From Paenisporosarcina sp. HGH0030 (GTDB lineage: Bacteria > Bacillota > Bacilli > Bacillales_A > Planococcaceae), in contig NZ_KE150421.1 in the NCBI RefSeq assembly GCF_000411295.1, positions 1,221,645 to 1,285,644 on the forward strand: a stretch of DNA of 64,000 bases. The letters run 5' to 3'. Position numbers and translations under genes: made by a program. The number at the start of each line of letters is the position of its first letter. Positions within the stretch are counted from its first letter, which is position 1. The notes below the pieces were generated by a model, which was not told the DNA's origin, did no database searches, and worked only from the letters and a program-made list of their open reading frames with translations. This document shows, piece by piece, positions 1 through 64,000 of this stretch.

Positions 1-111
1 AGATTCAATCGTTCCATTTTCTTTTGAAATTCTAGCGTCATTAACGAAGCCGAGCATGCGGCCATCACTTGCCTCAATAAATTCCTTCTGTTGGATATCA
101 GTAAATTTCAA
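1..111 (-). CDS. ylmC: YlmC/YmxH family sporulation protein, N-terminal part only
   Basis: The first 37 codons read leftward off the window edge. The only frame that stays open starts at a TTG (109-111) preceded by a GGGGG ribosome site. The peptide (MKFTDIQQKEF, then DGRMLGFVNDARI) resembles the start of the PRC-barrel YlmC/YmxH proteins, which lie just after sigG in B. subtilis and are linked to sporulation. Both the family call and the position downstream of sigG agree. The rest of the gene lies outside the window, so length and completeness cannot be judged. Confidence 0.6.
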   Translation of the reverse strand, partial: MKFTDIQQKEFIEASDGRMLGFVNDARISKENGTIES

Positions 112-146
112 CGGTCATTCCCCCTTTCTACAGTTTATGTTCATAA

Positions 147-192
147 ACAAAAAATAAAGCTTTTATTCCAGAAAAGGAATAAAAGCTTTATT
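147..192 (-). terminator. Rho-independent terminator after sigG
   Basis: A perfect 17-bp stem (153-169 pairing with 176-192) with a 6-nt loop is followed, in the leftward direction, by a run of T. It ends the spoIIGA-sigE-sigG region and separates it from ylmC. Confidence 0.85.
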
Positions 193-195
193 GAT

Positions 196-984
196 TCATC
201 TGTAATCAATGTTGTATTCTTCTTTTATGACACGGATGGCGTGTTTCTCCAACCTTGAAATCTGAGCCTGGGAAATTCCCAATTCTTTAGCGATTTCAGT
301 TTGGGTTTCACCATAATAATAACGTTTAGCTAATATTTTTTGCTCCCGAATGTCTAGCTTGCTTATGCTTTCTTTCATAAAAACATAAGTGGACCAGGAT
401 TCTTCTGACACTTGCTCATCTTTTAACTGATCGAGCATGAATACCGGGTCTCCCCCGTCGTGATAAATAGGCTCCTGCAACGAAATGGGTTCTTGAATGG
501 CATCCAAAGCAAATAGAATATCTTCATGGGGAATATCAATCATCTCTGACAATTGCTGTAAAGTGGGTTCATGTAAATGTTCTGCGATATACTGCTCTTT
601 GGCTTTCATTGACTTATATGCAATATCTCGCAAAGACCTTGATACACGTACCGGATGATGATCACGCAAATGTCTTCTGATTTCTCCAATTATCATAGGC
701 ACTGCATACGTTGAAAAACGCACATTGTGTTTTAAATCAAAGTTTTCAATTGATTTGATCAGGCCTATACAGCCCACTTGAAACAAGTCATCAGCTTGTT
801 CTCCTCTGTAGGCAAAACGCTGGACTAAACTGAGGACCAATCGTAAGTTACCCATCACAAGCTCTTCTCTTGCTAATTCATCTCCACTTTGAAACCTTAT
901 AAAAGTTTGTGTCATCACTTCGTTTGATAAAACAGGTAGCTTTGACGTATCTACACCACATAATTCGACTTTTGTACGTACCAT
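196..984 (-). CDS. sigG: Late forespore sigma factor SigG
   Basis: RNA polymerase sigma factor that switches on late forespore genes after engulfment. The 262-residue protein starts with MVRTKVELCGVDTSKLPVL, matching the known SigG N terminus, and carries sigma region 2 (GNLRLVLS, DDLFQVGCIGLIKSIENFDL), region 3 and a C-terminal helix-turn-helix (GISQAQISRLEKHAIRVI). The frame is open 32 codons further upstream, but the ATG at 984 has a GGAGG site and matches homologues. It follows sigE by 95 nt that hold a forespore-type promoter and a hairpin. At the position equivalent to B. subtilis Asn45, reported as important for CsfB control, this protein has Met (residue 44). Confidence 0.95.
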   Translation of the reverse strand: MVRTKVELCGVDTSKLPVLSNEVMTQTFIRFQSGDELAREELVMGNLRLVLSLVQRFAYRGEQADDLFQVGCIGLIKSIENFDLKHNVRFSTYAVPMIIGEIRRHLRDHHPVRVSRSLRDIAYKSMKAKEQYIAEHLHEPTLQQLSEMIDIPHEDILFALDAIQEPISLQEPIYHDGGDPVFMLDQLKDEQVSEESWSTYVFMKESISKLDIREQKILAKRYYYGETQTEIAKELGISQAQISRLEKHAIRVIKEEYNIDYR

Positions 985-1007
985 CGCTTTTTCCTCCGAA
1001 CTGTTTA

Positions 1008-1029
1008 ACACTGTGATACATATCAGTGT
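1008..1029 (-). promoter_or_regulatory. Leader hairpin between sigE and sigG
   Basis: Inverted repeat in the sigE-sigG gap: ACACTG-ATA pairs with TAT-CA-CAGTGT around a 2-nt loop, with a 2-nt bulge. It lies about 20 nt upstream of the sigG ribosome site and would form in transcripts that read through from spoIIGA-sigE. In B. subtilis sigG expression is known to be held back at several levels before engulfment, and a leader hairpin is part of that control. The same role here is inference. Confidence 0.5.
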
Positions 1030-1052
1030 GTCCGCCTCGTAAGAAACTATGC
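1025..1052 (-). promoter_or_regulatory. Candidate sigma-F/sigma-G promoter of sigG
   Basis: On the minus strand GCATA (1048-1052) is followed after 14 nt by GGACACACT (1025-1033). These resemble the forespore sigma-F/G -35 (GYATA) and the sigma-F -10 (GGnnAnAnT) elements. The place, inside the sigE-sigG gap, is where B. subtilis has its sigma-F-dependent sigG promoter. Confidence 0.55.
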
Positions 1053-1079
1053 GTTTTGCAATACGTCCAATTTCATCCA

Positions 1080-1787
1080 TTAAGCTGTTGGTTGATTTAA
1101 TTCTTCTCTCAAATCATGAATAATTTTCTTTTCCAATCGGGAAATATAAGACTGAGATATCCCAAGCATATCTGCAACTTCTTTTTGAGTCATTTCTTCT
1201 TGACCATTTAATCCGAAACGACATTCCATAATATATTTTTCCCTCTTTTCTAATAAATCAATTGCAGAAAACATAAATTGACGTTCAATCTTTTTCTCAA
1301 CGTCCTCTGCAATAATATGTTCATCAGTGCCTAAAATATCCGAAAGTAACAATTCATTGCCATCAGCATCCGAGTTTAATGGTTCGTCAAAAGAAACTTC
1401 AGATTTTAATCTGCTCGTTTTTCGAAGATGCATCAGAATTTCATTTTCAATACAACGTGAAGCATATGTGGCGAGCTTAATTTTCTTTTCTGTATTGAAT
1501 GTCTCAATCGCTTTAATAAGTCCAATCGAGCCAATGCTGATTAAATCTTCAATATGTGTACCAGTATTTTCGAAACGTCTTGCAATATAGACAACAAGCC
1601 TCAAATTTCGCTCAATCAACGTGTCACGAGCAGAAAGACTGCCATTCATAAACGCATCAATCGTTTTTGCTTCTTCTTCACGATTCATTGGATGTGGCAA
1701 TGACTCACTACCGCCAATATAGTATGTTCCTTTACTACGCCATCGACTCCATAGCTCGATCAGTCTGTTCCAAATTTTCATTAACAT
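1080..1787 (-). CDS. sigE: Early mother-cell sigma factor SigE (pro-form)
   Basis: Mother-cell sigma factor made as an inactive precursor and activated by SpoIIGA. The 235-residue protein has a short hydrophobic/basic pro-region (about residues 1-20, [16 protein letters not shown]) followed by YYIGGSE, which corresponds to the mature N terminus in B. subtilis. Region 2 ([29 protein letters not shown]) and a C-terminal helix-turn-helix ([14 protein letters not shown]) are intact. The start at 1787 was chosen because GGGAGG lies 9 nt upstream. The pro-region looks a few residues shorter than the 27 of B. subtilis. It lies 19 nt downstream of spoIIGA, as expected for the spoIIG operon. Confidence 0.95.
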
Positions 1788-1806
1788 AGCATTCGCCCTC
1801 CCATGA

Positions 1807-2637
1807 TTAGCTGAATAATGTTGAAGCATGCAAAATAACATCTGTTTGACGTGGAAAATGTTTGCTGTTTTTAGTCAGAACGATATAACACGGCGCCAAT
1901 GATTGCTCAATTTTTGTTTTCAAACGGATATGATCAACTTTAATGCCAATTGCCCATGTCGATTCATTTTGAACGGTCTGGAGACGAATCAATCTCAATT
2001 GAGAGCGAAATGGTAAAGGAACATCTTTAAAATTTTCAGATGAACTTCCTTCAAAATCGTAAAGATACTGCCACAAATCCATTGGGAGGTATGATTTCAT
2101 TTTTTCTGCAGAAATAAAATGAACAGGATTGCCTGACAACGGTTCTATGCATTGGTTGCCAGTGTCTGAATATGAGGTGAGTTGAAATTCTTGTTGAAAC
2201 AAGCGAATGGTCACTTGACCGACATACGAATCTTTCAAGGCCGTCAGATTGACACGGAACCAATTTTTTCTGACACCCATTAAACTAAACACCAACACAC
2301 TACCTGCAACCATCAAAACTACATACCAGCTGGCATTGGCTAAAAGTGGCTGTATGACTGTCAGTAGACCACCGGCAAACAAAGCCCCAATTAAAGTATT
2401 TGTTGCTGCCAGTATCCAATTGGTGCGATTCATTCCAAAAGCAATTGTCGTCATAACTACAAAGGTTGCAACGATTGAAAGGAAACTACCACCAAACAGA
2501 ACAACACTTACACCACCAATAAATGCACTGAGCCATAATCGCCAAGACTTTTGATGAAACGAACCCATTTTGTTTGAAAAGGAAAGTAATGAAAAATTAA
2601 TGAGTGTATTAATCGAGATCAAGACTTCAGCATACAT
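1807..2637 (-). CDS. spoIIGA: Sporulation sigma-E processing peptidase SpoIIGA
   Basis: Membrane aspartic protease of the sporulation septum that cleaves pro-SigE in response to SpoIIR. The 276-residue protein has an N-terminal half of about five membrane segments and a soluble C-terminal half with the catalytic motif DTGN (SYSDTGNQ), equivalent to DSGN in B. subtilis. The start at 2637 has a near-perfect GGAGGTGAG ribosome site. It lies immediately upstream of sigE, the usual spoIIG operon order. No clear Spo0A box is seen upstream; a weak CTGACA/TGATAC pair is possible. Confidence 0.92.
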
Positions 2638-2720
2638 TTTCTCACCTCCTACAAATAAGGTATCACTTGTCCGTCGCAAAACATGTCAGTTCTTGTATCT
2701 CTATTAAAAAAATCTACGAC

Positions 2721-2765
2721 AAAAAAAGCCCAACTTAGTAGCAATTTAAGCTACTTAAGTTGGGC
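2721..2765 (-). terminator. Terminator after ftsZ
   Basis: GCCCAACTTAAGTAGC pairs with GCTACTAAGTTGGGC (one bulged base) around a short loop (2728-2765), followed leftward by seven T (2721-2727). It separates the division cluster from spoIIGA. Confidence 0.9.
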
Positions 2766-2797
2766 TTCTAATTTATATTCTTCTTCACTTTTCGTTA

Positions 2798-3973
2798 TTA
2801 GTTTCTCTTTTGACGGTTGCGCAAGAACGTAGGAATATCTAACGTATCTTCTTGATGTGAAGTTTGTTGCTCTCTTCTTGGTGCTTCTTGTTGGTAAGAA
2901 GGTGCTTCCTCACGTCTAGATTCACGAGTTGGAACATGTTGTGGTTGTTGAGGAGCTTGAGCTTGTTGAGCACGCCCTGCACCAAATCCACCACTTCTTG
3001 TTGTCCGATGAGTAATTTGTTCTTCGTTAAATCCAGTAGCAATTACTGTTACGATAATTTCATCTTTCAAATTATCATTGATTACAGAACCGAAAATCAT
3101 ATTAACATCTTCATCAGACGCAGATGCAACGATATCAGCCGCTTCTTGAACTTCAAATAAGCTTAAGTTTGAACCGCCAGTGATGTTCATTAAAACACCC
3201 TTAGCTCCGTCAATTGATGTTTCAAGAAGAGGACTTGAAATGGCCTTCTTCGCAGCTTCAGCAGCACGGTTTTCACCAGAAGAAATACCGATACCCATAA
3301 GAGCAGAACCTTTGTTTGACATAATAGTTTTAACGTCAGCAAAGTCCAAGTTAATTAAACCAGGTACGGCAATCAAATCCGAAATACCTTGTACACCTTG
3401 ACGAAGAACGTTATCCGCTTCACGGAATGCTTCCAACATCGGTGTGTTTTTATCAACAATTTCAAGTAATCGATCATTAGGAATAACGATTAATGTATCA
3501 ACCGCTTCCTTCATCGATCCGATACCGCCAATTGCCTGAGTAGAACGCTTACGACCTTCAAATGTGAATGGACGAGTTACAACACCTACTGTCAAAGCAC
3601 CAATTTCACGTGCAATTTGTGCAATTACAGGTGCAGCACCTGTTCCAGTTCCGCCACCCATACCAGCTGTAACGAAAACCATATCAGCACCACGTAAAGC
3701 TTCTTCGATTTGTTCTTTGCTTTCTTCAGCAGCTTTTTTACCTACTTCAGGGTTCGCTCCTGCACCAAGTCCACGCGTCAATTTCGCGCCGATTTGTAAC
3801 TTCACTTCTGCTTTTGATAAATTCAATGCTTGTGCATCTGTATTGACTGCAATAAATTCTACACCTTTAACTCCGTGTTCAATCATACGGTTTACAGCGT
3901 TATTTCCGCCACCACCGACACCAATGACTTTGATGACGGCAAGTTGGTCTACACTTGTATCAAACTCCAACAT
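2798..3973 (-). CDS. ftsZ: Cell division GTPase FtsZ
   Basis: Tubulin-like GTPase that forms the Z-ring. The 391-residue protein has the tubulin signature [10 protein letters not shown] (about residues 107-116), the N-terminal [13 protein letters not shown] nucleotide loop and the T7-loop region NLDFADV. A Q/E/R-rich linker (about 325-375) is followed by the conserved C-terminal tail [11 protein letters not shown], which binds FtsA, SepF and EzrA, and a short basic end (QKRN). A GGAGG site precedes the start. It lies 39 nt downstream of ftsA and is the last gene of the division cluster before a strong terminator. Confidence 0.98.
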
Positions 3974-4012
3974 CGCATTTCCTCCTTCAATTACAAATAG
4001 TCTCTAAGTTTA

Positions 4013-5305
4013 TTATTCGAAAAATTTATCGAGGAATTTGCGAGCTTTCCCCATCACGCCTTCTTTGTCTTCTTCTTTTGTCTGTGTTTGCTGTTTTTGT
4101 TTTTTGGGAGCTGGTGAATGTTGTTCAGGTTTTTTTGGTTGCCCTAACGCACTGTTTCCACCGAATCGGTTAAAGAATTGATCTTCCATATAAGCGTAGC
4201 GTATTAACCCGACTGCTGTAGCGTAACCCGGTTCACGTACTCCGATATACTCAGGTGTATAAAGTCTGACGCGAGTTTGCAAAATATGGCGAGCCAATTG
4301 GGAAAGCCCTTCTAATTTTGCAACCCCACCCGTAATGACCACTCCACCAGGTAAATCTTGAAGACCCATACGATAGAATTCTTCTAAGACTAATTCAAAT
4401 AACTCTTCTAAACGAACGCCAATAATCTCAGATATGTATCTTTGACTATATTGTTCTTTCATTTCTGCACCAATCACAGGAACTTCAAACAATTCATCGT
4501 CAGATGCATCATCATAAAAGGCATGTCCATATTGATGTTTAATTTTTTCCGCTTGTTCAGTTGGTGTTTTCAAGACAATCGATAAATCTTTAGTTAAATG
4601 ATCCCCACCGACCGGCAATACGGATGTGTGTGTTAAATGACCATCTTGGAAGACAGCAATCGTAGTTGAACCGCCACCAATATCAATGAATGCGGTTCCA
4701 TGATTTTTTTCATCTTCTGATAATGCAAAATAGCCAGAAGCGAGTGGTTGCAAATATATTTCACGGATTTGAAGACCCGCACGCTCCACACAACGTAAAA
4801 CATTATGTAAAATCGTTTTTGATGTCGTCATCATTGTTCCATCCATTTCTAGACGGATACCAATCATGCCGCGAGGATCTTTAATTTCATCCAGATGATC
4901 CACAATAAATTGTTTGGGTACTAAATTGACTAATTCTCTTTCAGGCGGAATCGACATCACTTGGGCCGAGTCTATCACGCGATCTAAATCATCATCGGTA
5001 ATTTCACGATTCTCACTATTAACTGCCACCACGCCTTTAACTTGATGCAACATGGCTTGATTTGCAGGAATTCCTAACACGACTTCGTTTATAGACATTC
5101 CGATCATTCGTTCAGCTTGGTCGATTGCTTTTTTAATGGACTGCACGGTCGCATCAATATCGACAATTGCACCTTTTCTAATTCCGTTTGATTTTACATT
5201 CCCAACGCCAATAACGTTTAGGGAACCGTTCGTCATCTCTCCGATAAGGACCTTAATTGATGAAGAACCAATATCGAGAGAAACATATAATTCTGTCTGA
5301 TTCAA
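4013..5305 (-). CDS. ftsA: Cell division protein FtsA
   Basis: Actin-family ATPase that tethers FtsZ to the membrane. The 430-residue protein begins with YVSLDIGSSSIKVLIGE (phosphate-1 motif), has FIDIGGGSTTIAVF (phosphate-2, about residues 206-219) and VVITGGVAKLEG (adenosine motif). A low-complexity K/Q/P linker is followed by an amphipathic C-terminal helix (MGKARKFLDKFFE) that fits the membrane-targeting sequence. It is transcribed with ftsZ. The 111-nt gap upstream holds a possible sigma-A promoter. Confidence 0.97.
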   Translation of the reverse strand: MNQTELYVSLDIGSSSIKVLIGEMTNGSLNVIGVGNVKSNGIRKGAIVDIDATVQSIKKAIDQAERMIGMSINEVVLGIPANQAMLHQVKGVVAVNSENREITDDDLDRVIDSAQVMSIPPERELVNLVPKQFIVDHLDEIKDPRGMIGIRLEMDGTMMTTSKTILHNVLRCVERAGLQIREIYLQPLASGYFALSEDEKNHGTAFIDIGGGSTTIAVFQDGHLTHTSVLPVGGDHLTKDLSIVLKTPTEQAEKIKHQYGHAFYDDASDDELFEVPVIGAEMKEQYSQRYISEIIGVRLEELFELVLEEFYRMGLQDLPGGVVITGGVAKLEGLSQLARHILQTRVRLYTPEYIGVREPGYATAVGLIRYAYMEDQFFNRFGGNSALGQPKKPEQHSPAPKKQKQQTQTKEEDKEGVMGKARKFLDKFFE

Positions 5306-5354
5306 TCCGTGGCACCTCCTTCAACAACTCTTTACTCATCATTCTATTGCATTC

Positions 5355-5383
5355 TATCAAGCTTGTCTAAGTAAAATCGTCAA
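5355..5383 (-). promoter_or_regulatory. Possible sigma-A promoter for ftsA-ftsZ
   Basis: On the minus strand TTGACG (5378-5383) and TTGATA (5355-5360) are 17 nt apart in the gap before ftsA. The -10 match is modest. B. subtilis ftsAZ also has its own promoters, which supports the location only. Confidence 0.35.
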
Positions 5384-5416
5384 AAGTTGTAAATTTTCCT
5401 TCTATTCGACTGTTTT

Positions 5417-5773
5417 TTAGTCAATAGTCCCTTTTCTTTCCGTCCATCTTGTCAATAATATCCGTCGAATCACTGCTATATTTTGGAATAGTCTTACTCC
5501 GAAAGCGAAAATAGCTGCCAAATACAAGTCAACGCCTAAATGTACGCCAAGAAAAGCTAGTCCCGCAGCTAGCGCAATATTGAAGAAAAATCCAGATACG
5601 AACACTTTGTCATCATATACATGTTGAAGTTGTGCTCGAATACCTCCAAACAATGTATCAAGCGCTGCTAAAACTGCTATTGATAAATAGTTTTCATACA
5701 CCGAAGGGATTTGAATATCAGTTAGTAATCCGAGAGATATACCCAAGATTAATCCTAGTAATGGTAGCCACAT
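5417..5773 (-). CDS. sbp: Small basic protein Sbp (DUF1290), membrane
   Basis: A 118-residue protein with about three to four hydrophobic segments (residues 1-15, 26-45, 60-80, 83-100) and the family motif LDTLFGGIRA followed by a basic tail (RRILLTRWTERKG). It matches the DUF1290 small basic protein found between ylxX and ftsA in B. subtilis. The molecular function is unknown; the constant place in the division cluster suggests an envelope role. It follows ylxX after only 3 nt, so the two are co-transcribed. Confidence 0.88.
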   Translation of the reverse strand: MWLPLLGLILGISLGLLTDIQIPSVYENYLSIAVLAALDTLFGGIRAQLQHVYDDKVFVSGFFFNIALAAGLAFLGVHLGVDLYLAAIFAFGVRLFQNIAVIRRILLTRWTERKGTID

Positions 5774-5776
5774 ATG

Positions 5777-6496
5777 TTAGTCCCCTTTCGATGTATTTTT
5801 CAAGTAGTCATTTTCAATGGACTGATCATAAGCTGGAATACTTATTTGCTCTTTTGGTTCGCCTATCTTTAAAGTCAGATTATCGATAAAGAAGTCGTCA
5901 GCAATCATAGAAGATTGTAGATGGTTGTATAGCTTTTCAGCGTCATCCATGGTCTCCGTTCCAATTCTAATTTTAAATGGCGGAGTTCTGACATTTAAAC
6001 TATTAACTGTAGTCTGCCCATTAATATCCCTGATTGGTGAGGAATGAATAATGCGTTTACCATCGATTGAAACAGCATGCCCGTTAAAACGGTTAATTTC
6101 ATTAAGCAAGCGAACGAGTAAATCTGGTGAGATACCCGTTACATTGTCACCAAGTGCAATTCCTTCCAAAGAAGGTTCAATTACTAGTTCCAATCCAGGT
6201 CCTGTCACTACGGTCAAACCCGCTTTTGCTCTTAACGTTTCAAGCGTTTCGTTCAATGCTTGCGCAGGGCTCTCGGACTGCAAATTTTCATACTTTGTGA
6301 TGGTTTCATTAACATCTCTAATTTCTGACAAAAGCTCTGAATGCAGTTGTTTTTCTGTGGACAGCTCTTGCCTGATTTCCCAAATATCACGCGTATCCCG
6401 TGATTCTGGTTTTTGTACCGTATTGTATTGTACCGCAACCATAAAACCTACAATTAATAAGATAAACGTGAAGCGGACATAAACACCTTGTTTCAT
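5777..6496 (-). CDS. ylxX: DUF881 membrane-anchored protein YlxX
   Basis: A 239-residue protein with one N-terminal membrane segment (about residues 7-25), a coiled-coil stretch rich in E, Q and L (about 35-75) and an extracellular DUF881 domain (GPGLELVI, INGQTTVNSLNVRTPPF). The start at 6496 was chosen because AGGAG lies 7 nt upstream; longer in-frame starts lack a site. Function unknown. It is a paralogue of the neighbouring ylxW, and both accompany divIB in B. subtilis too. A structured repeat of about 140 bp separates ylxX from ylxW. Confidence 0.85.
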   Translation of the reverse strand: MKQGVYVRFTFILLIVGFMVAVQYNTVQKPESRDTRDIWEIRQELSTEKQLHSELLSEIRDVNETITKYENLQSESPAQALNETLETLRAKAGLTVVTGPGLELVIEPSLEGIALGDNVTGISPDLLVRLLNEINRFNGHAVSIDGKRIIHSSPIRDINGQTTVNSLNVRTPPFKIRIGTETMDDAEKLYNHLQSSMIADDFFIDNLTLKIGEPKEQISIPAYDQSIENDYLKNTSKGD

Positions 6497-6574
6497 TGAA
6501 CCGCTCCTTCCTTTCATGTAAAGAGGTTGTCCATGCTTGCTTGTCCATGCCATTCTAAAAGTAGCGGTGGTGTA

Positions 6575-6717
6575 CTAGAGTGGCGCTATCCGCTTTTCTA
6601 GGTCTAACTCCAAACGCCAGCCCGCTCCTAAGCTTCAGACCCTCATGCGAAAGCAAGCCTTCGAATCGGGTCTTCCAGCGCCGGAGTCAGGCTAGAGTGG
6701 CGCTTTCCGCTTTTCTT
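6575..6717 (-). repeat. Structured intergenic repeat, copy A (ylxW-ylxX gap)
   Basis: Non-coding element flanked by near-identical 26-bp direct repeats (6575-6600 and 6692-6717, core CTAGAGTGGCGCT and CCGCTTTTCT). Between them lie nested inverted repeats, including AGACCC/GGGTCT around the core CTCATGCGAAAGCAAGCC. A second copy with the same core and orientation lies at 17219-17338. Each copy begins at the stop codon of the upstream gene. Similar elements are common, though little studied, in Bacillaceae genomes. Confidence 0.75.
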
Positions 6718-7432
6718 ATAACGCTGGCATTTGTATTTTTGATTTTTCTTCGATTGTTACCACAATATTATCATTAAGCAATTGATCCAGCACACCACCA
6801 GTGAGTTTCAATGATGGCATTAATACAGTTGGATCACCTATTGCCTCAATAACGAATGGAGCAGGGAACTGTTTTCCATCAATCGTTATGACCGGACCGT
6901 TGCATTTTATGTACGAATTGGCTTGCAATCTTTGTCCATTGATGGATATTGCTTGTGCTCCAGATATTTTCAGTTCATTCAGCACCTGGAATACATGACT
7001 TTCGTGAACAATATAGTCATTTGGATTGACTGAAGCCGGATCGTACTCGGCATCTTCAAGCTGAACTATTACCCCTTCACCTGTGGAAGGAAGAATTCCT
7101 AGAAGTAATCGTAAATCTTCCGCTTCATCTATCAGACTCTCGTACTGCTCTTCACTTCCTGACAGTGATTTTTCAATCTCGCGAACTTGTTGTTGTCTCG
7201 CCACTAATTCTGTTTCCAACTCTTTATTTCGTTCTTTTTGCTGAATAAGGTCTTCCCTGTAGCGTTCCTCATGTTCAAAATACTTGCTGCTGGTAGGCTC
7301 TCCGCTCATCTTTTTACTGCTCGAAAGACTATAGGAATAGGCTAAAATAAAGCCTAGCACTAGGCACACTAAAGAAAAGATAATGCGTTTGTTCACAACC
7401 GAACGATTAGGCTTATTCTGGAGTTTCTTCAA
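6716..7432 (-). CDS. ylxW: DUF881 membrane-anchored protein YlxW
   Basis: A 238-residue protein with a basic N terminus, one membrane segment (about residues 15-33), a long coiled coil (about 45-95, rich in E/R/Q) and a DUF881 domain (INGQRLQANSYIKCNGP, VIEAIGDP). I place the start at TTG 7432, inside the end of divIB, because a purine-rich GGAGGAGGAGG run lies just upstream; that gives a 20-nt overlap. The stop codon is the first base triplet of the repeat element. Function unknown. Confidence 0.82.
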   Translation of the reverse strand: MKKLQNKPNRSVVNKRIIFSLVCLVLGFILAYSYSLSSSKKMSGEPTSSKYFEHEERYREDLIQQKERNKELETELVARQQQVREIEKSLSGSEEQYESLIDEAEDLRLLLGILPSTGEGVIVQLEDAEYDPASVNPNDYIVHESHVFQVLNELKISGAQAISINGQRLQANSYIKCNGPVITIDGKQFPAPFVIEAIGDPTVLMPSLKLTGGVLDQLLNDNIVVTIEEKSKIQMPAL

Positions 7433-8213
7433 CTTCCTCCTCCTCCTTTGACTGTGGATTATACATATCTGCATATGTCTGGAAGAAGGATCCCACTTCT
7501 ATATCAATGACACCTTTTTCAGATTCACCGATTTGAGCAATGATTGATGGATAATAATTCATTTTTTCAGCAAATGACGGAATTACGGCCCTAACTTCAA
7601 ATCCGTCATTCATAAATAATCGAATGCGGTAAGGGTCTGCCTTAGATGGAACAGATTCTATCTGTGAAATCATGGACAAAACTTCACCGTTTAATTTGGC
7701 AAGTTCCTTCACCATACGAGTCAATGCTTTTGGATTATCAAACGCACTTAATACAGGTGCATCGACCGGCGCCATGTTTTCAGAGGTATGATACACAGTT
7801 CCATTTTCAAGTACCAAATCAAAGCCATCTTCTGTTTGTACATAGGCTGCTTTTTTCCACTCTTTTAATTCAATTGTTACCGCCGTTAAACCGCTTCGCT
7901 TAACTGTGACATCTTGAATCCATTCATTTTTTTGTAAAATTTCTTCGGCATTACTTGTCCGGATTTCCCACATGGATTGTCCTTTTTGAATACCACTTCG
8001 ATCAATATATTCGTCACTTGTCGCTAAATTAGACCCTTTCACGACAATGGTTTGAACGTGACTATACGGAGATTGAAAATAGAGGAGACCAAGTAAAGTT
8101 AATAGGAAAAAGACGAGCAATAACGTGAACTTGCGATTTGTTCTCTTTTTTCTGCGCTCTCTCAGCGTCGGTATACGGTCTTCAATGTCGATAATTTTAT
8201 CCACGTTATTCAC
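7413..8213 (-). CDS. divIB: Cell division protein DivIB (FtsQ)
   Basis: Bitopic divisome protein that links FtsL/DivIC to the septal synthases. The 266-residue protein has a short cytoplasmic basic tail, one membrane segment (about residues 29-46), a POTRA domain (YSHVQTIVVKGSN onward, about 50-120) and an extracellular beta domain, ending in an acidic tail (SKEEEEVEETPE). It lies 13 nt after the SpoVE-like gene, with no murG or murB between as in B. subtilis. Confidence 0.93.
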   Translation of the reverse strand: MNNVDKIIDIEDRIPTLRERRKKRTNRKFTLLLVFFLLTLLGLLYFQSPYSHVQTIVVKGSNLATSDEYIDRSGIQKGQSMWEIRTSNAEEILQKNEWIQDVTVKRSGLTAVTIELKEWKKAAYVQTEDGFDLVLENGTVYHTSENMAPVDAPVLSAFDNPKALTRMVKELAKLNGEVLSMISQIESVPSKADPYRIRLFMNDGFEVRAVIPSFAEKMNYYPSIIAQIGESEKGVIDIEVGSFFQTYADMYNPQSKEEEEVEETPE

Positions 8214-8226
8214 TCCTTCCTATCTA

Positions 8227-9309
8227 TCAGTCTTTTGAAAATCGTAGAATTAGCCCGACAATGAGCCAGGTTGAAAGTAAAGATGAGCCACCGTAACTAA
8301 TAAATGGTAATGTTACACCTGTTACTGGGAATAAGCCAATGACCACCCCAATATTTAAAAATATTTGGAAACCAATCATCGATTGAATTCCTGCAATCGC
8401 ATAAAAACCTACTTTGGTTGGCGCCAATACGGCTAGTCTATATCCTGTGTACAAGAACAGGCAGAACAACCCAATTAACAAGAAAGCACCGATAAAGCCC
8501 ATTTCCTCCACAATAATTGAGAAAATGAAATCATTTTGTGGTTCGGGCAAATAAAGGAACTTCTGTCGACTTTGGCCGAAGCCGTGACCAAACAATCCCG
8601 ATGGTCCGATCGCCATTAAAGATTGGGTACCTTGAAAACCGCTATTCAATGCATCTTCCCATGGATCGAGGAAGGCATATATACGCTTTAATCTGTAAGG
8701 TGCAGAAATGATCAAGCCAACGAGAGCCAATACGCCAATGGACCCAATACCAACGAAGAAGCGCACCGGAAACCCCGCGATGAACAACAGGGAAAATCCA
8801 CCCACAATTAACAGAAAAGCTGAACCAAAATCCGGCTGGACCAATATGATTCCAGCGGGAACCAAACAAATCAGTATGGGCTGAACATAGCGTCTTTTGA
8901 GTCCAGTAGACTTTTGTGCCAGCATGCAAGCTAGAAATCCAATGACTGAAATCTTGACGAATTCAGCAGGTTGCAAGCTGAAACCGGCGATTTGAATCCA
9001 GCTTTGGGATCCATTCCTTACAATCCCTAGACCGGGGATGTACACCGAAAAAAGCAGAAGAATGGATAAAATATAAGCAATCTTCCAGAATTTCCGATTG
9101 CTCAGGAACGTCATTTTCGACATAACAAGTGCACATAACATCCCCAAGGTGCCGAACATTGCCTGTTTCCAGAAGAATGGCAAACTGTCTTGGTAATGCA
9201 CTTTCCCCCAGTAAGAGCCGGCAGAGTAAACAAAAAAATAGCCAATGACAGTTAATAGTAAACTAGTAAACAGAAAAACATTTGTCGGTCTTTTCTGCAG
9301 TTTTGGCAT
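8227..9309 (-). CDS. spoVE: SEDS-family peptidoglycan polymerase, SpoVE-like
   Basis: A 360-residue protein with about ten membrane helices and SEDS motifs: GSQSWIQIAGFSLQPAEFVK, PQNDFIFSIIVEEMGFIGA and the C-terminal GVTLPFISYGGSS. SEDS proteins polymerise glycan strands from lipid II together with a class B PBP. The place between murD and divIB is that of spoVE in B. subtilis, which makes spore cortex; a separate ftsW lies at 51425-52588, so this copy is most probably the cortex enzyme working with SpoVD. The functional split between the two paralogues is inference. Confidence 0.88.
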   Translation of the reverse strand: MPKLQKRPTNVFLFTSLLLTVIGYFFVYSAGSYWGKVHYQDSLPFFWKQAMFGTLGMLCALVMSKMTFLSNRKFWKIAYILSILLLFSVYIPGLGIVRNGSQSWIQIAGFSLQPAEFVKISVIGFLACMLAQKSTGLKRRYVQPILICLVPAGIILVQPDFGSAFLLIVGGFSLLFIAGFPVRFFVGIGSIGVLALVGLIISAPYRLKRIYAFLDPWEDALNSGFQGTQSLMAIGPSGLFGHGFGQSRQKFLYLPEPQNDFIFSIIVEEMGFIGAFLLIGLFCLFLYTGYRLAVLAPTKVGFYAIAGIQSMIGFQIFLNIGVVIGLFPVTGVTLPFISYGGSSLLSTWLIVGLILRFSKD

Positions 9310-9329
9310 CCCTTCGTCTGTTATTCTTA

Positions 9330-10682
9330 TTAGTTGATTTGAAAGACTGCTTGGATGAAATCGTCTCCACGCAACTCAAAGTTTGCATATTGATCCCAAC
9401 TCGCACAAGCTGGTGAAAGCAGAATGACATCATGTGGTTTTGATAACTCAGTTGCGACATGAACGGCTTGTTGAATATTCTCGACTTTTTCCAAACCTTT
9501 AACTCCACATGATTCGGCAAATTCAATAAGACGCTCAGCAGTTTCTCCAAATGTCACGATAACTTTCACGTTCCCCATATACTCACGCATTTCCTCAAAT
9601 GAATGGCCGCGATCTAATCCACCAGCAATTAATATGATAGGTTCCTTGAAGGCTGCGAGCGCACTCTTGGTTGCTAAAGTATTCGTTGCTTTCGAATCAT
9701 TGAAGAACTTGCGTTGCTTCCATTCGCGTACGAATTGTGTGCGATGTTTTACTCCAGTAAAGGACGTCAAGACATGCTCAATTGTTTCTTTTGGACAAGA
9801 CATTAAAATGGATGTAGCAACTGCAGCTAAAATGTTTTCTAGATTGTGTTCTCCAGGCAAAGCAATTGATTTTCTTTCAAGGAATGGTTCGCCGAGCCAA
9901 TAGATACGTTCAGCATCCGCACTGATTCCATCTTGACGACGTCCTTTAGTTGAAAACGGCAAAAGTTTTGCTTTAGTTTTGCTTGCATAATTAACCACTG
10001 CTGGTTGATCTGCATTGTAAATGAAAATATCTTCAGACGTTTGATTTTTGGTGACTGCAAATTTTGCTTCGCCATATTCTTCGAAAGATCCGTGATAATC
10101 CAAATGGGCTTCATATAAATTAGTCAAAATCGAGATTTTCGGTTTGAATTGATCAATACCCATCAATTGGAATGATGATAATTCTGTTACGATGATTTGG
10201 TCCGTCTGTGCCTCTTGCGCAACTGAACAAGCTACCGTACCGATATTGCCAGCGATTAATGGCTTTTGACCACCTTGATTCAATATATGGAAAAGTAAGG
10301 TAGTAGTGGTTGTTTTACCATTCGAACCTGTAATGCCGATAAACGGAGCCTCGCTTATTAAATAGGCAAGTTCTATTTCTGTCCAAACCGGTATTCCCCG
10401 GGAAATAGCGTCACTGACAATCGGGTTGTGATAAGGAATACCAGGATTTTTAATTACATATTCGAATCCTTCGTCCAGCAAATCCTCAGGATGTCTTCCG
10501 CAAATGACGGTAATTCCTTTACTCAATAAATTCTGTGCATCTTGACTTTCCTCAAACGGTTTCGCGTCATTGACGGTAACAAAAGCACCTAATTTGTGGA
10601 GCAGCTCCGCAGCTGCGACGCCGCTTTTTGCAAGTCCCAGTACCAGTACTTTTTTAGATGTAAATTGTGTAATGCTTTTCAT
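9330..10682 (-). CDS. murD: UDP-N-acetylmuramoylalanine--D-glutamate ligase MurD
   Basis: Cytoplasmic ligase that adds D-glutamate to UDP-MurNAc-L-Ala. The 450-residue protein has an N-terminal Rossmann-like domain (VLVLGLAKSGVAAAELL), the ATP-binding loop GITGSNGKTTTTTLL (about residues 116-130), the central HLDYHGSFEEYGEAK motif with the carbamylated lysine region, and the C-terminal HRTQFV and DSKATN motifs. It starts directly at the mraY stop, so translation is probably coupled. Confidence 0.97.
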   Translation of the reverse strand: MKSITQFTSKKVLVLGLAKSGVAAAELLHKLGAFVTVNDAKPFEESQDAQNLLSKGITVICGRHPEDLLDEGFEYVIKNPGIPYHNPIVSDAISRGIPVWTEIELAYLISEAPFIGITGSNGKTTTTTLLFHILNQGGQKPLIAGNIGTVACSVAQEAQTDQIIVTELSSFQLMGIDQFKPKISILTNLYEAHLDYHGSFEEYGEAKFAVTKNQTSEDIFIYNADQPAVVNYASKTKAKLLPFSTKGRRQDGISADAERIYWLGEPFLERKSIALPGEHNLENILAAVATSILMSCPKETIEHVLTSFTGVKHRTQFVREWKQRKFFNDSKATNTLATKSALAAFKEPIILIAGGLDRGHSFEEMREYMGNVKVIVTFGETAERLIEFAESCGVKGLEKVENIQQAVHVATELSKPHDVILLSPACASWDQYANFELRGDDFIQAVFQIN

Positions 10683-11654
10683 TTATAATACCTCCATCAT
10701 AACGACAATAAAGGCTGCAAGGAATGCCGTTGACCAAAAGACGACGACAACTTTCCATTCAGACCAGCCGGATAATTCAAAATGGTGATGAAGAGGACTC
10801 ATTTTAAATATTCGTTTTCCAGTCGTTTTAAAACTGATGACTTGTAAAATTACTGACAGCGTCTCTGCAACGAATATGATCCCAACAAGCAGCAACAAAA
10901 GCTCTTGCTTAACTAAAATCGAAACCATCGCCAGAGCTCCACCTAGTGCGAGCGAACCAGTATCCCCCATAAATAATTTAGCAGGATTTGCATTGAAAAT
11001 TAAGAAACCAAGAAGTGCGCCTGTTACGGCAAACGCGAAAATCGCAATATCTTGTTGATTGTAATACATGGCCAATACGCCAAATGTCGTAAAAGCAATG
11101 GAGGCTGTTCCTGAAACTAAGCCGTCCAGTCCATCTGTCAAATTGACTGCATTCGAGAATCCTACCAGCCAAAACACCATGAATAATACATAGGCAAAGC
11201 CAAGATCAACTGACCAGTCCGTGAACGGTATACCTACTGTAGTTTCAAATGGACCTTGCTTTAACAAGAAGAAAGAGGCTACGGCAATAACGATTTGCCC
11301 TATCAATTTTTGTAAGGATGTTAATCCTAAATTTCTTTTTAATACAACTTTAATAAAGTCATCCAAAAAGCCAATGACGCCAAAACCGACAAACACGATG
11401 ACTAAAACAATCGTTTGTGTGGTTAACATTTCCAAATAAAAAGCAACGCCTAGAGTCGTGAGGACAATGGAAACAATAAAAACAAGCCCTCCCATCGTAG
11501 GGGTGCCGGCTTTTTTCATATGGGATTGAGGACCTTCCTCACGGATACTTTGACCAAACTTCATTCGCTTTAATGCCGGAATGAAAAGTGGAGTTAACAG
11601 TATCGTAAGGAAAAAGCCAATCCCTACAATCATAAGTGTTGTTGCGAGTGTCAT
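10683..11654 (-). CDS. mraY: Phospho-MurNAc-pentapeptide transferase MraY
   Basis: Integral membrane enzyme that makes lipid I. The 323-residue protein has about ten helices, the aspartate motif FLDDFIKV (about residues 98-105), [24 protein letters not shown] and the signature [17 protein letters not shown]. It sits directly between spoVD and murD, 42 nt after spoVD. In B. subtilis murE lies in that gap, and here it does not. Confidence 0.97.
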
Positions 11655-11696
11655 ATGTATTCTCCTTCAAATAAACGATGGTTGTCGTTATTACTA

Positions 11697-13619
11697 TTAT
11701 TCACCTAAGTATAAATGAACCGTACCGTCTACAGACAGTAAACTGTCTGCTTTTGGAAGCTGGGAGATGATTTTATTTCCCGTCCCGTGCCATTCAATTC
11801 TGAAAGGCTCTTCCATTTTAATCACTTTATTTTTCTCGAGACCTACTAGTTCAGGTACTCGCAATTGCATTGCATCTCCCCAACGATACTCTTTTTCAAG
11901 TTGATCTTTGGCAGAATTCTTGAATCCAATAAAAGGAGCACTATCTTCAATGATTTGTCCTACAATCGGTGCAGCAATAACTCCACCGAACTGCAACACG
12001 TGTTTTGGATTATCTATGGCGATATATACTACGATTTCAGGGTCGTTAGCCGGTGCAAAGCCAATAAACGAAACAATGTATTGCCCTTCTACATAGCGAC
12101 CGTTAACAGCCTTTTGAGCAGTCCCTGTTTTCCCTCCAATGCGCATCGTATCGCGGAATGCATTTCGGCCTGAGCCGTTCGCCACAACTGATTCCAATGC
12201 TTCACGAACTTGTTTGGATGTTTCTTCAGAAATAACCTGTCTTACTTTCGTTGGTTTGTTTTCCTTTATCACTTCGTTCGTTTGTTCATTGTAAATTCGA
12301 TTTACAACATAGGGTTGAAACAAAGTACCGCCATTGACAGCAGCTGATACTGCCTGAACTTGTTGAATGGGTGTTGTTGATATTCCTTGGCCGAACGATG
12401 TAGTCGCATGTTCGACTGGTCCATAACTTCCTTTAGAAAACAGAATTCCTGAGGATTCACCAGCAATGGATGATCCTGTTTTTTGCCCAAAACCAAAATC
12501 ACGTATGTATTGCGACAGCTTGTCACGTCCAACACGTTGACCTAGTTCAATAAAGCCTGGGTTACAAGAGTTTTCAACCACTTCCAAAAAAGTCTGATGC
12601 TTATGACCTTCCCTTTTCCAGCATCGCAACCTTGCGCCTTCGACAATCGCATACCCCGGATCATAAAAAGCTTCTTTTTTTAAATCCACTTTCCCTTCTT
12701 CAAGAGCAGCTGCAAGCGTGATTATTTTGAAAGTTGAACCAGGTTCAAATGTCATCGACACCGGCAAGTTCTGATTATAAACGCTAGGACTCACTTTGTC
12801 ATATTGTAAAGGATGGAAAGTCGGGAACGAAGCTAATCCCAGAATCGCTCCTGTTTTTGGATTCATGGCAATTCCCATCGCCTGATCAGCATCATATTTC
12901 TTCATTGCCTGGGATAATTCTCTTTCTATCACTTCTTGGACATCTAAATCAATCGTCAAATCGATCGTCGAACCATCCTTTCCTTTCCCCCATTCGTCAT
13001 TTACATGGGGCAAGGAAGTGCCTTTTGCATCTGTAAATAATCTGAGCGTTGATTCTGTCGATGTCAAAAATTCATTGTATTGATATTCAATACCGGCTAG
13101 ACCTTCATGATCGTATCCAGTGAACCCCAATAACCGAGACAATATTTCATCATGGGGATAATCTCGAACATAGTCAACCCCTGTATATAAACCAGGAATT
13201 TTTAAGGATTGGATTTCAATCGCTTTACCGAGCTCTATATTCTTTCCTGCAGGCGCCAATTTTATTAGGAATGTTTTTTTACTCATCTGCTCAACCAGTT
13301 TATTTTCGTCAATATTAAGAGCTTTGCTTAGTTTTGCAGCAGCACTCTCAACATCTTCATTTTGAGCAGGCATAAAATACAGCGTCGGTGAGAGCTTGCT
13401 TCCTACAATTAATTCACCATCACGATCGCGAATGTTGCCTCTTGTCTGTGAAAATGGAATTTCACGATCCCAATTCTCTTCTGCTTTCTCAGTAAGCCAT
13501 TCATATTGAAAAAATTGCATGTAAATCAATTTCCCCAATGATGCAATACTTAAGCAAAAAAAGAGGAGAACCATTGTCCGAACTCTGATTTTCAATTGCT
13601 GAGGCACTCCTGCCTTCAT
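11697..13619 (-). CDS. spoVD: Stage V sporulation penicillin-binding protein SpoVD
   Basis: Class B PBP needed for spore cortex cross-linking in B. subtilis. The 640-residue protein has an N-terminal membrane anchor (about residues 13-32), a dimerisation domain with RGNIRDRDGE, the transpeptidase motifs STFK (EPGSTFKIITL), SCN and KTGTAQ, and one C-terminal PASTA domain (LRVPELVGLEKNKVIK). The single PASTA and the length near 645 fit SpoVD rather than PBP2B. The ATG at 13619 was chosen over an upstream GTG because AAGGTG lies 8 nt before it. Confidence 0.93.
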   Translation of the reverse strand: MKAGVPQQLKIRVRTMVLLFFCLSIASLGKLIYMQFFQYEWLTEKAEENWDREIPFSQTRGNIRDRDGELIVGSKLSPTLYFMPAQNEDVESAAAKLSKALNIDENKLVEQMSKKTFLIKLAPAGKNIELGKAIEIQSLKIPGLYTGVDYVRDYPHDEILSRLLGFTGYDHEGLAGIEYQYNEFLTSTESTLRLFTDAKGTSLPHVNDEWGKGKDGSTIDLTIDLDVQEVIERELSQAMKKYDADQAMGIAMNPKTGAILGLASFPTFHPLQYDKVSPSVYNQNLPVSMTFEPGSTFKIITLAAALEEGKVDLKKEAFYDPGYAIVEGARLRCWKREGHKHQTFLEVVENSCNPGFIELGQRVGRDKLSQYIRDFGFGQKTGSSIAGESSGILFSKGSYGPVEHATTSFGQGISTTPIQQVQAVSAAVNGGTLFQPYVVNRIYNEQTNEVIKENKPTKVRQVISEETSKQVREALESVVANGSGRNAFRDTMRIGGKTGTAQKAVNGRYVEGQYIVSFIGFAPANDPEIVVYIAIDNPKHVLQFGGVIAAPIVGQIIEDSAPFIGFKNSAKDQLEKEYRWGDAMQLRVPELVGLEKNKVIKMEEPFRIEWHGTGNKIISQLPKADSLLSVDGTVHLYLGE

Positions 13620-13677
13620 TTTAACCACACCTTGTTTTTTAACAACGTATGATAGGAATGGAGTGCCTATTCAATAT

Positions 13678-15879
13678 TTAATCTTGCGGAAGTGTTTCTT
13701 CTCCATCTTTAACCGGCAGTGGTTCTATTTTTTTATTGGTTTCTTCCGGTGTTTCCAATTTAATAACGATCGGGGTCTGTTCGTTTGCGACCGACCCTTT
13801 GGAAACACTTTGACTTACGACATATCCTTCTCCGACGACTTCAATGTTTAATCCGGAAAGCTTTTGGTATACCCAAATATGACGTTTAGACCAATTCGTA
13901 AAGTCCGGTATCGTGATAGGACCTTGTGTTTTCAACAGGACCAGACTCCCTGGAAGAATTTCAGTACCAGCAGCTGGAAACTGCTCTTGAACTTTGCCAC
14001 TCTCTCCGATAGTCACTGCATTCATTTTATGTTCAAGCATGGTACTTTGAGCCATCGCCAAATCTTTATCTTTCACATCCGGCAGTGTCACTGATGGAAT
14101 GGATTTTACTTGCTGTGGTTTGATGTTCATGTATTTCAAACTATTTTCAGTCACGGATTTGAATATTTCCGAAACAGGAATGGACCCCACTTCACCATCT
14201 TTTAATTTCGGTTTGGAAACCGCTACATATACCACCAACTGTGGATCTTCTGCGGGAGCCATGCCAAGGAATGAATACAAATAGTTTTCATACCCTTTCT
14301 GATAGCGTCCAAACTCATCCGGAATTTCCGCAGTTCCCGTTTTTCCGGCCACCGTATAATCCGTCAGTTCAAATCTTTTAGCCGTCCCGTGTTCAGCCGT
14401 AACCGTAGAGGCCAATAACTCCCGCATTTTTTTTGCAGTTTCCGCAGAAATAGGTTTACCTGCTTGTTCCGGTTTTGAGTCATGCATGACCTCATTGGTA
14501 GAGGGGTTTACTATTTTTTCGATAACATACGGTTTCATCATGACTCCATCATTAGCAATGGCTGTTTCGGCTTGAATCAGTTGCATAGGGGTCACAGTGG
14601 ATCCTTGACCAAACGTAGAAACCAGACGGTCGATCGGCCACTTACTGATAATTTCCCCGCTTGCTTCATTTGGCAGGTCAATGCCTGTTTTCTTGCCGAA
14701 GCCAAATTTGTCCAAGTATTCAAGGAAGACGGTGTCACCCAGTCTCTCTAGTAAATAAGCCATGGCAACGTTTGAGGATCGTTGGAATCCTTCTTCAAAC
14801 GTAATCGTACCCCATCCGGTACGATTGTGGTCACGGATTGTTCGGTCGAGTAATGTATATTGTCCCGATTGGTACCAAGCGTTCGGATCCCATTTGCCTT
14901 CTTCCATGGCAGCAGCAACCGTAAACGTCTTCATCGTGGAACCTGGTTCTATCGTATTTTCAATAGTTTCATTCAACCAGTTTGTTGTCAGTCCTTCACG
15001 TGTTTCCGGATCGAAAGAGGGACGCTGGCTCATGGCCAGAATTTTACCCGTCTTCGGGTCTGCGACCATCGCTACTATTTTCTCAGGATTATACTGTTCC
15101 TCAACACGACTCATGGCATCTTCAAGGAAATTCTGGACTGTTTTATCCAGCGTCAGATGAATGTTATGCCCATCCTGTGCAGGCGTCACCATTTCTTCAG
15201 AATTCGGTAGTAGATACCCCCATAAATCACTTTCGTATTGCACTTTCCCATTTTTCCCAGTTAATTGCTTGTTATAAATCGATTCAAGACCCATTTTACC
15301 TACTGTCTGGAAAGTGCCATCTTCCTGTTCTTCTTTCACGGCAAAACCAATTAAATGAGACGCAAATGTCCCATTTGGGTAAAAACGTTTTAAATCTTTG
15401 ACAAAAACGAGACCAGGCAATTTATGCTCCGAAATTTTCGTCATGACTTCATGACTGATATCTCTGCCAGCAGAACCAAATTCAACTTGATAAACGCCTT
15501 CTTTCGATAAACGTTCCATTATTTTCTCTTTTGATAATGGAATGTATTCAGCAAGTACAGTTGCCGTTTTCTCCACATCATTTACATGTTGTGGATTTTT
15601 TGCATCTGCCGTTGCTTCTGGACTGAGCACCGCTACTAATCGGTAGCTCAATGTATCTTCCGCAATAATTTCACCGTTTTTATCGAGAATTTTACCTCGA
15701 CTCGAAGTAATCACTTGTTCTCTTTCATATTTAGCGGCTGCTTTTGCTGCAAGCGCTTGCCCATCCGCTTCTCCCGTGACCTGAATAAATATCATCCTTG
15801 ACAACAATAGAAAAAAGAGCCCTCCGTAGAACAATAACATCAGAAAGGCTCCCCATTGAAATCGAAATTTCTTCTTCAT
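13678..15879 (-). CDS. pbpB: Septal penicillin-binding protein PBP2B
   Basis: Class B transpeptidase of the vegetative divisome. The 733-residue protein has a membrane anchor (about residues 9-28), a dimerisation domain (SSRGKILDKNGE), active-site motifs STMK (EPGSTMKTFTV), SSN and KTGTA, and two C-terminal PASTA domains (about 595-710) before a K/E/P-rich tail. It overlaps the end of ftsL by 4 nt and is followed 58 nt later by spoVD. Confidence 0.95.
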   Translation of the reverse strand: MKKKFRFQWGAFLMLLFYGGLFFLLLSRMIFIQVTGEADGQALAAKAAAKYEREQVITSSRGKILDKNGEIIAEDTLSYRLVAVLSPEATADAKNPQHVNDVEKTATVLAEYIPLSKEKIMERLSKEGVYQVEFGSAGRDISHEVMTKISEHKLPGLVFVKDLKRFYPNGTFASHLIGFAVKEEQEDGTFQTVGKMGLESIYNKQLTGKNGKVQYESDLWGYLLPNSEEMVTPAQDGHNIHLTLDKTVQNFLEDAMSRVEEQYNPEKIVAMVADPKTGKILAMSQRPSFDPETREGLTTNWLNETIENTIEPGSTMKTFTVAAAMEEGKWDPNAWYQSGQYTLLDRTIRDHNRTGWGTITFEEGFQRSSNVAMAYLLERLGDTVFLEYLDKFGFGKKTGIDLPNEASGEIISKWPIDRLVSTFGQGSTVTPMQLIQAETAIANDGVMMKPYVIEKIVNPSTNEVMHDSKPEQAGKPISAETAKKMRELLASTVTAEHGTAKRFELTDYTVAGKTGTAEIPDEFGRYQKGYENYLYSFLGMAPAEDPQLVVYVAVSKPKLKDGEVGSIPVSEIFKSVTENSLKYMNIKPQQVKSIPSVTLPDVKDKDLAMAQSTMLEHKMNAVTIGESGKVQEQFPAAGTEILPGSLVLLKTQGPITIPDFTNWSKRHIWVYQKLSGLNIEVVGEGYVVSQSVSKGSVANEQTPIVIKLETPEETNKKIEPLPVKDGEETLPQD

Positions 15880-16244
15880 TGTCCCGGTACGACCTTCACA
15901 TTTTGCTCGTTCAGTTTCAAGCCAAGTGCTTTAGCTTTTTCCCAAACTCGCTCATACTTTGAGAGCTCACTAACTTGAATGGACAAATCTGTATTCTGTT
16001 TTTTTGTTTCATCGATTTGCTGTTCAATTGATCGAATGTCTTGAGCAGATGTGTGAATGCTTGCTTGTGTCTGTAAAATCATCACACAAAACAATGCAAC
16101 GATGGATACGAAGACTGCAAATAATATTTTCTCACCTTTAGTAAAAATTTTCCGTTCCGGCTTAGTGGACGGATGGATGGCAGGCTGTGGATTAACGACA
16201 GGCTGCTTTATGTAAGTTGTTTGTGTTTTTGCGTGCATTGCCAT
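15876..16244 (-). CDS. ftsL: Cell division protein FtsL
   Basis: Small bitopic divisome protein that pairs with DivIC and DivIB. The 122-residue protein has a basic cytoplasmic N terminus (about 35 residues), one membrane segment (about 41-60) and an extracellular heptad-rich coiled coil (about 62-105). It abuts rsmH without a gap and overlaps pbpB by 4 nt, as in other Bacillales. Confidence 0.92.
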   Translation of the reverse strand: MAMHAKTQTTYIKQPVVNPQPAIHPSTKPERKIFTKGEKILFAVFVSIVALFCVMILQTQASIHTSAQDIRSIEQQIDETKKQNTDLSIQVSELSKYERVWEKAKALGLKLNEQNVKVVPGQ

Positions 16245-17195
16245 TTAGACACGTCCTTCATCCTTTATTTTTTCTGCGATTCGTAGCTTCGCTGATCGAG
16301 AGCGATTATTGTGAAGTAATTCTTCTTCACTTGGTAATATCGGTTTTCTTGTTACTAATTTCAACATAGGTTCCATGCCTTCTGGGATGACCGGTAAATT
16401 TGGTGGTAGATCCGGGTATGAGGCTGCTTCTTTGAAAATGGTTTTCGTAATGCGGTCCTCCAGTGAGTGGAAAGTGATAACGCTGATACGTCCATTTAAT
16501 GCAAGCAAATCGAGTGCATCTTGGAGTGATTGTTCAGCAGCTCCTAGTTCATCATTCACTGCAATCCGAATTGCTTGGAATACGCGTTTCGCAGGATGTC
16601 CGCCTTTTCTTCTGGCAGGTGCAGGGATCCCATCTTTAATTAATTCTACAAGTTGTCCTGTTGTTTCGATTGGTGCATGTTTTCTGGCTTCTTCAATCTT
16701 GCGAGCGATCTGTTTTGAGAATTTCTCTTCACCATAGCGATAGAAAATGCGAACCAAATCATTGAATTCCCATTCGTTGACCACGTGATAGGCCGAAAGT
16801 GGCGCAGAAGTATCCATACGCATGTCCAAAGGTGCATCATGGTTGTAACTAAATCCACGTTCCGGCGTATCGAGTTGTGGTGATGAAACACCTAGGTCAT
16901 ACAGGATCCCATCCACTTTTTCGATGCCAAGTTCGTGAAGCTTTTCTTTTATGAAGCGGAAATTCGCATGTACAAAGATTACTTTGTGCAAATGATCCGA
17001 CAGACGAATTTTCGCATTTTCGATTGCGATTGTGTCTTGATCAAAGCAAATCAATCTTCCTTGATCGTTTAACTGTTGTACTAAATATTCACTATGTCCC
17101 GCTCCACCAAGGGTGCAGTCAACATATGTACCGTCTGGACGAATGTTCAATCCGTCAACGGTTTCTTGAAGCAATACGGTTGTATGGTTGAACAA
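16245..17195 (-). CDS. rsmH: 16S rRNA m4C1402 methyltransferase RsmH (MraW)
   Basis: SAM-dependent methyltransferase acting on C1402 of 16S rRNA. The 316-residue protein starts with [16 protein letters not shown] and carries the SAM loop [10 protein letters not shown], the family motif [19 protein letters not shown] and the basic segment [21 protein letters not shown]. It is separated from mraZ by a copy of the structured repeat rather than the usual short gap. Confidence 0.97.
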
Positions 17196-17218
17196 CTGTT
17201 CGTCCTCCTAAATTTTGT

Positions 17219-17338
17219 TTTGTCTAACTTCGAATCTCAACTCACTCCTAAGCTTCAGTCTCTCATGCGAAAGCAGGCTTTCGCATCGAGCTTTCGATCG
17301 CTGGAGTTGAGCTTACATGGGCATATCTGTTTTCCTTA
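17219..17338 (-). repeat. Structured intergenic repeat, copy B (mraZ-rsmH gap)
   Basis: Second copy of the element at 6575-6717, same orientation, sharing CTCCTAAGCTTCAG and CTCATGCGAAAGCA. Here the inner hairpin is perfect (ATGCGAAAG pairing with CTTTCGCAT) and an outer pair CTCAACTC/GAGTTGAG encloses it. Its right edge coincides with the mraZ stop codon. It would lie in the mraZ-rsmH transcript, where it could affect mRNA stability or translation of rsmH; that is inference. Confidence 0.75.
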
Positions 17339-17767
17339 GATATCAAAGCCAATCATATTTTCAGCTAAATCGTTAAATGAGTCCTCGGATTCATCAAAAT
17401 AGGATGTCCAAGAATCTTTTGCCCAAATCTCAATTCGATTTGAAACGCCAAGAACGATACATTCTTTTTCCACATTTGCATGGGATAGTAATGTACTTGG
17501 GATATTGATGCGACCTTGCTTATCGATTTCAACTTCTGTTGCTCCTGAAAAGAAGAATCGCGTAAATGCACGGGCATCTTTTTTAGTTACAGGCAAAGCC
17601 TTTAATTTTTCTTCAAGTTTTCGCCATTCATTCATAGGATAGCCGAATAAGCAGTTATCAAGACCTCTTGTAATTACAAACGTCTCTTCAAGGTGCTCAC
17701 GAAATTTTGCCGGTATAATAAGACGGCCCTTCGCATCAACACTATGTTGATATTCTCCCATGAACAT
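17336..17767 (-). CDS. mraZ: Transcriptional regulator MraZ
   Basis: DNA-binding autorepressor of the division and cell-wall cluster. The 143-residue protein contains two MraZ/AbrB-like repeats ([17 protein letters not shown], and [17 protein letters not shown]) and begins [15 protein letters not shown], the standard family start. I chose 17767 with GGGGTGAG upstream; 15 extra in-frame codons before it are rejected. It is the first gene of the cluster, and its upstream region carries a set of GTGG repeats that look like its own operator. Confidence 0.95.
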
Positions 17768-17777
17768 CCTACTCACC

Positions 17778-17822
17778 CCACTTATTGTCATTAATGTACC
17801 ACATCCCCCCACTTTCCTCCAC
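17778..17822 (-). promoter_or_regulatory. MraZ operator repeats upstream of mraZ
   Basis: Minus-strand GTGG motifs start at 17822, 17812 and 17802, exactly 10 nt apart, with a further GTGG at 17781 inside the ribosome site region. MraZ is known to bind direct repeats with this kind of helical-turn spacing upstream of its own gene. An A/T-rich segment with TATAAA, just upstream, may be the -10 region. Confidence 0.65.
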
Positions 17823-17904
17823 CATTTTTATATTTTTTTTTCATTACACGATGAAATGTGTAAATAGTACTTGCTGAAACAACCTAAAAGCCTTTTACCC
17901 CATA

Positions 17905-17936
17905 GAAAAAAGCCGTCTCTTTAACCGAGACGGCTT
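17905..17936 (-). terminator. Terminator after bshC
   Basis: AAGCCGTCTC pairs with GAGACGGCTT around a short loop, followed leftward by T residues (17905-17910). It lies between bshC and mraZ and isolates the division cluster from upstream transcription. Confidence 0.85.
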
Positions 17937-18019
17937 CAGCTTGTTGACAAAAGAATATTAATCAATATAAAAGTATAAAAATCCGCATTCTTATCTTTTA
18001 CACTCTATCAAAAAATATT

Positions 18020-18151
18020 ATGGTCGGCTATTTCTTTCGCTTTCCGCGGACGAAACGCTAGCCTCCTCGGCTCAGCTGTCTATGACAGCTGAACCTGCGG
18101 GGTCTAGCTTATTTCGTTTTTCCGCAGGAGTCTTCAGAAATAGCCGACCAT
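18020..18151. repeat. 132-bp MITE-like palindromic element
   Basis: The element is bounded by a perfect 16-bp terminal inverted repeat (ATGGTCGGCTATTTCT at 18020-18035, complement at 18136-18151). Inside are a CAGCTGTC/GACAGCTG palindrome (18073-18091) and CCGCGG and CCTGCGG/CCGCAGG arms. It encodes no protein. The segment CTTTCCGCGGACGAA and GCCTCCTCGG reappears at 58869-58900. It resembles non-autonomous palindromic repeats common in Bacillales. The rest of the 490-nt mraZ-bshC gap holds the bshC terminator and the mraZ regulatory region. Confidence 0.7.
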
Positions 18152-18260
18152 CTTAGTAATGAAATAATATGAAGAGATACGCAAACAGAAGCGAAATCCG
18201 TTGATTGGAGTAACAATAATTCTTATACATATCAACATTAATAGTTAACAGACTTAAGAA

Positions 18261-19883
18261 TTAATACGAAATAACTTTATGCTTTCCGTTAAATTCAAAC
18301 GGTTGAGATAAAAGATCATCAATTAACGTAGGGCCCACTTCATTTAAGAACAATAATGGACTAAACCAACGTTCCTGTAACTTATATTCCGGGAAAAGAA
18401 ACCCTTCAATATGATTGTACTTACGAAGCTTCACTTCATGACGCAACAAATTGGCATCTTCTATTTTACGGCTCAAGTAACTAAATTGGTTGTTATGAAT
18501 CGCCAAATTTTTCTCCGTCAGAACGGAAAGCGAAGTAGATGCTTGTGTTGTGGCTAAATGATTTGTTAGTTTTTCGTAATGCTCAACCAGTGTCTGCTGG
18601 ATTTCCCGAATTATTTCTTCCGCCACATCATCTTTAACATCATCCATAAAGTCCTGTTTATGCATTTGCATTTGTCCGTTGAAAACACTTTCCAGTGGTA
18701 AATCAAGCTCATTCAAATACTGTTTGGACTTTCTGTCAATAATGGTCATAGATAAGCGAGGCACGATGACAGGTAATTCCATATCAAAATGTTCGAACAT
18801 GGTTTTGAAAGTTGCCCAATACGCCAGTTCACCCGGGCCACCAATGAATGCTAAGACAGGGAATACCATTTCCTGCATTAACGGACGTGTCACTACATTG
18901 TTGCTCAAGCGTTCTGGATAATTTTTTGCAATGTCCAATAATTCATGTTTAGTGAAAGAGAGACCCGCAGCTTCATTTTTAAACGTCCCATCGAAGTGCT
19001 TTAATAAAAATCGTTCTCCATTTTCTACGATGAATAAGTTACCACTGTCTTCGGAAGCTTGAATAGGTTGACCGTATCCCGCTTGCTGAAAACGATTTTC
19101 CTGTTCGACAACAAGTGATGCAATTTCTTGCGCTTGGTCTATCATCTTCTCAAAATAAGGAGATTCATAGCGTCGAAGGGGTTCGAATGCTGCATCAATC
19201 AGCAACAAGCCTTCATTGGCAAAAAAGTCATGCATCATTACGGTGAAAAATTGACTATAGGTTGAAGTTTGTTCGGCAACTTTCAAATACTTTTGAAGCA
19301 ATACTTTCGTATAAGCCGTTTCCGTGAATTGTTTAAAGACGTCACGAATAAAAGACTGTAATTTCCCGGTCTCAAGCATACTCTCAGACGCCATTTGTTT
19401 ACGATTAGGTCGAACATTATAGGTTTGTTTTTGTAAAGTCCCCCGTAATGGCGTGAAAGTAGAGTTTATTTCGTCTAAGTCATGGTCTTCTCCCGCAATC
19501 CAAAAAACAGGTACGACTGGAACACCTAAAGCTTCCCGTTGCTGTTTGGCCAACAGGACAATTGATATCGCTTTATGTACAGAATAAAGTGGTCCAGTAA
19601 GTAATCCCGCTTGTTGTCCTCCAATAACGACAAGGGCATTTTCTTCCAACTCTTTCAAATGAAAATCCACTTTTTCGCTATGAAGCAAATTCGCCATATA
19701 GTCACGGATTACTTTTGTCAGTTGTGTTCGGTCTATACGGTGCGATTTTAATGTCATTGCACGATTCACAAAAGATGTTTGGTTCGGTAAATTATGAAAA
19801 TAAGCAGAAAGCTCTTCCTTTTGAGCATAAAAATCAGTCATGAAAGAACTGCTATTCGGTTGATCAATTTGGTCAAATTTCAT
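18261..19883 (-). CDS. bshC: Bacillithiol biosynthesis cysteine-adding enzyme BshC
   Basis: Catalyses the last step of bacillithiol synthesis, joining cysteine to GlcN-malate. The 540-residue length matches the family. Family motifs include VVIGGQQAGLLTGPLYSVHK (about residues 90-109), FWIAGEDHDLDEIN and the C-terminal FNNVVTRPLMQE-like segment (SNNVVTRPLMQEMVFPVLAF). The start at 19883 has AAAGGAG 7-9 nt upstream. It lies next to mraZ, as in B. subtilis. Confidence 0.94.
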   Translation of the reverse strand: MKFDQIDQPNSSSFMTDFYAQKEELSAYFHNLPNQTSFVNRAMTLKSHRIDRTQLTKVIRDYMANLLHSEKVDFHLKELEENALVVIGGQQAGLLTGPLYSVHKAISIVLLAKQQREALGVPVVPVFWIAGEDHDLDEINSTFTPLRGTLQKQTYNVRPNRKQMASESMLETGKLQSFIRDVFKQFTETAYTKVLLQKYLKVAEQTSTYSQFFTVMMHDFFANEGLLLIDAAFEPLRRYESPYFEKMIDQAQEIASLVVEQENRFQQAGYGQPIQASEDSGNLFIVENGERFLLKHFDGTFKNEAAGLSFTKHELLDIAKNYPERLSNNVVTRPLMQEMVFPVLAFIGGPGELAYWATFKTMFEHFDMELPVIVPRLSMTIIDRKSKQYLNELDLPLESVFNGQMQMHKQDFMDDVKDDVAEEIIREIQQTLVEHYEKLTNHLATTQASTSLSVLTEKNLAIHNNQFSYLSRKIEDANLLRHEVKLRKYNHIEGFLFPEYKLQERWFSPLLFLNEVGPTLIDDLLSQPFEFNGKHKVISY

Positions 19884-19965
19884 CGTGGTAACTCCTTTTG
19901 TTTCTAAATACAAATCGAGTATAGCATTTGACGGCACGCCTGGAAAAACAAACGACTTATCAGCA

Positions 19966-20355
19966 TTAATTCATGTATTCTATTACTTTTATCACAAGTC
20001 CTCCACACCAGATAATAAAATAAGAAAAGCTGAGAACTAAAAACAAAATTCTCCAAATTTTACGGAGCAAGGTCAATAATTCTATTTCCTTCTTCGACTT
20101 CCATTCCAGTATTGTCAGCAAGACACTCGTGATTAAGGCCAAACCAACTATAATACCCATCGTTTCTATATGAAACAAAGATTTGAGTGCTACAGGAATT
20201 GACATGAACAGAAGAAAGGTTGTTATATCTGCTGCATGGCCAAAAGCTCTAGACATTTTCTTTGTCAATTTCAATGAAATGATATAAACCACAATGAACA
20301 TGAATAGAGGCATAACGATAAGGAAACTGACCATTGCTTGAATAATATTAGTCAT
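19966..20355 (-). CDS. DUF3397 family membrane protein
   Basis: A protein of about 129 residues with four hydrophobic segments (about residues 6-24, 42-58, 62-80, 98-120) separated by short charged loops, typical of the DUF3397 proteins found between panE and bshC in Bacillales. Function unknown. The start is uncertain: an ATG at 20355 overlaps the end of the panE-like gene, and earlier in-frame starts lie inside that gene; neither has a strong ribosome site. Confidence 0.65.
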   Translation of the reverse strand: MTNIIQAMVSFLIVMPLFMFIVVYIISLKLTKKMSRAFGHAADITTFLLFMSIPVALKSLFHIETMGIIVGLALITSVLLTILEWKSKKEIELLTLLRKIWRILFLVLSFSYFIIWCGGLVIKVIEYMN

Positions 20356-21250
20356 GAGATTGACCAATTTCATCAATCGCCAATACTAAATGGTATAGCG
20401 TTCGCAACACCGGCAAATCTCTATCTCTAGTTGCAGCCATTTGAAGTAGTGCCCCTACGATTGGTTCAATTTCAGTTGTTCGATGATTAAGTCGATCTTG
20501 TAACATGGAAGAATTATTTTTGGCTGTTTTTATACAAAGTGCTTTTACTTCCTCAAAAGTCAGCAGTTGCGATATCTCTGCAAAAACACTTTCAATTTCA
20601 TAAAATATTGTTTTCATCAGGAAATAGGCATGAGAGTTTGTAAGCAGTTCACCATTCGTTATTTGTAAAACCGCAGTGATTGGGTTAATACAGGCGTTTA
20701 ATATTGCTTTGCGTAATACAATTCCATAAGCATCTTCTGCTAGCTCAATGTGAAATAAAGGACTTTCAAATAAGGTAAAGTCCAAATGGTTTGTTTTCTT
20801 TATGTATGGAGCAATCTTTGTGACACCGATTCCTTTATGGACGACTATCGACGAATCCTCTTTCATGGCGCCGTGTTCAATGGTCGCTATATAAACCGGG
20901 TGATTGTTAAATTGGTTAACCCACTGTAAGTGAGCAAGTCCATTTTGAGTAAATAACAAAGCCGTTGACTCAGGCAAAGACTTCAAATGGGGTTCAATTG
21001 AAGATAAATGGTGATATTTAACCGCAATGATCCATAAAGCATCTGTAGGAGCTTGGTTGAACTCTGTACTGGCAAACACTTTTGTATGCACAGTTTCACC
21101 ATCAGGTTGAATGCGAGTAATTCCTTTGGTACATAGAGTAACTGCTTGTTCATGAGTTCTTGTTATGTAGGTAATTTCATGTTTTTGTTCACTCAAGTAT
21201 GAGCCAATCAGCAAACCGATTGCACCCGCTCCAACAATGACCACTTTCAA
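20348..21250 (-). CDS. panE: PanE-like 2-dehydropantoate 2-reductase
   Basis: NADPH-dependent reductase of the ketopantoate reductase family, giving pantoate for coenzyme A. The 300-residue protein has the N-terminal dinucleotide motif VIVGAGAIGLLIGSYL, the catalytic-lysine region RKAILNACINPITAVL and the C-terminal SSMLQDR segment. I place the start at a TTG (21250) with GGGAG upstream, because the Rossmann motif normally lies within ten residues of the N terminus; 37 extra in-frame codons upstream have no homology. The B. subtilis position (ylbQ) is the same. Other substrates in the family cannot be excluded. Confidence 0.82.
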   Translation of the reverse strand: MKVVIVGAGAIGLLIGSYLSEQKHEITYITRTHEQAVTLCTKGITRIQPDGETVHTKVFASTEFNQAPTDALWIIAVKYHHLSSIEPHLKSLPESTALLFTQNGLAHLQWVNQFNNHPVYIATIEHGAMKEDSSIVVHKGIGVTKIAPYIKKTNHLDFTLFESPLFHIELAEDAYGIVLRKAILNACINPITAVLQITNGELLTNSHAYFLMKTIFYEIESVFAEISQLLTFEEVKALCIKTAKNNSSMLQDRLNHRTTEIEPIVGALLQMAATRDRDLPVLRTLYHLVLAIDEIGQSHD

Positions 21251-21318
21251 TGCACATTCAACTCCCAAATGAAAAGCGCAATGCGCCATTCTAGCTAGTC
21301 TATTTCTATTATCTATCA

Positions 21319-21349
21319 GAAAAGGCCTACCGACAAACGGCAGACCTTT
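21319..21349 (-). terminator. Terminator of the acyl-CoA carboxylase operon
   Basis: AAAGGTCTGCCG pairs with CGGTAGGCCTTT (two G-U pairs) around TTTGT, followed leftward by T residues. Confidence 0.75.
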
Positions 21350-21363
21350 CGTCTTTCTCATGA

Positions 21364-22905
21364 TTATACTGGATAAACTGGATGTTTACGAGGTGGTTGT
21401 GGAATATGTTTCGTACTATAGGCACGGTAACGCATCGCCAGCACTTCACGTAAATTACTAGGCGCCACAATTTCATCAATAATCATTTCTGAAGCTAATT
21501 TGTAAATATCAATTTGCTCTTTATATTCCTGATGTTTTTCCTGAACAAATTTCAAACGCTCTTTCGGATCTTCAATGGCTTCTATCTTGTTTGAAAATAC
21601 AGCATTCACTGCAGCCTCGGGACCCATTACTGCAATTTGAGCAGTTGGCAGTGCTATACACACATCCGGCTCAAATGCAGGGCCAGCCATTGCATAGAGA
21701 CCAGCTCCATATGCTTTACGAACGATAACAGAAATTTTAGGCACTGTTGCTGAGCTCATGGCCATAATCAGTTTCGCACCATGTCGAATAATGCCTGCAC
21801 GCTCAACTTTTGTACCAATCATAAATCCTGGTACGTCTGCCAGGAACAACAATGGAATACCAAACGCATCACACAAATTGATGAATTTTGCTGCTTTGTC
21901 AGCCGAGTCCACGAATAATACGCCGCCTTTGGCTTTCGGTTGATTAGCGATAATCCCAACAGCTTGACCCTCAATTCGTGCTAGTCCAGTGATGATTTCA
22001 GTCGCAAACAATTTCTTGATATCAAATAATGAACCTTCGTCAATTAATTGATCAATCGCTTCGTACATATCAAATGGTGCATTTTGATTTTCAGGGATTA
22101 TTGCTTCCAGCGTACGGCCATCTTTTACCGCTTTTGGTTCAACCACTTTTGGCATTTCCGTAAAATTCGCTGGGAAGTATGCTAAATAACGACGAGCTTC
22201 AGAAATGGCTTCTTGTTCTGATGATGCCAAAACGTCTCCGCATCCGCTAACTGAACAGTGCATGCGTGCGCCGCCCATTTCCTCCAATGTCACTTTTTCC
22301 CCAATTACTTTTTCAGCCATACGCGGCGAACCTAAATACATGGATGCATTTCCTTCAACCATGATGACGATATCGCAAAACGCCGGGATGTACGCACCAC
22401 CTGCAGCTGATGGACCGAATAGCAAACAAATTTGAGGTACAAAACCAGACATACGAACTTGATTGTGGAAGATCTTACCTGCTCCACGACGATTTGGGAA
22501 CATATCTAGTTGATCAGTAATTCGCGCTCCAGCAGAATCGACCAAATATAGCATCGGTACACGGTTTTTCTCTGCAATTTCCTGAATTCGAATGATTTTC
22601 TCAACTGTACGTGATCCCCATGAACCCGCTTTTACTGTCGAATCATTGGCCATTACACAAACTTGTTGACCTCCGACCTTACCTGTCGCCGTTACGACGC
22701 CATCTGCAGGCAAGTCACCTGCTTCACAATTTGCAAAGCGACCATCTTCTAAATACTCACCATCATCAAAAAGCAATGCTAAACGTTCACGAACAAATAA
22801 TTTATTTTGCTCTTTCATTTTTTCATGATATTTTGAATGGCCTCCCGCAAAAATACCAGTCAGTTTTTCTTCTAAGCGTTCGTTATAAGTTGTCTTAACC
22901 GTCAT
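21364..22905 (-). CDS. Acyl-CoA carboxylase, carboxyltransferase subunit
   Basis: A 513-residue carboxyltransferase with fused N and C crotonase-like halves, as in propionyl-CoA and methylcrotonyl-CoA carboxylase beta subunits. It transfers CO2 from carboxybiotin to an acyl-CoA. Visible motifs are LVDSAGARITDQ, GPSAAGGAYIPAF, FLADVPGFMIGTKVERAGIIRHGAKL and KAYGAGLYAMAGPAFEPD. It is the third gene of an operon with a biotin carboxylase and a small biotin carrier. Closest in organisation to B. subtilis yngE. The acyl substrate cannot be told from sequence; catabolic control through cre favours amino-acid or fatty-acid breakdown. Confidence 0.87.
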   Translation of the reverse strand: MTVKTTYNERLEEKLTGIFAGGHSKYHEKMKEQNKLFVRERLALLFDDGEYLEDGRFANCEAGDLPADGVVTATGKVGGQQVCVMANDSTVKAGSWGSRTVEKIIRIQEIAEKNRVPMLYLVDSAGARITDQLDMFPNRRGAGKIFHNQVRMSGFVPQICLLFGPSAAGGAYIPAFCDIVIMVEGNASMYLGSPRMAEKVIGEKVTLEEMGGARMHCSVSGCGDVLASSEQEAISEARRYLAYFPANFTEMPKVVEPKAVKDGRTLEAIIPENQNAPFDMYEAIDQLIDEGSLFDIKKLFATEIITGLARIEGQAVGIIANQPKAKGGVLFVDSADKAAKFINLCDAFGIPLLFLADVPGFMIGTKVERAGIIRHGAKLIMAMSSATVPKISVIVRKAYGAGLYAMAGPAFEPDVCIALPTAQIAVMGPEAAVNAVFSNKIEAIEDPKERLKFVQEKHQEYKEQIDIYKLASEMIIDEIVAPSNLREVLAMRYRAYSTKHIPQPPRKHPVYPV

Positions 22906-22950
22906 GTATGTTACCCCCTTTGTTTCAATCCCACTTGCCCCATGTAATTT

Positions 22951-23163
22951 TTATTCGAATGTTACTAGTACATCGCCTTCATTAACGAAATCGCCAATTT
23001 GCGCATCAATTTTCGCAATTTTACCAGCTGTTTCTGCTTCAACTGGAATTTCCATTTTCATTGATTCTAAAATCATAACCGTTTGTCCTGCAGTTACTTC
23101 TTCGCCTACTGCTACAGTAATATTGAAAACTGTACCGGCCATTGTTGATTGAATTTGTTTCAT
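22951..23163 (-). CDS. Biotin carboxyl carrier protein of the acyl-CoA carboxylase
   Basis: A 70-residue, free-standing biotinyl domain with the biotin site motif ESMKME (about residues 35-40). The start at 23163 lies inside the stop of the biotin carboxylase gene and has an AAAGGAGG site. It carries carboxybiotin between the two catalytic subunits on either side. A short stand-alone carrier of this type is typical of Bacillales catabolic acyl-CoA carboxylases. Confidence 0.9.
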   Translation of the reverse strand: MKQIQSTMAGTVFNITVAVGEEVTAGQTVMILESMKMEIPVEAETAGKIAKIDAQIGDFVNEGDVLVTFE

Positions 23164-23164
23164 G

Positions 23165-24520
23165 TTATTTTTCCTCCTTTTGTTGTTCAAGCCATTGTGG
23201 TAATACCGCTGTTGTATATGTGCCGTTCATAAACGCTTCCGCTCCTAAAAATTCCTGGAACAATGCAACATTCGTTTTTACTCCTTCAATCGTAACCGAT
23301 GAAAAGAATGTTTGCGCTTTTTTTACTGCCTGTTCACGAGATTCTGATTGAATGATGACTTTAGCAATCATTGGATCGTAAAAAGGAGTTACTGTGTTTC
23401 CTTCTTCATAACCTGCATCAATACGAATGTCTTCTTTAGTTCCCCAATCCAGCTTGTTGATTTTTCCTGGTGAAGGGAAGAACGTTTTTGGGTCTTCTGC
23501 GTAAATCCGGAATTCTAAAGCATGCCCGGAGGAATGAATGTCTGCTTGATTGGGAATCGGTAAAGCCTCCCCTTGTGCCACTTGCAATTGCCATTCCACT
23601 AAATCAAGTCCAGTAACGGCTTCCGTCACCGGATGCTCCACTTGAAGTCGAGTGTTCATTTCCAAGAAGTAGAATTCATTGTTTTCATCCACGATGAATT
23701 CCACAGTTCCAGCATTGCGATAATTCACCGCTTTTGCCGCATCAACTGCAGCTTTAAGCAACCGTTCACGTGCAGGCTGTGGGAAATTCGGTGATGGTGA
23801 TTCTTCAATTACTTTCTGATTACGTCGTTGTACTGAACAATTGCGTTCAAACAAATGAACAATATTACCATGAGTGTCACCAAAAATCTGCACTTCAATG
23901 TGACGCCCGCCGGAAATGTATTTTTCCAAAAAGACCACGTCATCTCCGAAGTAAGCCTTCGCACGAGTTTTCACAGAAACGAAATTCTGACTGAGCGCTT
24001 GCTCATCATCACAGCGAATCATGCCAATTCCGCCACCACCACTGCTTGCTTTAAGCATAATCGGATAGCCAATTCTTTGCGCTTCTTCCAACGCCGCTTC
24101 CAACGTAAGTACTCCTTCATCCGTCCCTGGTACCACTGGCACTCCTGCAGCTTGCATCGTTTGACGTGAGCCAATTTTATCGCCCATTTTATCGATAGTT
24201 TCTGGCTCGGGACCAATGAAAATCATGCCCTCTTCTTCAATCTTCCTTGCAAAACTTGCATTCTCTGAAAGCAGACCATAGCCTGGATGAATGGCGTCAA
24301 CCCCTTCACGCTTAGCCAAGGCTAAAATATCATCCACTTTCAAGTAAGATTGTTGAACTTGGCTTGGACCTATCAAGAATGCTGAATCAGCTTCTTTTAC
24401 ATAAGGTAATTCCGCGTCCGCTTCTGCATAAATTGCCACTGTTTCAATATGTAACTTCTTACATGTTTCGATAATTCGTCGTGCAATTTCTCCCCTGTTT
24501 GCAATTAAAATTTTCTTCAT
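23165..24520 (-). CDS. Biotin carboxylase subunit of the acyl-CoA carboxylase
   Basis: ATP-dependent carboxylation of biotin. The 451-residue protein starts MKKILIANRGEIARRI and has the ATP-grasp glycine loop KASSGGGGIGM, the motif FLEKYISGGRHIEVQI, the metal and catalytic residues around EMNTRLQVEHPVTE and the usual C-terminal domain. It is the first gene of a three-gene operon. A second, vegetative AccC is expected elsewhere in the genome. Confidence 0.92.
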   Translation of the reverse strand: MKKILIANRGEIARRIIETCKKLHIETVAIYAEADAELPYVKEADSAFLIGPSQVQQSYLKVDDILALAKREGVDAIHPGYGLLSENASFARKIEEEGMIFIGPEPETIDKMGDKIGSRQTMQAAGVPVVPGTDEGVLTLEAALEEAQRIGYPIMLKASSGGGGIGMIRCDDEQALSQNFVSVKTRAKAYFGDDVVFLEKYISGGRHIEVQIFGDTHGNIVHLFERNCSVQRRNQKVIEESPSPNFPQPARERLLKAAVDAAKAVNYRNAGTVEFIVDENNEFYFLEMNTRLQVEHPVTEAVTGLDLVEWQLQVAQGEALPIPNQADIHSSGHALEFRIYAEDPKTFFPSPGKINKLDWGTKEDIRIDAGYEEGNTVTPFYDPMIAKVIIQSESREQAVKKAQTFFSSVTIEGVKTNVALFQEFLGAEAFMNGTYTTAVLPQWLEQQKEEK

Positions 24521-24567
24521 ATGTTGTCCCCCTATGCTGTTTGAACATGAAACCCCATCTTCAATAG

Positions 24568-24595
24568 TCTATACGAAAAATGAAAACGATTTCAA
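24568..24595 (-). promoter_or_regulatory. Sigma-A promoter with CcpA cre site, acyl-CoA carboxylase operon
   Basis: TTGAAA (24590-24595) and TATAGA (24568-24573) on the minus strand are 16 nt apart. The overlapping sequence TGAAATCGTTTTCA (24581-24594) fits the cre consensus TGWAANCGNTNWCA at every position. Binding of CcpA there would block the promoter, so the operon should be repressed by preferred sugars. Confidence 0.75.
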
Positions 24596-24634
24596 CCTTT
24601 GAATGAAGAAATATTCAAACTAGACAAACAAATT

Positions 24635-24679
24635 TAAAAAGACCGCCCCTTTAAAGATACAATCTTCAAAGAAACGGTC
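24635..24679 (-). terminator. Terminator after gerR
   Basis: GACCG and CTTTGAAGA arms pair with TCTTTAAAG and CGGTC arms, with an internal loop, followed leftward by five T. Confidence 0.75.
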
Positions 24680-24691
24680 GATATTTTATTA

Positions 24692-25072
24692 TCAATTCTT
24701 TTGACTAATAAATGGACTTTCCAGACAAACACGCTGAATTTGCTGGACGAATGTTTTCAGTTGCGCATGTTCCTTTTGTAGCCTATCATGCGCTTCCAGC
24801 AGTTCATCATAACTGGTCATCGCTTGTTTTAAGTGTGTATGCATTGGATGTTGATATTTTTGTTTTGCATGGTTCAAGTCCTGTCCATAAGTATGTCTCA
24901 GCGTTTTATTCCACCTGAAGCCGCAAGCCTGTTTCGTACGAGATAGTTTTTCAGCAGCCACTTCAAATGCATGAATTTGCGTGCCTCCGTTTTTAACTAT
25001 TTCCAAAACAGTGGATGCTAATTTATGGTCATCCTCAGCAGTCCATTGATCTTTTCTTTTAACTTGAGTCAT
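24692..25072 (-). CDS. gerR: RsfA/GerR-family sporulation transcription regulator
   Basis: A 126-residue protein with an N-terminal Myb/SANT-like DNA-binding domain (WTAEDDHKLASTVLEIVKNG, then CGFRWNKTLRHTYG, residues 9-65) and a C-terminal coiled coil (about 85-115). This is the architecture of the RsfA family. In B. subtilis the member at this position (ylbO, gerR) is made under sigma-E and tunes mother-cell gene expression. A sigma-E-like -10 element precedes the gene here. The choice of GerR over RsfA rests on position. Confidence 0.8.
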   Translation of the reverse strand: MTQVKRKDQWTAEDDHKLASTVLEIVKNGGTQIHAFEVAAEKLSRTKQACGFRWNKTLRHTYGQDLNHAKQKYQHPMHTHLKQAMTSYDELLEAHDRLQKEHAQLKTFVQQIQRVCLESPFISQKN

Positions 25073-25098
25073 AGATTCTTCACCTCGCGTTTTTTTCT

Positions 25099-25126
25099 AC
25101 TATATGCGCAAATAGAAAGAATAGAA
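25099..25126 (-). promoter_or_regulatory. Candidate sigma-E promoter of gerR
   Basis: On the minus strand CATATAGT (25099-25106) matches the sigma-E -10 consensus CATACAnT in seven of eight positions as far as defined, preceded after 13 nt by TTCTATT, a partial match to the -35 element. It lies 27 nt upstream of the gerR start. Confidence 0.5.
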
Positions 25127-25189
25127 GTTGAGGTTTAAAAAGTACAAAAAATGTGTCTTTAAAGTAACTTTGATGATCGCAACAATGCA

Positions 25190-25395
25190 ACGCACTTTCA
25201 TGTTTCGAAGCTAGCGTAGCGATGCAGAAACAGAAACAGAAGCACAGGCTTTTAGGTTTTTCCGCAGGAAAGAAGCGGGCCAAAGGTTTTGATTTGGACC
25301 GCTTCTATACGACGAGTAACCGCAGGAGCACAGGTGTTTGTCGCAGTTTCCCTTACTATCAACACCATCGTATAACAGAGCCTATGTATAAAAAT
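25190..25395. repeat. Degenerate repeat-rich gap with hairpin
   Basis: Part of the 335-nt gap between gerR and the enoyl-CoA hydratase. It holds a hairpin (AGAAGCGG 25271-25278 with CCGCTTCT 25299-25306, plus inner CCAAA/TTTGG) and scattered CCGCAGG motifs like those in the 18-kb element. The string TAACAGAGCCTAT recurs at about 58834 beside another repeat fragment. No convincing gene: a short leftward reading frame here has no ribosome site and is low complexity. The hairpin might terminate the hydratase transcript but lacks a good T run. Confidence 0.35.
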
Positions 25396-25407
25396 CTAAG
25401 TAATACG

Positions 25408-26169
25408 TTATTTTTTCCGCGATAAGAATTTTTGAACAGCCACGTGATGCTCCTGCGCTTCCCAAAGTAGTGAACAGTTTTTAACTTCTTCATTAATTTG
25501 GCTCAGTAGATTTTGACCAATCCATTTACGGATTAACATTTGTTTATAAGCACGGTGAACAGAAGCCTCTACTTTTTTCATCTCGGATAGAAATCTCTCC
25601 ATAGCTTGTTCCTTATCACCTTCATAAACTTGTGTAGCCCACCCATTAGCAAGTAACACAGCTGCTGAGTAAGGTTTTGATTCACACAGCATATGCATAG
25701 CTACATCTTGTCTTGCTAATTTTTCAAATAAATAGGTTCCTCCGCCCCAGCCGCTTGTAATAGCTAGAGAGCCTTGAATAAACCCTGCTTTGGCTTTTGA
25801 CGAGACTAGCCGGAAATCACATGCGGTAGCAATCTCGCAACCACCTCCTACAGCGTGCCCATTGACAAGTGCTATGACAGGCACAGGAAGAGTGGCAACT
25901 CGATAAAGAACATTAGCCATCCGATCAAGCATTGGGAAGGCTTCTTGCGCCGTCTGGAGACCGTGAAAGACGGATAAATCTCCACCAGAACAAAACGCTT
26001 CATCCCCTTCACCGGTAATAACAACAAATTGTATAGTTGAATCATTATGTACATTTGAAACTAGTTTCTCAAGACCATCTATGACTTCATGATTGATTGC
26101 ATTTCGAATTTCAGGGCGTTTAATAGTAAAACGTAGAATATTATCTTCTCGATTAATTGCAAATGTCAT
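25408..26169 (-). CDS. Enoyl-CoA hydratase/isomerase family protein
   Basis: Crotonase-fold enzyme of 253 residues acting on acyl-CoA thioesters. Visible are the first oxyanion-hole segment (EAFCSGGDLSVF, about residues 57-68) and the second (GHAVGGGCEIATACDFRL, about 104-121). The position usually holding the first catalytic glutamate is hard to fix by eye. Substrate unknown. The gene follows rpmF after 80 nt that contain a terminator, so it may be transcribed separately; it may act with the nearby acyl-CoA carboxylase. Confidence 0.8.
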   Translation of the reverse strand: MTFAINREDNILRFTIKRPEIRNAINHEVIDGLEKLVSNVHNDSTIQFVVITGEGDEAFCSGGDLSVFHGLQTAQEAFPMLDRMANVLYRVATLPVPVIALVNGHAVGGGCEIATACDFRLVSSKAKAGFIQGSLAITSGWGGGTYLFEKLARQDVAMHMLCESKPYSAAVLLANGWATQVYEGDKEQAMERFLSEMKKVEASVHRAYKQMLIRKWIGQNLLSQINEEVKNCSLLWEAQEHHVAVQKFLSRKK

Positions 26170-26192
26170 GTAAGCTCCTCCTTGAAAATAGA

Positions 26193-26233
26193 GAAAAAGG
26201 CCACCGGAGAGCCATGGTCTCTCTGGTAGCCTT
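26193..26233 (-). terminator. Terminator after rpmF
   Basis: AAGGCTACCAGAGAG pairs with CTCTCCGGTGGCCTT (G-U pairs allowed), followed leftward by five T. Confidence 0.85.
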
Positions 26234-26250
26234 ATAGAACAAATACTGAA

Positions 26251-26424
26251 TTATTTGCTCAATACTTCTTTCCCTTTGTATTGTCCGCATGATTTACAAA
26301 CATGGTGAGCCAATTTTGATTCACCACAGTTTGGGCAAGCTACCATTCCTGGTAGAGATAATTTGAAATGCGTACGACGTTTTCTTTTTACTGTTTTAGA
26401 AGTCTTTCTAAACGGTACAGCCAT
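26251..26424 (-). CDS. rpmF: 50S ribosomal protein L32
   Basis: A 57-residue L32 starting [17 protein letters not shown], with a zinc-ribbon pair CPNC and CKSC (about residues 27-43). This is the zinc-binding form of L32. AAGGAGGTG lies before the ATG at 26424; a GTG three codons earlier falls inside that site and is rejected. It follows ylbN in the usual ylbN-rpmF operon. Confidence 0.95.
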
Positions 26425-26448
26425 TGGTGGCACCTCCTTACAGATCGT

Positions 26449-26979
26449 TTATTCGTCTGTTTGATCAAAATACTTTGCTAAATCAGCAAGTCTAGGATCC
26501 AATTTTTTATGTTCATTCTCTTCTTTAGCAGACAATTCCTCATCAGTTAAGTATGACCAGCTTTTTCCGCCCGGAATCGGTTGATGCTCTGCATCTTCCT
26601 TAAACACTTGTATCGGAATTTCGACAAGAATCAATTCTTCAAATACAGGGTCGACATTAACAACATCGCCTTCTACATAATGAATTTCTCCATCGTCTTC
26701 CTTATGTGTTTCCGACCAGCTGAAAATCTCATCTGTTTGAATATCAAACGGATACTCAACATCTTCCCACGTGCGAGCACATGGTAAGGTAAGGGTGCCT
26801 GTCAGTTGAAAATGACAAGTCATTTGCGCTGCACCAAATGTGCAGTGCCCTTTTACATGAACGGGTGAAATTTTCCGGATGTCCGGGTTACGTTCCATCA
26901 CTTCATCCAATTGAATCGTTTCATCAATTGGCATCCCGTCATGGCGATATTTAGATAGTTGATGAATTGCCCATTTCAT
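26449..26979 (-). CDS. ylbN: DUF177 (YceD-family) protein YlbN
   Basis: A 176-residue acidic protein of the DUF177/YceD family, nearly always paired with rpmF. It has the conserved cysteine region (MTCHFQLTGTLTLPCART) and the central VEGDVVNVDPVFEELILVEIP. YceD homologues are linked to 23S rRNA accumulation in plants and bacteria; the exact function here is unknown. A consensus sigma-A promoter lies just upstream. Confidence 0.9.
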   Translation of the reverse strand: MKWAIHQLSKYRHDGMPIDETIQLDEVMERNPDIRKISPVHVKGHCTFGAAQMTCHFQLTGTLTLPCARTWEDVEYPFDIQTDEIFSWSETHKEDDGEIHYVEGDVVNVDPVFEELILVEIPIQVFKEDAEHQPIPGGKSWSYLTDEELSAKEENEHKKLDPRLADLAKYFDQTDE

Positions 26980-27008
26980 TCGTTTATCACCTCAAGACAA
27001 CAAAGTTG

Positions 27009-27037
27009 ATTATATAATGCAGAAAATTGGATGTCAA
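27009..27037 (-). promoter_or_regulatory. Consensus sigma-A promoter of ylbN-rpmF
   Basis: On the minus strand TTGACA (27032-27037) and TATAAT (27009-27014) are both perfect and 17 nt apart, 30 nt upstream of the ylbN start. This should be one of the strongest promoters in the window, fitting a ribosomal protein operon. Confidence 0.9.
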
Positions 27038-27046
27038 GATAATTTC

Positions 27047-27075
27047 TTGTCACTCCTTTTTTTGACCCGTATAAT
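27047..27075 (+). promoter_or_regulatory. Sigma-A promoter of tmcAL
   Basis: TTGTCA (27047-27052), 17 nt, TATAAT (27070-27075), 31 nt before the TTG start of tmcAL. It is divergent from the ylbN promoter, with -35 boxes about 10 nt apart. Confidence 0.8.
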
Positions 27076-27106
27076 CTAGAGTAAATGATATAAGGGGGTC
27101 ACAAGC

Positions 27107-28318
27107 TTGAAAGCAACTGGTGTAGTCGTCGAACATAATCCGTTTCATAACGGACACTTCTATCATATCAAAGAATCTCGCAAGAAGACAGCCGCAGATA
27201 TTATTATTGCTGTTATGAGCGGGAATTTTTTGCAACGAGGAGAACCTGCCCTGGTGGATAAATGGTCCAGGACAGAAATGGCTCTAAAAGCTGGCGTAGA
27301 TATCGTAATCGAGCTCCCTTACGTTTTTGCAACTGCACAAGCCAGTGACTTTGCACGTGGTTCAATTACACTGCTGGAAGCCCTTGAATGCGAAGCATTT
27401 TGTTTTGGAAGTGAGGAAGGGACAATTGAGCCTTTTACACGCTCATATGATGTCCTTACTACACAACAAGAGGCTTACCAAAATTCGATTAAACAATACA
27501 TGCAACTTGGATTAAGTTATCCAAAAGCATTAAACGAAGCTTATTCAGACATCACAACACACTTAAACTTGCCATTAGTTGACTTATCAAAACCAAATAA
27601 TATTCTCGGTTATCACTATATTGAAGCAGCCTGTCAGATGCAGGCACATATCAAGCCTGTAACCATTCAACGAATCGTGGCGAATTATCATGATAATGTT
27701 GATCAAGACCAATCCATCGCAAGCGCTACAGGTATCCGTAAGGCTCTATTCGACGATGGCTCGATTGAAGCATTGGGAAAATTCATGCCACACACCTCAT
27801 TGGAACAACTATTGAAGTGGAAAGACTCTATAGGGGTATTTGGCAGTTGGCAACAGTTCTGGCCCCTTCTACGACATACGATTATCCGTTCATCAACAAA
27901 AAACCTTGCTTCATATGCTGAAGTAACAGAAGGTATCGAGCATCTAATTCATGAAGCGGCAAGGGAATGCGAAACATTTGAAGATTTTATGAGCCGGGTA
28001 AAATCGAAGCGTTATACGTGGACACGCATACAACGAATGCTTACTCATATTTATACAGGCTTTACGTGGGAATCATTGAAAGAACATCAAAAGCCTACGT
28101 ATTTACGGGTTCTTGGCATGACTCAAAATGGACAAAAGTATTTGAGTGAAAAGAAAAAGAATCTTTCATTGCCACTCGTCAGTCGAGTTGCTGCAACAAA
28201 AGATTCTTTATTGGATTTAGACATTCATGCATCTGATTTATATCAATTGGGATTGCAATCACCAAAAATCAAACAACCGGTTGGAATGGATTATCGCAAA
28301 CCACCGATTATATTATAG
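27107..28318 (+). CDS. tmcAL: tRNA(Met) cytidine acetate ligase TmcAL (YlbM)
   Basis: Makes N4-acetylcytidine at the wobble base of elongator tRNA-Met from acetate and ATP. The 403-residue protein has the nucleotidyltransferase HIGH-type motif EHNPFHNGHFYHI at residues 9-21, the motif SGNFLQRGEPA and the PNNILGYHY segment. The start is a TTG with AGGGGGTC upstream, matching the family N terminus (KATGVVVEHNPFHNGH). It is divergent from ylbN, as in B. subtilis. Confidence 0.93.
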   Translation: MKATGVVVEHNPFHNGHFYHIKESRKKTAADIIIAVMSGNFLQRGEPALVDKWSRTEMALKAGVDIVIELPYVFATAQASDFARGSITLLEALECEAFCFGSEEGTIEPFTRSYDVLTTQQEAYQNSIKQYMQLGLSYPKALNEAYSDITTHLNLPLVDLSKPNNILGYHYIEAACQMQAHIKPVTIQRIVANYHDNVDQDQSIASATGIRKALFDDGSIEALGKFMPHTSLEQLLKWKDSIGVFGSWQQFWPLLRHTIIRSSTKNLASYAEVTEGIEHLIHEAARECETFEDFMSRVKSKRYTWTRIQRMLTHIYTGFTWESLKEHQKPTYLRVLGMTQNGQKYLSEKKKNLSLPLVSRVAATKDSLLDLDIHASDLYQLGLQSPKIKQPVGMDYRKPPIIL

Positions 28319-28394
28319 TTTATTAATTTTCATAAACATTCGTAATATATAACCGGGTGCGTTGGACTTTAACCAACTGCACCATAGCCCTACG

Positions 28395-28437
28395 AAAAAA
28401 ACTTGGCGAAGTGACTTTGTCACTTTGCCAAGTTTTT
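28395..28437. terminator. Bidirectional terminator between tmcAL and ylbL
   Basis: A 16-bp perfect stem (AACTTGGCGAAGTGAC and its complement) with a 3-nt loop, A-rich on the left and T-rich on the right, serves the two convergent genes. Confidence 0.9.
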
Positions 28438-28517
28438 AATTGTTCGGTTATGGTATTGCTACGTACAGACTTATAGAACAGTCGGAACCTATTCAACTTC
28501 ACATTAGTGGAACTAGA

Positions 28518-29567
28518 TTACTTTTTCTGTTCTAGCTTATCTAAATAAGCGAGTGCATCATCAACTGTTTTCACAGGCACGATTTTCATCGTCGAGCCTA
28601 TTTTTTCTGCTGATTCTTTTGCATCCAAATAATTTGATCTCAGTGTAGGATTATTTTTCAATACTTCCTCTGGTAACTCATCGTCAGGTGCAAAGAAAAT
28701 CTCGATATCTTCTTTATCGGCAGCAATGACTTTCAAGTCAATTCCACCGATCCGTCCCACCTCACCGTTTTCCTGCATGGTTCCGGTTCCCGCGATTTTA
28801 TAACCTTTTGTTAGATCCTCATCCAGTAACTGGTTCAAAATTTCCAATGTAAACATTAGTCCTGCAGATGGTCCTCCGATTTCGTCTGCCTTAATATTTA
28901 CTTTCGGTGTAGTCGTGATTTCTTTATCATCAGTAAAAGTGATTCCTAGACCAGCTCGGCTCTCATCAGTAGGAATCGGCTTCAATTCAACTTCAACTGA
29001 ATCTTTTTCTCCGTCACGTTCAATATGCAGTGTGACAATATCGCCTAATTTTTTCTGTTTTAAATAATCGATAATCCCTTGTTGATTATCACTCTTGACG
29101 TCATCGATTTGCAAGATTCGATCTCCAGGACTAAGTAAGCCGTCAGCCGCACCTTTCGGCAAGACATTTAAAACAAAGACACCTTTGGTTGTAATTTCAT
29201 AAGGTTTACCGGCTTTTTTGAATGCCACTTCTATCGCATTAAATTGTGATTGCGACATAAGATGGAGTTGACGAACATTATATTCTTCGTCATCCTCGTC
29301 AGGATTTCTAACTTGATTGGTTTGTAATATCTCTTGTTGGTCGGACACTTTCGCCCATGCATAAGTAAGAGGCGTTGCTTTCGATAAAGCGATGGTCATT
29401 AAACTCATCGACCCAGTATCATCCTCATCTCCACTTTCTACATCTACAAGCGGTTCAAGTGGATACGCCCCTCCGGGTTTTGTGATGTAAGCATCGACGG
29501 GATAAACTGTCCCGCTTATAAGTAAAATACAAACGATGAAAAAGCCAATTGTACTTTTCTTTGGCAT
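28518..29567 (-). CDS. ylbL: PDZ and Lon-like (S16) protease YlbL
   Basis: Secreted or membrane-tethered serine protease of 349 residues. There is a signal/anchor segment (residues 8-26), a PDZ domain (about 125-200, VFVLNVLPKGAADGLLSPGDRI) and a Lon-type proteolytic domain with the serine motif GGPSAGLMF (about 237-245) and the lysine in GGIDLKVIAA, the Ser-Lys dyad. In B. subtilis YlbL is known to degrade the cell-division inhibitor YneA. It lies between convergent tmcAL and divergent ylbJ. Confidence 0.92.
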   Translation of the reverse strand: MPKKSTIGFFIVCILLISGTVYPVDAYITKPGGAYPLEPLVDVESGDEDDTGSMSLMTIALSKATPLTYAWAKVSDQQEILQTNQVRNPDEDDEEYNVRQLHLMSQSQFNAIEVAFKKAGKPYEITTKGVFVLNVLPKGAADGLLSPGDRILQIDDVKSDNQQGIIDYLKQKKLGDIVTLHIERDGEKDSVEVELKPIPTDESRAGLGITFTDDKEITTTPKVNIKADEIGGPSAGLMFTLEILNQLLDEDLTKGYKIAGTGTMQENGEVGRIGGIDLKVIAADKEDIEIFFAPDDELPEEVLKNNPTLRSNYLDAKESAEKIGSTMKIVPVKTVDDALAYLDKLEQKK

Positions 29568-29667
29568 GTACCCTCACCTCCATGATGACAAGCTTACTTT
29601 TTGCATATACATAGTGTAGCACTTTCACTTTACTTCTGACAAAACGGTTGAAACGGGGAAATTTCAC

Positions 29668-30558
29668 ATGCTACATAAGACCAATTTATTCATTTGTTGG
29701 TTTCTCATGATTTTGTTTATCTTCATGCCTGGGATAGCTCATCAAGGTTCACAGCTCGGACTTCAGGTTTTTCTTAAACGTCTTTTACCATATTTATTAC
29801 CTTACTTAGTCGTTTCTCAATGGCTACTGTATGAACTCTACAAAAAAAATAAATGGCAATCCCACGTTGGCAACAGCATCAAAGTATATGCGATAGGAGC
29901 GTTTGGTGGATTCCCTACCGGTGCGGCAACTATTTCGACCTTGTCGCAGGCAAGCATGATCAGTAAGCGTCATGCAAGTCACTTACTTGGAATTTGCCAT
30001 GCGCCTAGCCCCATGTTTGTGGTAGGCGTGGTTGGGAGTCAATTTCTGTTATCCGCCAACACAGGTATTCTATTAATGGTACTTTTACATACGATCAATT
30101 TGTTATTTTTAGTTTTCCTTCATTTATTCATTCCACTACCAAGCATCTCAAAAAATGATAACATAGCCAAGCCAGTTACTTCCCCTTTAAGCGAAGGGAT
30201 TCACCAAGCTGCCTCCATTTTGCTTTTGGTAGCTACTACGGTAGTCTTCTTCACTACTATCAGTACAGTTATCAGGGAAATAATGGGGGTCGTGTTCAAT
30301 GGTATCCCTCATCAGGTAACAGTTTTCATTTATTCACTATTTGAGATGACTGCAGGGCTCGAAGTTGCACATCAATTATTTAATATGGCACCCTTTTTTC
30401 CTCTTCTGGCAGTAATCATTCTATCTTTCAATGGTTTAAGCATACATATGCAAATCATGGTGTTGGCGAAATCAGCCAAACTTTCGTTAAAACCTTATGT
30501 CGTATATCGACTGATTCATTTTCTTCTATTTGTTGGGTGTTGTTATTTAATACTTTAA
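29668..30558 (+). CDS. ylbJ: Sporulation membrane protein YlbJ-like
   Basis: An integral membrane protein of 296 residues with about eight hydrophobic segments and two related halves. GAFGGFPTGAATISTLSQ followed by HAPSPMFVVGVVGSQF matches the nucleoside-recognition (Gate) fold of YlbJ. B. subtilis YlbJ, a sigma-E-controlled protein needed for heat-resistant spores, is about 400 residues, so this version is clearly shorter, mainly in the central loop. Position between ylbL and coaD is conserved. A CATAGTGT sequence about 40 nt upstream could be a sigma-E -10, without a clear -35. Confidence 0.8.
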   Translation: MLHKTNLFICWFLMILFIFMPGIAHQGSQLGLQVFLKRLLPYLLPYLVVSQWLLYELYKKNKWQSHVGNSIKVYAIGAFGGFPTGAATISTLSQASMISKRHASHLLGICHAPSPMFVVGVVGSQFLLSANTGILLMVLLHTINLLFLVFLHLFIPLPSISKNDNIAKPVTSPLSEGIHQAASILLLVATTVVFFTTISTVIREIMGVVFNGIPHQVTVFIYSLFEMTAGLEVAHQLFNMAPFFPLLAVIILSFNGLSIHMQIMVLAKSAKLSLKPYVVYRLIHFLLFVGCCYLIL

Positions 30559-30644
30559 AAGAAAGGGCATTGGATGCAGATGCTCAAGAGCTTCTCCTGA
30601 AATCTAAGCTTTATTGAAAAAAGGTGCTTGCAACAGGACATATG

Positions 30645-30673
30645 AAAAGAATCACGCAAAATCATTGCGTGAT

Positions 30674-30675
<2 letters not shown>
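30645..30675 (-). terminator. Terminator of coaD overlapping its stop codon
   Basis: GAATCACGCAA pairs with TTGCGTGATTC, followed leftward by TTTTC. The right arm reaches into the coaD stop codon. The stem may also stop transcription from ylbJ on the other side. Confidence 0.75.
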
Positions 30676-31721
<1,046 letters not shown>

Positions 31722-31838
31722 GACGTTCCTCCTTGTCCGATTCATCGGTTATTGAAAAGCCATTTCTGACTTTATTTTCATATGCTTCATGCTACAAGCC
31801 ATGATAAGATGGCTATTGAAAGGATGTGTTATTTTCTC

Positions 31839-32228
31839 ATGATTCAACGCTTTATTGAACTAGGAGAAGGTTATAGCGATATTTATGAATGGATTGAATT
31901 ATTAAAAACCAACGAGCACCGTTTTCATCGTGTATGTATTTTGACATCCGTATCGAAAGACGTCAAAAAATTGAGCATCGCTCTTATATTAAAACCTGTA
32001 GATGATAGTAAATTCACGCCGATTTACTTCTGTCGCGAAGGGATTGAATACTCGGAAGAAAAACCGAGCAAACGCATCCAACTAATTGAAAAAACGCTGC
32101 AGGAAAGAAATTATTCCCCACACCGTCTCGAAGTTAAGCATTCATCTTATTTTGCTGAGCCCGCTTTGTACCATCAATATTTAATCGGGTTGTTTAGATT
32201 GCATCACATTTTGCCGCCTTTAAGCTAA
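31839..32228 (+). CDS. Conserved hypothetical protein (DUF7147-like)
   Basis: A soluble protein of about 129 residues that starts MIQRFIELGEGYSDIYEWIE and contains PIYFCREGIEYSEEKPSKR and a C-terminal SYFAEPALYHQYLIGLFRL. I recognise it as a short Bacillales protein sometimes misnamed methylthioribose kinase, now treated as a domain of unknown function; the name is from memory. It lacks kinase motifs. The ATG at 31839 is chosen by similarity; the ribosome site is weak. It ends 1 nt before the convergent ylbG stop. Confidence 0.65.
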   Translation: MIQRFIELGEGYSDIYEWIELLKTNEHRFHRVCILTSVSKDVKKLSIALILKPVDDSKFTPIYFCREGIEYSEEKPSKRIQLIEKTLQERNYSPHRLEVKHSSYFAEPALYHQYLIGLFRLHHILPPLS

Positions 32229-32229
32229 G

Positions 32230-32502
32230 TTATAAGCCCGTTTTATAGTCATATTCTTTTGCTTTGTCCGGTTTAGAATTTTCATATTCAGTTTTGACAA
32301 ACGGACGGTAGGAAGGACTGACTTCTTTTACAAACGGGAGTTTTTGTAATTTCGTTGAAATCGCTTCAATTTGATCGAGGTCGCAATACATTACGACATA
32401 CTTTAATTTTCGGGAAATATATTGAACATGTCCATATTTCCTCAGCGACTTCGCTTGTTTTAAATGATGTACATATACAATTAATCCTTGTCGTTCATTC
32501 AT
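32230..32502 (-). CDS. ylbG: YlbG family protein (UPF0298)
   Basis: A 90-residue protein matching YlbG: N-terminal [20 protein letters not shown], then YVSRKLKYV-like ([17 protein letters not shown]) and [16 protein letters not shown]. Function unknown. It lies between ylbF and rsmD, as in B. subtilis. An AGAGGGA site precedes the ATG. Confidence 0.9.
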
Positions 32503-32568
32503 GCGAGTTCCCTCTTTTCTTACTTAAAAGAATACCATATGAAAGAAAACGTTCGCAACCGCTTGAAG

Positions 32569-32598
32569 CTGACAGTTTGCTATACTTTCCTTTATAAT
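32569..32598 (+). promoter_or_regulatory. Sigma-A promoter of the glycerophosphodiesterase gene
   Basis: CTGACA (32569-32574), 18 nt, TATAAT (32593-32598), followed 34 nt later by the ATG. Confidence 0.65.
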
Positions 32599-32632
32599 GG
32601 GGAAAGCAAGTTTGCATGAGGAGGAATTAGAC

Positions 32633-33541
32633 ATGGGAAAGAAAACGAAAGTAGCATTCGCAATCGCCGCAGCTGGTGCTGCTGCCTGGGCAGGCTCTAA
32701 AGCCATCTCAAAACCTCAAAAACGCCCTGATAAAGAAGCACTTCAATATGAACATCCGATTATCTTAGCTCATCGTGGAGGTTCTCTGATTGCTCCAGAA
32801 AACTCCATGATAGCTTTCAAAAAAGCAGCTGAACTTGGAGTTCATGGATTTGAAATCGATATTCGCTTGACAAAAGATGAAGAAATCGTGGTTTTCCATG
32901 ACGAATATGTAGATCGTACCACTGACGGTGCAGGACGTGTTGCAGATATGACACTTTCTGAACTTAAGGCTTTTGATCTGGGTTATCAGTTTATTAATGA
33001 GCAGCAAGAATATGAATATCGTGGACAAGGCTTAACTGCTATCACGCTACGTGAGCTATTTGAAGCATTCCCACAAATGTTGATTAACATCGATATGAAG
33101 GATTCTCCTGAAACGTATGAAGGTAGCTTGATTCCTTCAAAATTATGGCGTTTGATAGAAGAACTTGGTGCTCAAAACCGTGTGGTTGTCACGAGCTTCC
33201 ATGACGAGCAAATCGATCGTTTCAACCTGTATGCTCAAAATTCGGTGGCACTTGGTGCAGGAGAAAACGAAGTGCGTAAAGCGTATTCTGCCTACACAAG
33301 TCAGTTCGGACATTTGTATCATCCTCGTGTAGACGTCTTTCAAATTCCAGTGAAATCCGGTGTTTTCCCACTTGATGGAGAAGGTTTTATCAACTTCCTG
33401 AGCAAACTGAATGTTCCCGTTCACTACTGGACAATCAATGATCCTCAAGTAATGCAGCGTTTGTTGCAATCAGGTGCAAAAGGAATTGTTACAGATCGTC
33501 CAGATTTAGCCGTTGCGTTACTGGCAGAACATATTGCATAA
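32633..33541 (+). CDS. Glycerophosphodiester phosphodiesterase family protein
   Basis: Hydrolyses glycerophosphodiesters to glycerol 3-phosphate and an alcohol. The 302-residue protein has an N-terminal hydrophobic segment (about residues 7-22) that would anchor or export it, then the GDPD TIM barrel with HRGGSLIAPENSMIAF (metal and catalytic His), FEIDIRLTKDEEIVVFHD and the C-terminal VHYWTINDPQ...GIVTDRPD. GAGGAGG precedes the ATG. The gene is not at this place in B. subtilis, so it is an insertion relative to that order, between ylbG and ylbF. Confidence 0.9.
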   Translation: MGKKTKVAFAIAAAGAAAWAGSKAISKPQKRPDKEALQYEHPIILAHRGGSLIAPENSMIAFKKAAELGVHGFEIDIRLTKDEEIVVFHDEYVDRTTDGAGRVADMTLSELKAFDLGYQFINEQQEYEYRGQGLTAITLRELFEAFPQMLINIDMKDSPETYEGSLIPSKLWRLIEELGAQNRVVVTSFHDEQIDRFNLYAQNSVALGAGENEVRKAYSAYTSQFGHLYHPRVDVFQIPVKSGVFPLDGEGFINFLSKLNVPVHYWTINDPQVMQRLLQSGAKGIVTDRPDLAVALLAEHIA

Positions 33542-33580
33542 GAAAATGTGTATAAGCTAAAACTTTCTTTAAGAATAAGA

Positions 33581-33613
33581 AAAAGGATGTGCACATTACG
33601 CGCACATCCTTTT
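33581..33613 (+). terminator. Terminator after the glycerophosphodiesterase gene
   Basis: AAGGATGTGC pairs with GCACATCCTT, preceded by A and followed by TTTTG. The A-rich left side may let it also serve ylbF on the other strand. Confidence 0.8.
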
Positions 33614-33662
33614 GTTATGTCCGGCTCAAGAGCAGTTACGCACCCAAGCTACAATCTTTTAT

Positions 33663-34115
33663 TTAAGCTGAACAGCCACAAGAACCACCAGTTCCACAGC
33701 TTCCTGTACTACAAGAAGAGGCAGCTGAAGCGAAGAACGGATTGCTGACAGGGACCTTGACAGATTCAGATACAGTTTTTCCTATTAATAAGCTGACTTC
33801 ATCCAACAAATCTTGCAATTCGTTTTCAGCCAGTCTTAAATTAGCGACACGTTCATTCATATCAAGTGCGCGTTTTTGTACTCGAATAGACTTCATCACG
33901 TGCTGATAGTCCGGATGATACTTTCCGAAGCGTTGAACATCTTCATACTGCTCTTTTAAACGAGAAAAAGAAGCAATCTGTCTATTTAATAATTCGTCTG
34001 TATAAACGGCGAAATATGCTTCTTTGAAGCGTTCTACTTGCTCGGAGGATAAAATCATCTGTGTTAAACTATCTCCTTCATCCATGATGTTTGCCCATTC
34101 TGATGTCATCATCAT
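33663..34115 (-). CDS. ylbF: YlbF (RicF), Y-complex subunit
   Basis: A helical 150-residue protein. The C terminus is cysteine-rich (SSCSTGSCGTGGSCGCSA, four Cys). In B. subtilis YlbF forms a complex with YmcA and YaaT that binds 4Fe-4S clusters, affects phosphorelay and biofilm entry, and assists mRNA processing with RNase Y; the C-terminal cysteines contribute to cluster binding. Of three consecutive ATG codons I choose the first (34115), 8 nt after GGAGG. Confidence 0.88.
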   Translation of the reverse strand: MMMTSEWANIMDEGDSLTQMILSSEQVERFKEAYFAVYTDELLNRQIASFSRLKEQYEDVQRFGKYHPDYQHVMKSIRVQKRALDMNERVANLRLAENELQDLLDEVSLLIGKTVSESVKVPVSNPFFASAASSCSTGSCGTGGSCGCSA

Positions 34116-34202
34116 CGGACATTCCTCCAATCTATTTTAATCATAACAGATTGGACTCATAAAATAAAAGACCTGCATTTGCTAAAAGTTAGGAGAAACA
34201 AC

Positions 34203-34691
34203 ATGAAAAAATCAGTACGTAATCAACTCGAAAACATATTAATTCATGCATCAACCGAAGATGTCTCTACGTTATCAAAATGGTTGGAAGGCTTTGAGAA
34301 GAAACAAAGTGGTGATCTTTCCACTTATTTAGGCGCTACTTTGCATATGGAGAAGAAATTAAGCGATGATTCTTGCACGATATCCATCCCAATAACTCCT
34401 TATATTCATAACACTCTTCATATCCCTCACGGTGGTATTCTGGCCGTTATGCTTGATACCGCGATGGGTGTCCTCGCAAATCATTCACTATCTGAAGAAT
34501 TTGCCGCTGTAACCATGAACTTATCCATTAACTATTTGGCGACGGCCACGGAAGGTCATTTACATGCACGTGCTACTTTTTCACATAAAGGACGCCAGAC
34601 GATGGTGGTTACCGGTGAAATTACGGACGACAATGGCAAGAAGCTTGCGGTTGGCAATGGATCATTTTTCGTGGTTCCCCGCCATCGGTAA
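34203..34691 (+). CDS. Hotdog-fold thioesterase (PaaI-like)
   Basis: A 162-residue single hotdog domain with the family signature HIPHGGILAVMLDTAMG (about residues 78-94) and a following VTMNLSINYLATA. Members hydrolyse acyl-CoA or aromatic acyl-CoA thioesters; the substrate is unknown. TAGGAG lies 7 nt before the ATG. Its last 30 nt overlap the end of the convergent murE-like gene. Confidence 0.82.
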   Translation: MKKSVRNQLENILIHASTEDVSTLSKWLEGFEKKQSGDLSTYLGATLHMEKKLSDDSCTISIPITPYIHNTLHIPHGGILAVMLDTAMGVLANHSLSEEFAAVTMNLSINYLATATEGHLHARATFSHKGRQTMVVTGEITDDNGKKLAVGNGSFFVVPRHR

Positions 34692-36137
34692 CGTCGATAA
34701 TATTAGCAGAACGGTTTGTTCGTCTGAAAAAGGGATAACTTGATCGCCAATATGTTGAGTGGACTCATGACCCTTCCCTGCTATACAGAGTAAATCTCCA
34801 GGTTTGCAATACCGAAGCGCTTGTTGAATCGCAGCTGCTCGATCGACTTCGATATGGATCTTGGAAGTCTCCGGCAAATTTCCAACGATTTGCTGGCAGA
34901 TTTTCAGAGGATCCTCTAATCGGGGGTTATCTGATGTCACCCACATGCTATGTGAGTAAAATGCTGCAATCTCTCCCATAGCACTTCGCTTCGCTTGGTC
35001 GCGATTTCCTCCGCATCCGAATACAACAAGTAATCGTCCTTCAGTAATTCTTGATGCTGAAGAAAGTAGATGTTGCAGAGCTTCTGGTGTATGCGCATAA
35101 TCTATGACTACTTGAAAAGGTTTTTTTAAGATGAATTGAAATCTGCCAGGGGGTAAAGTAATGTTGGGGAGTAGCGGAATAATTGATGACATCGGAATAT
35201 CCAATTGTCGTATAGTCGCAATTGCAGCCGCTATATTTGAGATATTATAGAGTCCTGTAAAACCAACTTCCACGTCATAGCCATCACAATCTCCTTCATC
35301 GAATATTGTCACATTCGTTGATACTGGCTTTATTTCTTTCAGCTGGATGAATTCTTCGCCAAACCAATTCAGTTCTTTCGTGCATTCTTTTCCTTTTTCC
35401 AACCAAAAAGAATCGTCTTTATTCACAACAACTTTTCGGCTTATATCCATTAATTTGCATTTTGCTTTTTTATAGGACTCAATGCCTTCATGATCTTCAA
35501 GATGATCATGTCCTAGATTTAGAAATACCCCTTGTTGGATTGAACAATGGTCCAGTCGGTGCTGTGCTAATCCCATCGATGAAGCTTCAATTATGACATG
35601 TGTAATGTTCATTTTTAACAGTCGGGCAAAGGTTTGATGGAGATGTGAAGCAGACCATGTAGTGAGTGATGGAAAATTCTCATCAACTTTTTTTCCATTT
35701 ATAAAAAGTCCTAATGTACCGATTACTGCTGTTTGGTAGCCAAGCATCGTGAGCATTTGACCTATCATATGGCTTACCGTTGTCTTACCATTGGTTCCAG
35801 TCACCGCCACCACGTGCAATTGTTTTGATGGATTCCCATGAACACGGGCACAAGCATGAGAAAGAAAGGTCCTAGTGTTTGGCACGATGCCAAACGCCAC
35901 CTCTCTACACATTTTTTCATGTTCTCGATCTTCCGCAATAATACAGACCGCCCCGTTTTCGATTGCCTCATTTATATAAGTAGCACCATTGGCATTTTTC
36001 CCTTTAATAACTACAAAGACATCACCGGCTTGAATTTCCTTGGAATTTTCTTTGACCCCACATATGATTTCATTAAAGGATCCGTGTAACCACGTACACG
36101 GCCAGTCTTTTAATAAATCGGCAATGACCAAAGTCAT
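34662..36137 (-). CDS. murE: MurE-type UDP-MurNAc-tripeptide synthetase with DAP-adding signature
   Basis: Cytoplasmic ligase that adds the third residue to UDP-MurNAc-L-Ala-D-Glu. The 491-residue protein has ATP loop VAVTGTNGKTTVSHM (about residues 108-122), the SSMGLAQHRL and DHLEDHEGIESYKKAK segments (carbamylated lysine region), and the substrate motif DNPRLEDP with IAGKGHE near the end. DNPR marks meso-diaminopimelate-adding MurE; L-lysine enzymes usually have DNPA or similar. It lies far from the division cluster, which has no murE here, between ylbC and ylbF, divergent from a lone aspartokinase domain. ATG 36137 has GGAGGGG upstream; longer in-frame starts are rejected. A sporulation-type -10 lies upstream. 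A cortex-specific role is inference. Confidence 0.88.
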   Translation of the reverse strand: MTLVIADLLKDWPCTWLHGSFNEIICGVKENSKEIQAGDVFVVIKGKNANGATYINEAIENGAVCIIAEDREHEKMCREVAFGIVPNTRTFLSHACARVHGNPSKQLHVVAVTGTNGKTTVSHMIGQMLTMLGYQTAVIGTLGLFINGKKVDENFPSLTTWSASHLHQTFARLLKMNITHVIIEASSMGLAQHRLDHCSIQQGVFLNLGHDHLEDHEGIESYKKAKCKLMDISRKVVVNKDDSFWLEKGKECTKELNWFGEEFIQLKEIKPVSTNVTIFDEGDCDGYDVEVGFTGLYNISNIAAAIATIRQLDIPMSSIIPLLPNITLPPGRFQFILKKPFQVVIDYAHTPEALQHLLSSASRITEGRLLVVFGCGGNRDQAKRSAMGEIAAFYSHSMWVTSDNPRLEDPLKICQQIVGNLPETSKIHIEVDRAAAIQQALRYCKPGDLLCIAGKGHESTQHIGDQVIPFSDEQTVLLILSTLPMAGNHEK

Positions 36138-36194
36138 TGTACCCCTCCTACACAAAATGAAATTGACCGAATACATTACAGTCAAGGTACGTTC

Positions 36195-36222
36195 ATCGTA
36201 TGTAAGCATGCGGGAAAATGTC
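36195..36222 (-). promoter_or_regulatory. Candidate sigma-E/sigma-K promoter of murE
   Basis: On the minus strand CATACGAT (36195-36202) matches the mother-cell sigma -10 (CATACAnT for sigma-E, CATAnnnTA in part for sigma-K). A GACATT-like -35 lies 14 nt upstream (36217-36222). The predicted leader is about 50 nt. The -35 match is partial, and no good sigma-A promoter is seen for murE in the same gap. Confidence 0.45.
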
Positions 36223-36249
36223 ACTCATGATTAATAAGGAGCGGGTTTG

Positions 36250-36993
36250 ATGATTGTGCAAAAATTCGGAGGCATAGCGGTGAGAGATGCAGCATCGCGG
36301 GCAGTATGTATTCAACATATTAAAGAAGGTTTAGCCAAATATAAATCGGTTCTGGTGGTTGTTTCAGCAATGGGGCGTCATGGGGATCCTTATTCCACCG
36401 ATACACTGATTCGAATAACGGACGCATTTCAAATTGCACCAGAATCAAAAGATGTTGCCGCTATTTGCGGAGAGCTCCTGGCCTCTTCCGTTCTATCAGC
36501 AGAATGTTTAAAGCAACAGATTCCGTGTCAATTAGCGTATGGCATACAGGCTGGTATCTACACGGATGACCATTTTGGAGATGCTTCAATTATTAAAACA
36601 TCTAAAAAAGTCATTAAAGAATTGCTCCAGCATGTACCATGTGTAATTGTACCAGGGTTTCAAGGAATTACGACAGATCATCGCTTTACGACACTTGGAC
36701 GCGGTGGCAGTGATTTAACTGCAATCGTGATGGCCAATTTATTCGATGCCGAGGCGGTTGAATTTTATAAAGATGTACCAGGTGTCATGTCCGGTGATCC
36801 AAAAAACTCGGAAAATGTATATAAATTACCGAAAGTTTCGTATGAAAAGCTTCAGCAGCTTTGTGAAACTGAGACACACCCACTGATACAAAAAAAAGCA
36901 GTGGACATGGCGGCTAAGCACCAAATTCCACTGCATATTCGTCCTTTCGGTTCTTCAGAAGAAGGAACATGGATAAACTCCGCTGCTCATTGA
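36250..36993 (+). CDS. Aspartokinase catalytic domain without ACT regulatory domains
   Basis: Aspartate kinase opens the route to DAP, lysine, methionine and threonine. The 247-residue protein covers only the kinase domain: VQKFGG at the N terminus, VVVSAMGRHGDPYSTDTLI, the GEL segment with the conserved glutamate, and TLGRGGSDLTA, ending PLHIRPFGSSEEGTW just where the ACT domains begin in DapG (about 400 residues). Without ACT domains it should escape feedback inhibition. KFGGTSV has become KFGGIAV, so a normally conserved Thr-Ser pair is missing; the other motifs are intact. It is divergent from the murE-like gene, and overlaps the ylbC end by 7 nt. AAGGAG lies 8 nt before the ATG. Confidence 0.85.
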   Translation: MIVQKFGGIAVRDAASRAVCIQHIKEGLAKYKSVLVVVSAMGRHGDPYSTDTLIRITDAFQIAPESKDVAAICGELLASSVLSAECLKQQIPCQLAYGIQAGIYTDDHFGDASIIKTSKKVIKELLQHVPCVIVPGFQGITTDHRFTTLGRGGSDLTAIVMANLFDAEAVEFYKDVPGVMSGDPKNSENVYKLPKVSYEKLQQLCETETHPLIQKKAVDMAAKHQIPLHIRPFGSSEEGTWINSAAH

Positions 36994-38063
36994 CCTTTTC
37001 TGACATTCATCTCGCGTTTTACAAAGTTTTGCGTATAATATTTGCCAAATGTTCCTACGCCCAGGTGGGTAAAATCTTCTTTTAGCAAAACTTCTCTATG
37101 ATCTGAAGAATTTAACCAACCATTTACAACTTCTGCTGAATCATAATAATTCGCTGCAAGGTTTTCAGCTGCACTGTCATAAACAATAAGCGACTCTTCC
37201 AAACGGTTTTCCAAATCCCCAAAATCCGGTGACTCATGAGAAAAATAATTTTGCATCGCCATATCTTCACTATGTTTGCTTGCAACAAGTCCAAGAGCAT
37301 CATCTTCAATAACTGTATTTACGGAATGACGTGAACGATACACGTTCGTCAATTCAAATAATTGGCGTTCATTTGATGCATCAATAGATTTTTGCAATGT
37401 CGTTGAAGGTACTTTAGGTGCTAAGTAGTCACCTTTGTAAGTCATTTCATAAGGCTGATGGAGAACAAGTGTCTTTGGATCAGTAAAACGAATGGCTTCC
37501 ACTTCTTGGTCTTCTTCATCCATATAAATTTGGGCAAAAAGCCCATCGAATTTAATTAATAATCGGTTCGTCATATCTTGGTCGTTGATGGTGAATGTAT
37601 AAACATTCGAATCGATTTGCACGGTAATTTCCGACTCGATTATAGTAAAGCGGTATAAATCATCAATGGATTGCCCAACTTGATAGGGTGAGGCATCAAG
37701 GCTTTCTCCTGCAATATATATTTGAGTTATGGTGTCCCCGTTAACGCCTACCATCATATAAGAATCGAGTGACCTATTGTACACCCACCATTCATATCCG
37801 TAAGCTGAAGGCTCGATTCGGTTAGGTTCCCCAAATGATTCCACCACTTTTTTAGTATGTTGTCCAATAAGCGTAGATAGTCCTTTTTCTGGTCTTGGGA
37901 CTGATTCTTCCCCAGATGGGGGTAATAAGTTTTCCTGTGGCAAAGCTTGCCCTGTTGGACCGGGCGCTTCCAATAAATCATTTTCTTGAACAGTTTGGTC
38001 GGAATAAAAAATGACAGTCATGATAATAGCTAATAAAATTAAGATTCTAACCAATACTTTCAA
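36987..38063 (-). CDS. ylbC: CAP-domain protein YlbC
   Basis: Exported or membrane-tethered protein of 358 residues. There is one N-terminal hydrophobic segment (about residues 5-20), a proline-rich linker, a CAP-associated N-terminal domain (about 60-200, FGEPNRIEPSAYGYEWWVYN) and a C-terminal CAP/SCP domain (about 225-350, HSEDMAMQNYFSHESP, AENLAAN, HREVLL). Function unknown; YkwD and YlbC are its relatives in Bacillus. It overlaps the convergent aspartokinase gene by 7 nt. Confidence 0.87.
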   Translation of the reverse strand: MKVLVRILILLAIIMTVIFYSDQTVQENDLLEAPGPTGQALPQENLLPPSGEESVPRPEKGLSTLIGQHTKKVVESFGEPNRIEPSAYGYEWWVYNRSLDSYMMVGVNGDTITQIYIAGESLDASPYQVGQSIDDLYRFTIIESEITVQIDSNVYTFTINDQDMTNRLLIKFDGLFAQIYMDEEDQEVEAIRFTDPKTLVLHQPYEMTYKGDYLAPKVPSTTLQKSIDASNERQLFELTNVYRSRHSVNTVIEDDALGLVASKHSEDMAMQNYFSHESPDFGDLENRLEESLIVYDSAAENLAANYYDSAEVVNGWLNSSDHREVLLKEDFTHLGVGTFGKYYTQNFVKREMNVRKGQ

Positions 38064-38097
38064 TAAGACAACTCCTCATAAGGAAAATGATGAGTCT

Positions 38098-38125
38098 ATT
38101 ATATCAGTGTAAAGCGTATTGACAC
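38098..38125 (-). promoter_or_regulatory. Sigma-A promoter of ylbC
   Basis: On the minus strand GTGTCA (38120-38125), 16 nt, TATAAT (38098-38103), with TGA directly before TATAAT giving an extended -10. About 35 nt upstream of the ylbC start. Confidence 0.6.
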
Positions 38126-38214
38126 AATGTTGTCATTGCAACAGATGCAAAATTGCACTATTATAAAATGGAACGCGTTACTTAGGGTAAAGCATGTATA
38201 AGGAGGACGATTTT

Positions 38215-38580
38215 ATGTATTTTGAAAACACAGGTATTGAAAATACAGCAGCTGATTTACAATTATTAGATGATATTATGTTAAACCACGGTCTTGTACG
38301 TGAAGGTCAATGGGATTACGAACGTGTTACTTATGACAAAAAATACGAAATTAAAGAAGGCACATTCTATTTACGTATTTTCGGCTTCACAAAAGATGGC
38401 GATGTTGGCGCTCACGATGCAATCATTACCTTGATGAAACCAGTTGTAGGTAAACATTATTTCCCTCATGGTGTTGAATATGGAGACCAAGAAGTCTTCC
38501 CGGCACATTTGGTTAAATCATGTCAGCAAACATTGGCTGCTGTTAAAGCAGATATCAATGCATTTGAAATTCGTGCATAA
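38215..38580 (+). CDS. YugN-like family protein
   Basis: A 121-residue soluble protein with the YugN signature LMKPVVGKHYFPHGVEYGDQEVFP (positions about 76-99 in pieces: GKHYFPHGVEYG). Function unknown; YugN of B. subtilis is the reference. AAGGAGG lies 7 nt before the ATG. It is alone between ylbC and a permease gene, with its own terminator. Confidence 0.82.
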   Translation: MYFENTGIENTAADLQLLDDIMLNHGLVREGQWDYERVTYDKKYEIKEGTFYLRIFGFTKDGDVGAHDAIITLMKPVVGKHYFPHGVEYGDQEVFPAHLVKSCQQTLAAVKADINAFEIRA

Positions 38581-38583
38581 TGG

Positions 38584-38618
38584 AAACGCCGAGGAATAAT
38601 ATTCCTTCGGCGTTTTTT
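38584..38618 (+). terminator. Terminator after the yugN-like gene
   Basis: AACGCCGAGGAAT pairs with ATTCCTTCGGCGTT (one bulge) and is followed by six T. Confidence 0.9.
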
Positions 38619-38684
38619 CTATTGCTTTTCAAAAGTGACAATGTTGTCTATACTTATACAATATGGAAAAATGAGGTGATGCTG

Positions 38685-39743
38685 ATGCCAAAGTGGATTA
38701 CCAAGAAATTTTTAATACTAGCTTTATTGATTGTATTGCTCATCCTTTTTTTAACCTTTGTACTCCCTCTCGCAGTTCCAATTCTTCTAGCTTTAATTAC
38801 TGCTTTTTTCCTTGAACCGATTGTTAAATGGTGTAAAGAAAAGTTTAAATGGAATCGAAAGACTGCCGTTATTACCGTTTTTATATTATTTTTATTACTC
38901 ATTACCGCTACCTTATATTTCACTATCACCCAATTAGTTGGTCAGATTATTCAATTGACTAAAATTGCACCCGATTATTTTAATACACTGTCATTATCAT
39001 GGATGAATGTCCAAAGCAAATTATTCAGTTTTACGCAAGGCATGCCCATTGAAGTGGTAACTTCGATTAAAAATGAGTTAGATGAGTTTTTAAACACTAT
39101 GCAAAAAGCCATTTTGGGGATTGTAAGCTACAATAGTATCAGCAAACTGCTGACAGGCATACCAAATTTTTTAGTCAGTTTTATCGTTTACATTATCACG
39201 TTATTCCTGTTTATGTTGGACTTAACAGAACTGAAGAAAATGGTATTTCGTCATCTGACGCCTGCAACTGCTGAAAAAGTTCGTTTTATGACTTCCCGAT
39301 TAAATTCTGTCATTTTTGGTTTTTTGAAAGCCCAATTGCTTGCCAGTTTATTTATTTTAGTAGGAAGCTTTATTGGATTATTATTCATTGCCCCAAAATA
39401 TGCAATTATAATGTCTATAGTTATTTGGATCATCGATATTATTCCTATACTTGGTTCGATTGCCATTGTCGGACCATGGTCATTGTACCAATTTGTCATT
39501 GGGGACATTGCCATGGGAACAAAACTTGCCATTCTGGCGTTAGTGTTGCTGGTCATTCGCCGTGCTGTAGAACCCAAATTAATGGGCTCTCAGATTGGTT
39601 TATCACCTCTTGCCACATTAATTGCCATGTTTATCGGATTACAAATTTTCGGTTTCCTCGGATTAATCATCGGTCCATTTGTCGTCATCATTTTCACTAC
39701 AGCAAAAGAAGCCGGTATTATCAAAACCAATTTCAAACTATAA
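38685..39743 (+). CDS. AI-2E/YtvI-family permease
   Basis: A 352-residue membrane protein of the AI-2E transporter superfamily with about eight helices. Features are paired N-terminal helices (about 9-45 and 55-80), a long extracytoplasmic stretch, and the conserved C-terminal PILGSIAIVGPWSLYQF and RRAVEPKLMGSQIGLSPL. In B. subtilis the nearest match type is YtvI, a sporulation membrane protein; related members export small molecules or ions. The ATG at 38685 has GAGGTG 6 nt upstream. Confidence 0.8.
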   Translation: MPKWITKKFLILALLIVLLILFLTFVLPLAVPILLALITAFFLEPIVKWCKEKFKWNRKTAVITVFILFLLLITATLYFTITQLVGQIIQLTKIAPDYFNTLSLSWMNVQSKLFSFTQGMPIEVVTSIKNELDEFLNTMQKAILGIVSYNSISKLLTGIPNFLVSFIVYIITLFLFMLDLTELKKMVFRHLTPATAEKVRFMTSRLNSVIFGFLKAQLLASLFILVGSFIGLLFIAPKYAIIMSIVIWIIDIIPILGSIAIVGPWSLYQFVIGDIAMGTKLAILALVLLVIRRAVEPKLMGSQIGLSPLATLIAMFIGLQIFGFLGLIIGPFVVIIFTTAKEAGIIKTNFKL

Positions 39744-39745
39744 AA

Positions 39746-39786
39746 AATGCCAATTACCTCAATAACAAGGTGATTGGCATTTTTTA
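39746..39786. terminator. Bidirectional terminator, permease and ctaM
   Basis: AATGCCAATTACCT pairs with AGGTGATTGGCATT, flanked by A on the left and T on the right. It serves the rightward permease gene and probably leftward ctaM. Confidence 0.85.
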
Positions 39787-39861
39787 TTATCTTTGATTTT
39801 GATAAAAATTAGAGGGAATCGCTCCCTTTATATTAAAGACATTGTTTAACTGGGTCTTTAA

Positions 39862-40323
39862 TTAAAATCCTAATATCGCTTTAAAAACAGAAGTGGTTTC
39901 TCCACCTTCATAGATTATATACAGCAATAAGTAGACCATTACGCCAGTAATGGCAGTGAAAAACCAAATAATACTTGTAATTGGACCTAGTTTGCGGTGT
40001 CTTTTCAAATTGTCTTTATAGCCAGACCAAATGGTAAAGAGACCAAATACCGCACCTGTCGTAGCCAATATAATATGAAAGACTAAAAAAGTAGTATAAA
40101 AGATTTTATATTCATCGGGTCCGCCAAAAGCTGTGTTTCCGATAAACAACGTTCGTGAAACATAAATAATAAAGAATGTCAGTGCTGCAATTGCAGCTGC
40201 AAACATGGTTTTCTTATGTGCTTCAATTTTTCTTTGTTTAATTAAAGCCCAACCAATCGCAACAAGGACGGCGCTTAACGCAATAAAAAACGTACTGATA
40301 GTCGGCAATACAAGTGGATTCAT
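39862..40323 (-). CDS. ctaM: DUF420 oxidase assembly protein CtaM
   Basis: A 153-residue protein with four or five membrane helices and conserved His residues (HKKTMFAA, VFHIILATTGAVFG, RHRKLGP). DUF420 proteins include Staphylococcus aureus CtaM, needed for heme A-containing aa3-type oxidase activity, and B. subtilis YozB. The ATG at 40323 has AGGAG upstream. It lies 39 nt after ctaG, so the two assembly genes form an operon, which fits a joint role with the caa3 oxidase next door. Confidence 0.82.
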   Translation of the reverse strand: MNPLVLPTISTFFIALSAVLVAIGWALIKQRKIEAHKKTMFAAAIAALTFFIIYVSRTLFIGNTAFGGPDEYKIFYTTFLVFHIILATTGAVFGLFTIWSGYKDNLKRHRKLGPITSIIWFFTAITGVMVYLLLYIIYEGGETTSVFKAILGF

Positions 40324-40362
40324 CTCTTTTTCTCCTAACACTCACCAATTTATGAAGGTTGA

Positions 40363-41277
40363 TTATTTGTTTGCTGCATAAGCTTGTCGATCTTGTAATG
40401 CCTTTTGGGTAATCTCTTCTGCATTATCTTGTTCTGAACGATACCATTGGAAGAACACGATAGCCAATATGACTCCATAAATGATTTCTTGAATAATTTT
40501 CATAATGACACCACCTAATTGCTGGTCTTCCATTACTGGCATATTCGTAAACAGTTCTGGACCGGACAAAGTTAATCCGGACAATGTAGATGTAGGCACA
40601 CAGAGTTCCATAGCTTTTAACCAAGCGTCACCATTTGAATAAGTCGCATACATTGGCTGACTTGCAAAGATAATCAGTGCACAGGCAGGCGTAATCAAAA
40701 TGGCGCTCCCAATAATATAACCAATTTTACTTAATCCGTGTACTTGGTGTTCACCTTTTAATTTATTCATGATTGGCCACCAAAGAAGTACGGCAGATAT
40801 GAACAAAAAGAGATTGAATACAGAATGGTAAAGCTCGTTTTGTTTAATATTATCCAAAATAAGTGGGATATGATATATAGAGAACAAGCCACTGAACACG
40901 ATTAAAGCCAACAAAGGTTTGGTAAGGAATCTGAAGATGGGTTTAATAAATCGATTGTTGATGATTTTATGCCATACCCATGTTGGAATTCCAACGATTA
41001 GCAATGGCGGAACTAACATTAACAATAAAGCCATTTGCGTCATGTGCATCGAAAATAAAATATGACTCATTAAATCGATAGGTGATCCTTTCACTGCGTA
41101 AAGCAAAAGCATGGCACTGACAAAAGCTGTAATTTCTTTTTTAGTTACAGGTTGAGTCTCTTCAAACCAATGCTGTTTTTTTGAAGTTATATAAAAATAA
41201 AGCCCTATAACTACTAGCGTCAATAATAGGAAAAACGGACTCCATAACGCTTGAAATCCAAATATACTTAAAGGCAT
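40363..41277 (-). CDS. ctaG: Cytochrome caa3 oxidase assembly factor CtaG
   Basis: A 304-residue protein with about seven membrane helices of the Bacillus-type CtaG family, required to assemble active caa3 oxidase. It shows HMTQMALLLMLVPPLLIVGIP, conserved His residues (HILFSMHMTQ, YHIPLIL) and FFQWYRSEQ at the C terminus. AAAGGAG lies 8 nt before the ATG. It is the last cta gene in its usual order but is separated from ctaF by about 300 nt with a terminator, so it has its own promoter. Confidence 0.9.
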   Translation of the reverse strand: MPLSIFGFQALWSPFFLLLTLVVIGLYFYITSKKQHWFEETQPVTKKEITAFVSAMLLLYAVKGSPIDLMSHILFSMHMTQMALLLMLVPPLLIVGIPTWVWHKIINNRFIKPIFRFLTKPLLALIVFSGLFSIYHIPLILDNIKQNELYHSVFNLFLFISAVLLWWPIMNKLKGEHQVHGLSKIGYIIGSAILITPACALIIFASQPMYATYSNGDAWLKAMELCVPTSTLSGLTLSGPELFTNMPVMEDQQLGGVIMKIIQEIIYGVILAIVFFQWYRSEQDNAEEITQKALQDRQAYAANK

Positions 41278-41524
41278 CGTTACTCGCTCCTTTTTTCTTC
41301 AGTACCCCCATTATAAATCCCATCTGCCATAACATCAATGAACGAACTATGAACAATGCGATTAAATAGACTGAAATAGAGTAGAATTCGGTTCACTTCG
41401 AAATCTATCTTCGTATTTCTACTTATAAATAGGCTTAAATAAATTTTGATTTTGTAAAACAATTACATGGCTTTTCTAAAGTTTGTAAACGCTCTGATTA
41501 GAATCTCCGACAAAAAATTGCCAT

Positions 41525-41568
41525 AAAAAAAAGCAAGCAAGGAAAAACAAAACTTTCCTTGCTCGCTT
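41525..41568 (-). terminator. Terminator of the ctaCDEF operon
   Basis: AAGCGAGCAAGGA pairs with TCCTTGCTTGCTT and is followed leftward by a run of T. The remaining ~250 nt up to the ctaG start contain no gene I can support. Confidence 0.9.
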
Positions 41569-41574
41569 CGATCG

Positions 41575-41910
41575 TTAATTCCACCAAATAATTGTAACAA
41601 ATGTCAATACGGTAATGAAACCTACAATTACCCCACTGTATAAAAACATGGATGCAGTTTCATGACCTTTATGGCTCATATGCATGAAGTAATACAATTG
41701 TAAAACAACCTGAATCGCTGCCAATAACAAAATGATTGGTGCAACTAAATTTGGAGAGAAATCAGCATAGACTGCCGTGAATGCGATCAAAGTTAAGAAA
41801 ATCATAATCGCAAACGTTGTCAATTGTCCACGCATCTCATTTGCAGAACGTCGACGTTTATACTCATATTCGGTTTGAGATTTTACATGATTGTGTACAT
41901 CGTGTGCCAT
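41575..41910 (-). CDS. ctaF: Cytochrome caa3 oxidase subunit IV
   Basis: A 111-residue protein with three membrane helices (about residues 29-47, 52-70, 84-106) and the motif QVVLQLYYFMHMSHKG, typical of subunit IV of bacterial heme-copper oxidases. It follows ctaE after 1 nt. Confidence 0.93.
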   Translation of the reverse strand: MAHDVHNHVKSQTEYEYKRRRSANEMRGQLTTFAIMIFLTLIAFTAVYADFSPNLVAPIILLLAAIQVVLQLYYFMHMSHKGHETASMFLYSGVIVGFITVLTFVTIIWWN

Positions 41911-41911
41911 C

Positions 41912-42538
41912 TTAACCCATCACTCCCATCAAGTATACTACCGTGAAGATAAATACCCACACTACGTCAATAAAGTGCCAGTAAAGAGAAGCTAAATAGA
42001 ATTTAGGCGCATTATAAAGATTCAAGCCACGCTTCGAATTTCGAACCATAAGAAGGGTAATCCATACTAGTCCAACCAAGACGTGAGCTCCGTGTGTTCC
42101 AACTAGTGTAAAGAAAGATGAACTGAAAGCACTTTGACCGTAAGTAAATCCTTCATGTACATAATGTTTAAACTCATAAATTTCAAAGCCTAGGAATGCA
42201 GCGCCCAGTAATACTGTTACCATTAACCATGCTTGCATTGCTTTGAAGTTATAGTTTTTCATGTGATACATCGCATAAACACTTGTTAAAGATGAAGTCA
42301 AAAGTAACATTGTCATGATGAATACTAACGGTAATTCAAACAAACCTTGTGTCGTGAATTCCATTCCACTTGGACCTTTGTTTTTCAAAGCCAAATAAGT
42401 AGCAAACAAACTAGCGAATGTTACAGTTTCTCCACCAAGGAAAAGCCAAAATCCAACAAATTTATTTTTACCTTCCAAAGTGGAATTTTCCGGATGATCC
42501 GGCCAAGATTGTGGGGTGTACTTAGTATTTAAGTCCAT
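41912..42538 (-). CDS. ctaE: Cytochrome caa3 oxidase subunit III
   Basis: A 208-residue subunit III with five membrane helices. Motifs: FWLFLGGETVTFASLFATYL, GTHGAHVLVGLVW and the C-terminal YWHFIDVVWVFIF. Its ATG shares one base with the ctaD stop (TAATG), so translation is coupled. Confidence 0.95.
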   Translation of the reverse strand: MDLNTKYTPQSWPDHPENSTLEGKNKFVGFWLFLGGETVTFASLFATYLALKNKGPSGMEFTTQGLFELPLVFIMTMLLLTSSLTSVYAMYHMKNYNFKAMQAWLMVTVLLGAAFLGFEIYEFKHYVHEGFTYGQSAFSSSFFTLVGTHGAHVLVGLVWITLLMVRNSKRGLNLYNAPKFYLASLYWHFIDVVWVFIFTVVYLMGVMG

Positions 42539-44403
42539 TAGTGTTTACCCCCTTTTTCATTCAATAAATCTTCTTTATGAACATGATATCCATGGTCATC
42601 TTTCAATGAACGAACGATCATTGAACCGAATGTGATAGCTAATCCCAAGAACATCACAGGCACTGCCCAAGATTTTTCTCCATTGTATAAAGCACCAAAT
42701 GCTCCTACGAATAGACCAAATGAAATAACAACAGGAATAAATGAATTGTTAGGCATATGGATATCGCCTACTGGCTCTGCGTAAGTCATTCCTTCTTTAT
42801 TTCCTTCTTGTTTTTCAATCCAGAATGTATCCAGACCACGAACAAGTGGTGTTTGTTTAAAGTTGTAGAAAGGTACAGGTTGTGGAACAGCCCATTCTAA
42901 AGTACGACCATCACCCCATGGATCACGACCAACTTTTTCGTTTTTCACGATCGTCATGATGATGTTCACCACTAGAACAATAACACCGGCTGCCATGAAA
43001 ATAGCACCTAATGAACTGATGAGATTGTAAGTGTCCCATCCTTGGTTTGCACCATACGTGAACACACGACGTGGCATCCCAAGTAAACCTAGGAAATGTT
43101 GGATAAAGAACGTTAAGTGGAAACCAATGAAGAATAACCAGAAAGTTACTTTTCCAAGTGTTTCATTTAACATCGTGTTGAACATTAATGGCCAGTAGAA
43201 ATGTAAACCAGCTAATAATCCAAGTACTACCCCACCAACAATAACATAGTGGAAATGAGCAACAATAAAGTATGAATCGTGCAATTGATAATCAAGAGGT
43301 GCAGCAGCTTGCATGATCCCCGTTACACCACCAGCAACGAAAGATGGGATAAACCCAATCGCGTAAAGCATAGGTGTTGTAAAGATGATACTTCCGCCCC
43401 ACATTGTAAGCAACCAGTTAAAGATTTTTACTCCGGTAGGAACCGCGATTGCCATTGTCGCAACAGCAAAGATTGCGTTAGCAGTTGGTCCCATACCTAC
43501 TGTAAACATATGATGTGCCCAAACCATGAATCCTAAGAAACCGATTAATACAGTTGCGAAGACCATAGCTGAATAACCAAACAAACGTTTACGTGAGAAC
43601 GTAGGGAATATTTCTGAGAAGATACCGAAAGCAGGTAAAATCAAGATATATACTTCAGGATGTCCGAAGATCCAGAATAAATGCTCCCAAATAATAGTAT
43701 TACCACCCATTGTATGATCAAAGAAGTTTCCTCCGAACATACGGTCAACGATCATGAAAATGATCCCAATCGTCAATGGTGGGAAAGCGAATAGAATTAA
43801 TGCTGATGCAACAAAAGTTGTCCAAGTGAACAATGGCATACGCATGTAAGTCATACCTGGTGCACGCATGTTGATAATTGTAACTAGGAAGTTAATACCT
43901 CCGATTAATGTACCAAAACCGGAAATGAATAGACCTAAAGCATAAAAGTCAATCCCATGACCCGGTGAAGCTAATGAAAGCGATGCATATGAAGTCCATC
44001 CTGCATCAGGTGCTCCTCCCAAGAACCAAGATAAGTTAAGGAATACTCCTCCGAAGAAGAATAACCAGAAACCTAAAGAGTTTAAGAATGGGAAAGCAAC
44101 GTCACGCGCACCGATTTGAAGTGGCATAACGGCATTCATAAAGCCTAATAACAATGGCATGGCAGCCAGGAAAATCATGGTTGTACCATGCATCGTGATA
44201 ATTTGATTGAAAAGACCAGCACTCACAAAATCATTGTCAGGTTGTGCTAGTTGTATACGTATAAGCATAGCCTCGATACCGCCGACGATAAAGAAGAATC
44301 CACCGGTAATGAGGTAAAGGATGGCAATTTTCTTATGATCGACTGTTGTTAAATAGTCCCAAAGAGTGGCACCAAAGCCTTTTTTCTGTGCGATTGAACT
44401 CAC
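42538..44403 (-). CDS. ctaD: Cytochrome caa3 oxidase subunit I
   Basis: The catalytic subunit of the proton-pumping oxidase, 621 residues with 12-14 membrane helices. It carries the heme and copper ligands in HGTTMIFLAAMP, WEHLFWIFGHPEVYILILP (CuB and Tyr cross-link region), AHHMFTVG and VAHFHYVIVGG. It lies 34 nt after ctaC. Confidence 0.97.
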   Translation of the reverse strand: MSSIAQKKGFGATLWDYLTTVDHKKIAILYLITGGFFFIVGGIEAMLIRIQLAQPDNDFVSAGLFNQIITMHGTTMIFLAAMPLLLGFMNAVMPLQIGARDVAFPFLNSLGFWLFFFGGVFLNLSWFLGGAPDAGWTSYASLSLASPGHGIDFYALGLFISGFGTLIGGINFLVTIINMRAPGMTYMRMPLFTWTTFVASALILFAFPPLTIGIIFMIVDRMFGGNFFDHTMGGNTIIWEHLFWIFGHPEVYILILPAFGIFSEIFPTFSRKRLFGYSAMVFATVLIGFLGFMVWAHHMFTVGMGPTANAIFAVATMAIAVPTGVKIFNWLLTMWGGSIIFTTPMLYAIGFIPSFVAGGVTGIMQAAAPLDYQLHDSYFIVAHFHYVIVGGVVLGLLAGLHFYWPLMFNTMLNETLGKVTFWLFFIGFHLTFFIQHFLGLLGMPRRVFTYGANQGWDTYNLISSLGAIFMAAGVIVLVVNIIMTIVKNEKVGRDPWGDGRTLEWAVPQPVPFYNFKQTPLVRGLDTFWIEKQEGNKEGMTYAEPVGDIHMPNNSFIPVVISFGLFVGAFGALYNGEKSWAVPVMFLGLAITFGSMIVRSLKDDHGYHVHKEDLLNEKGGKH

Positions 44404-44437
44404 AACTTTAACCTCCTTCTTGTCATTCTGTAGAAGA

Positions 44438-45532
44438 TTAATCTTCTACAGATAGTCCCATTAAGTATTCTGTCAGAGCTGTGAGCTCTTGATCTGTTAA
44501 TTCTTTACCATTTCTATTAGGTAAATCTTCAGGTTGAGGCATCAAGTTACCTGGTTTATGCTCTTCAGGATCATTAATCCATGCCTTAACGTTTTCATCT
44601 GTTTTTTCCATGAATCCAGCCACTCGGTTACGATCTCCGAAGGTCGCTAAGTTAGGACCTACACCACCAGTTGTGCCCGCACCTGATACAGCATGACAAG
44701 CAATACAGCTAGTGTTGAAGATTTCCTGACCTTGCTGAGCAACGTCACCTTCTGGTGTTTCTTCTGCTTTTGATGCTTTCATGTCTGCTACCCAAGCATC
44801 AAAATCATCACGGTCTAAAGATCTTACTTTAAAGTCCATTAGTGCATGTGAAGGACCACAAAGTTCCGCACACTTACCATAAAACACACCATCTTCAAGA
44901 CTATCTGAAGGATTGTCGAATGTTAAATAGAATGTGTTTAGGTTCTCAACGTTTGTATCCATTTTACCGCCCGCTGCAGGAATCCAGAATGAGTGTTTAA
45001 CATCTGCTGCTTTAAGGTTAAAGTAAACTTTCTCTTGCGTCGGTACTACTAATTCTTGGGATGTAACGATTCCCAAATCCGGATACTCAAATTCCCACCA
45101 GTAAAGATTTGCTTTAACGTTAACCGTTACTGCTGTCTTATTGCCTTTTGCATCGACTGCATCCATACCACTGACATCCGCCAATTTATATGTAGAGACT
45201 ACAGTAGGAACTGTCAAAATCAATAGTAAAATAATCGGAACGATAGTCCAGATAAGTTCTAATTTGTGACTTCCTTCTACTTGCTTAGGAATTACATGTT
45301 CGCCCACTTTAGAACGACGGAACTTGACGATTGCAAGAACGTAAACAATCATTACTACAATAATAACAAGTACCATGATTCCTGTTGAAAGCAACATTAA
45401 ATCCAATTGATCTCTACCGACTTGTCCTGCTGGAGTAAGTGTAGATAAGTGTTCTTCACCGCATCCAGACAAAAAGACCGTTAGAGCTGTCAGCAGAGAA
45501 AAGAGACGCCACTTTTTGAGCCCTTTCATCAT
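44438..45532 (-). CDS. ctaC: Cytochrome caa3 oxidase subunit II with fused cytochrome c domain
   Basis: Receives electrons and passes them through CuA to subunit I. The 364-residue protein has a lipoprotein signal (LSGCG, Cys at about residue 24), two membrane helices, the cupredoxin domain with CuA ligands (HSFWIP and GKCAELCGPSHALM), and a C-terminal cytochrome c domain with CIACH (about 276-280) and a distal methionine (NLMPQ). The fused domain makes this a caa3 oxidase that can use membrane cytochrome c directly. Confidence 0.96.
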   Translation of the reverse strand: MMKGLKKWRLFSLLTALTVFLSGCGEEHLSTLTPAGQVGRDQLDLMLLSTGIMVLVIIVVMIVYVLAIVKFRRSKVGEHVIPKQVEGSHKLELIWTIVPIILLLILTVPTVVSTYKLADVSGMDAVDAKGNKTAVTVNVKANLYWWEFEYPDLGIVTSQELVVPTQEKVYFNLKAADVKHSFWIPAAGGKMDTNVENLNTFYLTFDNPSDSLEDGVFYGKCAELCGPSHALMDFKVRSLDRDDFDAWVADMKASKAEETPEGDVAQQGQEIFNTSCIACHAVSGAGTTGGVGPNLATFGDRNRVAGFMEKTDENVKAWINDPEEHKPGNLMPQPEDLPNRNGKELTDQELTALTEYLMGLSVED

Positions 45533-45631
45533 AGCTTAATCAAACCCCTCTTTCGTAGTTGTATTCATGTGTAAATCGGACTGTGGTTCCATTCTATATG
45601 AATTCTAAATTCAAAGAAAGAATCCCAAAAG

Positions 45632-46549
45632 TTAGCTAAAAATCGAGAAAATAATCATCGAGACAAAAATGATGGTCATGTAATTTAAGGAATAGATAAA
45701 CATGCCTTTTGCCCATTTTAAATCATCTTCCGCTTTAAAGCCTTTTAGTGCAAGTACGAGCCATCCAATATTAAGCACAGTAGCGAGGACGAGGAACCAT
45801 GTTCCTAGTTCCATGAGTAAGAATGGAAGTGGGAAAAGAACTAAAATCCACAGAAGCATGGAGCGCTTCGTATGTGCAAATCCTTTAATAACCGGCAACA
45901 TCGGAATGCCTGCCGCCCGGTATTCTTCCGTTCGTTTCATAGCAAGTGCATAAAAGTGTGGAGGCTGCCATGCGAACATGATGAGGAATAATGCAAGTGC
46001 ACCCCATCCAAGTGTAGGTTCAACTGCTGCCCATCCGATTACTGGAGGAATAGCCCCTGATATACTCCCAACGATTGTATTGCTCACATGCCTTCTTTTT
46101 GACCACATGGTATAAAGGACAACGTAACTGATAATACCAGCAAGTCCCCATATACCAGCTGAAAACGATGCCATAAATAACAAAATCTCACCGACAACCA
46201 TGAAGGACAGAGCAACGGACAATACGGCAGTTGGTTTGAATCGTCCCGTCACAGTCGGTCTGGATTTTGTTCTCGCCATAATTGGATCTATATCCTGATC
46301 GATGTAGTTGTTCATTGCGGCTGAACCGGCAATAATCAACGCTGCACCGACAAGAGTATAAAACATGAGGTCCATCTCATCTAAGAAGTGACGGTTTGAA
46401 AATTGAAATGCCAACCATAATCCCGTAAACGTAGTCACAAGGTTTGAGTTTACAATTCCAATCTTAATCAATGCAAGAAAGTCTTTAACAAATGATGTTG
46501 TTTCAAGATCCGCATCAGTTCTTGCATTGATCGCGCGACCGTTTGACAT
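45632..46549 (-). CDS. ctaB: Protoheme IX farnesyltransferase (heme O synthase)
   Basis: Adds a farnesyl group to heme B. The 305-residue UbiA-family protein has about eight or nine helices and the aspartate motif NNYIDQDIDPIMARTKSRP (about residues 80-98). The ATG at 46549 has AAAGGGGGAG upstream. It is divergent from ctaA and upstream of ctaC. Confidence 0.95.
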   Translation of the reverse strand: MSNGRAINARTDADLETTSFVKDFLALIKIGIVNSNLVTTFTGLWLAFQFSNRHFLDEMDLMFYTLVGAALIIAGSAAMNNYIDQDIDPIMARTKSRPTVTGRFKPTAVLSVALSFMVVGEILLFMASFSAGIWGLAGIISYVVLYTMWSKRRHVSNTIVGSISGAIPPVIGWAAVEPTLGWGALALFLIMFAWQPPHFYALAMKRTEEYRAAGIPMLPVIKGFAHTKRSMLLWILVLFPLPFLLMELGTWFLVLATVLNIGWLVLALKGFKAEDDLKWAKGMFIYSLNYMTIIFVSMIIFSIFS

Positions 46550-46871
46550 GATAACTCCCCCTTTCAAAGTTGTAAGCATATTCCGCTACACTTACTATAT
46601 CGAAAAACTTATGCTAATTCTATATTTAAGTTCAAATTCGATAAAAAGCCATAGCGGTTTCCTGTCAATTTGACACAACATATCTATAGTAAAGCATTTT
46701 CTAAAAAGTTTTGTGAATGGAAAGAGAATATTTTATGAACAATTTGTGAATTGGGTATCCTTACTGTTGTTGTTTCTCTGTTAAACATTGTTTTTTGTCA
46801 TATTCTTAGCTATTATCAAACATGCAGGTATCGCATTTTCGCGATCAGTATAGACAAAGTAGGTGTCATTC
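46550..46871. promoter_or_regulatory. ctaB-ctaA divergent regulatory region
   Basis: A 322-nt gap with no gene. It holds a perfect palindrome TGTCAATTTGACA (46663-46675) that supplies TTGACA on both strands; on the minus strand TTTATC lies 17 nt downstream, a possible ctaB promoter. Two TTTGTGAAT boxes lie nearer ctaA. The ctaA promoter itself is not obvious. Confidence 0.5.
46710..46751 (+). promoter_or_regulatory. Two ResD-like boxes upstream of ctaA
   Basis: TTTGTGAAT occurs at 46710-46718 and 46743-46751, start to start exactly 33 bp, about three helical turns. The motif resembles the site described for the ResD response regulator, which controls ctaA in B. subtilis. No ResD gene is in the window. 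Confidence 0.55.
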
Positions 46872-47792
46872 ATGCAACAAAGTAAATACTTAAAGTGGTT
46901 TGCTGTTGCTTCTACAATCGGCATGTTGCTCATAATTCTTGGTGGAGCACTTGTTACGAAAACAGAAAGTGGCATGGGTTGCGGCAGACACTGGCCGGGA
47001 TGCAATGGAGAACTAATTCCCGACAAAATCACTACTGAAGTTTTAATTGAATTTTCTCACCGTCTCGTAACTGGTTCGGTAGGTTTTCTCATCTTGATCT
47101 TATCCGTTTGGTCATGGAAAGCAATGGGACATATACGCGAAACAAAATTTTTAGCTTTTATGGCAATGTTTTTCTTGATTTTACAAGCGCTAATTGGTGC
47201 AGCTCAAGTTCTATGGGGACAAGGTGACTTTATATTAGCCCTCCATTTTGGTATTTCCTTAATATCATTCGCCTCAGTTTTATTGTTAACGCTTCTGATT
47301 TTTGAAGTCGATCGCAAATTTGATGCGGATAAGTTACAGATTGGGAAAAAATTGAAATGGCATACAATAGGAGTTGCCCTTTACTCCTATATAGTCGTTT
47401 ACACAGGTGCCCTCGTTCGCCATACAGATTCAGGCTTAATCTGTGCGGATTGGCCAATGTGTCGTAACGGAGATTTCTCTTTACCAGCCAACCTTTATGA
47501 ATGGGTGCAAATGGGACATCGTACAGCGGCCGGACTAATTTTCCTCTGGATTGGTTTCATAGCATGGCATGCATTCAAGAATTATAGAGACCAACGAGTT
47601 TTATCTTATGGGTGGATTATTGCGTTTGCTATCGTCTCACTTCAAGTCATATCAGGTATGCTAGTAGTGTTGACAAGGCTGAACTTATTCTTCGCTTTAC
47701 TACATTCTCTACTCATCACACTACTATTTGGATTGCTATGTTATATGATTTTGCTCCTATCTCGTAGCCGTTCTAAAAAAACATCACTTTAA
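46872..47792 (+). CDS. ctaA: Heme A synthase CtaA
   Basis: Oxidises the heme O methyl group to give heme A. The 306-residue protein has eight helices in two related halves, with the paired cysteine loop SGMGCGRHWPGC in the first half, CADWPMC in the second, and conserved His residues (EFSHRLVTG, MGHRTAAGLIF). The ATG at 46872 has AGGTG upstream; a GTG three codons earlier is rejected. Confidence 0.95.
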   Translation: MQQSKYLKWFAVASTIGMLLIILGGALVTKTESGMGCGRHWPGCNGELIPDKITTEVLIEFSHRLVTGSVGFLILILSVWSWKAMGHIRETKFLAFMAMFFLILQALIGAAQVLWGQGDFILALHFGISLISFASVLLLTLLIFEVDRKFDADKLQIGKKLKWHTIGVALYSYIVVYTGALVRHTDSGLICADWPMCRNGDFSLPANLYEWVQMGHRTAAGLIFLWIGFIAWHAFKNYRDQRVLSYGWIIAFAIVSLQVISGMLVVLTRLNLFFALLHSLLITLLFGLLCYMILLLSRSRSKKTSL

Positions 47793-47826
47793 AAGCAGTT
47801 CCGCGTACATGCGGAACTGCTTTTTT
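47793..47826 (+). terminator. Terminator after ctaA
   Basis: AAGCAGTTCCGC pairs with GCGGAACTGCTT, followed by TTTT. It begins directly after the stop codon. Confidence 0.9.
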
Positions 47827-47861
47827 CGATAGAAATGGAATTAGTATAGATGGATATAAGA

Positions 47862-47909
47862 AAAGGCATCAACTTCGACCGTTAACGGTTTCAGCTGATG
47901 CCCTTTTAA
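47862..47909 (-). terminator. Terminator after pyc
   Basis: AAGGGCATCA pairs with TTGATGCCTT, with an inner AACCG/CGGT pair, followed leftward by TTCTT. Confidence 0.75.
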
Positions 47910-47967
47910 TGTTGATTTTTATCAATGCTAGTGCAAATGTACGACAGTCAACAGTATCGTGTTAAAT

Positions 47968-50900
47968 CTACTCTTTTTCCATTTCAATCAACAAGTCACC
48001 CGTTGTAATAGAAGAGCCGGTAGTGACATGAATTTCTTTCACAACACCATCATACGGAGCCTGGACAGTTGTTTCCATTTTCATCGCTTCAGTAATAAGC
48101 AAATGATCTCCACGCTTTACTCGACTACCCTTATCTATTACTACTTTTAATACAGTTCCTGGCATCGTAGCACCAATATGATCAGGGTTACCGACGTCCG
48201 CTATCGGTTTTTGTGTAATATCCGATTCAATCGTCAAGTCCTGGATGATTACTTCCCTTGGCTGTCCATTCAATTCGAAATAAAGGACGCGATTTCCGTC
48301 CGATTGAGGTTGGCTAATCGATACTAGTTTTACGAGTAACGTTTTACCTTTCTCAATTTCCACTTGGATTTCTTCACCTAAGCGCATACCGTACAAGAAG
48401 GTTGGAGTATCCAATACGGAAACATCCCCAAATTTCTTCACAATATCCGAGTATTCATCGAACACTTTTGGATACAACGCATATGCCAGTACTTCATGAC
48501 TTGTAACCGGACGACTCAATTTATGGAAAAGCTCTTCTTTCAGCTTATCGAAATTGACTGGTTCCAACAATTCACCTGGGCGCACAGTAATAGCTTCGCG
48601 TCCTTTTAAGATTACCTGTTGCAGTTCTTTCGGGAACCCGCCGTAAGGCTGCCCAATATATCCTTGGAAGAACTCGATTACTGAATCAGGGAAATCAATT
48701 GTTTGTCCTCGGGTAAGTACCGTTTCTTCCGTTAAATCATTTTGAACCATGAAGAGCGCCATATCACCGACAACTTTTGATGAAGGCGTAACTTTGACAA
48801 CATCACCAAACATTAAGTTAACGGTTGAATACATATCTTTTACTTCTTCAAAACGCTCACCCAAGCCAACTGCTTTCGCTTGTTGTTGCAAATTGGAATA
48901 CTGACCACCCGGCATTTCATGGACATAAATTTCAGAATGTGGACTCATCATGCCAGACTCGAAATCCTGGTAGTATTTGCGTACATCTTCCCAGTAGTGA
49001 GAAAGTTTCTCCAAAGCTTTAATATCAGTTCGCACTTCGCGCTTACTGCCTTTTAATGCATACGCAAGCGTATTTGTGCTCGGTTGGGATGTCAGTCCTG
49101 CCATCGTTCCTAACGCTGTGTCAACGATGTCTACGCCAGCATCAATCGCTCTACCGTACAAGTAAATTCCGTTGCCACTCGTATCATGTGTATGCAAATG
49201 AATCGGAAGTGAAACTGTGTCTTTTAATTCTGAAATTAATCGGTATGCCGCTTCGGGTTTCAGTAAACCAGCCATATCTTTAATGGCTAAAATATGTGCA
49301 CCTGCTGCTTCCAATTCTTTTGCCATTTCTTTGTAATAAGCGACCGTATATTTGTCACGACTGTCATCTAAAATATCACCCGTATAACAAATTGCCGCCT
49401 CCGCTATTTTGCCTGATTGTCGAGCTGCATCAATGGCCACTTCCATCCCTTTGATCCAGTTTAAACTATCAAATACGCGGAAAACATCGATTCCCGCTTC
49501 TGCTGATGTCTGTACAAATTCACGGATAACATTGTCAGGGTAGTTTTTATAACCCACAGCATTTGCCCCACGAATCAGCATCTGCAACAACACATTTGGA
49601 ATCATTTCACGCATTTTAATGAGTCGATCCCATGGATTTTCCTTAAGGAATCGATATGCAACGTCAAATGTGGCGCCACCCCACATTTCAAATGAAAACG
49701 CATCATGCATGGCTCTTGCCGACTGCTCTGCAATTTCATACATATCATGAGAACGGACGCGTGTTGCAAGCAATGATTGGTGTGCATCACGGAACGTAGT
49801 GTCTGTCACCAAAACATCTTTTTGTTCATGTATCCACTTGACTAGTCCCTCTGCTCCACGTTCATTAAGAATTTGTTTAGTACCCTCAGTAGGCGGAACA
49901 AGCAAATCTATTTGTGGTTTTCTTGGCAAGCCAAACACAGGTTTTGATGCTTTTTCGATACCGGGGAAACCATTCACTGTCACATTACCGATATAATTCA
50001 GTAGCTTTGTCCCTCTATCTTTTCGGGTTGCGAAGAGGAACAATTCCGGTGTGGAATCAATAAAGCTGGTATTGAAATTTCCTGTTAAGAAGTTTTTATG
50101 TTTTACTACATTTTCTAAAAAAGGAATATTCGTTTTTATACCTCTGATACGGAATTCCTGTAAGTTCCGATCCATTTTAGCGGCTGCTTCTTTAAACGTT
50201 TTTCCCCATGTCGATACTTTGACAAGTAGCGAGTCATAATATGGAGAAATCACAGCCCCTTGGTAACCATTCCCTGCATCGAGACGCACCCCAAATCCAC
50301 CACCAGATCGGTATACCATCAATTTCCCGGTGTCGGGCATAAACTGATTTAAAGGATCTTCGGTTGTCACACGGGATTGAATAGCGAATCCGAAAAGTGG
50401 AATGTCTTGTTGCAACGGCATGCCAATTTCTTCTTCATATAAAGCTGATCCATCTGCTATGTGAATTTGGGTATGAACGATATCGATACCGGTAATCATT
50501 TCGGTAATCGTATGTTCTACTTGAATTCTCGGATTCACTTCGATGAAGTAAAACTCATCACCTGCAACTAAAAATTCAACTGTGCCTGCATTTATGTACT
50601 GAACATTATTCATTAATTGAACCGCGGAATCACAAATGCGGTCGCGCAATTCTTTTGTTATGGAATTGGATGGGGCGATTTCCACTACTTTTTGATGTCT
50701 TCGCTGAATCGAACAATCACGTTCATACAAGTGAACCAAATTGCCATGCTTATCCCCAAGAATTTGAACTTCTATGTGTTTCGGTTTATCAACAAATTTC
50801 TCTACATAGACTTCATCCGACCCAAACGCGGCTTTTGCTTCTGATTTTGCGCGTTCGTAAGCCGACTCCAAGTCTTGTGCAGTGGGAACAACACGCATAC

Positions 50901-51408
50901 CTCGACCGCCGCCACCTAAGGATGCTTTGATCATTAATGGATAGCCATTTGCTTCACCGAAATCTTTTACTTCCTGAACGGATTGAACAGGTCCGTCACT
51001 TCCTGGTATTACTGGGATGCCAGCAAGAACAGCTTGTTCTCGTGCTTTGACTTTGTCGCCAAACATGTCCAAATGAGCTGAAGTAGGACCGATAAAAATA
51101 ATCCCTTCTTCTTCACAACGTCTCGCAAATTCCACGTTCTCAGATAAAAATCCATATCCAGGATGAATCGCATCTGCTCCACTTGTTTTTGCAATCTGTA
51201 AAATGCCTTCGATGTCCAGATAGGCATCGATTGGTTTCTTTCCATCTCCTACTAAATACGATTCGTCTGCTTTGTATCGATGAAAAGAAACACTATCTTC
51301 TCTTGAATAAATCGATACGGTACGCAAGTTTAATTCGGTACAAGCACGGAAAATGCGAATGGCAATTTCTCCGCGGTTAGCTACTAATATCTTCTGAATC
51401 GTTTTCAT
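47968..51408 (-). CDS. pyc: Pyruvate carboxylase
   Basis: Converts pyruvate to oxaloacetate. The 1146-residue single-chain enzyme has a biotin carboxylase domain (KILVANRGEIAIRIFRAC; KASLGGGGRGMRV; EVNPRIQVEHTITE), a carboxyltransferase domain (TDTTFRDAHQSLLATR, about residues 530-545; LPIHLHTHDTSGNG) and a C-terminal biotinyl domain with EAMKMET. The ATG at 51408 has AAGGGGTG upstream; 19 extra in-frame codons are rejected. It lies 16 nt after ftsW and is probably co-transcribed. Confidence 0.97.
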   Translation of the reverse strand: MKTIQKILVANRGEIAIRIFRACTELNLRTVSIYSREDSVSFHRYKADESYLVGDGKKPIDAYLDIEGILQIAKTSGADAIHPGYGFLSENVEFARRCEEEGIIFIGPTSAHLDMFGDKVKAREQAVLAGIPVIPGSDGPVQSVQEVKDFGEANGYPLMIKASLGGGGRGMRVVPTAQDLESAYERAKSEAKAAFGSDEVYVEKFVDKPKHIEVQILGDKHGNLVHLYERDCSIQRRHQKVVEIAPSNSITKELRDRICDSAVQLMNNVQYINAGTVEFLVAGDEFYFIEVNPRIQVEHTITEMITGIDIVHTQIHIADGSALYEEEIGMPLQQDIPLFGFAIQSRVTTEDPLNQFMPDTGKLMVYRSGGGFGVRLDAGNGYQGAVISPYYDSLLVKVSTWGKTFKEAAAKMDRNLQEFRIRGIKTNIPFLENVVKHKNFLTGNFNTSFIDSTPELFLFATRKDRGTKLLNYIGNVTVNGFPGIEKASKPVFGLPRKPQIDLLVPPTEGTKQILNERGAEGLVKWIHEQKDVLVTDTTFRDAHQSLLATRVRSHDMYEIAEQSARAMHDAFSFEMWGGATFDVAYRFLKENPWDRLIKMREMIPNVLLQMLIRGANAVGYKNYPDNVIREFVQTSAEAGIDVFRVFDSLNWIKGMEVAIDAARQSGKIAEAAICYTGDILDDSRDKYTVAYYKEMAKELEAAGAHILAIKDMAGLLKPEAAYRLISELKDTVSLPIHLHTHDTSGNGIYLYGRAIDAGVDIVDTALGTMAGLTSQPSTNTLAYALKGSKREVRTDIKALEKLSHYWEDVRKYYQDFESGMMSPHSEIYVHEMPGGQYSNLQQQAKAVGLGERFEEVKDMYSTVNLMFGDVVKVTPSSKVVGDMALFMVQNDLTEETVLTRGQTIDFPDSVIEFFQGYIGQPYGGFPKELQQVILKGREAITVRPGELLEPVNFDKLKEELFHKLSRPVTSHEVLAYALYPKVFDEYSDIVKKFGDVSVLDTPTFLYGMRLGEEIQVEIEKGKTLLVKLVSISQPQSDGNRVLYFELNGQPREVIIQDLTIESDITQKPIADVGNPDHIGATMPGTVLKVVIDKGSRVKRGDHLLITEAMKMETTVQAPYDGVVKEIHVTTGSSITTGDLLIEMEKE

Positions 51409-51424
51409 AATGAGACGACACCCC

Positions 51425-52588
51425 TTAGCTTCGCGTTTTTTCGTATTTGACAAACATAGACACATTTAACAGTATGCCCATAGCTAACGATAACAAAATA
51501 ACAGAAGTTCCGCCATAACTTATAAATGGTAATGGCACGCCTGTTAATGGAATGAGACCAAGCAAGCCACCTAAATTGATAAAAGTCTGGAATCCTATGA
51601 TACTCGCAAAACCTGCGGCAATCATACGCGCGTGCGGATCCTCTGCTCTTAAAGCAATAACCAATGCACGCAATACAATAAACCCAAGACCACCGATAAC
51701 AATTAACACGCCAACTAATCCAAGTTCCTCTGCAATGATGGCCATGATGAAGTCTGTCTGGGGCTCCGGTAAATAACCCAGTTTCTGTACCGACTGTCCA
51801 AGTCCGAGACCTTTCAGTCCCCCTGCACCGATGGCCAAATAACCATTTACTACTTGGTATCCAAAGCCTTGTTCATATTCAAAAGGATTCAGGAAAGCCT
51901 CAATACGTCCAAGTCGACGTTCAGTAATAAACTTATCACGGGCTAAATACAAAACTGGTGTAATCAAAGCAAGTGCGCCAACGATTATGCCACTAATTTT
52001 CACAAATGTCCGGATTCGAATACCACTTGCGGCCATGACAGAAATTGCCGTAAAAAAGATAATCATAGCTGAACCCATATCTACTTCACTCAATACCAAG
52101 GCAACGGCCATAACAAGCACTGTCACTGGCGGGGCAATAGATTGGTTAAAACTATCTATGGGACCTTTTCTCGCTTTATTTGCAAATACACCGGCAAAAT
52201 ATAGCACCATAATTATTTTTGCAAACTCGGAAGGCTGAATGTTCCCAAATCCAAGATCAATCCAGCTCTTAGAACCACCGGCAGCATAGCCGACAAAATG
52301 AACCGCCACCAATAAGGTGAACATTACAACCAGCATGGCAATCATCATCGGCTTCTTGCGGTAATGCTTGTATGGAAATAAAGCCCCTACTAAAAATGCT
52401 GGGACCGATAAAACTAAGTTTAGTATTTGTTTTTTGTAAAAGTGGTCCGGCTCGAAACCGTATCGATTGACGGACCAAACCATGCTCGCGCTATATATCA
52501 TTACGAGACCGAAAAGACATAAAAACATATATGTAATAAATAATGAATAATCGAAGTTTTTGGCATATCGCTTGATGTATGGGATCAT
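51425..52588 (-). CDS. ftsW: Septal SEDS peptidoglycan polymerase FtsW
   Basis: A 387-residue SEDS protein with ten helices and the motifs GSKSWIDLGFGNIQPSEFAK, PEPQTDFIMAIIAEELGLVG and PLTGVPLPFISYGGTS. It is expected to polymerise septal glycan with PBP2B. Its place beside pyc matches B. subtilis ftsW (ylaO), which distinguishes it from the SpoVE-like paralogue at 8227-9309. Confidence 0.94.
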   Translation of the reverse strand: MIPYIKRYAKNFDYSLFITYMFLCLFGLVMIYSASMVWSVNRYGFEPDHFYKKQILNLVLSVPAFLVGALFPYKHYRKKPMMIAMLVVMFTLLVAVHFVGYAAGGSKSWIDLGFGNIQPSEFAKIIMVLYFAGVFANKARKGPIDSFNQSIAPPVTVLVMAVALVLSEVDMGSAMIIFFTAISVMAASGIRIRTFVKISGIIVGALALITPVLYLARDKFITERRLGRIEAFLNPFEYEQGFGYQVVNGYLAIGAGGLKGLGLGQSVQKLGYLPEPQTDFIMAIIAEELGLVGVLIVIGGLGFIVLRALVIALRAEDPHARMIAAGFASIIGFQTFINLGGLLGLIPLTGVPLPFISYGGTSVILLSLAMGILLNVSMFVKYEKTRS

Positions 52589-52616
52589 TTTGAAACCTCT
52601 TTTTCTTTTTTTCTAG

Positions 52617-52653
52617 CAAAAAAACTCAAACACATGTTGAGTTTGAGTTTTTT
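52617..52653 (-). terminator. Terminator after ylaN
   Basis: AAAAACTCAAAC pairs with GTTTGAGTTTTT, ending in a T run leftward. Confidence 0.85.
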
Positions 52654-52655
52654 AC

Positions 52656-52937
52656 CTATTTCTCTGTATAAGCATCGTGCAATACAGATAATTCTTTTTC
52701 AAGTGTCGAAAGAAGCAACTTTCCTTCTTCACGCTCAATAAGCCCTAATTTTACAGCGAAATCAATTTCTTTAGATAAACCATACATTTGGGTATCCAAG
52801 ACTTCTTCGTAAAGTGGGCATTGCGGCATCGTCAAATGGTCCATTTGAACCTTAATTAATTTTGCTATTTTTTCTGCATCAGCTTTTAATAAATCCATAG
52901 CTTTCTGCTGGTACGATTGCTGAGATTTAGTATCCAT
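52656..52937 (-). CDS. ylaN: YlaN (UPF0358) iron-linked regulator
   Basis: A 93-residue all-helical protein matching YlaN, with [37 protein letters not shown] as its core (seen in parts, e.g. [20 protein letters not shown]). Recent work on B. subtilis and S. aureus YlaN ties it to iron binding and to Fur control; this is known for the family, not shown here. It lies upstream of ftsW and divergent from ylaL. Confidence 0.92.
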
Positions 52938-53105
52938 GAGGACGCCCCCATCACCTAATATAGTCTTAATAAAGTGTATCTTTCTAGTGACAAAAATGCA
53001 AGTATCGCTTCCACAGTGAATCTTTCCGAACTTAATTCTTTTTTACCTATAGGCTAAGCGTTATACTAGTAGAAGAAACGCAGCTTGCAAGGAGGCACCA
53101 ATAGA

Positions 53106-53606
53106 ATGGAAACGATAATACCTATTAAAGGGAATGTGAAATTTAAAATAACTTTAGACCCAGGTGTATGGATTTTTGATGATCGACGCATTGACTTAAA
53201 AACGTTTTTCACGGAACAGCAACTCGAAAAAAACGAGTTGGATGAATACACCAAAAAAATGTCAGCTCATTGGTCACGTGAAATCATGGAAGGTGCAACC
53301 TATCCTCCAACGTTGAAAACCGAGAAGAAATACGAGAAGACAAAAATCCTGACAGGAACTTTTGGTATTTACTTAAAACATTTTCTAAAAAATGCTGAAG
53401 TAAATAAAAACGCAAAATCAGTAATTATTGAAACTGAGAGTGGTGAAGAACATTCTTTCACCTTAGAACAAGCAGATTCACTGATTTTCAAGTATAGCCA
53501 GGATGGCAAACCTTTAAATGAGGATGGCCCTGTTTATGTCCTTCTTGCAGATGGATCCAACTTGGAAAATCCCATCAAGCATGTTCAAGCAGTACGAGTA
53601 GATTAG
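53106..53606 (+). CDS. ylaL: YlaL-like conserved protein
   Basis: A 166-residue soluble protein beginning METIIPIKGNVKFKITLDPG and containing VWIFDDRRIDL, which I match to YlaL of Bacillus. AGGAGG lies 9-10 nt before the ATG. Function unknown. It is the first of three rightward genes (with ylaI and a membrane protein) packed with gaps of 12 nt or a 1-nt overlap. Confidence 0.72.
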   Translation: METIIPIKGNVKFKITLDPGVWIFDDRRIDLKTFFTEQQLEKNELDEYTKKMSAHWSREIMEGATYPPTLKTEKKYEKTKILTGTFGIYLKHFLKNAEVNKNAKSVIIETESGEEHSFTLEQADSLIFKYSQDGKPLNEDGPVYVLLADGSNLENPIKHVQAVRVD

Positions 53607-53618
53607 GAGGTCGTTTCG

Positions 53619-53822
53619 ATGCGTGTAAAATGTGTCATTTGTGATACCATCAACCAATTGCCTGATGATTCACCACAAGCAAAAAAATTGCGCAATCGAC
53701 CAATTCATACGTATATGTGTGATCCCTGCCACGAGCGTATTGAAGAAAAAACGCAAGCTAGATTGGCAACTGGTGACTTTGTTTTTTATAAAAGCTCACG
53801 CAGAATTGAAGAAGATTTCTAA
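53619..53822 (+). CDS. ylaI: YlaI (DUF2197) zinc-ribbon protein
   Basis: A 67-residue protein with two CxxC pairs (VKCVICDT at residues 3-10 and MCDPCHERI at about 33-41), so it probably binds one zinc ion. It matches YlaI of Bacillus. Function unknown. Its stop overlaps the next start by one base (TAATG). Confidence 0.85.
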   Translation: MRVKCVICDTINQLPDDSPQAKKLRNRPIHTYMCDPCHERIEEKTQARLATGDFVFYKSSRRIEEDF

Positions 53823-54283
53823 TGTTCACCTTCCCCCGTTTTGTCAATTCTCTTTACATTGGCATATTTAGCGGGATATTATTGGGACTTTTAATGAAGT
53901 TCATTCAATCTGTAACGAATATAAAAGTCTATACTTTATTACTGAATGTTGACTTCATTCCATTTATCGGTGAAGTACATTTGCCTGAAACGATTGAGTT
54001 CTTGTTTCATGTACTCATCTCTATTGTCATCACGTTTGTCTTTGTTGGACTTGCGGATCGGTTGCATGTAGAAGATAGTCTTCCAAAACTATGGTTACTC
54101 AGTTTTTCCCTTTGTTTACCGACCTTTGGCTTATATTTTCTGCTAAGTGAACTTGCTATTAAAGACGTCCCTGAATGGGATGATTGGCATGCTTTTGCGT
54201 ATTGGACTCTCGGACATTTGTTTTATGTTTGGATACTTCCCATGTTATATAAAAAAAAAAAGAGAAGCACTAGCTTGCGCTAG
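53822..54283 (+). CDS. Unrecognised four-helix membrane protein
   Basis: A 153-residue protein I cannot assign to a family. It has four hydrophobic segments (about residues 8-26, 58-80, 90-108, 122-142), an aromatic-rich last helix (HAFAYWTLGHLFYVWILPMLY) and a basic tail (KKKKRSTSLR). Translational coupling to ylaI is likely. The last codons are encoded by the hairpin of a bidirectional terminator and overlap the end of convergent ylaH by 14 nt. Confidence 0.65.
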   Translation: MFTFPRFVNSLYIGIFSGILLGLLMKFIQSVTNIKVYTLLLNVDFIPFIGEVHLPETIEFLFHVLISIVITFVFVGLADRLHVEDSLPKLWLLSFSLCLPTFGLYFLLSELAIKDVPEWDDWHAFAYWTLGHLFYVWILPMLYKKKKRSTSLR

Positions 54284-54298
54284 CGCTTCTCTTTTTTT
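54251..54298. terminator. Bidirectional terminator inside two convergent gene ends
   Basis: A stem 54261-54291 (AGAGAAGC and CTAGC arms with complement, TTGC loop) is flanked by ten A on the left and seven T on the right. Both the rightward membrane protein gene (ends 54283) and leftward ylaH (ends 54270) stop inside it. Confidence 0.9.
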
Positions 54299-54599
54299 CA
54301 TTATGCAAACGAATTTTATACAAAATTAATATCATTGCGGCGATAACTAATCCTTCTACTATTGGCAGGAAGAAAGCTAAAAAAGTAAGCATGATACATC
54401 CGATTAACAAGAATAAGTAAATCACGATGTTTTGACCAACTCTTAATTTTTTGGCAAATCCTAATTTGTATACTACCGCGGATAGCAAGAAGATGACAAG
54501 GTACAAAGCGTACCCTGCCACATCGTAGTTGGGAAGGATTTCATAAAGGAAACGCGCAACTGGGTACATATTGTCATAGACAAATTGCTGTTCTTCCAA
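54270..54599 (-). CDS. ylaH: YlaH-like membrane protein
   Basis: A 109-residue protein with two or three hydrophobic segments (about residues 26-43, 56-75, 78-94) and the YlaH-type arrangement RVGQNIVIYLFLLIGC. Function unknown. It lies just downstream of typA as in B. subtilis. The C-terminal tail KKRSASAS comes from the terminator hairpin. Confidence 0.82.
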   Translation of the reverse strand: MEEQQFVYDNMYPVARFLYEILPNYDVAGYALYLVIFLLSAVVYKLGFAKKLRVGQNIVIYLFLLIGCIMLTFLAFFLPIVEGLVIAAMILILYKIRLHNEKKRSASAS

Positions 54600-54624
54600 G
54601 ATTTCTCAACCTCTTTCCATACGA

Positions 54625-56472
54625 TTAATTATTTTCTGCCGTTTTAGCTTTTTTCGTTACACGTTCACGTTCGTTTTTATCAAGAACTTTTTTACGTAAA
54701 CGAATTGATTGAGGTGTGATTTCACAGTACTCATCATCGTTTAGGTATTCAAGTGATTCTTCCAACGTCATGATACGTGGTTTTTTACGTGTAGTTGTCG
54801 CTTCTTTGTTTGCAGAACGGATGTTATTGGCAGCTTTCATTTTCGTAATATTAACAGTTAAGTCGTTATCACGAGTATGTTCTCCAACGATCATACCTTC
54901 ATAAATATCAGTACCTGGTTCAACGAAAATTGTACCGCGGTCTTCAATTCCTAGAATTCCGTACTCAGATGCTTGTCCTGTAGCCATTGCAACAAGAACA
55001 CCTTTACTACGTCCACCTACGCGGCCTTTTTGCATTGGTTGGTAGCTATCGAATGTGTGGTTGATGATTCCGTATCCACGAGTTAACGTCATGAATTCAG
55101 TTGTGTAACCAATTAATCCACGAGCAGGAACCATAAAGATCAAGCGTACTTGACCAGAACCATTGTTGACCATATCAAGCATTTCGCCTTTACGTTCACC
55201 CATTGATTCAATAATTGAACCAACATGCTCTTCTGGGACATCAATTTGTACGCGTTCAACCGGCTCACAACGAACACCATCGATAACACGAACGATAACT
55301 TCTGGTTTAGAAACTTGTAATTCGAAACCTTCACGACGCATGTTTTCAATCAGGATTGATAAATGTAATTCCCCACGACCAGATACAACCCATGCATCAG
55401 GAGAGTCAGTTGGATCTACGCGAAGAGATACGTCTGTTTCAAGTTGAGATTGAAGACGCTCATCAATTTTACGAGATGTTACCCATTTACCTTCACGTCC
55501 AGCAAATGGACTGTTGTTCACTAGGAACGTCATTTGAAGAGTTGGCTCATCAATACGTAAAATTGGTAATGCTTCAGGATGCTCAGTAGGACAAACCGTC
55601 TCACCAACGTTAATGTCTTCCATACCAGAAACGGCAATCAGATCACCAGCAGAAGCCTTTTGGATTTCCACACGTTTCAGACCCATGAAACCAAACATTT
55701 TAGTAACACGGAAGTTTTTCATTTTGCCGTCAAGCTTCATTAGTGAAACTTGTTGTCCAACTTCCATCGTTCCACGGAATACACGACCGATACCGATACG
55801 GCCAACATAATCGTTGTAGTCAAGAAGAGATACTTGGAATTGAAGAGGCTCTTCTTTGTTATCTACTGGAGATGGGATGTGTTCGATGATTGCATCATAA
55901 AGTACTTGCATGTTTTCATCTTGCTCTGCAGCAACTGAAGAAAGACTTGCAGTACCGTTCATACCTGATGCGAAAATAACAGGGAATTCCAATTGATCGT
56001 CGTTTGCTTCCAATTCAATGAAAAGTTCAAGAACTTCGTCCACTACTTCTTCAGGACGAGCAAAGTCACGGTCAATTTTGTTTACAACTACGATTGGTTG
56101 CAAGTTTTGTTCCAAAGCTTTTTTCAATACGAAACGAGTTTGTGGCATACAACCTTCATAAGCATCCACAACAAGTAGAACACCGTCTACCATTTTCATG
56201 ATACGTTCAACTTCTCCACCAAAGTCAGCGTGTCCAGGTGTATCAAGAATGTTGATTTTCACATCTTTATATTGAATCGCTGTGTTTTTAGCAAGAATCG
56301 TAATACCGCGTTCGCGCTCGATATCACCTGAATCCATTGCACGCTCGTCCACATGTTCATTTGAACGGAAAGTACCGGATTGTTTTAATAATTGGTCAAC
56401 TAAAGTTGTTTTACCATGGTCAACGTGGGCAATAATTGCAATGTTTCTTAAGTCTTGACGTAAATTAGTCAT
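54625..56472 (-). CDS. typA: Ribosome-associated translational GTPase TypA (BipA)
   Basis: A 615-residue GTPase of the elongation factor family linked to ribosome assembly and stress or cold growth. Motifs: P-loop [15 protein letters not shown] (about residues 15-29), [22 protein letters not shown], then domains II, III/V and the BipA-specific C-terminal domain. It is the ylaG counterpart. Confidence 0.96.
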
Positions 56473-56513
56473 TGTTTCACTCCATATTCTTTTTTCGAGT
56501 CCTTAACTGTGTT

Positions 56514-56543
56514 ATTATAGCACATGTTGTAACTATTTGTCTG
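56514..56543 (-). promoter_or_regulatory. Sigma-A promoter of typA
   Basis: On the minus strand CAGACA (56538-56543), 18 nt, TATAAT (56514-56519), with TGC before TATAAT as an extended -10. Confidence 0.7.
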
Positions 56544-56587
56544 ATTTAGAATTGTAAGAATATTATCGCTTTTGTGGAGGGTACTTT

Positions 56588-56773
56588 GTGAAAAATATTA
56601 AATGGGTATTTGTACTATATTCCCTATTAGCTTTATTATCGATGTTTGCAATTGGAATATCTGTTGGTTTACGCAGTGTAATCGGTATATTCGCCAGTAT
56701 TGCAATATTGATCTTTGTTATGGGATTCGGTTTTAAAACCAAAAAGAAAATGCGTGACGAAGGTACATTATAA
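56588..56773 (+). CDS. ylaF: YlaF (DUF5325) small membrane protein
   Basis: A 61-residue protein with two hydrophobic segments (residues 6-26 and 30-48) and a basic C terminus (KTKKKMRDEGTL). It matches YlaF by size, layout and its place divergent from typA. The start is a GTG with GTGGAGG upstream. Function unknown. Confidence 0.8.
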   Translation: MKNIKWVFVLYSLLALLSMFAIGISVGLRSVIGIFASIAILIFVMGFGFKTKKKMRDEGTL

Positions 56774-56798
56774 AAACACTACGTTGCAAATAATATTT

Positions 56799-56839
56799 AA
56801 AGGAAGGAAGGAATGGATTTACACCTTTCCTTCCTTTTT
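56799..56839 (+). terminator. Terminator after ylaF
   Basis: AAAGGAAGGAAGG pairs with CCTTTCCTTCCTTT and is followed by T residues. Confidence 0.8.
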
Positions 56840-56888
56840 ATTTGGCTATTTTAAGCAATGCTCCTAAATGCATTTTATTAAATAACCT

Positions 56889-57680
56889 TTATTTAAGCGT
56901 AATATAATTCTCAATTAATGAATCGTGCAAACTTTGTCGTGCAACAATAAATGTATCTTGTCCTAAAAACTTTAACGGTTGTCCTTTTAAATTAGTGGCA
57001 ATCGCGCCAACTTCTTCGGCAATGACAACCCCTCCCGCAACATCCCACGGTGAAAGTCTCATGGACATGTAAGCATCAATACGTCCCGTGGAAACATATG
57101 CAAGTTCCAGCGCTGCAGACCCATATGAACGGATTCCGCGTACATCTTTGACCAATCGTATAAGACCTTCATTGTCAACATGACGATTCGGTACTACCCA
57201 ACTAGCATTCATTCCAATAATTGCTTTGGAAATCGTAGTGGCTTCCAACATTGGAATCGGTTCATCATTTAAATAAGCTCCATGTCCTTTTTGTGCACTG
57301 TATAATTCGTCATGCATGACATCATATATGTAACCGAAAAGTCCGATGCCATCTTTATAAATCCCTAATGATATGGCAAAATTCCGTTGTTGATGAATAA
57401 AATTCATCGTTCCGTCTATAGGATCCAACATCCATACGTAGCCTTCCAATGATTGAAGGGCATCACCGAAACCTTCTTCCCCTAAAATAGAGTGGCCTGC
57501 GTAATCTTTTCGGATATGCTGAATGAAAAATTGTTCGATTTCTTTATCCATATTGGTTACCAAATCATTGGCATCCACTTTAGATTCTATAACCAATTCA
57601 TTGGTCAATGAGTGGCGAATCTTTCTGCCTGCTTCTTTTATTAATGCTTTTGCATAGCGATCGAGTTGTTGAAGTTCCAA
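56889..57680 (-). CDS. suhB: Inositol monophosphatase family protein (YktC/SuhB)
   Basis: Mg-dependent sugar-phosphate phosphatase of 263 residues. Motifs: GEEG (about residue 68), metal motif DPIDGTMNFIHQ (about 86-97) and the C-terminal WDVAGG. The substrate could be inositol phosphate, NADP or a nucleotide phosphate. It corresponds to B. subtilis yktC. Confidence 0.92.
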   Translation of the reverse strand: MELQQLDRYAKALIKEAGRKIRHSLTNELVIESKVDANDLVTNMDKEIEQFFIQHIRKDYAGHSILGEEGFGDALQSLEGYVWMLDPIDGTMNFIHQQRNFAISLGIYKDGIGLFGYIYDVMHDELYSAQKGHGAYLNDEPIPMLEATTISKAIIGMNASWVVPNRHVDNEGLIRLVKDVRGIRSYGSAALELAYVSTGRIDAYMSMRLSPWDVAGGVVIAEEVGAIATNLKGQPLKFLGQDTFIVARQSLHDSLIENYITLK

Positions 57681-57723
57681 TGGATTAGCCGCCTTTCCAA
57701 ATCATTCTCTTTCAATTATAAAC

Positions 57724-57761
57724 AAAAAAAGACCTGATGTCAGAAATAGACGATCAGGTCT
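57724..57761 (-). terminator. Terminator after the ykzI-like gene
   Basis: AGACCTGAT pairs with ATCAGGTC, followed leftward by seven T. Confidence 0.85.
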
Positions 57762-57788
57762 GCTTACGTATAAGGACTGGTTATTTCA

Positions 57789-57986
57789 CTAATGTAAAGC
57801 ATGAAGAGCCTTCAGTTGCTTATGAATTTCGCCAAGCCTTACTTTGCTCTTGTCGATTTCCGCTTGATTTTTTTCTTGCATCGCATCGTACAAAGAGGCA
57901 AGTTCATAGTCAAGCTCTAATTTTAATCCGAGAATCATTTTTTTCTCAACATCCTCTTTACGAATGATGTGGACAACTTGTTTCAT
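57789..57986 (-). CDS. ykzI: Small helical protein, YkzI-like by position
   Basis: A 65-residue charged, probably all-helical protein (IRKEDVEKKMILGLKLELDY, then EIDKSKVRLGEIHKQLK). I do not recognise a domain. It sits between yktB and yktC, where B. subtilis has ykzI of like size, so I use that name on synteny alone. It has an A/G-rich ribosome site (AAGGGG) and its own terminator, which argues for a real gene. Confidence 0.6.
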   Translation of the reverse strand: MKQVVHIIRKEDVEKKMILGLKLELDYELASLYDAMQEKNQAEIDKSKVRLGEIHKQLKALHALH

Positions 57987-58142
57987 GTCTTACACCCCTT
58001 TTCTTTTATCTAAATATTCAGAATGTTTTTTATACAATATGGCACGAAGTTGGTTTTGTCAACTTCAAAAAGCTTACTTACAAGATTTTTTCCCATTTTT
58101 TGATTAAACTAAACATACGAAGTACGAAAGGTGGAAAAAAAG

Positions 58143-58766
58143 ATGAAATATAAGTGGGAAAGTGAAGATTTTGAGGTCTTTCAGATAGAAGGATTAGAAC
58201 ATCGTATGCAAGCTTTAATTGAAAAAGTCCGACCAAAGTTCGAAGCATTCGGTCATACATATGCATCATTCTTTTCAAGTAAAACGGGCGATGAATTCTA
58301 TCCGCATGTCGCTAAACACGCCAGACGATCCGTTAATCCGCCCAAGGATTCATGGGTGGCATTCGCACCATATAAACGCGGTTATAAAGCTCTTCCCCAT
58401 TTTCAAATCGGTTTATGGGGGACGCATGCATTCATTATCTTGGCTGTCATTTATGAAGCACCCGATAAAGTACAAATAGCCGAGAGATTATTGAAAAAGA
58501 AAAGTTTATTTAAAAAACTACCTCAGGACTTTATCATTTCCGGCGACCACATGTCGCCAGAAGCAATACAACTCAAAGGTGCTCATAAAGAACAATTGCC
58601 CTCACTGTTGACGAGGTTGCATGATGTCAAAAAAGCTGAGTTTTTAGTCGGCCGCCATCTGCCTAGCGAAAAGGCAATTGAAATGTCAGCAGAAGAATTT
58701 GCTTCATTTGCAGAAGAAACGTTCGAAGCATTACTACCAATTTATCATGTGATGGTTAAAAAATAA
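58143..58766 (+). CDS. yktB: YktB (DUF1054, UPF0637) protein
   Basis: A 207-residue protein matching the DUF1054 family: FPHVAKHARRSVNPPKDSWVAFAP-type segment (HVAKHARRSVNPPKDSWVAF), KALPHFQIGLWGTHAFIILAV and ISGDHMSPEA. Function unknown. The ATG at 58143 has AAAGGTGG upstream; a GTG four codons earlier lies in that site. Confidence 0.9.
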   Translation: MKYKWESEDFEVFQIEGLEHRMQALIEKVRPKFEAFGHTYASFFSSKTGDEFYPHVAKHARRSVNPPKDSWVAFAPYKRGYKALPHFQIGLWGTHAFIILAVIYEAPDKVQIAERLLKKKSLFKKLPQDFIISGDHMSPEAIQLKGAHKEQLPSLLTRLHDVKKAEFLVGRHLPSEKAIEMSAEEFASFAEETFEALLPIYHVMVKK

Positions 58767-58868
58767 CTTAACATATTTACAAGTGTCCTTATGCGGCTAG
58801 CTCGTATAGATAATAATCAATAGGATGATAGTTTAACAGAGCCTATAATAAATGAGGGAATCGGTTCC

Positions 58869-58900
58869 CTTTCCGCGGACGAACAGACAAGCCTCCTCGG
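58869..58900. repeat. Fragment of the 18-kb palindromic element
   Basis: CTTTCCGCGGACGAA followed by AGCCTCCTCGG matches 18040-18070 of the MITE-like element with a few changes. Terminal inverted repeats are missing, so this is a remnant. The rest of the 211-nt gap between yktB and yktA has no gene. Confidence 0.6.
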
Positions 58901-58963
58901 ACCAACAGGATGTTGGCCACAAAGGCGTTGCGTACGATAAACAACAGAATACTACGAGTAAAT

Positions 58964-58995
58964 AAAGGAACAGGGGATTATTTCCCTGTTCCTTT
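58964..58995 (-). terminator. Terminator overlapping the end of yktA
   Basis: AAAGGAACAGGG pairs with CCCTGTTCCTTT around the yktA stop codon, followed leftward by ATTTA. The left arm in the mRNA encodes the last yktA codons. Confidence 0.65.
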
Positions 58996-59256
58996 TATAA
59001 TTGCGCCTTTAGTTGTCTCTTTCATTTTTTTGATGATTGGATAACAAATATATCCGCTTTCTTTTTCGAATTCTCTAAAGTAGGTTTTCTCTTCTGCCAT
59101 TGAAGGAACCACGTCTTTGAATCGTCTATATTTTTCCATCAATACTTCTCGGTTTACACCTTGTTCATATGCGTATTCTATGACTTCAAAAAATTGAACA
59201 ACGGCAATAATCTCTTCCGTCGACCAATCTTTTGAAAATGGATATGAAAAACTCAT
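58978..59256 (-). CDS. yktA: YktA (UPF0223) protein
   Basis: A 92-residue protein with the UPF0223 pattern: YPFSKDWSTEEIIAVVQFFE, YRRFKDVVPSMAEEKTYFRE, FEKESGYICY. Function unknown. It lies 18 nt after the nitronate monooxygenase-like gene. Confidence 0.9.
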   Translation of the reverse strand: MSFSYPFSKDWSTEEIIAVVQFFEVIEYAYEQGVNREVLMEKYRRFKDVVPSMAEEKTYFREFEKESGYICYPIIKKMKETTKGAIIKGTGK

Positions 59257-59274
59257 GTTTTTTTCACCCTTTCT

Positions 59275-60231
59275 TTAATTCCATTTTACGCGGAAGTCTT
59301 CCGCTTGTGAAATCATTCTAGAAATTAGTTGTTCCACAGATGGGACATCATCAATTAATCCGGCTACTTGTCCAGCCCAACCAAACCCATGTGAAGCATC
59401 ACCTTTATAAATATATTGTTTGTTTGCTTCCCCACTAATATACTCTTTTAAAGCCTCGTAAGTAGGTGTCACAGCTTCGATGTCACGAATTTTTTCCGTC
59501 CACGGATTGATCAATGCGCGTGCAGGAGCGCCTATCGAGCGTTTGATAACAGTCGTGCCAGTTTCAGAACTATTTACTAATGCTTGCTTATAAACGTCTG
59601 AGGCATGTACGCATTCTTTGGTCGCAATGAACCGAGTACCCATTTCGATTCCTTCAGCTCCTAGAGCAAGTGCAGCCATTAAACCTCTACCATCCCCTAT
59701 TCCACCTGAGGCGATGACAGGAATGGACACAGCATCCACAACACGCGGTACAAGAACCATTGTTCCAACGTCATCGCGGCCCAAATGCCCTCCACCTTCC
59801 TGGCCCACAACCATTACAGCATCAGCACCGAGTTCTTCTGCTTTTTGTGCTTGTCTTGTAGCAGCAACTAGCACGAGTTTTTTTATATCGGTTCCTTTTA
59901 GTTGATCAAAAATCGGTGTCGGATTCCCTCCAGTCATTGACACGACAGGTACCTTCTCCTCTATGGCAACTTCAAGCATATGCGAAAACGGTCGTCCCTG
60001 ATCACCAATTGCAAAGTTTACACCGAATGGCTGATCGGTCATTGTTCGTACTTTATGTATTTCTTTTCTAAGTGCCTCTGGTGATTCCAGGCTCATTGCC
60101 GTTATCTGACCAAGGCCGCCAGCATTCGAAACAGCTGCTGCCAAATCTGCATAGGCAAGGTAGGCAAGTCCACCTTGAATGATTGGATATTTAATATGTA
60201 ATAAGTCCGTAATCCGTGTTTGCCAGTTCAT
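59275..60231 (-). CDS. Nitronate monooxygenase / FabK-like flavoprotein
   Basis: A 318-residue FMN-dependent TIM-barrel protein. Motifs: KYPIIQGGLAYLAYADLAAAVSNAGGLGQI at the N terminus (in parts PIIQGG and AVSNAGGLG), GQEGGGHLGRDD, and the phosphate-binding VIASGGIGDGRGLMAALALGAEGIEMGTRF. The family holds both nitronate monooxygenases and enoyl-ACP reductase FabK; the sequence alone does not decide. It probably forms an operon with yktA. Confidence 0.83.
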   Translation of the reverse strand: MNWQTRITDLLHIKYPIIQGGLAYLAYADLAAAVSNAGGLGQITAMSLESPEALRKEIHKVRTMTDQPFGVNFAIGDQGRPFSHMLEVAIEEKVPVVSMTGGNPTPIFDQLKGTDIKKLVLVAATRQAQKAEELGADAVMVVGQEGGGHLGRDDVGTMVLVPRVVDAVSIPVIASGGIGDGRGLMAALALGAEGIEMGTRFIATKECVHASDVYKQALVNSSETGTTVIKRSIGAPARALINPWTEKIRDIEAVTPTYEALKEYISGEANKQYIYKGDASHGFGWAGQVAGLIDDVPSVEQLISRMISQAEDFRVKWN

Positions 60232-60300
60232 TTTTCAATTCCCCCTAAATAATTAATTGTATTATATTCGATTTTATTGTCGAAATTCCTCTAATATTTA

Positions 60301-60329
60301 TGGTCATCTGCAGTTCTAAATGCTATAAT
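60301..60329 (+). promoter_or_regulatory. Sigma-A promoter of speA
   Basis: TGGTCA (60301-60306), 17 nt, TATAAT (60324-60329), with TGC directly before TATAAT (extended -10). It lies 77 nt before the TTG start. Confidence 0.6.
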
Positions 60330-60406
60330 TCACTTGTTTTTCATTTTCAATCGGTGTTCAGGACTTCTTGGATGCTGTCATTAAGAAAGTTGAGGTGTTA
60401 CGACCA

Positions 60407-61876
60407 TTGTCTCAGTTAGAAACCCCTTTATTTGATGCCTTGCTGAAGCATCGCAACCGACATCCTATTCAATTTCACATTCCCGGTCATAAAAAAGGAA
60501 ATGGTGTTGATCCTGCTTTTCGTGAATTCGTAGGCGATAATATTCTTTCCATAGACTTAATTAATATTGCTCCACTTGATGATTTGCATTCACCAAAAGG
60601 TGCGATTAAAAAAGCTCAGGAATTAGCTTCCGAAGCTTTTGGTGCCGACTTTACATTTTTCTCTGTGCAAGGAACCAGTGGTGCCATCATGACGATGATT
60701 TTAAGTGTTGTCGGTCCTGGCGATAAAATTCTGGTACCACGCAATGTTCACAAATCCATCATGTCTGCAATTGTCTTTGCAGGTGCAATTCCAGTATTCA
60801 TCCACCCAGAAGTGGATCCAGAACTTGGCATTTCACACGGAATATCTGCTGAATCGGTTGAAAAAGCTTTGGGTGCTCATCCAGATGCAAAAGCTGTACT
60901 TGTGATCAACCCAACTTATTTCGGCATTGCTGCTGATTTGGCACGCATTGTAGAAATATCCCACAGTCGTAATATTCCGGTATTGGTGGATGAAGCACAT
61001 GGTGTCCACATCCATTTCCATGAATCTTTGCCCGTCTCAGCGATGGCTGCCGGTGCGGATATGGCAGCTACTTCCGTACACAAACTGGGCGGTTCTATGA
61101 CACAAAGCTCAGTCTTGAATGTTCGGGAAGGTTTAGTTTCACCTAAGCGTGTTCAATCCATTTTGTCCATGCTAACTACAACTTCTACATCGTATCCGAT
61201 CTTGGCTTCTCTTGATACTGCTAGACGCCAATTAGCTATTCATGGTCATGACTTATTAACAACGACTATTCGATTGGCAAAAGATACACGAAAGCGAATC
61301 AATCAAATTCCAAACCTACGATGTGTGGGCGAAGAAATTTTGCGCACTTCTGCAACATACGATATGGATCCTACTAAATTATTAATCAGTGTCAAAAATT
61401 TAGGGATTACAGGTCATCAAGCCGAAGAATGGTTGCGAGAGAAAGCAAACATTGAAGTTGAATTATCCGATTTATATAATATACTCTGCATCGTGACGAT
61501 TGCAGATTCCAAAAAAGAAGTGAACTTGCTTGTCAATGCTCTTCAGCGCATGTCCCAATCATTCGAAGATGAAGCTGAAATCGTGGAAGCTTTTGTAACC
61601 ATGCCAGATATTCCACGTTTAGCCATGACGCCTCGAGATGCCTTTTATGCAACAACTGAAGTTGTACCGTTTGCAGAATCTGTAGGACGTATTTCCGCTG
61701 AATTTATTATGGTATATCCACCTGGTATCCCTATTTTCATTCCAGGGGAAATTATTACGGAAGATAATATCGCCTATATTCATATGAATATCGAAGCGGG
61801 CTTACCAGTTCAAGGTCCTGAAGACGACGAATTGAAGTTGATTCGTGTCATTAAAGAACATAAAGCTTTCTATTAA
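60407..61876 (+). CDS. speA: Arginine decarboxylase SpeA (fold type I, PLP)
   Basis: Makes agmatine for polyamine synthesis in B. subtilis. The 489-residue protein begins MSQLETPLFDALLKHRNRHP and has QFHIPGHKKG, the PLP lysine motif ATSVHKLGGSMTQSS, and the C-terminal YPPGIPIFIPGE. I place the start at TTG 60407 because GAGGTG lies 9 nt before it and both the N terminus and the length agree with B. subtilis SpeA (490); 13 further in-frame codons are rejected. Specificity for lysine cannot be excluded. Position next to pdhD and yktA is conserved. Confidence 0.9.
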   Translation: MSQLETPLFDALLKHRNRHPIQFHIPGHKKGNGVDPAFREFVGDNILSIDLINIAPLDDLHSPKGAIKKAQELASEAFGADFTFFSVQGTSGAIMTMILSVVGPGDKILVPRNVHKSIMSAIVFAGAIPVFIHPEVDPELGISHGISAESVEKALGAHPDAKAVLVINPTYFGIAADLARIVEISHSRNIPVLVDEAHGVHIHFHESLPVSAMAAGADMAATSVHKLGGSMTQSSVLNVREGLVSPKRVQSILSMLTTTSTSYPILASLDTARRQLAIHGHDLLTTTIRLAKDTRKRINQIPNLRCVGEEILRTSATYDMDPTKLLISVKNLGITGHQAEEWLREKANIEVELSDLYNILCIVTIADSKKEVNLLVNALQRMSQSFEDEAEIVEAFVTMPDIPRLAMTPRDAFYATTEVVPFAESVGRISAEFIMVYPPGIPIFIPGEIITEDNIAYIHMNIEAGLPVQGPEDDELKLIRVIKEHKAFY

Positions 61877-61882
61877 TGCAAC

Positions 61883-61925
61883 AAGGCTGAGACTCCTCTG
61901 AATAGGAGCGCTCAGCCTTTTCTTA
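61883..61925 (+). terminator. Terminator after speA
   Basis: AAGGCTGAG and CTCCT arms pair with AGGAG and CTCAGCCTT, followed by TTCTT. Confidence 0.85.
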
Positions 61926-61936
61926 ATTGTAGGTCA

Positions 61937-62773
61937 TTATTGCCCTGTTACACCTTGAATTGTCGCAGGATCAATCATGCCGTATCCTTTTGCACGTAAA
62001 CCTTCCACAATCCCACCAAGGGCTTCTGCGGTCCATACTCGGTCGTGCATTAATAAGTTCGCACCGTTCGTCAAATACTCCGTGTTGACCATTATATCTT
62101 TCAAAGCATTGGCATCCTGATATTTTGATTCCCAGTCGTAGCCGTATGTCCAATTCATCAAAAGCATGCCTTGTTCTTTTACCAAAGCTTTACTGAAATC
62201 AGTGTTTGATCCGAATGGGGCCCTGAAGAACTTAGGTTTCTCCCCGATAATAGCTTCGATAGTTTCACTTACTTGCATGATTTCTGCACGCTGTTCTTCT
62301 TCAGTGAGTTTTTTCAAATCTGCATGCGTTTGCGTATGATTTCCAATAGCAAAGCCCATGTTATGTATTTCTTTTAATACCGCTTTCTTTTCATCACTAT
62401 CCAAAAAGTGTCCATTCACAAAGAAAATGGCAGGTGCATTCAAAGATTTCAATGTTTTTGCCATTTCAAGTGAACGCTTGTCTGGTGCGTCATCAATGGT
62501 CAAAAGTACAACTTTGGAAGGCGCATTAGCAATTGGTTTGAACGACCAATTGGCTTCATTCAATGTATAGAGCGGTTTTGCTGGTGCAGTTTCTTCCCCA
62601 GAAACTTCTGCTTCATTTGCTTCATTAACTTCTTCAGTACCTTTATCATCATCAACTTCTTCATCGACTTCCTGTTGTGTCGGCGCTGAGGTAGGTGTCT
62701 TCGTTTCTACGTCACCACATGCTGCCAACATTAATACTAATAAACTCATACTCATTAATTTTGTGTATTTCAT
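61937..62773 (-). CDS. Polysaccharide deacetylase lipoprotein
   Basis: An extracytoplasmic NodB-type deacetylase of 278 residues. It has a lipoprotein signal (LMLAACG, Cys at about residue 19), a disordered acidic linker (about 20-65) and a NodB domain (about 80-265): LTIDDAPD, the metal histidines in GNHTQTHADL, RAPFGS and the C-terminal LLMHDR. Likely substrates are peptidoglycan or a wall polysaccharide. The first metal motif is TIDDAPD, the normal TFDD-like form. It lies between speA and pdhD, where B. subtilis has the lipoprotein gene slp. Confidence 0.9.
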   Translation of the reverse strand: MKYTKLMSMSLLVLMLAACGDVETKTPTSAPTQQEVDEEVDDDKGTEEVNEANEAEVSGEETAPAKPLYTLNEANWSFKPIANAPSKVVLLTIDDAPDKRSLEMAKTLKSLNAPAIFFVNGHFLDSDEKKAVLKEIHNMGFAIGNHTQTHADLKKLTEEEQRAEIMQVSETIEAIIGEKPKFFRAPFGSNTDFSKALVKEQGMLLMNWTYGYDWESKYQDANALKDIMVNTEYLTNGANLLMHDRVWTAEALGGIVEGLRAKGYGMIDPATIQGVTGQ

Positions 62774-62840
62774 GATGTATCACCGTGACCCTTTCAATTG
62801 TAATTTTAGCATGTTTTCCCACTATCTTTCCATAAACGAC

Positions 62841-62872
62841 AAAAAAAGCCGTACAGGTTGCCCTGTACGACT
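62841..62872 (-). terminator. Terminator after pdhD
   Basis: AGTCGTACAGG pairs with CCTGTACGGCT around GCAA, followed leftward by seven T. Confidence 0.92.
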
Positions 62873-62883
62873 CTAGTATTACC

Positions 62884-64000
62884 TTATTTCGTAATGATAT
62901 GAATTGGGTGACCCATTACTACTTCAGCAGCTTCCATTGAGATTTCGCCCAATGTTGGATGTGCATGAATAGTCATAGCAATGTCTTCTACCGTCATACC
63001 GGCTTCAATTGCCAAACCAAGTTCAGCAATCATATCAGAAGCGCCCTGTCCGACAATTTGAGCACCTAACAACAAGCCATCAGATTTACGTGAAACAAGC
63101 TTCACGAAACCGTCTGTTGCGTTCAATGCCAAAGCACGACCGTTAGCACCGAATGGGAATTTCCCAGCCGTTACTTCAAAGCCTTCTTTTTTAGCTTGTT
63201 CTTCATTTAAACCAACTGTTGCAAGTTCAGGATCTGTGAAACATACAGCAGGGATTGCTAAATAATCCACTACAGAAGTTTGCCCAGCGATAACTTCAGC
63301 TGCCACTTTACCTTCATAAGAAGCTTTGTGTGCAAGTTGAGGTCCTGAAACTACGTCTCCAATTGCAAAAATGTTTTCGATGTTTGTACGAACTTGCTTG
63401 TCAACTTCGATCAAGCCGCGTTCGCCCATTTTAAGGCCGATTTCTTCAAGACCCATTTCATCCGTGTTTGGACGACGGCCAACTGTTACCAATACATAAT
63501 CAGCTTCGACTTTTTTCTCTTCTCCGCCCGCTTCGTACGTAACTGTTACGCCTGAATCTGATTCTTCAACGCCTTTTGCTGATGCTTTTACAACAACATT
63601 GACACCTTTTTTCTTCAAGCCTTTTTTAACGATTTGAGTCATTTGTTTTTCGAAACCAGCTAAAATATCGCCGCCACCTTCAATGATTGTTACTTCAGAA
63701 CCTAGGTTTGCAAAAGCAGTTCCTAATTCAGTTCCGATATAACCGCCACCGATAACGACTAATTTACCAGGGATCTCTTCAAGAGCTAAAGCGCTTGTTG
63801 AACTTAATACACGTTTAGAGAACTTGAATGATGGAATCTCAACTGGACGTGAGCCAGTTGCAATAATCGCATGTTTGAATTTATAAGTTTGTGCTGAGTT
63901 TTCGTCCATTACACGAACTGTGTTTGTATCAACAAAGTAAGCTTCGCCGCGAACGATTTCAACTTTATTACCTTTTAATAAACCTTCAACGCCACCAGTT
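62884..64000 (-). CDS. pdhD: Dihydrolipoamide dehydrogenase, C-terminal part
   Basis: E3 flavoprotein of the pyruvate dehydrogenase complex. The visible 371 residues run open to the window edge, so the start and the N-terminal FAD and redox-disulfide part lie outside. Seen are IIATGSRP, the NAD-binding [20 protein letters not shown], the FAD segment NIFAIGDVV and the dimer interface with the catalytic HAHPTLGE near the C terminus. It ends at a strong terminator, as the last gene of the pdh operon does. Confidence 0.95.

Follow-up and report, generated by a model that had tools for sequence, protein, structure and literature searches.

A DAP-type MurE ligase beside an ACT-less aspartokinase is a candidate sporulation enzyme for cortex peptidoglycan in Planococcaceae

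Introduction

How can a single bacterium build two walls of different chemistry? It is an old observation that some spore formers have lysine in the wall of growing cells and DAP in the spore cortex, and the vegetative wall of Planococcaceae contains lysine. Linnett and Tipper are said to have described, in the 1970s, a DAP ligase activity of sporulation in Bacillus (Lysinibacillus) sphaericus. As far as we could find, no gene has been identified for this duality: our literature search, with most older journals beyond its scope, turned up no paper naming a sporulation MurE gene. The lysine of the wall is alluded to in the genus name Lysinibacillus (PMC6971209).

The question is raised anew by a 64,000-nucleotide stretch of the genome of Paenisporosarcina sp. 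HGH0030, hereafter the window, in which a murE gene, here called murE2, lies back to back with an aspartokinase gene. The original prediction, made from the window alone, held that the two form a switch of cell-wall chemistry at sporulation. Here we ask how far comparison with other genomes bears this out. Statements on whole genomes draw on protein-family searches and on selected stretches. Genomes are labelled G and genera g.

Results

A complete murE lies outside the division cluster

Both of the layout claims made for the window were confirmed: a complete MurE with DNPR and GKGHE motifs lies outside the division cluster, and it stands back to back with a 247-residue aspartokinase, between ylbC and ylbF (Table 1). 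The two reading frames are intact and divergent, with 112 bp between them. Reading of the murE2 frame places its start at an ATG with AGGAGGGG ahead of it; a longer frame from a GTG at 36224 was rejected as the start, as it falls within the promoter. With gene names assigned from translations, the division cluster runs mraZ-rsmH-pbpB-spoVD-like-mraY-murD-spoVE/ftsW-divIB-...-ftsA-ftsZ-spoIIGA-sigE-sigG, and there is no murE between its spoVD-like gene and mraY. The closest named loci to the murE2/kinase region are those of Paenisporosarcina quisquiliarum, P. indica and two other Paenisporosarcina strains.

Table 1. Positions in the window of the genes and promoter elements discussed in the text
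Feature	Position	Strand	Description
mraY	10683..11654		division cluster
spoVD-like gene	11697..13628		division cluster
ylbF (Com_YlbF)	33663..34130	-	conserved second border of the locus
PaaI/hotdog thioesterase	34179..34691	+	convergent with murE2, between murE2 and ylbF
murE2	34662..36137	-	491 aa, UDP-MurNAc-L-Ala-D-Glu:meso-DAP ligase-type, DNPR and GKGHE; ATG at 36137
Conserved element GAATACATT	36169..36177	+	kinase-sense; most relatives read GAATA[CT]A; may be a -35 or a regulator site
murE2 -10 element CATACGATG	36194..36202	-	sigma-K/sigma-E type CATANNNT[AG]
murE2 -35 element GTGACATTT	36216..36224	-	13 bp from the -10 in 22/22 kinase-bearing loci
ACT-less aspartokinase	36250..36993	+	247 aa, ATG at 36250, AA_kinase domain alone
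ylbC-like CAP-domain gene	36987..38063	-	conserved border of the locus

MurE2 belongs to the MurE family over its full length (430 bits for TIGR01085, whose cut-off is 257, and 423 bits for NF001126, whose cut-off is 373). Since the TIGR01085 score is accompanied by low dN/dS in both murE2 and the kinase gene (about 0.05-0.13 within the genus), chance reading frames are excluded. Both folds are settled, as the two sequences align over their full length with MurE and aspartokinase proteins of solved structure. The best solved-structure matches of MurE2 are DAP ligases. The DAP-type motif noted in the window recurs across the family: among 49 distinct MurE2 sequences, the DAP-contacting Asn and Arg of DNPR and the GKGHE motif are kept in all 49, the variants being DNPR (42 sequences), DNAR (3), DNSR (3) and DNCR (1). 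In DAP binding, the Asn and Arg of this motif form hydrogen bonds (PMC3829189). Because the motif alone does not fix specificity, the A409R substitution in the MurE of S. aureus having failed to gain DAP use (PMC3829189), we infer rather than read off the preference of MurE2 for DAP.

In its Mur-ligase domains, its DNPR and GKGHE motifs and its above-cut-off scores, MurE2 is like the meso-DAP ligases of E. coli (1e8c) and M. tuberculosis (2wtz). Unlike these, it is encoded outside the division cluster, as a second copy alongside a lysine-type MurE; it is also confined, in the genomes searched, to spore formers, has a mother-cell-type promoter and forms a separate, longer-branched clade in the tree, outside the lysine-MurE group of S. 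aureus 4c12.

A probable lysine-type MurE is encoded in the same genome

A Mur ligase domain search of the genome returned eight proteins, which position and sequence identify as MurC, MurD, MurF, two FolC-like proteins and three MurE-type ligases. MurE1 (L001), encoded next to a prfC-like gene, carries DDPR and GKGHED and is 32% identical to MurE2. Its closest solved structure is the lysine ligase of S. aureus (4c12), and a maximum-likelihood tree groups it with a Staphylococcus-type DNPA enzyme (support 100/99). The prediction of a second, lysine-type MurE with a DNPA-like motif thus held for the enzyme, which is present and Staphylococcus-like, but not for the motif, which is DDPR in MurE1 and DNPA in S. 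aureus. MurE1 was found in 22 of the 25 Planococcaceae genomes tested, all six without SpoIVA among them, and DDPR is present in 22/22. It is likely to be the vegetative lysine ligase, and growing cells of the family probably make a lysine-containing wall. The MurE of T. maritima, which also has a DDPR motif, adds lysine in vivo but accepts DAP in vitro (PMC9434261); by this precedent, DAP precursor might come from MurE1 as well.

The search gave no MurE1 in the tested genomes of g5 and g2, where other MurE-family proteins are present; in G057 and G134 the sole other MurE-family match is a divergent type of 517 aa. The third MurE-type ligase of the window's genome (L002) has DHPG and lacks GKGHE.

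The ACT-less kinase resembles a relocated DapG

The partner of MurE2 consists of an AA_kinase domain with no ACT-domain match, and its relatives are 223-256 aa long. Its nearest sequence family is DapG, the usual aspartokinase of sporulation and aspartokinase I of the dpa operon (NF006068, 234 bits): it is 35% identical to the DapG of G209 (E 1e-50), as against 30% to LysC (E 1e-27). Unlike DapG, it has no ACT domains and is encoded beside murE2 rather than between asd and dapA. In Planococcaceae the dpa operon has the order dpaA-dpaB-asd-dapA, without dapG (13 loci, 12 genera); full-length dapG is found within the dpa operon of the DAP-type Bacilli G201 and G209. The only aspartokinases of the window's own genome are LysC and the ACT-less kinase. 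Because dapG is absent from the dpa operon in 12/12 genera, the kinase looks like a truncated and relocated successor of DapG, and the simplest reading is that DapG shed its ACT domains and came to adjoin what would be the cortex ligase. PF16924 (DpaA_N) had no match in 25 Planococcaceae genomes. Loss of the DPA synthase was rejected as the explanation in favor of divergence: TIGR02852 detects dpaB in 18/18 family genomes tested, and a divergent DpaA of 266 aa adjoins dpaB.

By coordinates, the kinase gene is found only beside murE2, the other family matches being weak ones to longer or full-length aspartokinases. It is present in genera g1, g3, g4, g5, g6 and g17, and G020 has a decayed copy. 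The genera that have MurE2 without it (g11, g13, g14, g15, g18 and g19) form one clade of the MurE2 tree (100/100), so a single loss explains the pattern. The idea of a two-gene switch is therefore upheld in part: the kinase goes only where MurE2 is, but one clade keeps MurE2 alone, which makes the kinase an optional rather than an obligate partner. Ahead of the kinase gene, no -10 was found at a fixed distance from the conserved GAATA[CT]A.

From the absence of ACT domains we infer that the kinase escapes the usual regulation. It would most likely be insensitive to feedback and raise DAP; it probably feeds the DAP pathway, and its activity perhaps also raises the DPA precursor. A different view of the kinase, compatible with the main claim on MurE2, is that it is not an aspartokinase in vivo and is non-catalytic or retasked, for example as a partner of LysC. 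The family-specific substitutions (S10A, T174K and another at 177) speak for such a change of function, as does the clade that lost the kinase and kept MurE2. Against it, the catalytic residues checked (K5, T50, E75, R151 and D155) are near-invariant in 41 orthologues, the gene is under strong purifying selection (dN about 0.04-0.12 at dS 0.75-2.0, dN/dS about 0.05-0.07), and dapG is otherwise missing. We regard a retasked kinase as rather unlikely.

The murE2 promoter is of a mother-cell type

Upstream of murE2, the pattern GTG[AT]C...CATA...T[AG] with a fixed 13-bp spacer is present in 22/22 kinase-bearing loci, with either GTGAC or GTGTC at -35; 300 dinucleotide shuffles of these upstream regions gave 0 matches to the bipartite pattern. 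Of the kinase-less loci, 23/23 have CATANNNTA roughly 20-30 bp upstream of the murE2 start (shuffle maximum 4). No promoter of the murE2 type was found ahead of MurE1 genes (0/22).

The sigma-K pattern is CATANNNTA with AC at -35, and the sigma-E -10 is similar. One control was the dpa operon, which in B. subtilis belongs to sigma-K: in several genera of Planococcaceae it has CAC-N17-GCATATAGTA, with a spacing equal to that of murE2. The sigma-E control, spoIVA, has TCATATT at -35 in several genera. Sigma-K is favored for murE2 because the dpa control shares its -10 and spacing and the sigma-E control has this other -35. Sigma-K elements have a defined gap of 14-16 (PMC517825). The promoter could be a sigma-E one instead, given the GTGTC at -35 in some loci. 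Either way, its elements point to the mother-cell class, as sigma-K and sigma-E both act in that compartment, and expression of murE2 seems to be limited to the mother cell during spore formation.

This bears on the possibility that MurE2, although a sporulation gene, makes a precursor for the forespore or the germ cell wall, or that it attaches a different amino acid, and does not serve bulk cortex DAP. Such readings draw on the fact that its specificity is deduced from motif and family. However, a mother-cell promoter would place the enzyme in the compartment that makes cortex precursors, and the DAP-binding Asn and Arg are present in 49/49 MurE2 sequences. We consider these readings very improbable.

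MurE2 is confined to spore formers in the genomes searched

A survey of spore formation and MurE2 had been proposed with the original prediction, and its outcome agrees with the latter. With SpoIVA as the marker of spore formation, 200 Planococcaceae genomes divide into 154 with and 46 without. MurE2 is present in 151/154 of the former and was found in 0/46 of the latter (8 searched permissively, 38 at the strict cut-off only), an association with a Fisher p of 4e-42 when shared ancestry is ignored. The strict cut-off (E <= 1e-85) was passed by 136/200 genomes; the 151 are these 136 together with 13 g5 genomes just below the cut-off, G195 with a split match and the diverged G020. Absence from the 13 g5 genomes and G195 was rejected as an effect of the cut-off or of the split match. 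In the three SpoIVA-positive genomes without MurE2 (G001, G038 and G054) the SpoIVA match is weak or broken; murE2 is retained wherever SpoIVA matches in full. The strongest matches other than MurE1 in the SpoIVA-negative G012 and G007, found in the permissive search, were rejected as MurE2, since they belong to other MurE-like types. Two observations that would have told against a role in sporulation, a genome with no other murE and MurE2 in non-sporulating relatives, were looked for, and neither was found.

Wherever the neighborhood was read, MurE2 lies between ylbC and ylbF (12 genera, 13 with G020). The latter belongs to a genus that is losing SpoIVA; at the same locus its MurE2 is strongly diverged and its kinase lacks KFGG. 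Because the non-spore-forming genera are scattered over several points of the MurE1 tree, several independent joint losses of MurE2 and sporulation are likely. Outside Planococcaceae, 250 sampled genomes of the class gave only matches of 35-37% identity, and in the tree these fall among ordinary DAP-type enzymes of the class.

The same distribution bears on the idea that amino-acid pools set the chemistry, with a permissive DDPR MurE1 taking the DAP raised by the kinase and MurE2 merely adding capacity. The in vitro use of DAP by the DDPR enzyme of T. maritima (PMC9434261) lends this some credit, as does the dependence of the choice of lysine in S. aureus on a high lysine pool (PMC3829189). 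Yet an entire spore-forming clade retains MurE2 without the kinase, and murE2 accompanies every full SpoIVA match, while the searches of the SpoIVA-negative genomes, 38 of them at the strict cut-off only, gave none, so that we hold control by pools to be very improbable. Least credible of all is the view that MurE2 is a spare enzyme of vegetative or stationary-phase cells without particular ties to the spore: duplicated Mur ligases do occur, L002 in the same genome being an example, but the presence of MurE2 tracks SpoIVA almost perfectly, it is missing in non-spore-formers across the MurE1 tree, and its promoter is unlike that of MurE1.

Discussion

The co-occurrence with SpoIVA, the conservation of Asn, Arg and GKGHE, and a mother-cell-type promoter that is absent before MurE1, a second MurE of the same genome, together give good support to the idea of a sporulation-specific DAP ligase. 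We think it very probable that MurE2 is a mother-cell sporulation meso-DAP ligase for the cortex; the kinase is most likely an accessory supplier of DAP that was lost once. During growth, MurE1 would add lysine to UDP-MurNAc-dipeptide. At sporulation, a mother-cell sigma factor, sigma-K or sigma-E, would activate murE2, and MurE2 would divert UDP-MurNAc-dipeptide from MurE1 by adding DAP, drawn from a pathway whose end product is otherwise lysine. The kinase, in the many genera that have it, would most likely add a supply of aspartyl phosphate to which the usual effectors put no stop, and so raise the flux to DAP, and perhaps to the DPA precursor, during sporulation. The DAP precursor would then be used in cortex peptidoglycan. 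It is plausible that SpoVD and SpoVE use the product of MurE2, as originally proposed.

The traits to be expected of the B. sphaericus sporulation ligase, namely addition of DAP, appearance during sporulation and a lysine-containing vegetative wall, match those proposed for MurE2. The former is a biochemical activity, of the kind that an enzyme such as MurE2 would give.

A broader reading is that this lysine-walled family has a dedicated precursor branch in the mother cell, made of a cortex-only DAP ligase and a relocated, ACT-less DapG, in which one developmental promoter region would set both the ligase and its supply, and hence the chemistry of one of the cell's two walls. We give this reading even chances. 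In either form, a known enzyme family, MurE, would have been put to developmental use, and the MurE1/MurE2 pair offers a way in which one cell could build two wall chemistries.

MurE2 provides one candidate gene per genome for the lysine/DAP duality, at one locus throughout the family, with a promoter and with control species that lack both MurE2 and sporulation. The need of the cortex for DAP thereby becomes testable; it perhaps lies in cortex modification or in recognition by cortex-lytic enzymes. MurE2 may also serve as a marker of true spore-forming ability in Planococcaceae genomes.

Finally, the PaaI-type thioesterase gene shares 30 bp with the 3' end of murE2. Its presence is variable across relatives, and it is probably unconnected to the function of murE2.

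Other MurE-family ligases

The third MurE-type ligase of the HGH0030 genome has, in addition to its DHPG, SGCING where GKGHE is expected, and a 56% identical copy (L224) is found in the non-spore-former G012. In a further MurE-like type, common to spore formers and non-spore-formers, DDLN or a similar motif replaces DNPR. All g2 and g5 genomes tested also encode divergent Mur ligases. In G057 and G134 such a protein is the only MurE-family member besides MurE2, the DAP-type MurE, and is therefore a candidate for their vegetative ligase.

Genomic loci considered in this section
Feature	Location	Remarks
spoVE/ftsW	window 8227-9309	
divIB	window 7413-8213	
Conserved GAATA[CT]A element	window 36169-36177	kinase-sense strand
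Third MurE-type ligase	L002:1138-2658 (C1:1607047-1610658)	DHPG motif
DDLN-type proteins	L123, L125, L133, L134, L139, L142	genera g2, g5
DDLN-type proteins	L222, L223, L225	genera g12, g8
Divergent Mur ligases	L129, L135-L138, L140, L141	~512-551 aa; above TIGR01085 cut-off
dpa operon	C1:1069000-1078500 (L188)	HGH0030 genome; relatives: L189-L200
Strongly diverged murE2-kinase pair	L203 (G020:C1:2043500-2052500)	genus with decaying SpoIVA

Gene context and sporulation loci

In B. subtilis, murG/murB lie between spoVE/ftsW and divIB, whereas neither was found in this interval of the window (7413-9309). No matching -10 was found at a fixed distance from the GAATA[CT]A element near the aspartokinase gene. 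The Planococcaceae dpa operon reads dpaA-dpaB-asd-dapA, and dapG is absent from it in all 12 genera read. DpaA is strongly divergent here (~26% to a Bacilli DpaA) and is thus missed by Pfam DpaA_N. Finally, the G020 pair has GKGNE, shows ERGG where GRGG is usual, and has a kinase that lacks KFGG, as if the pair were being lost together with sporulation.
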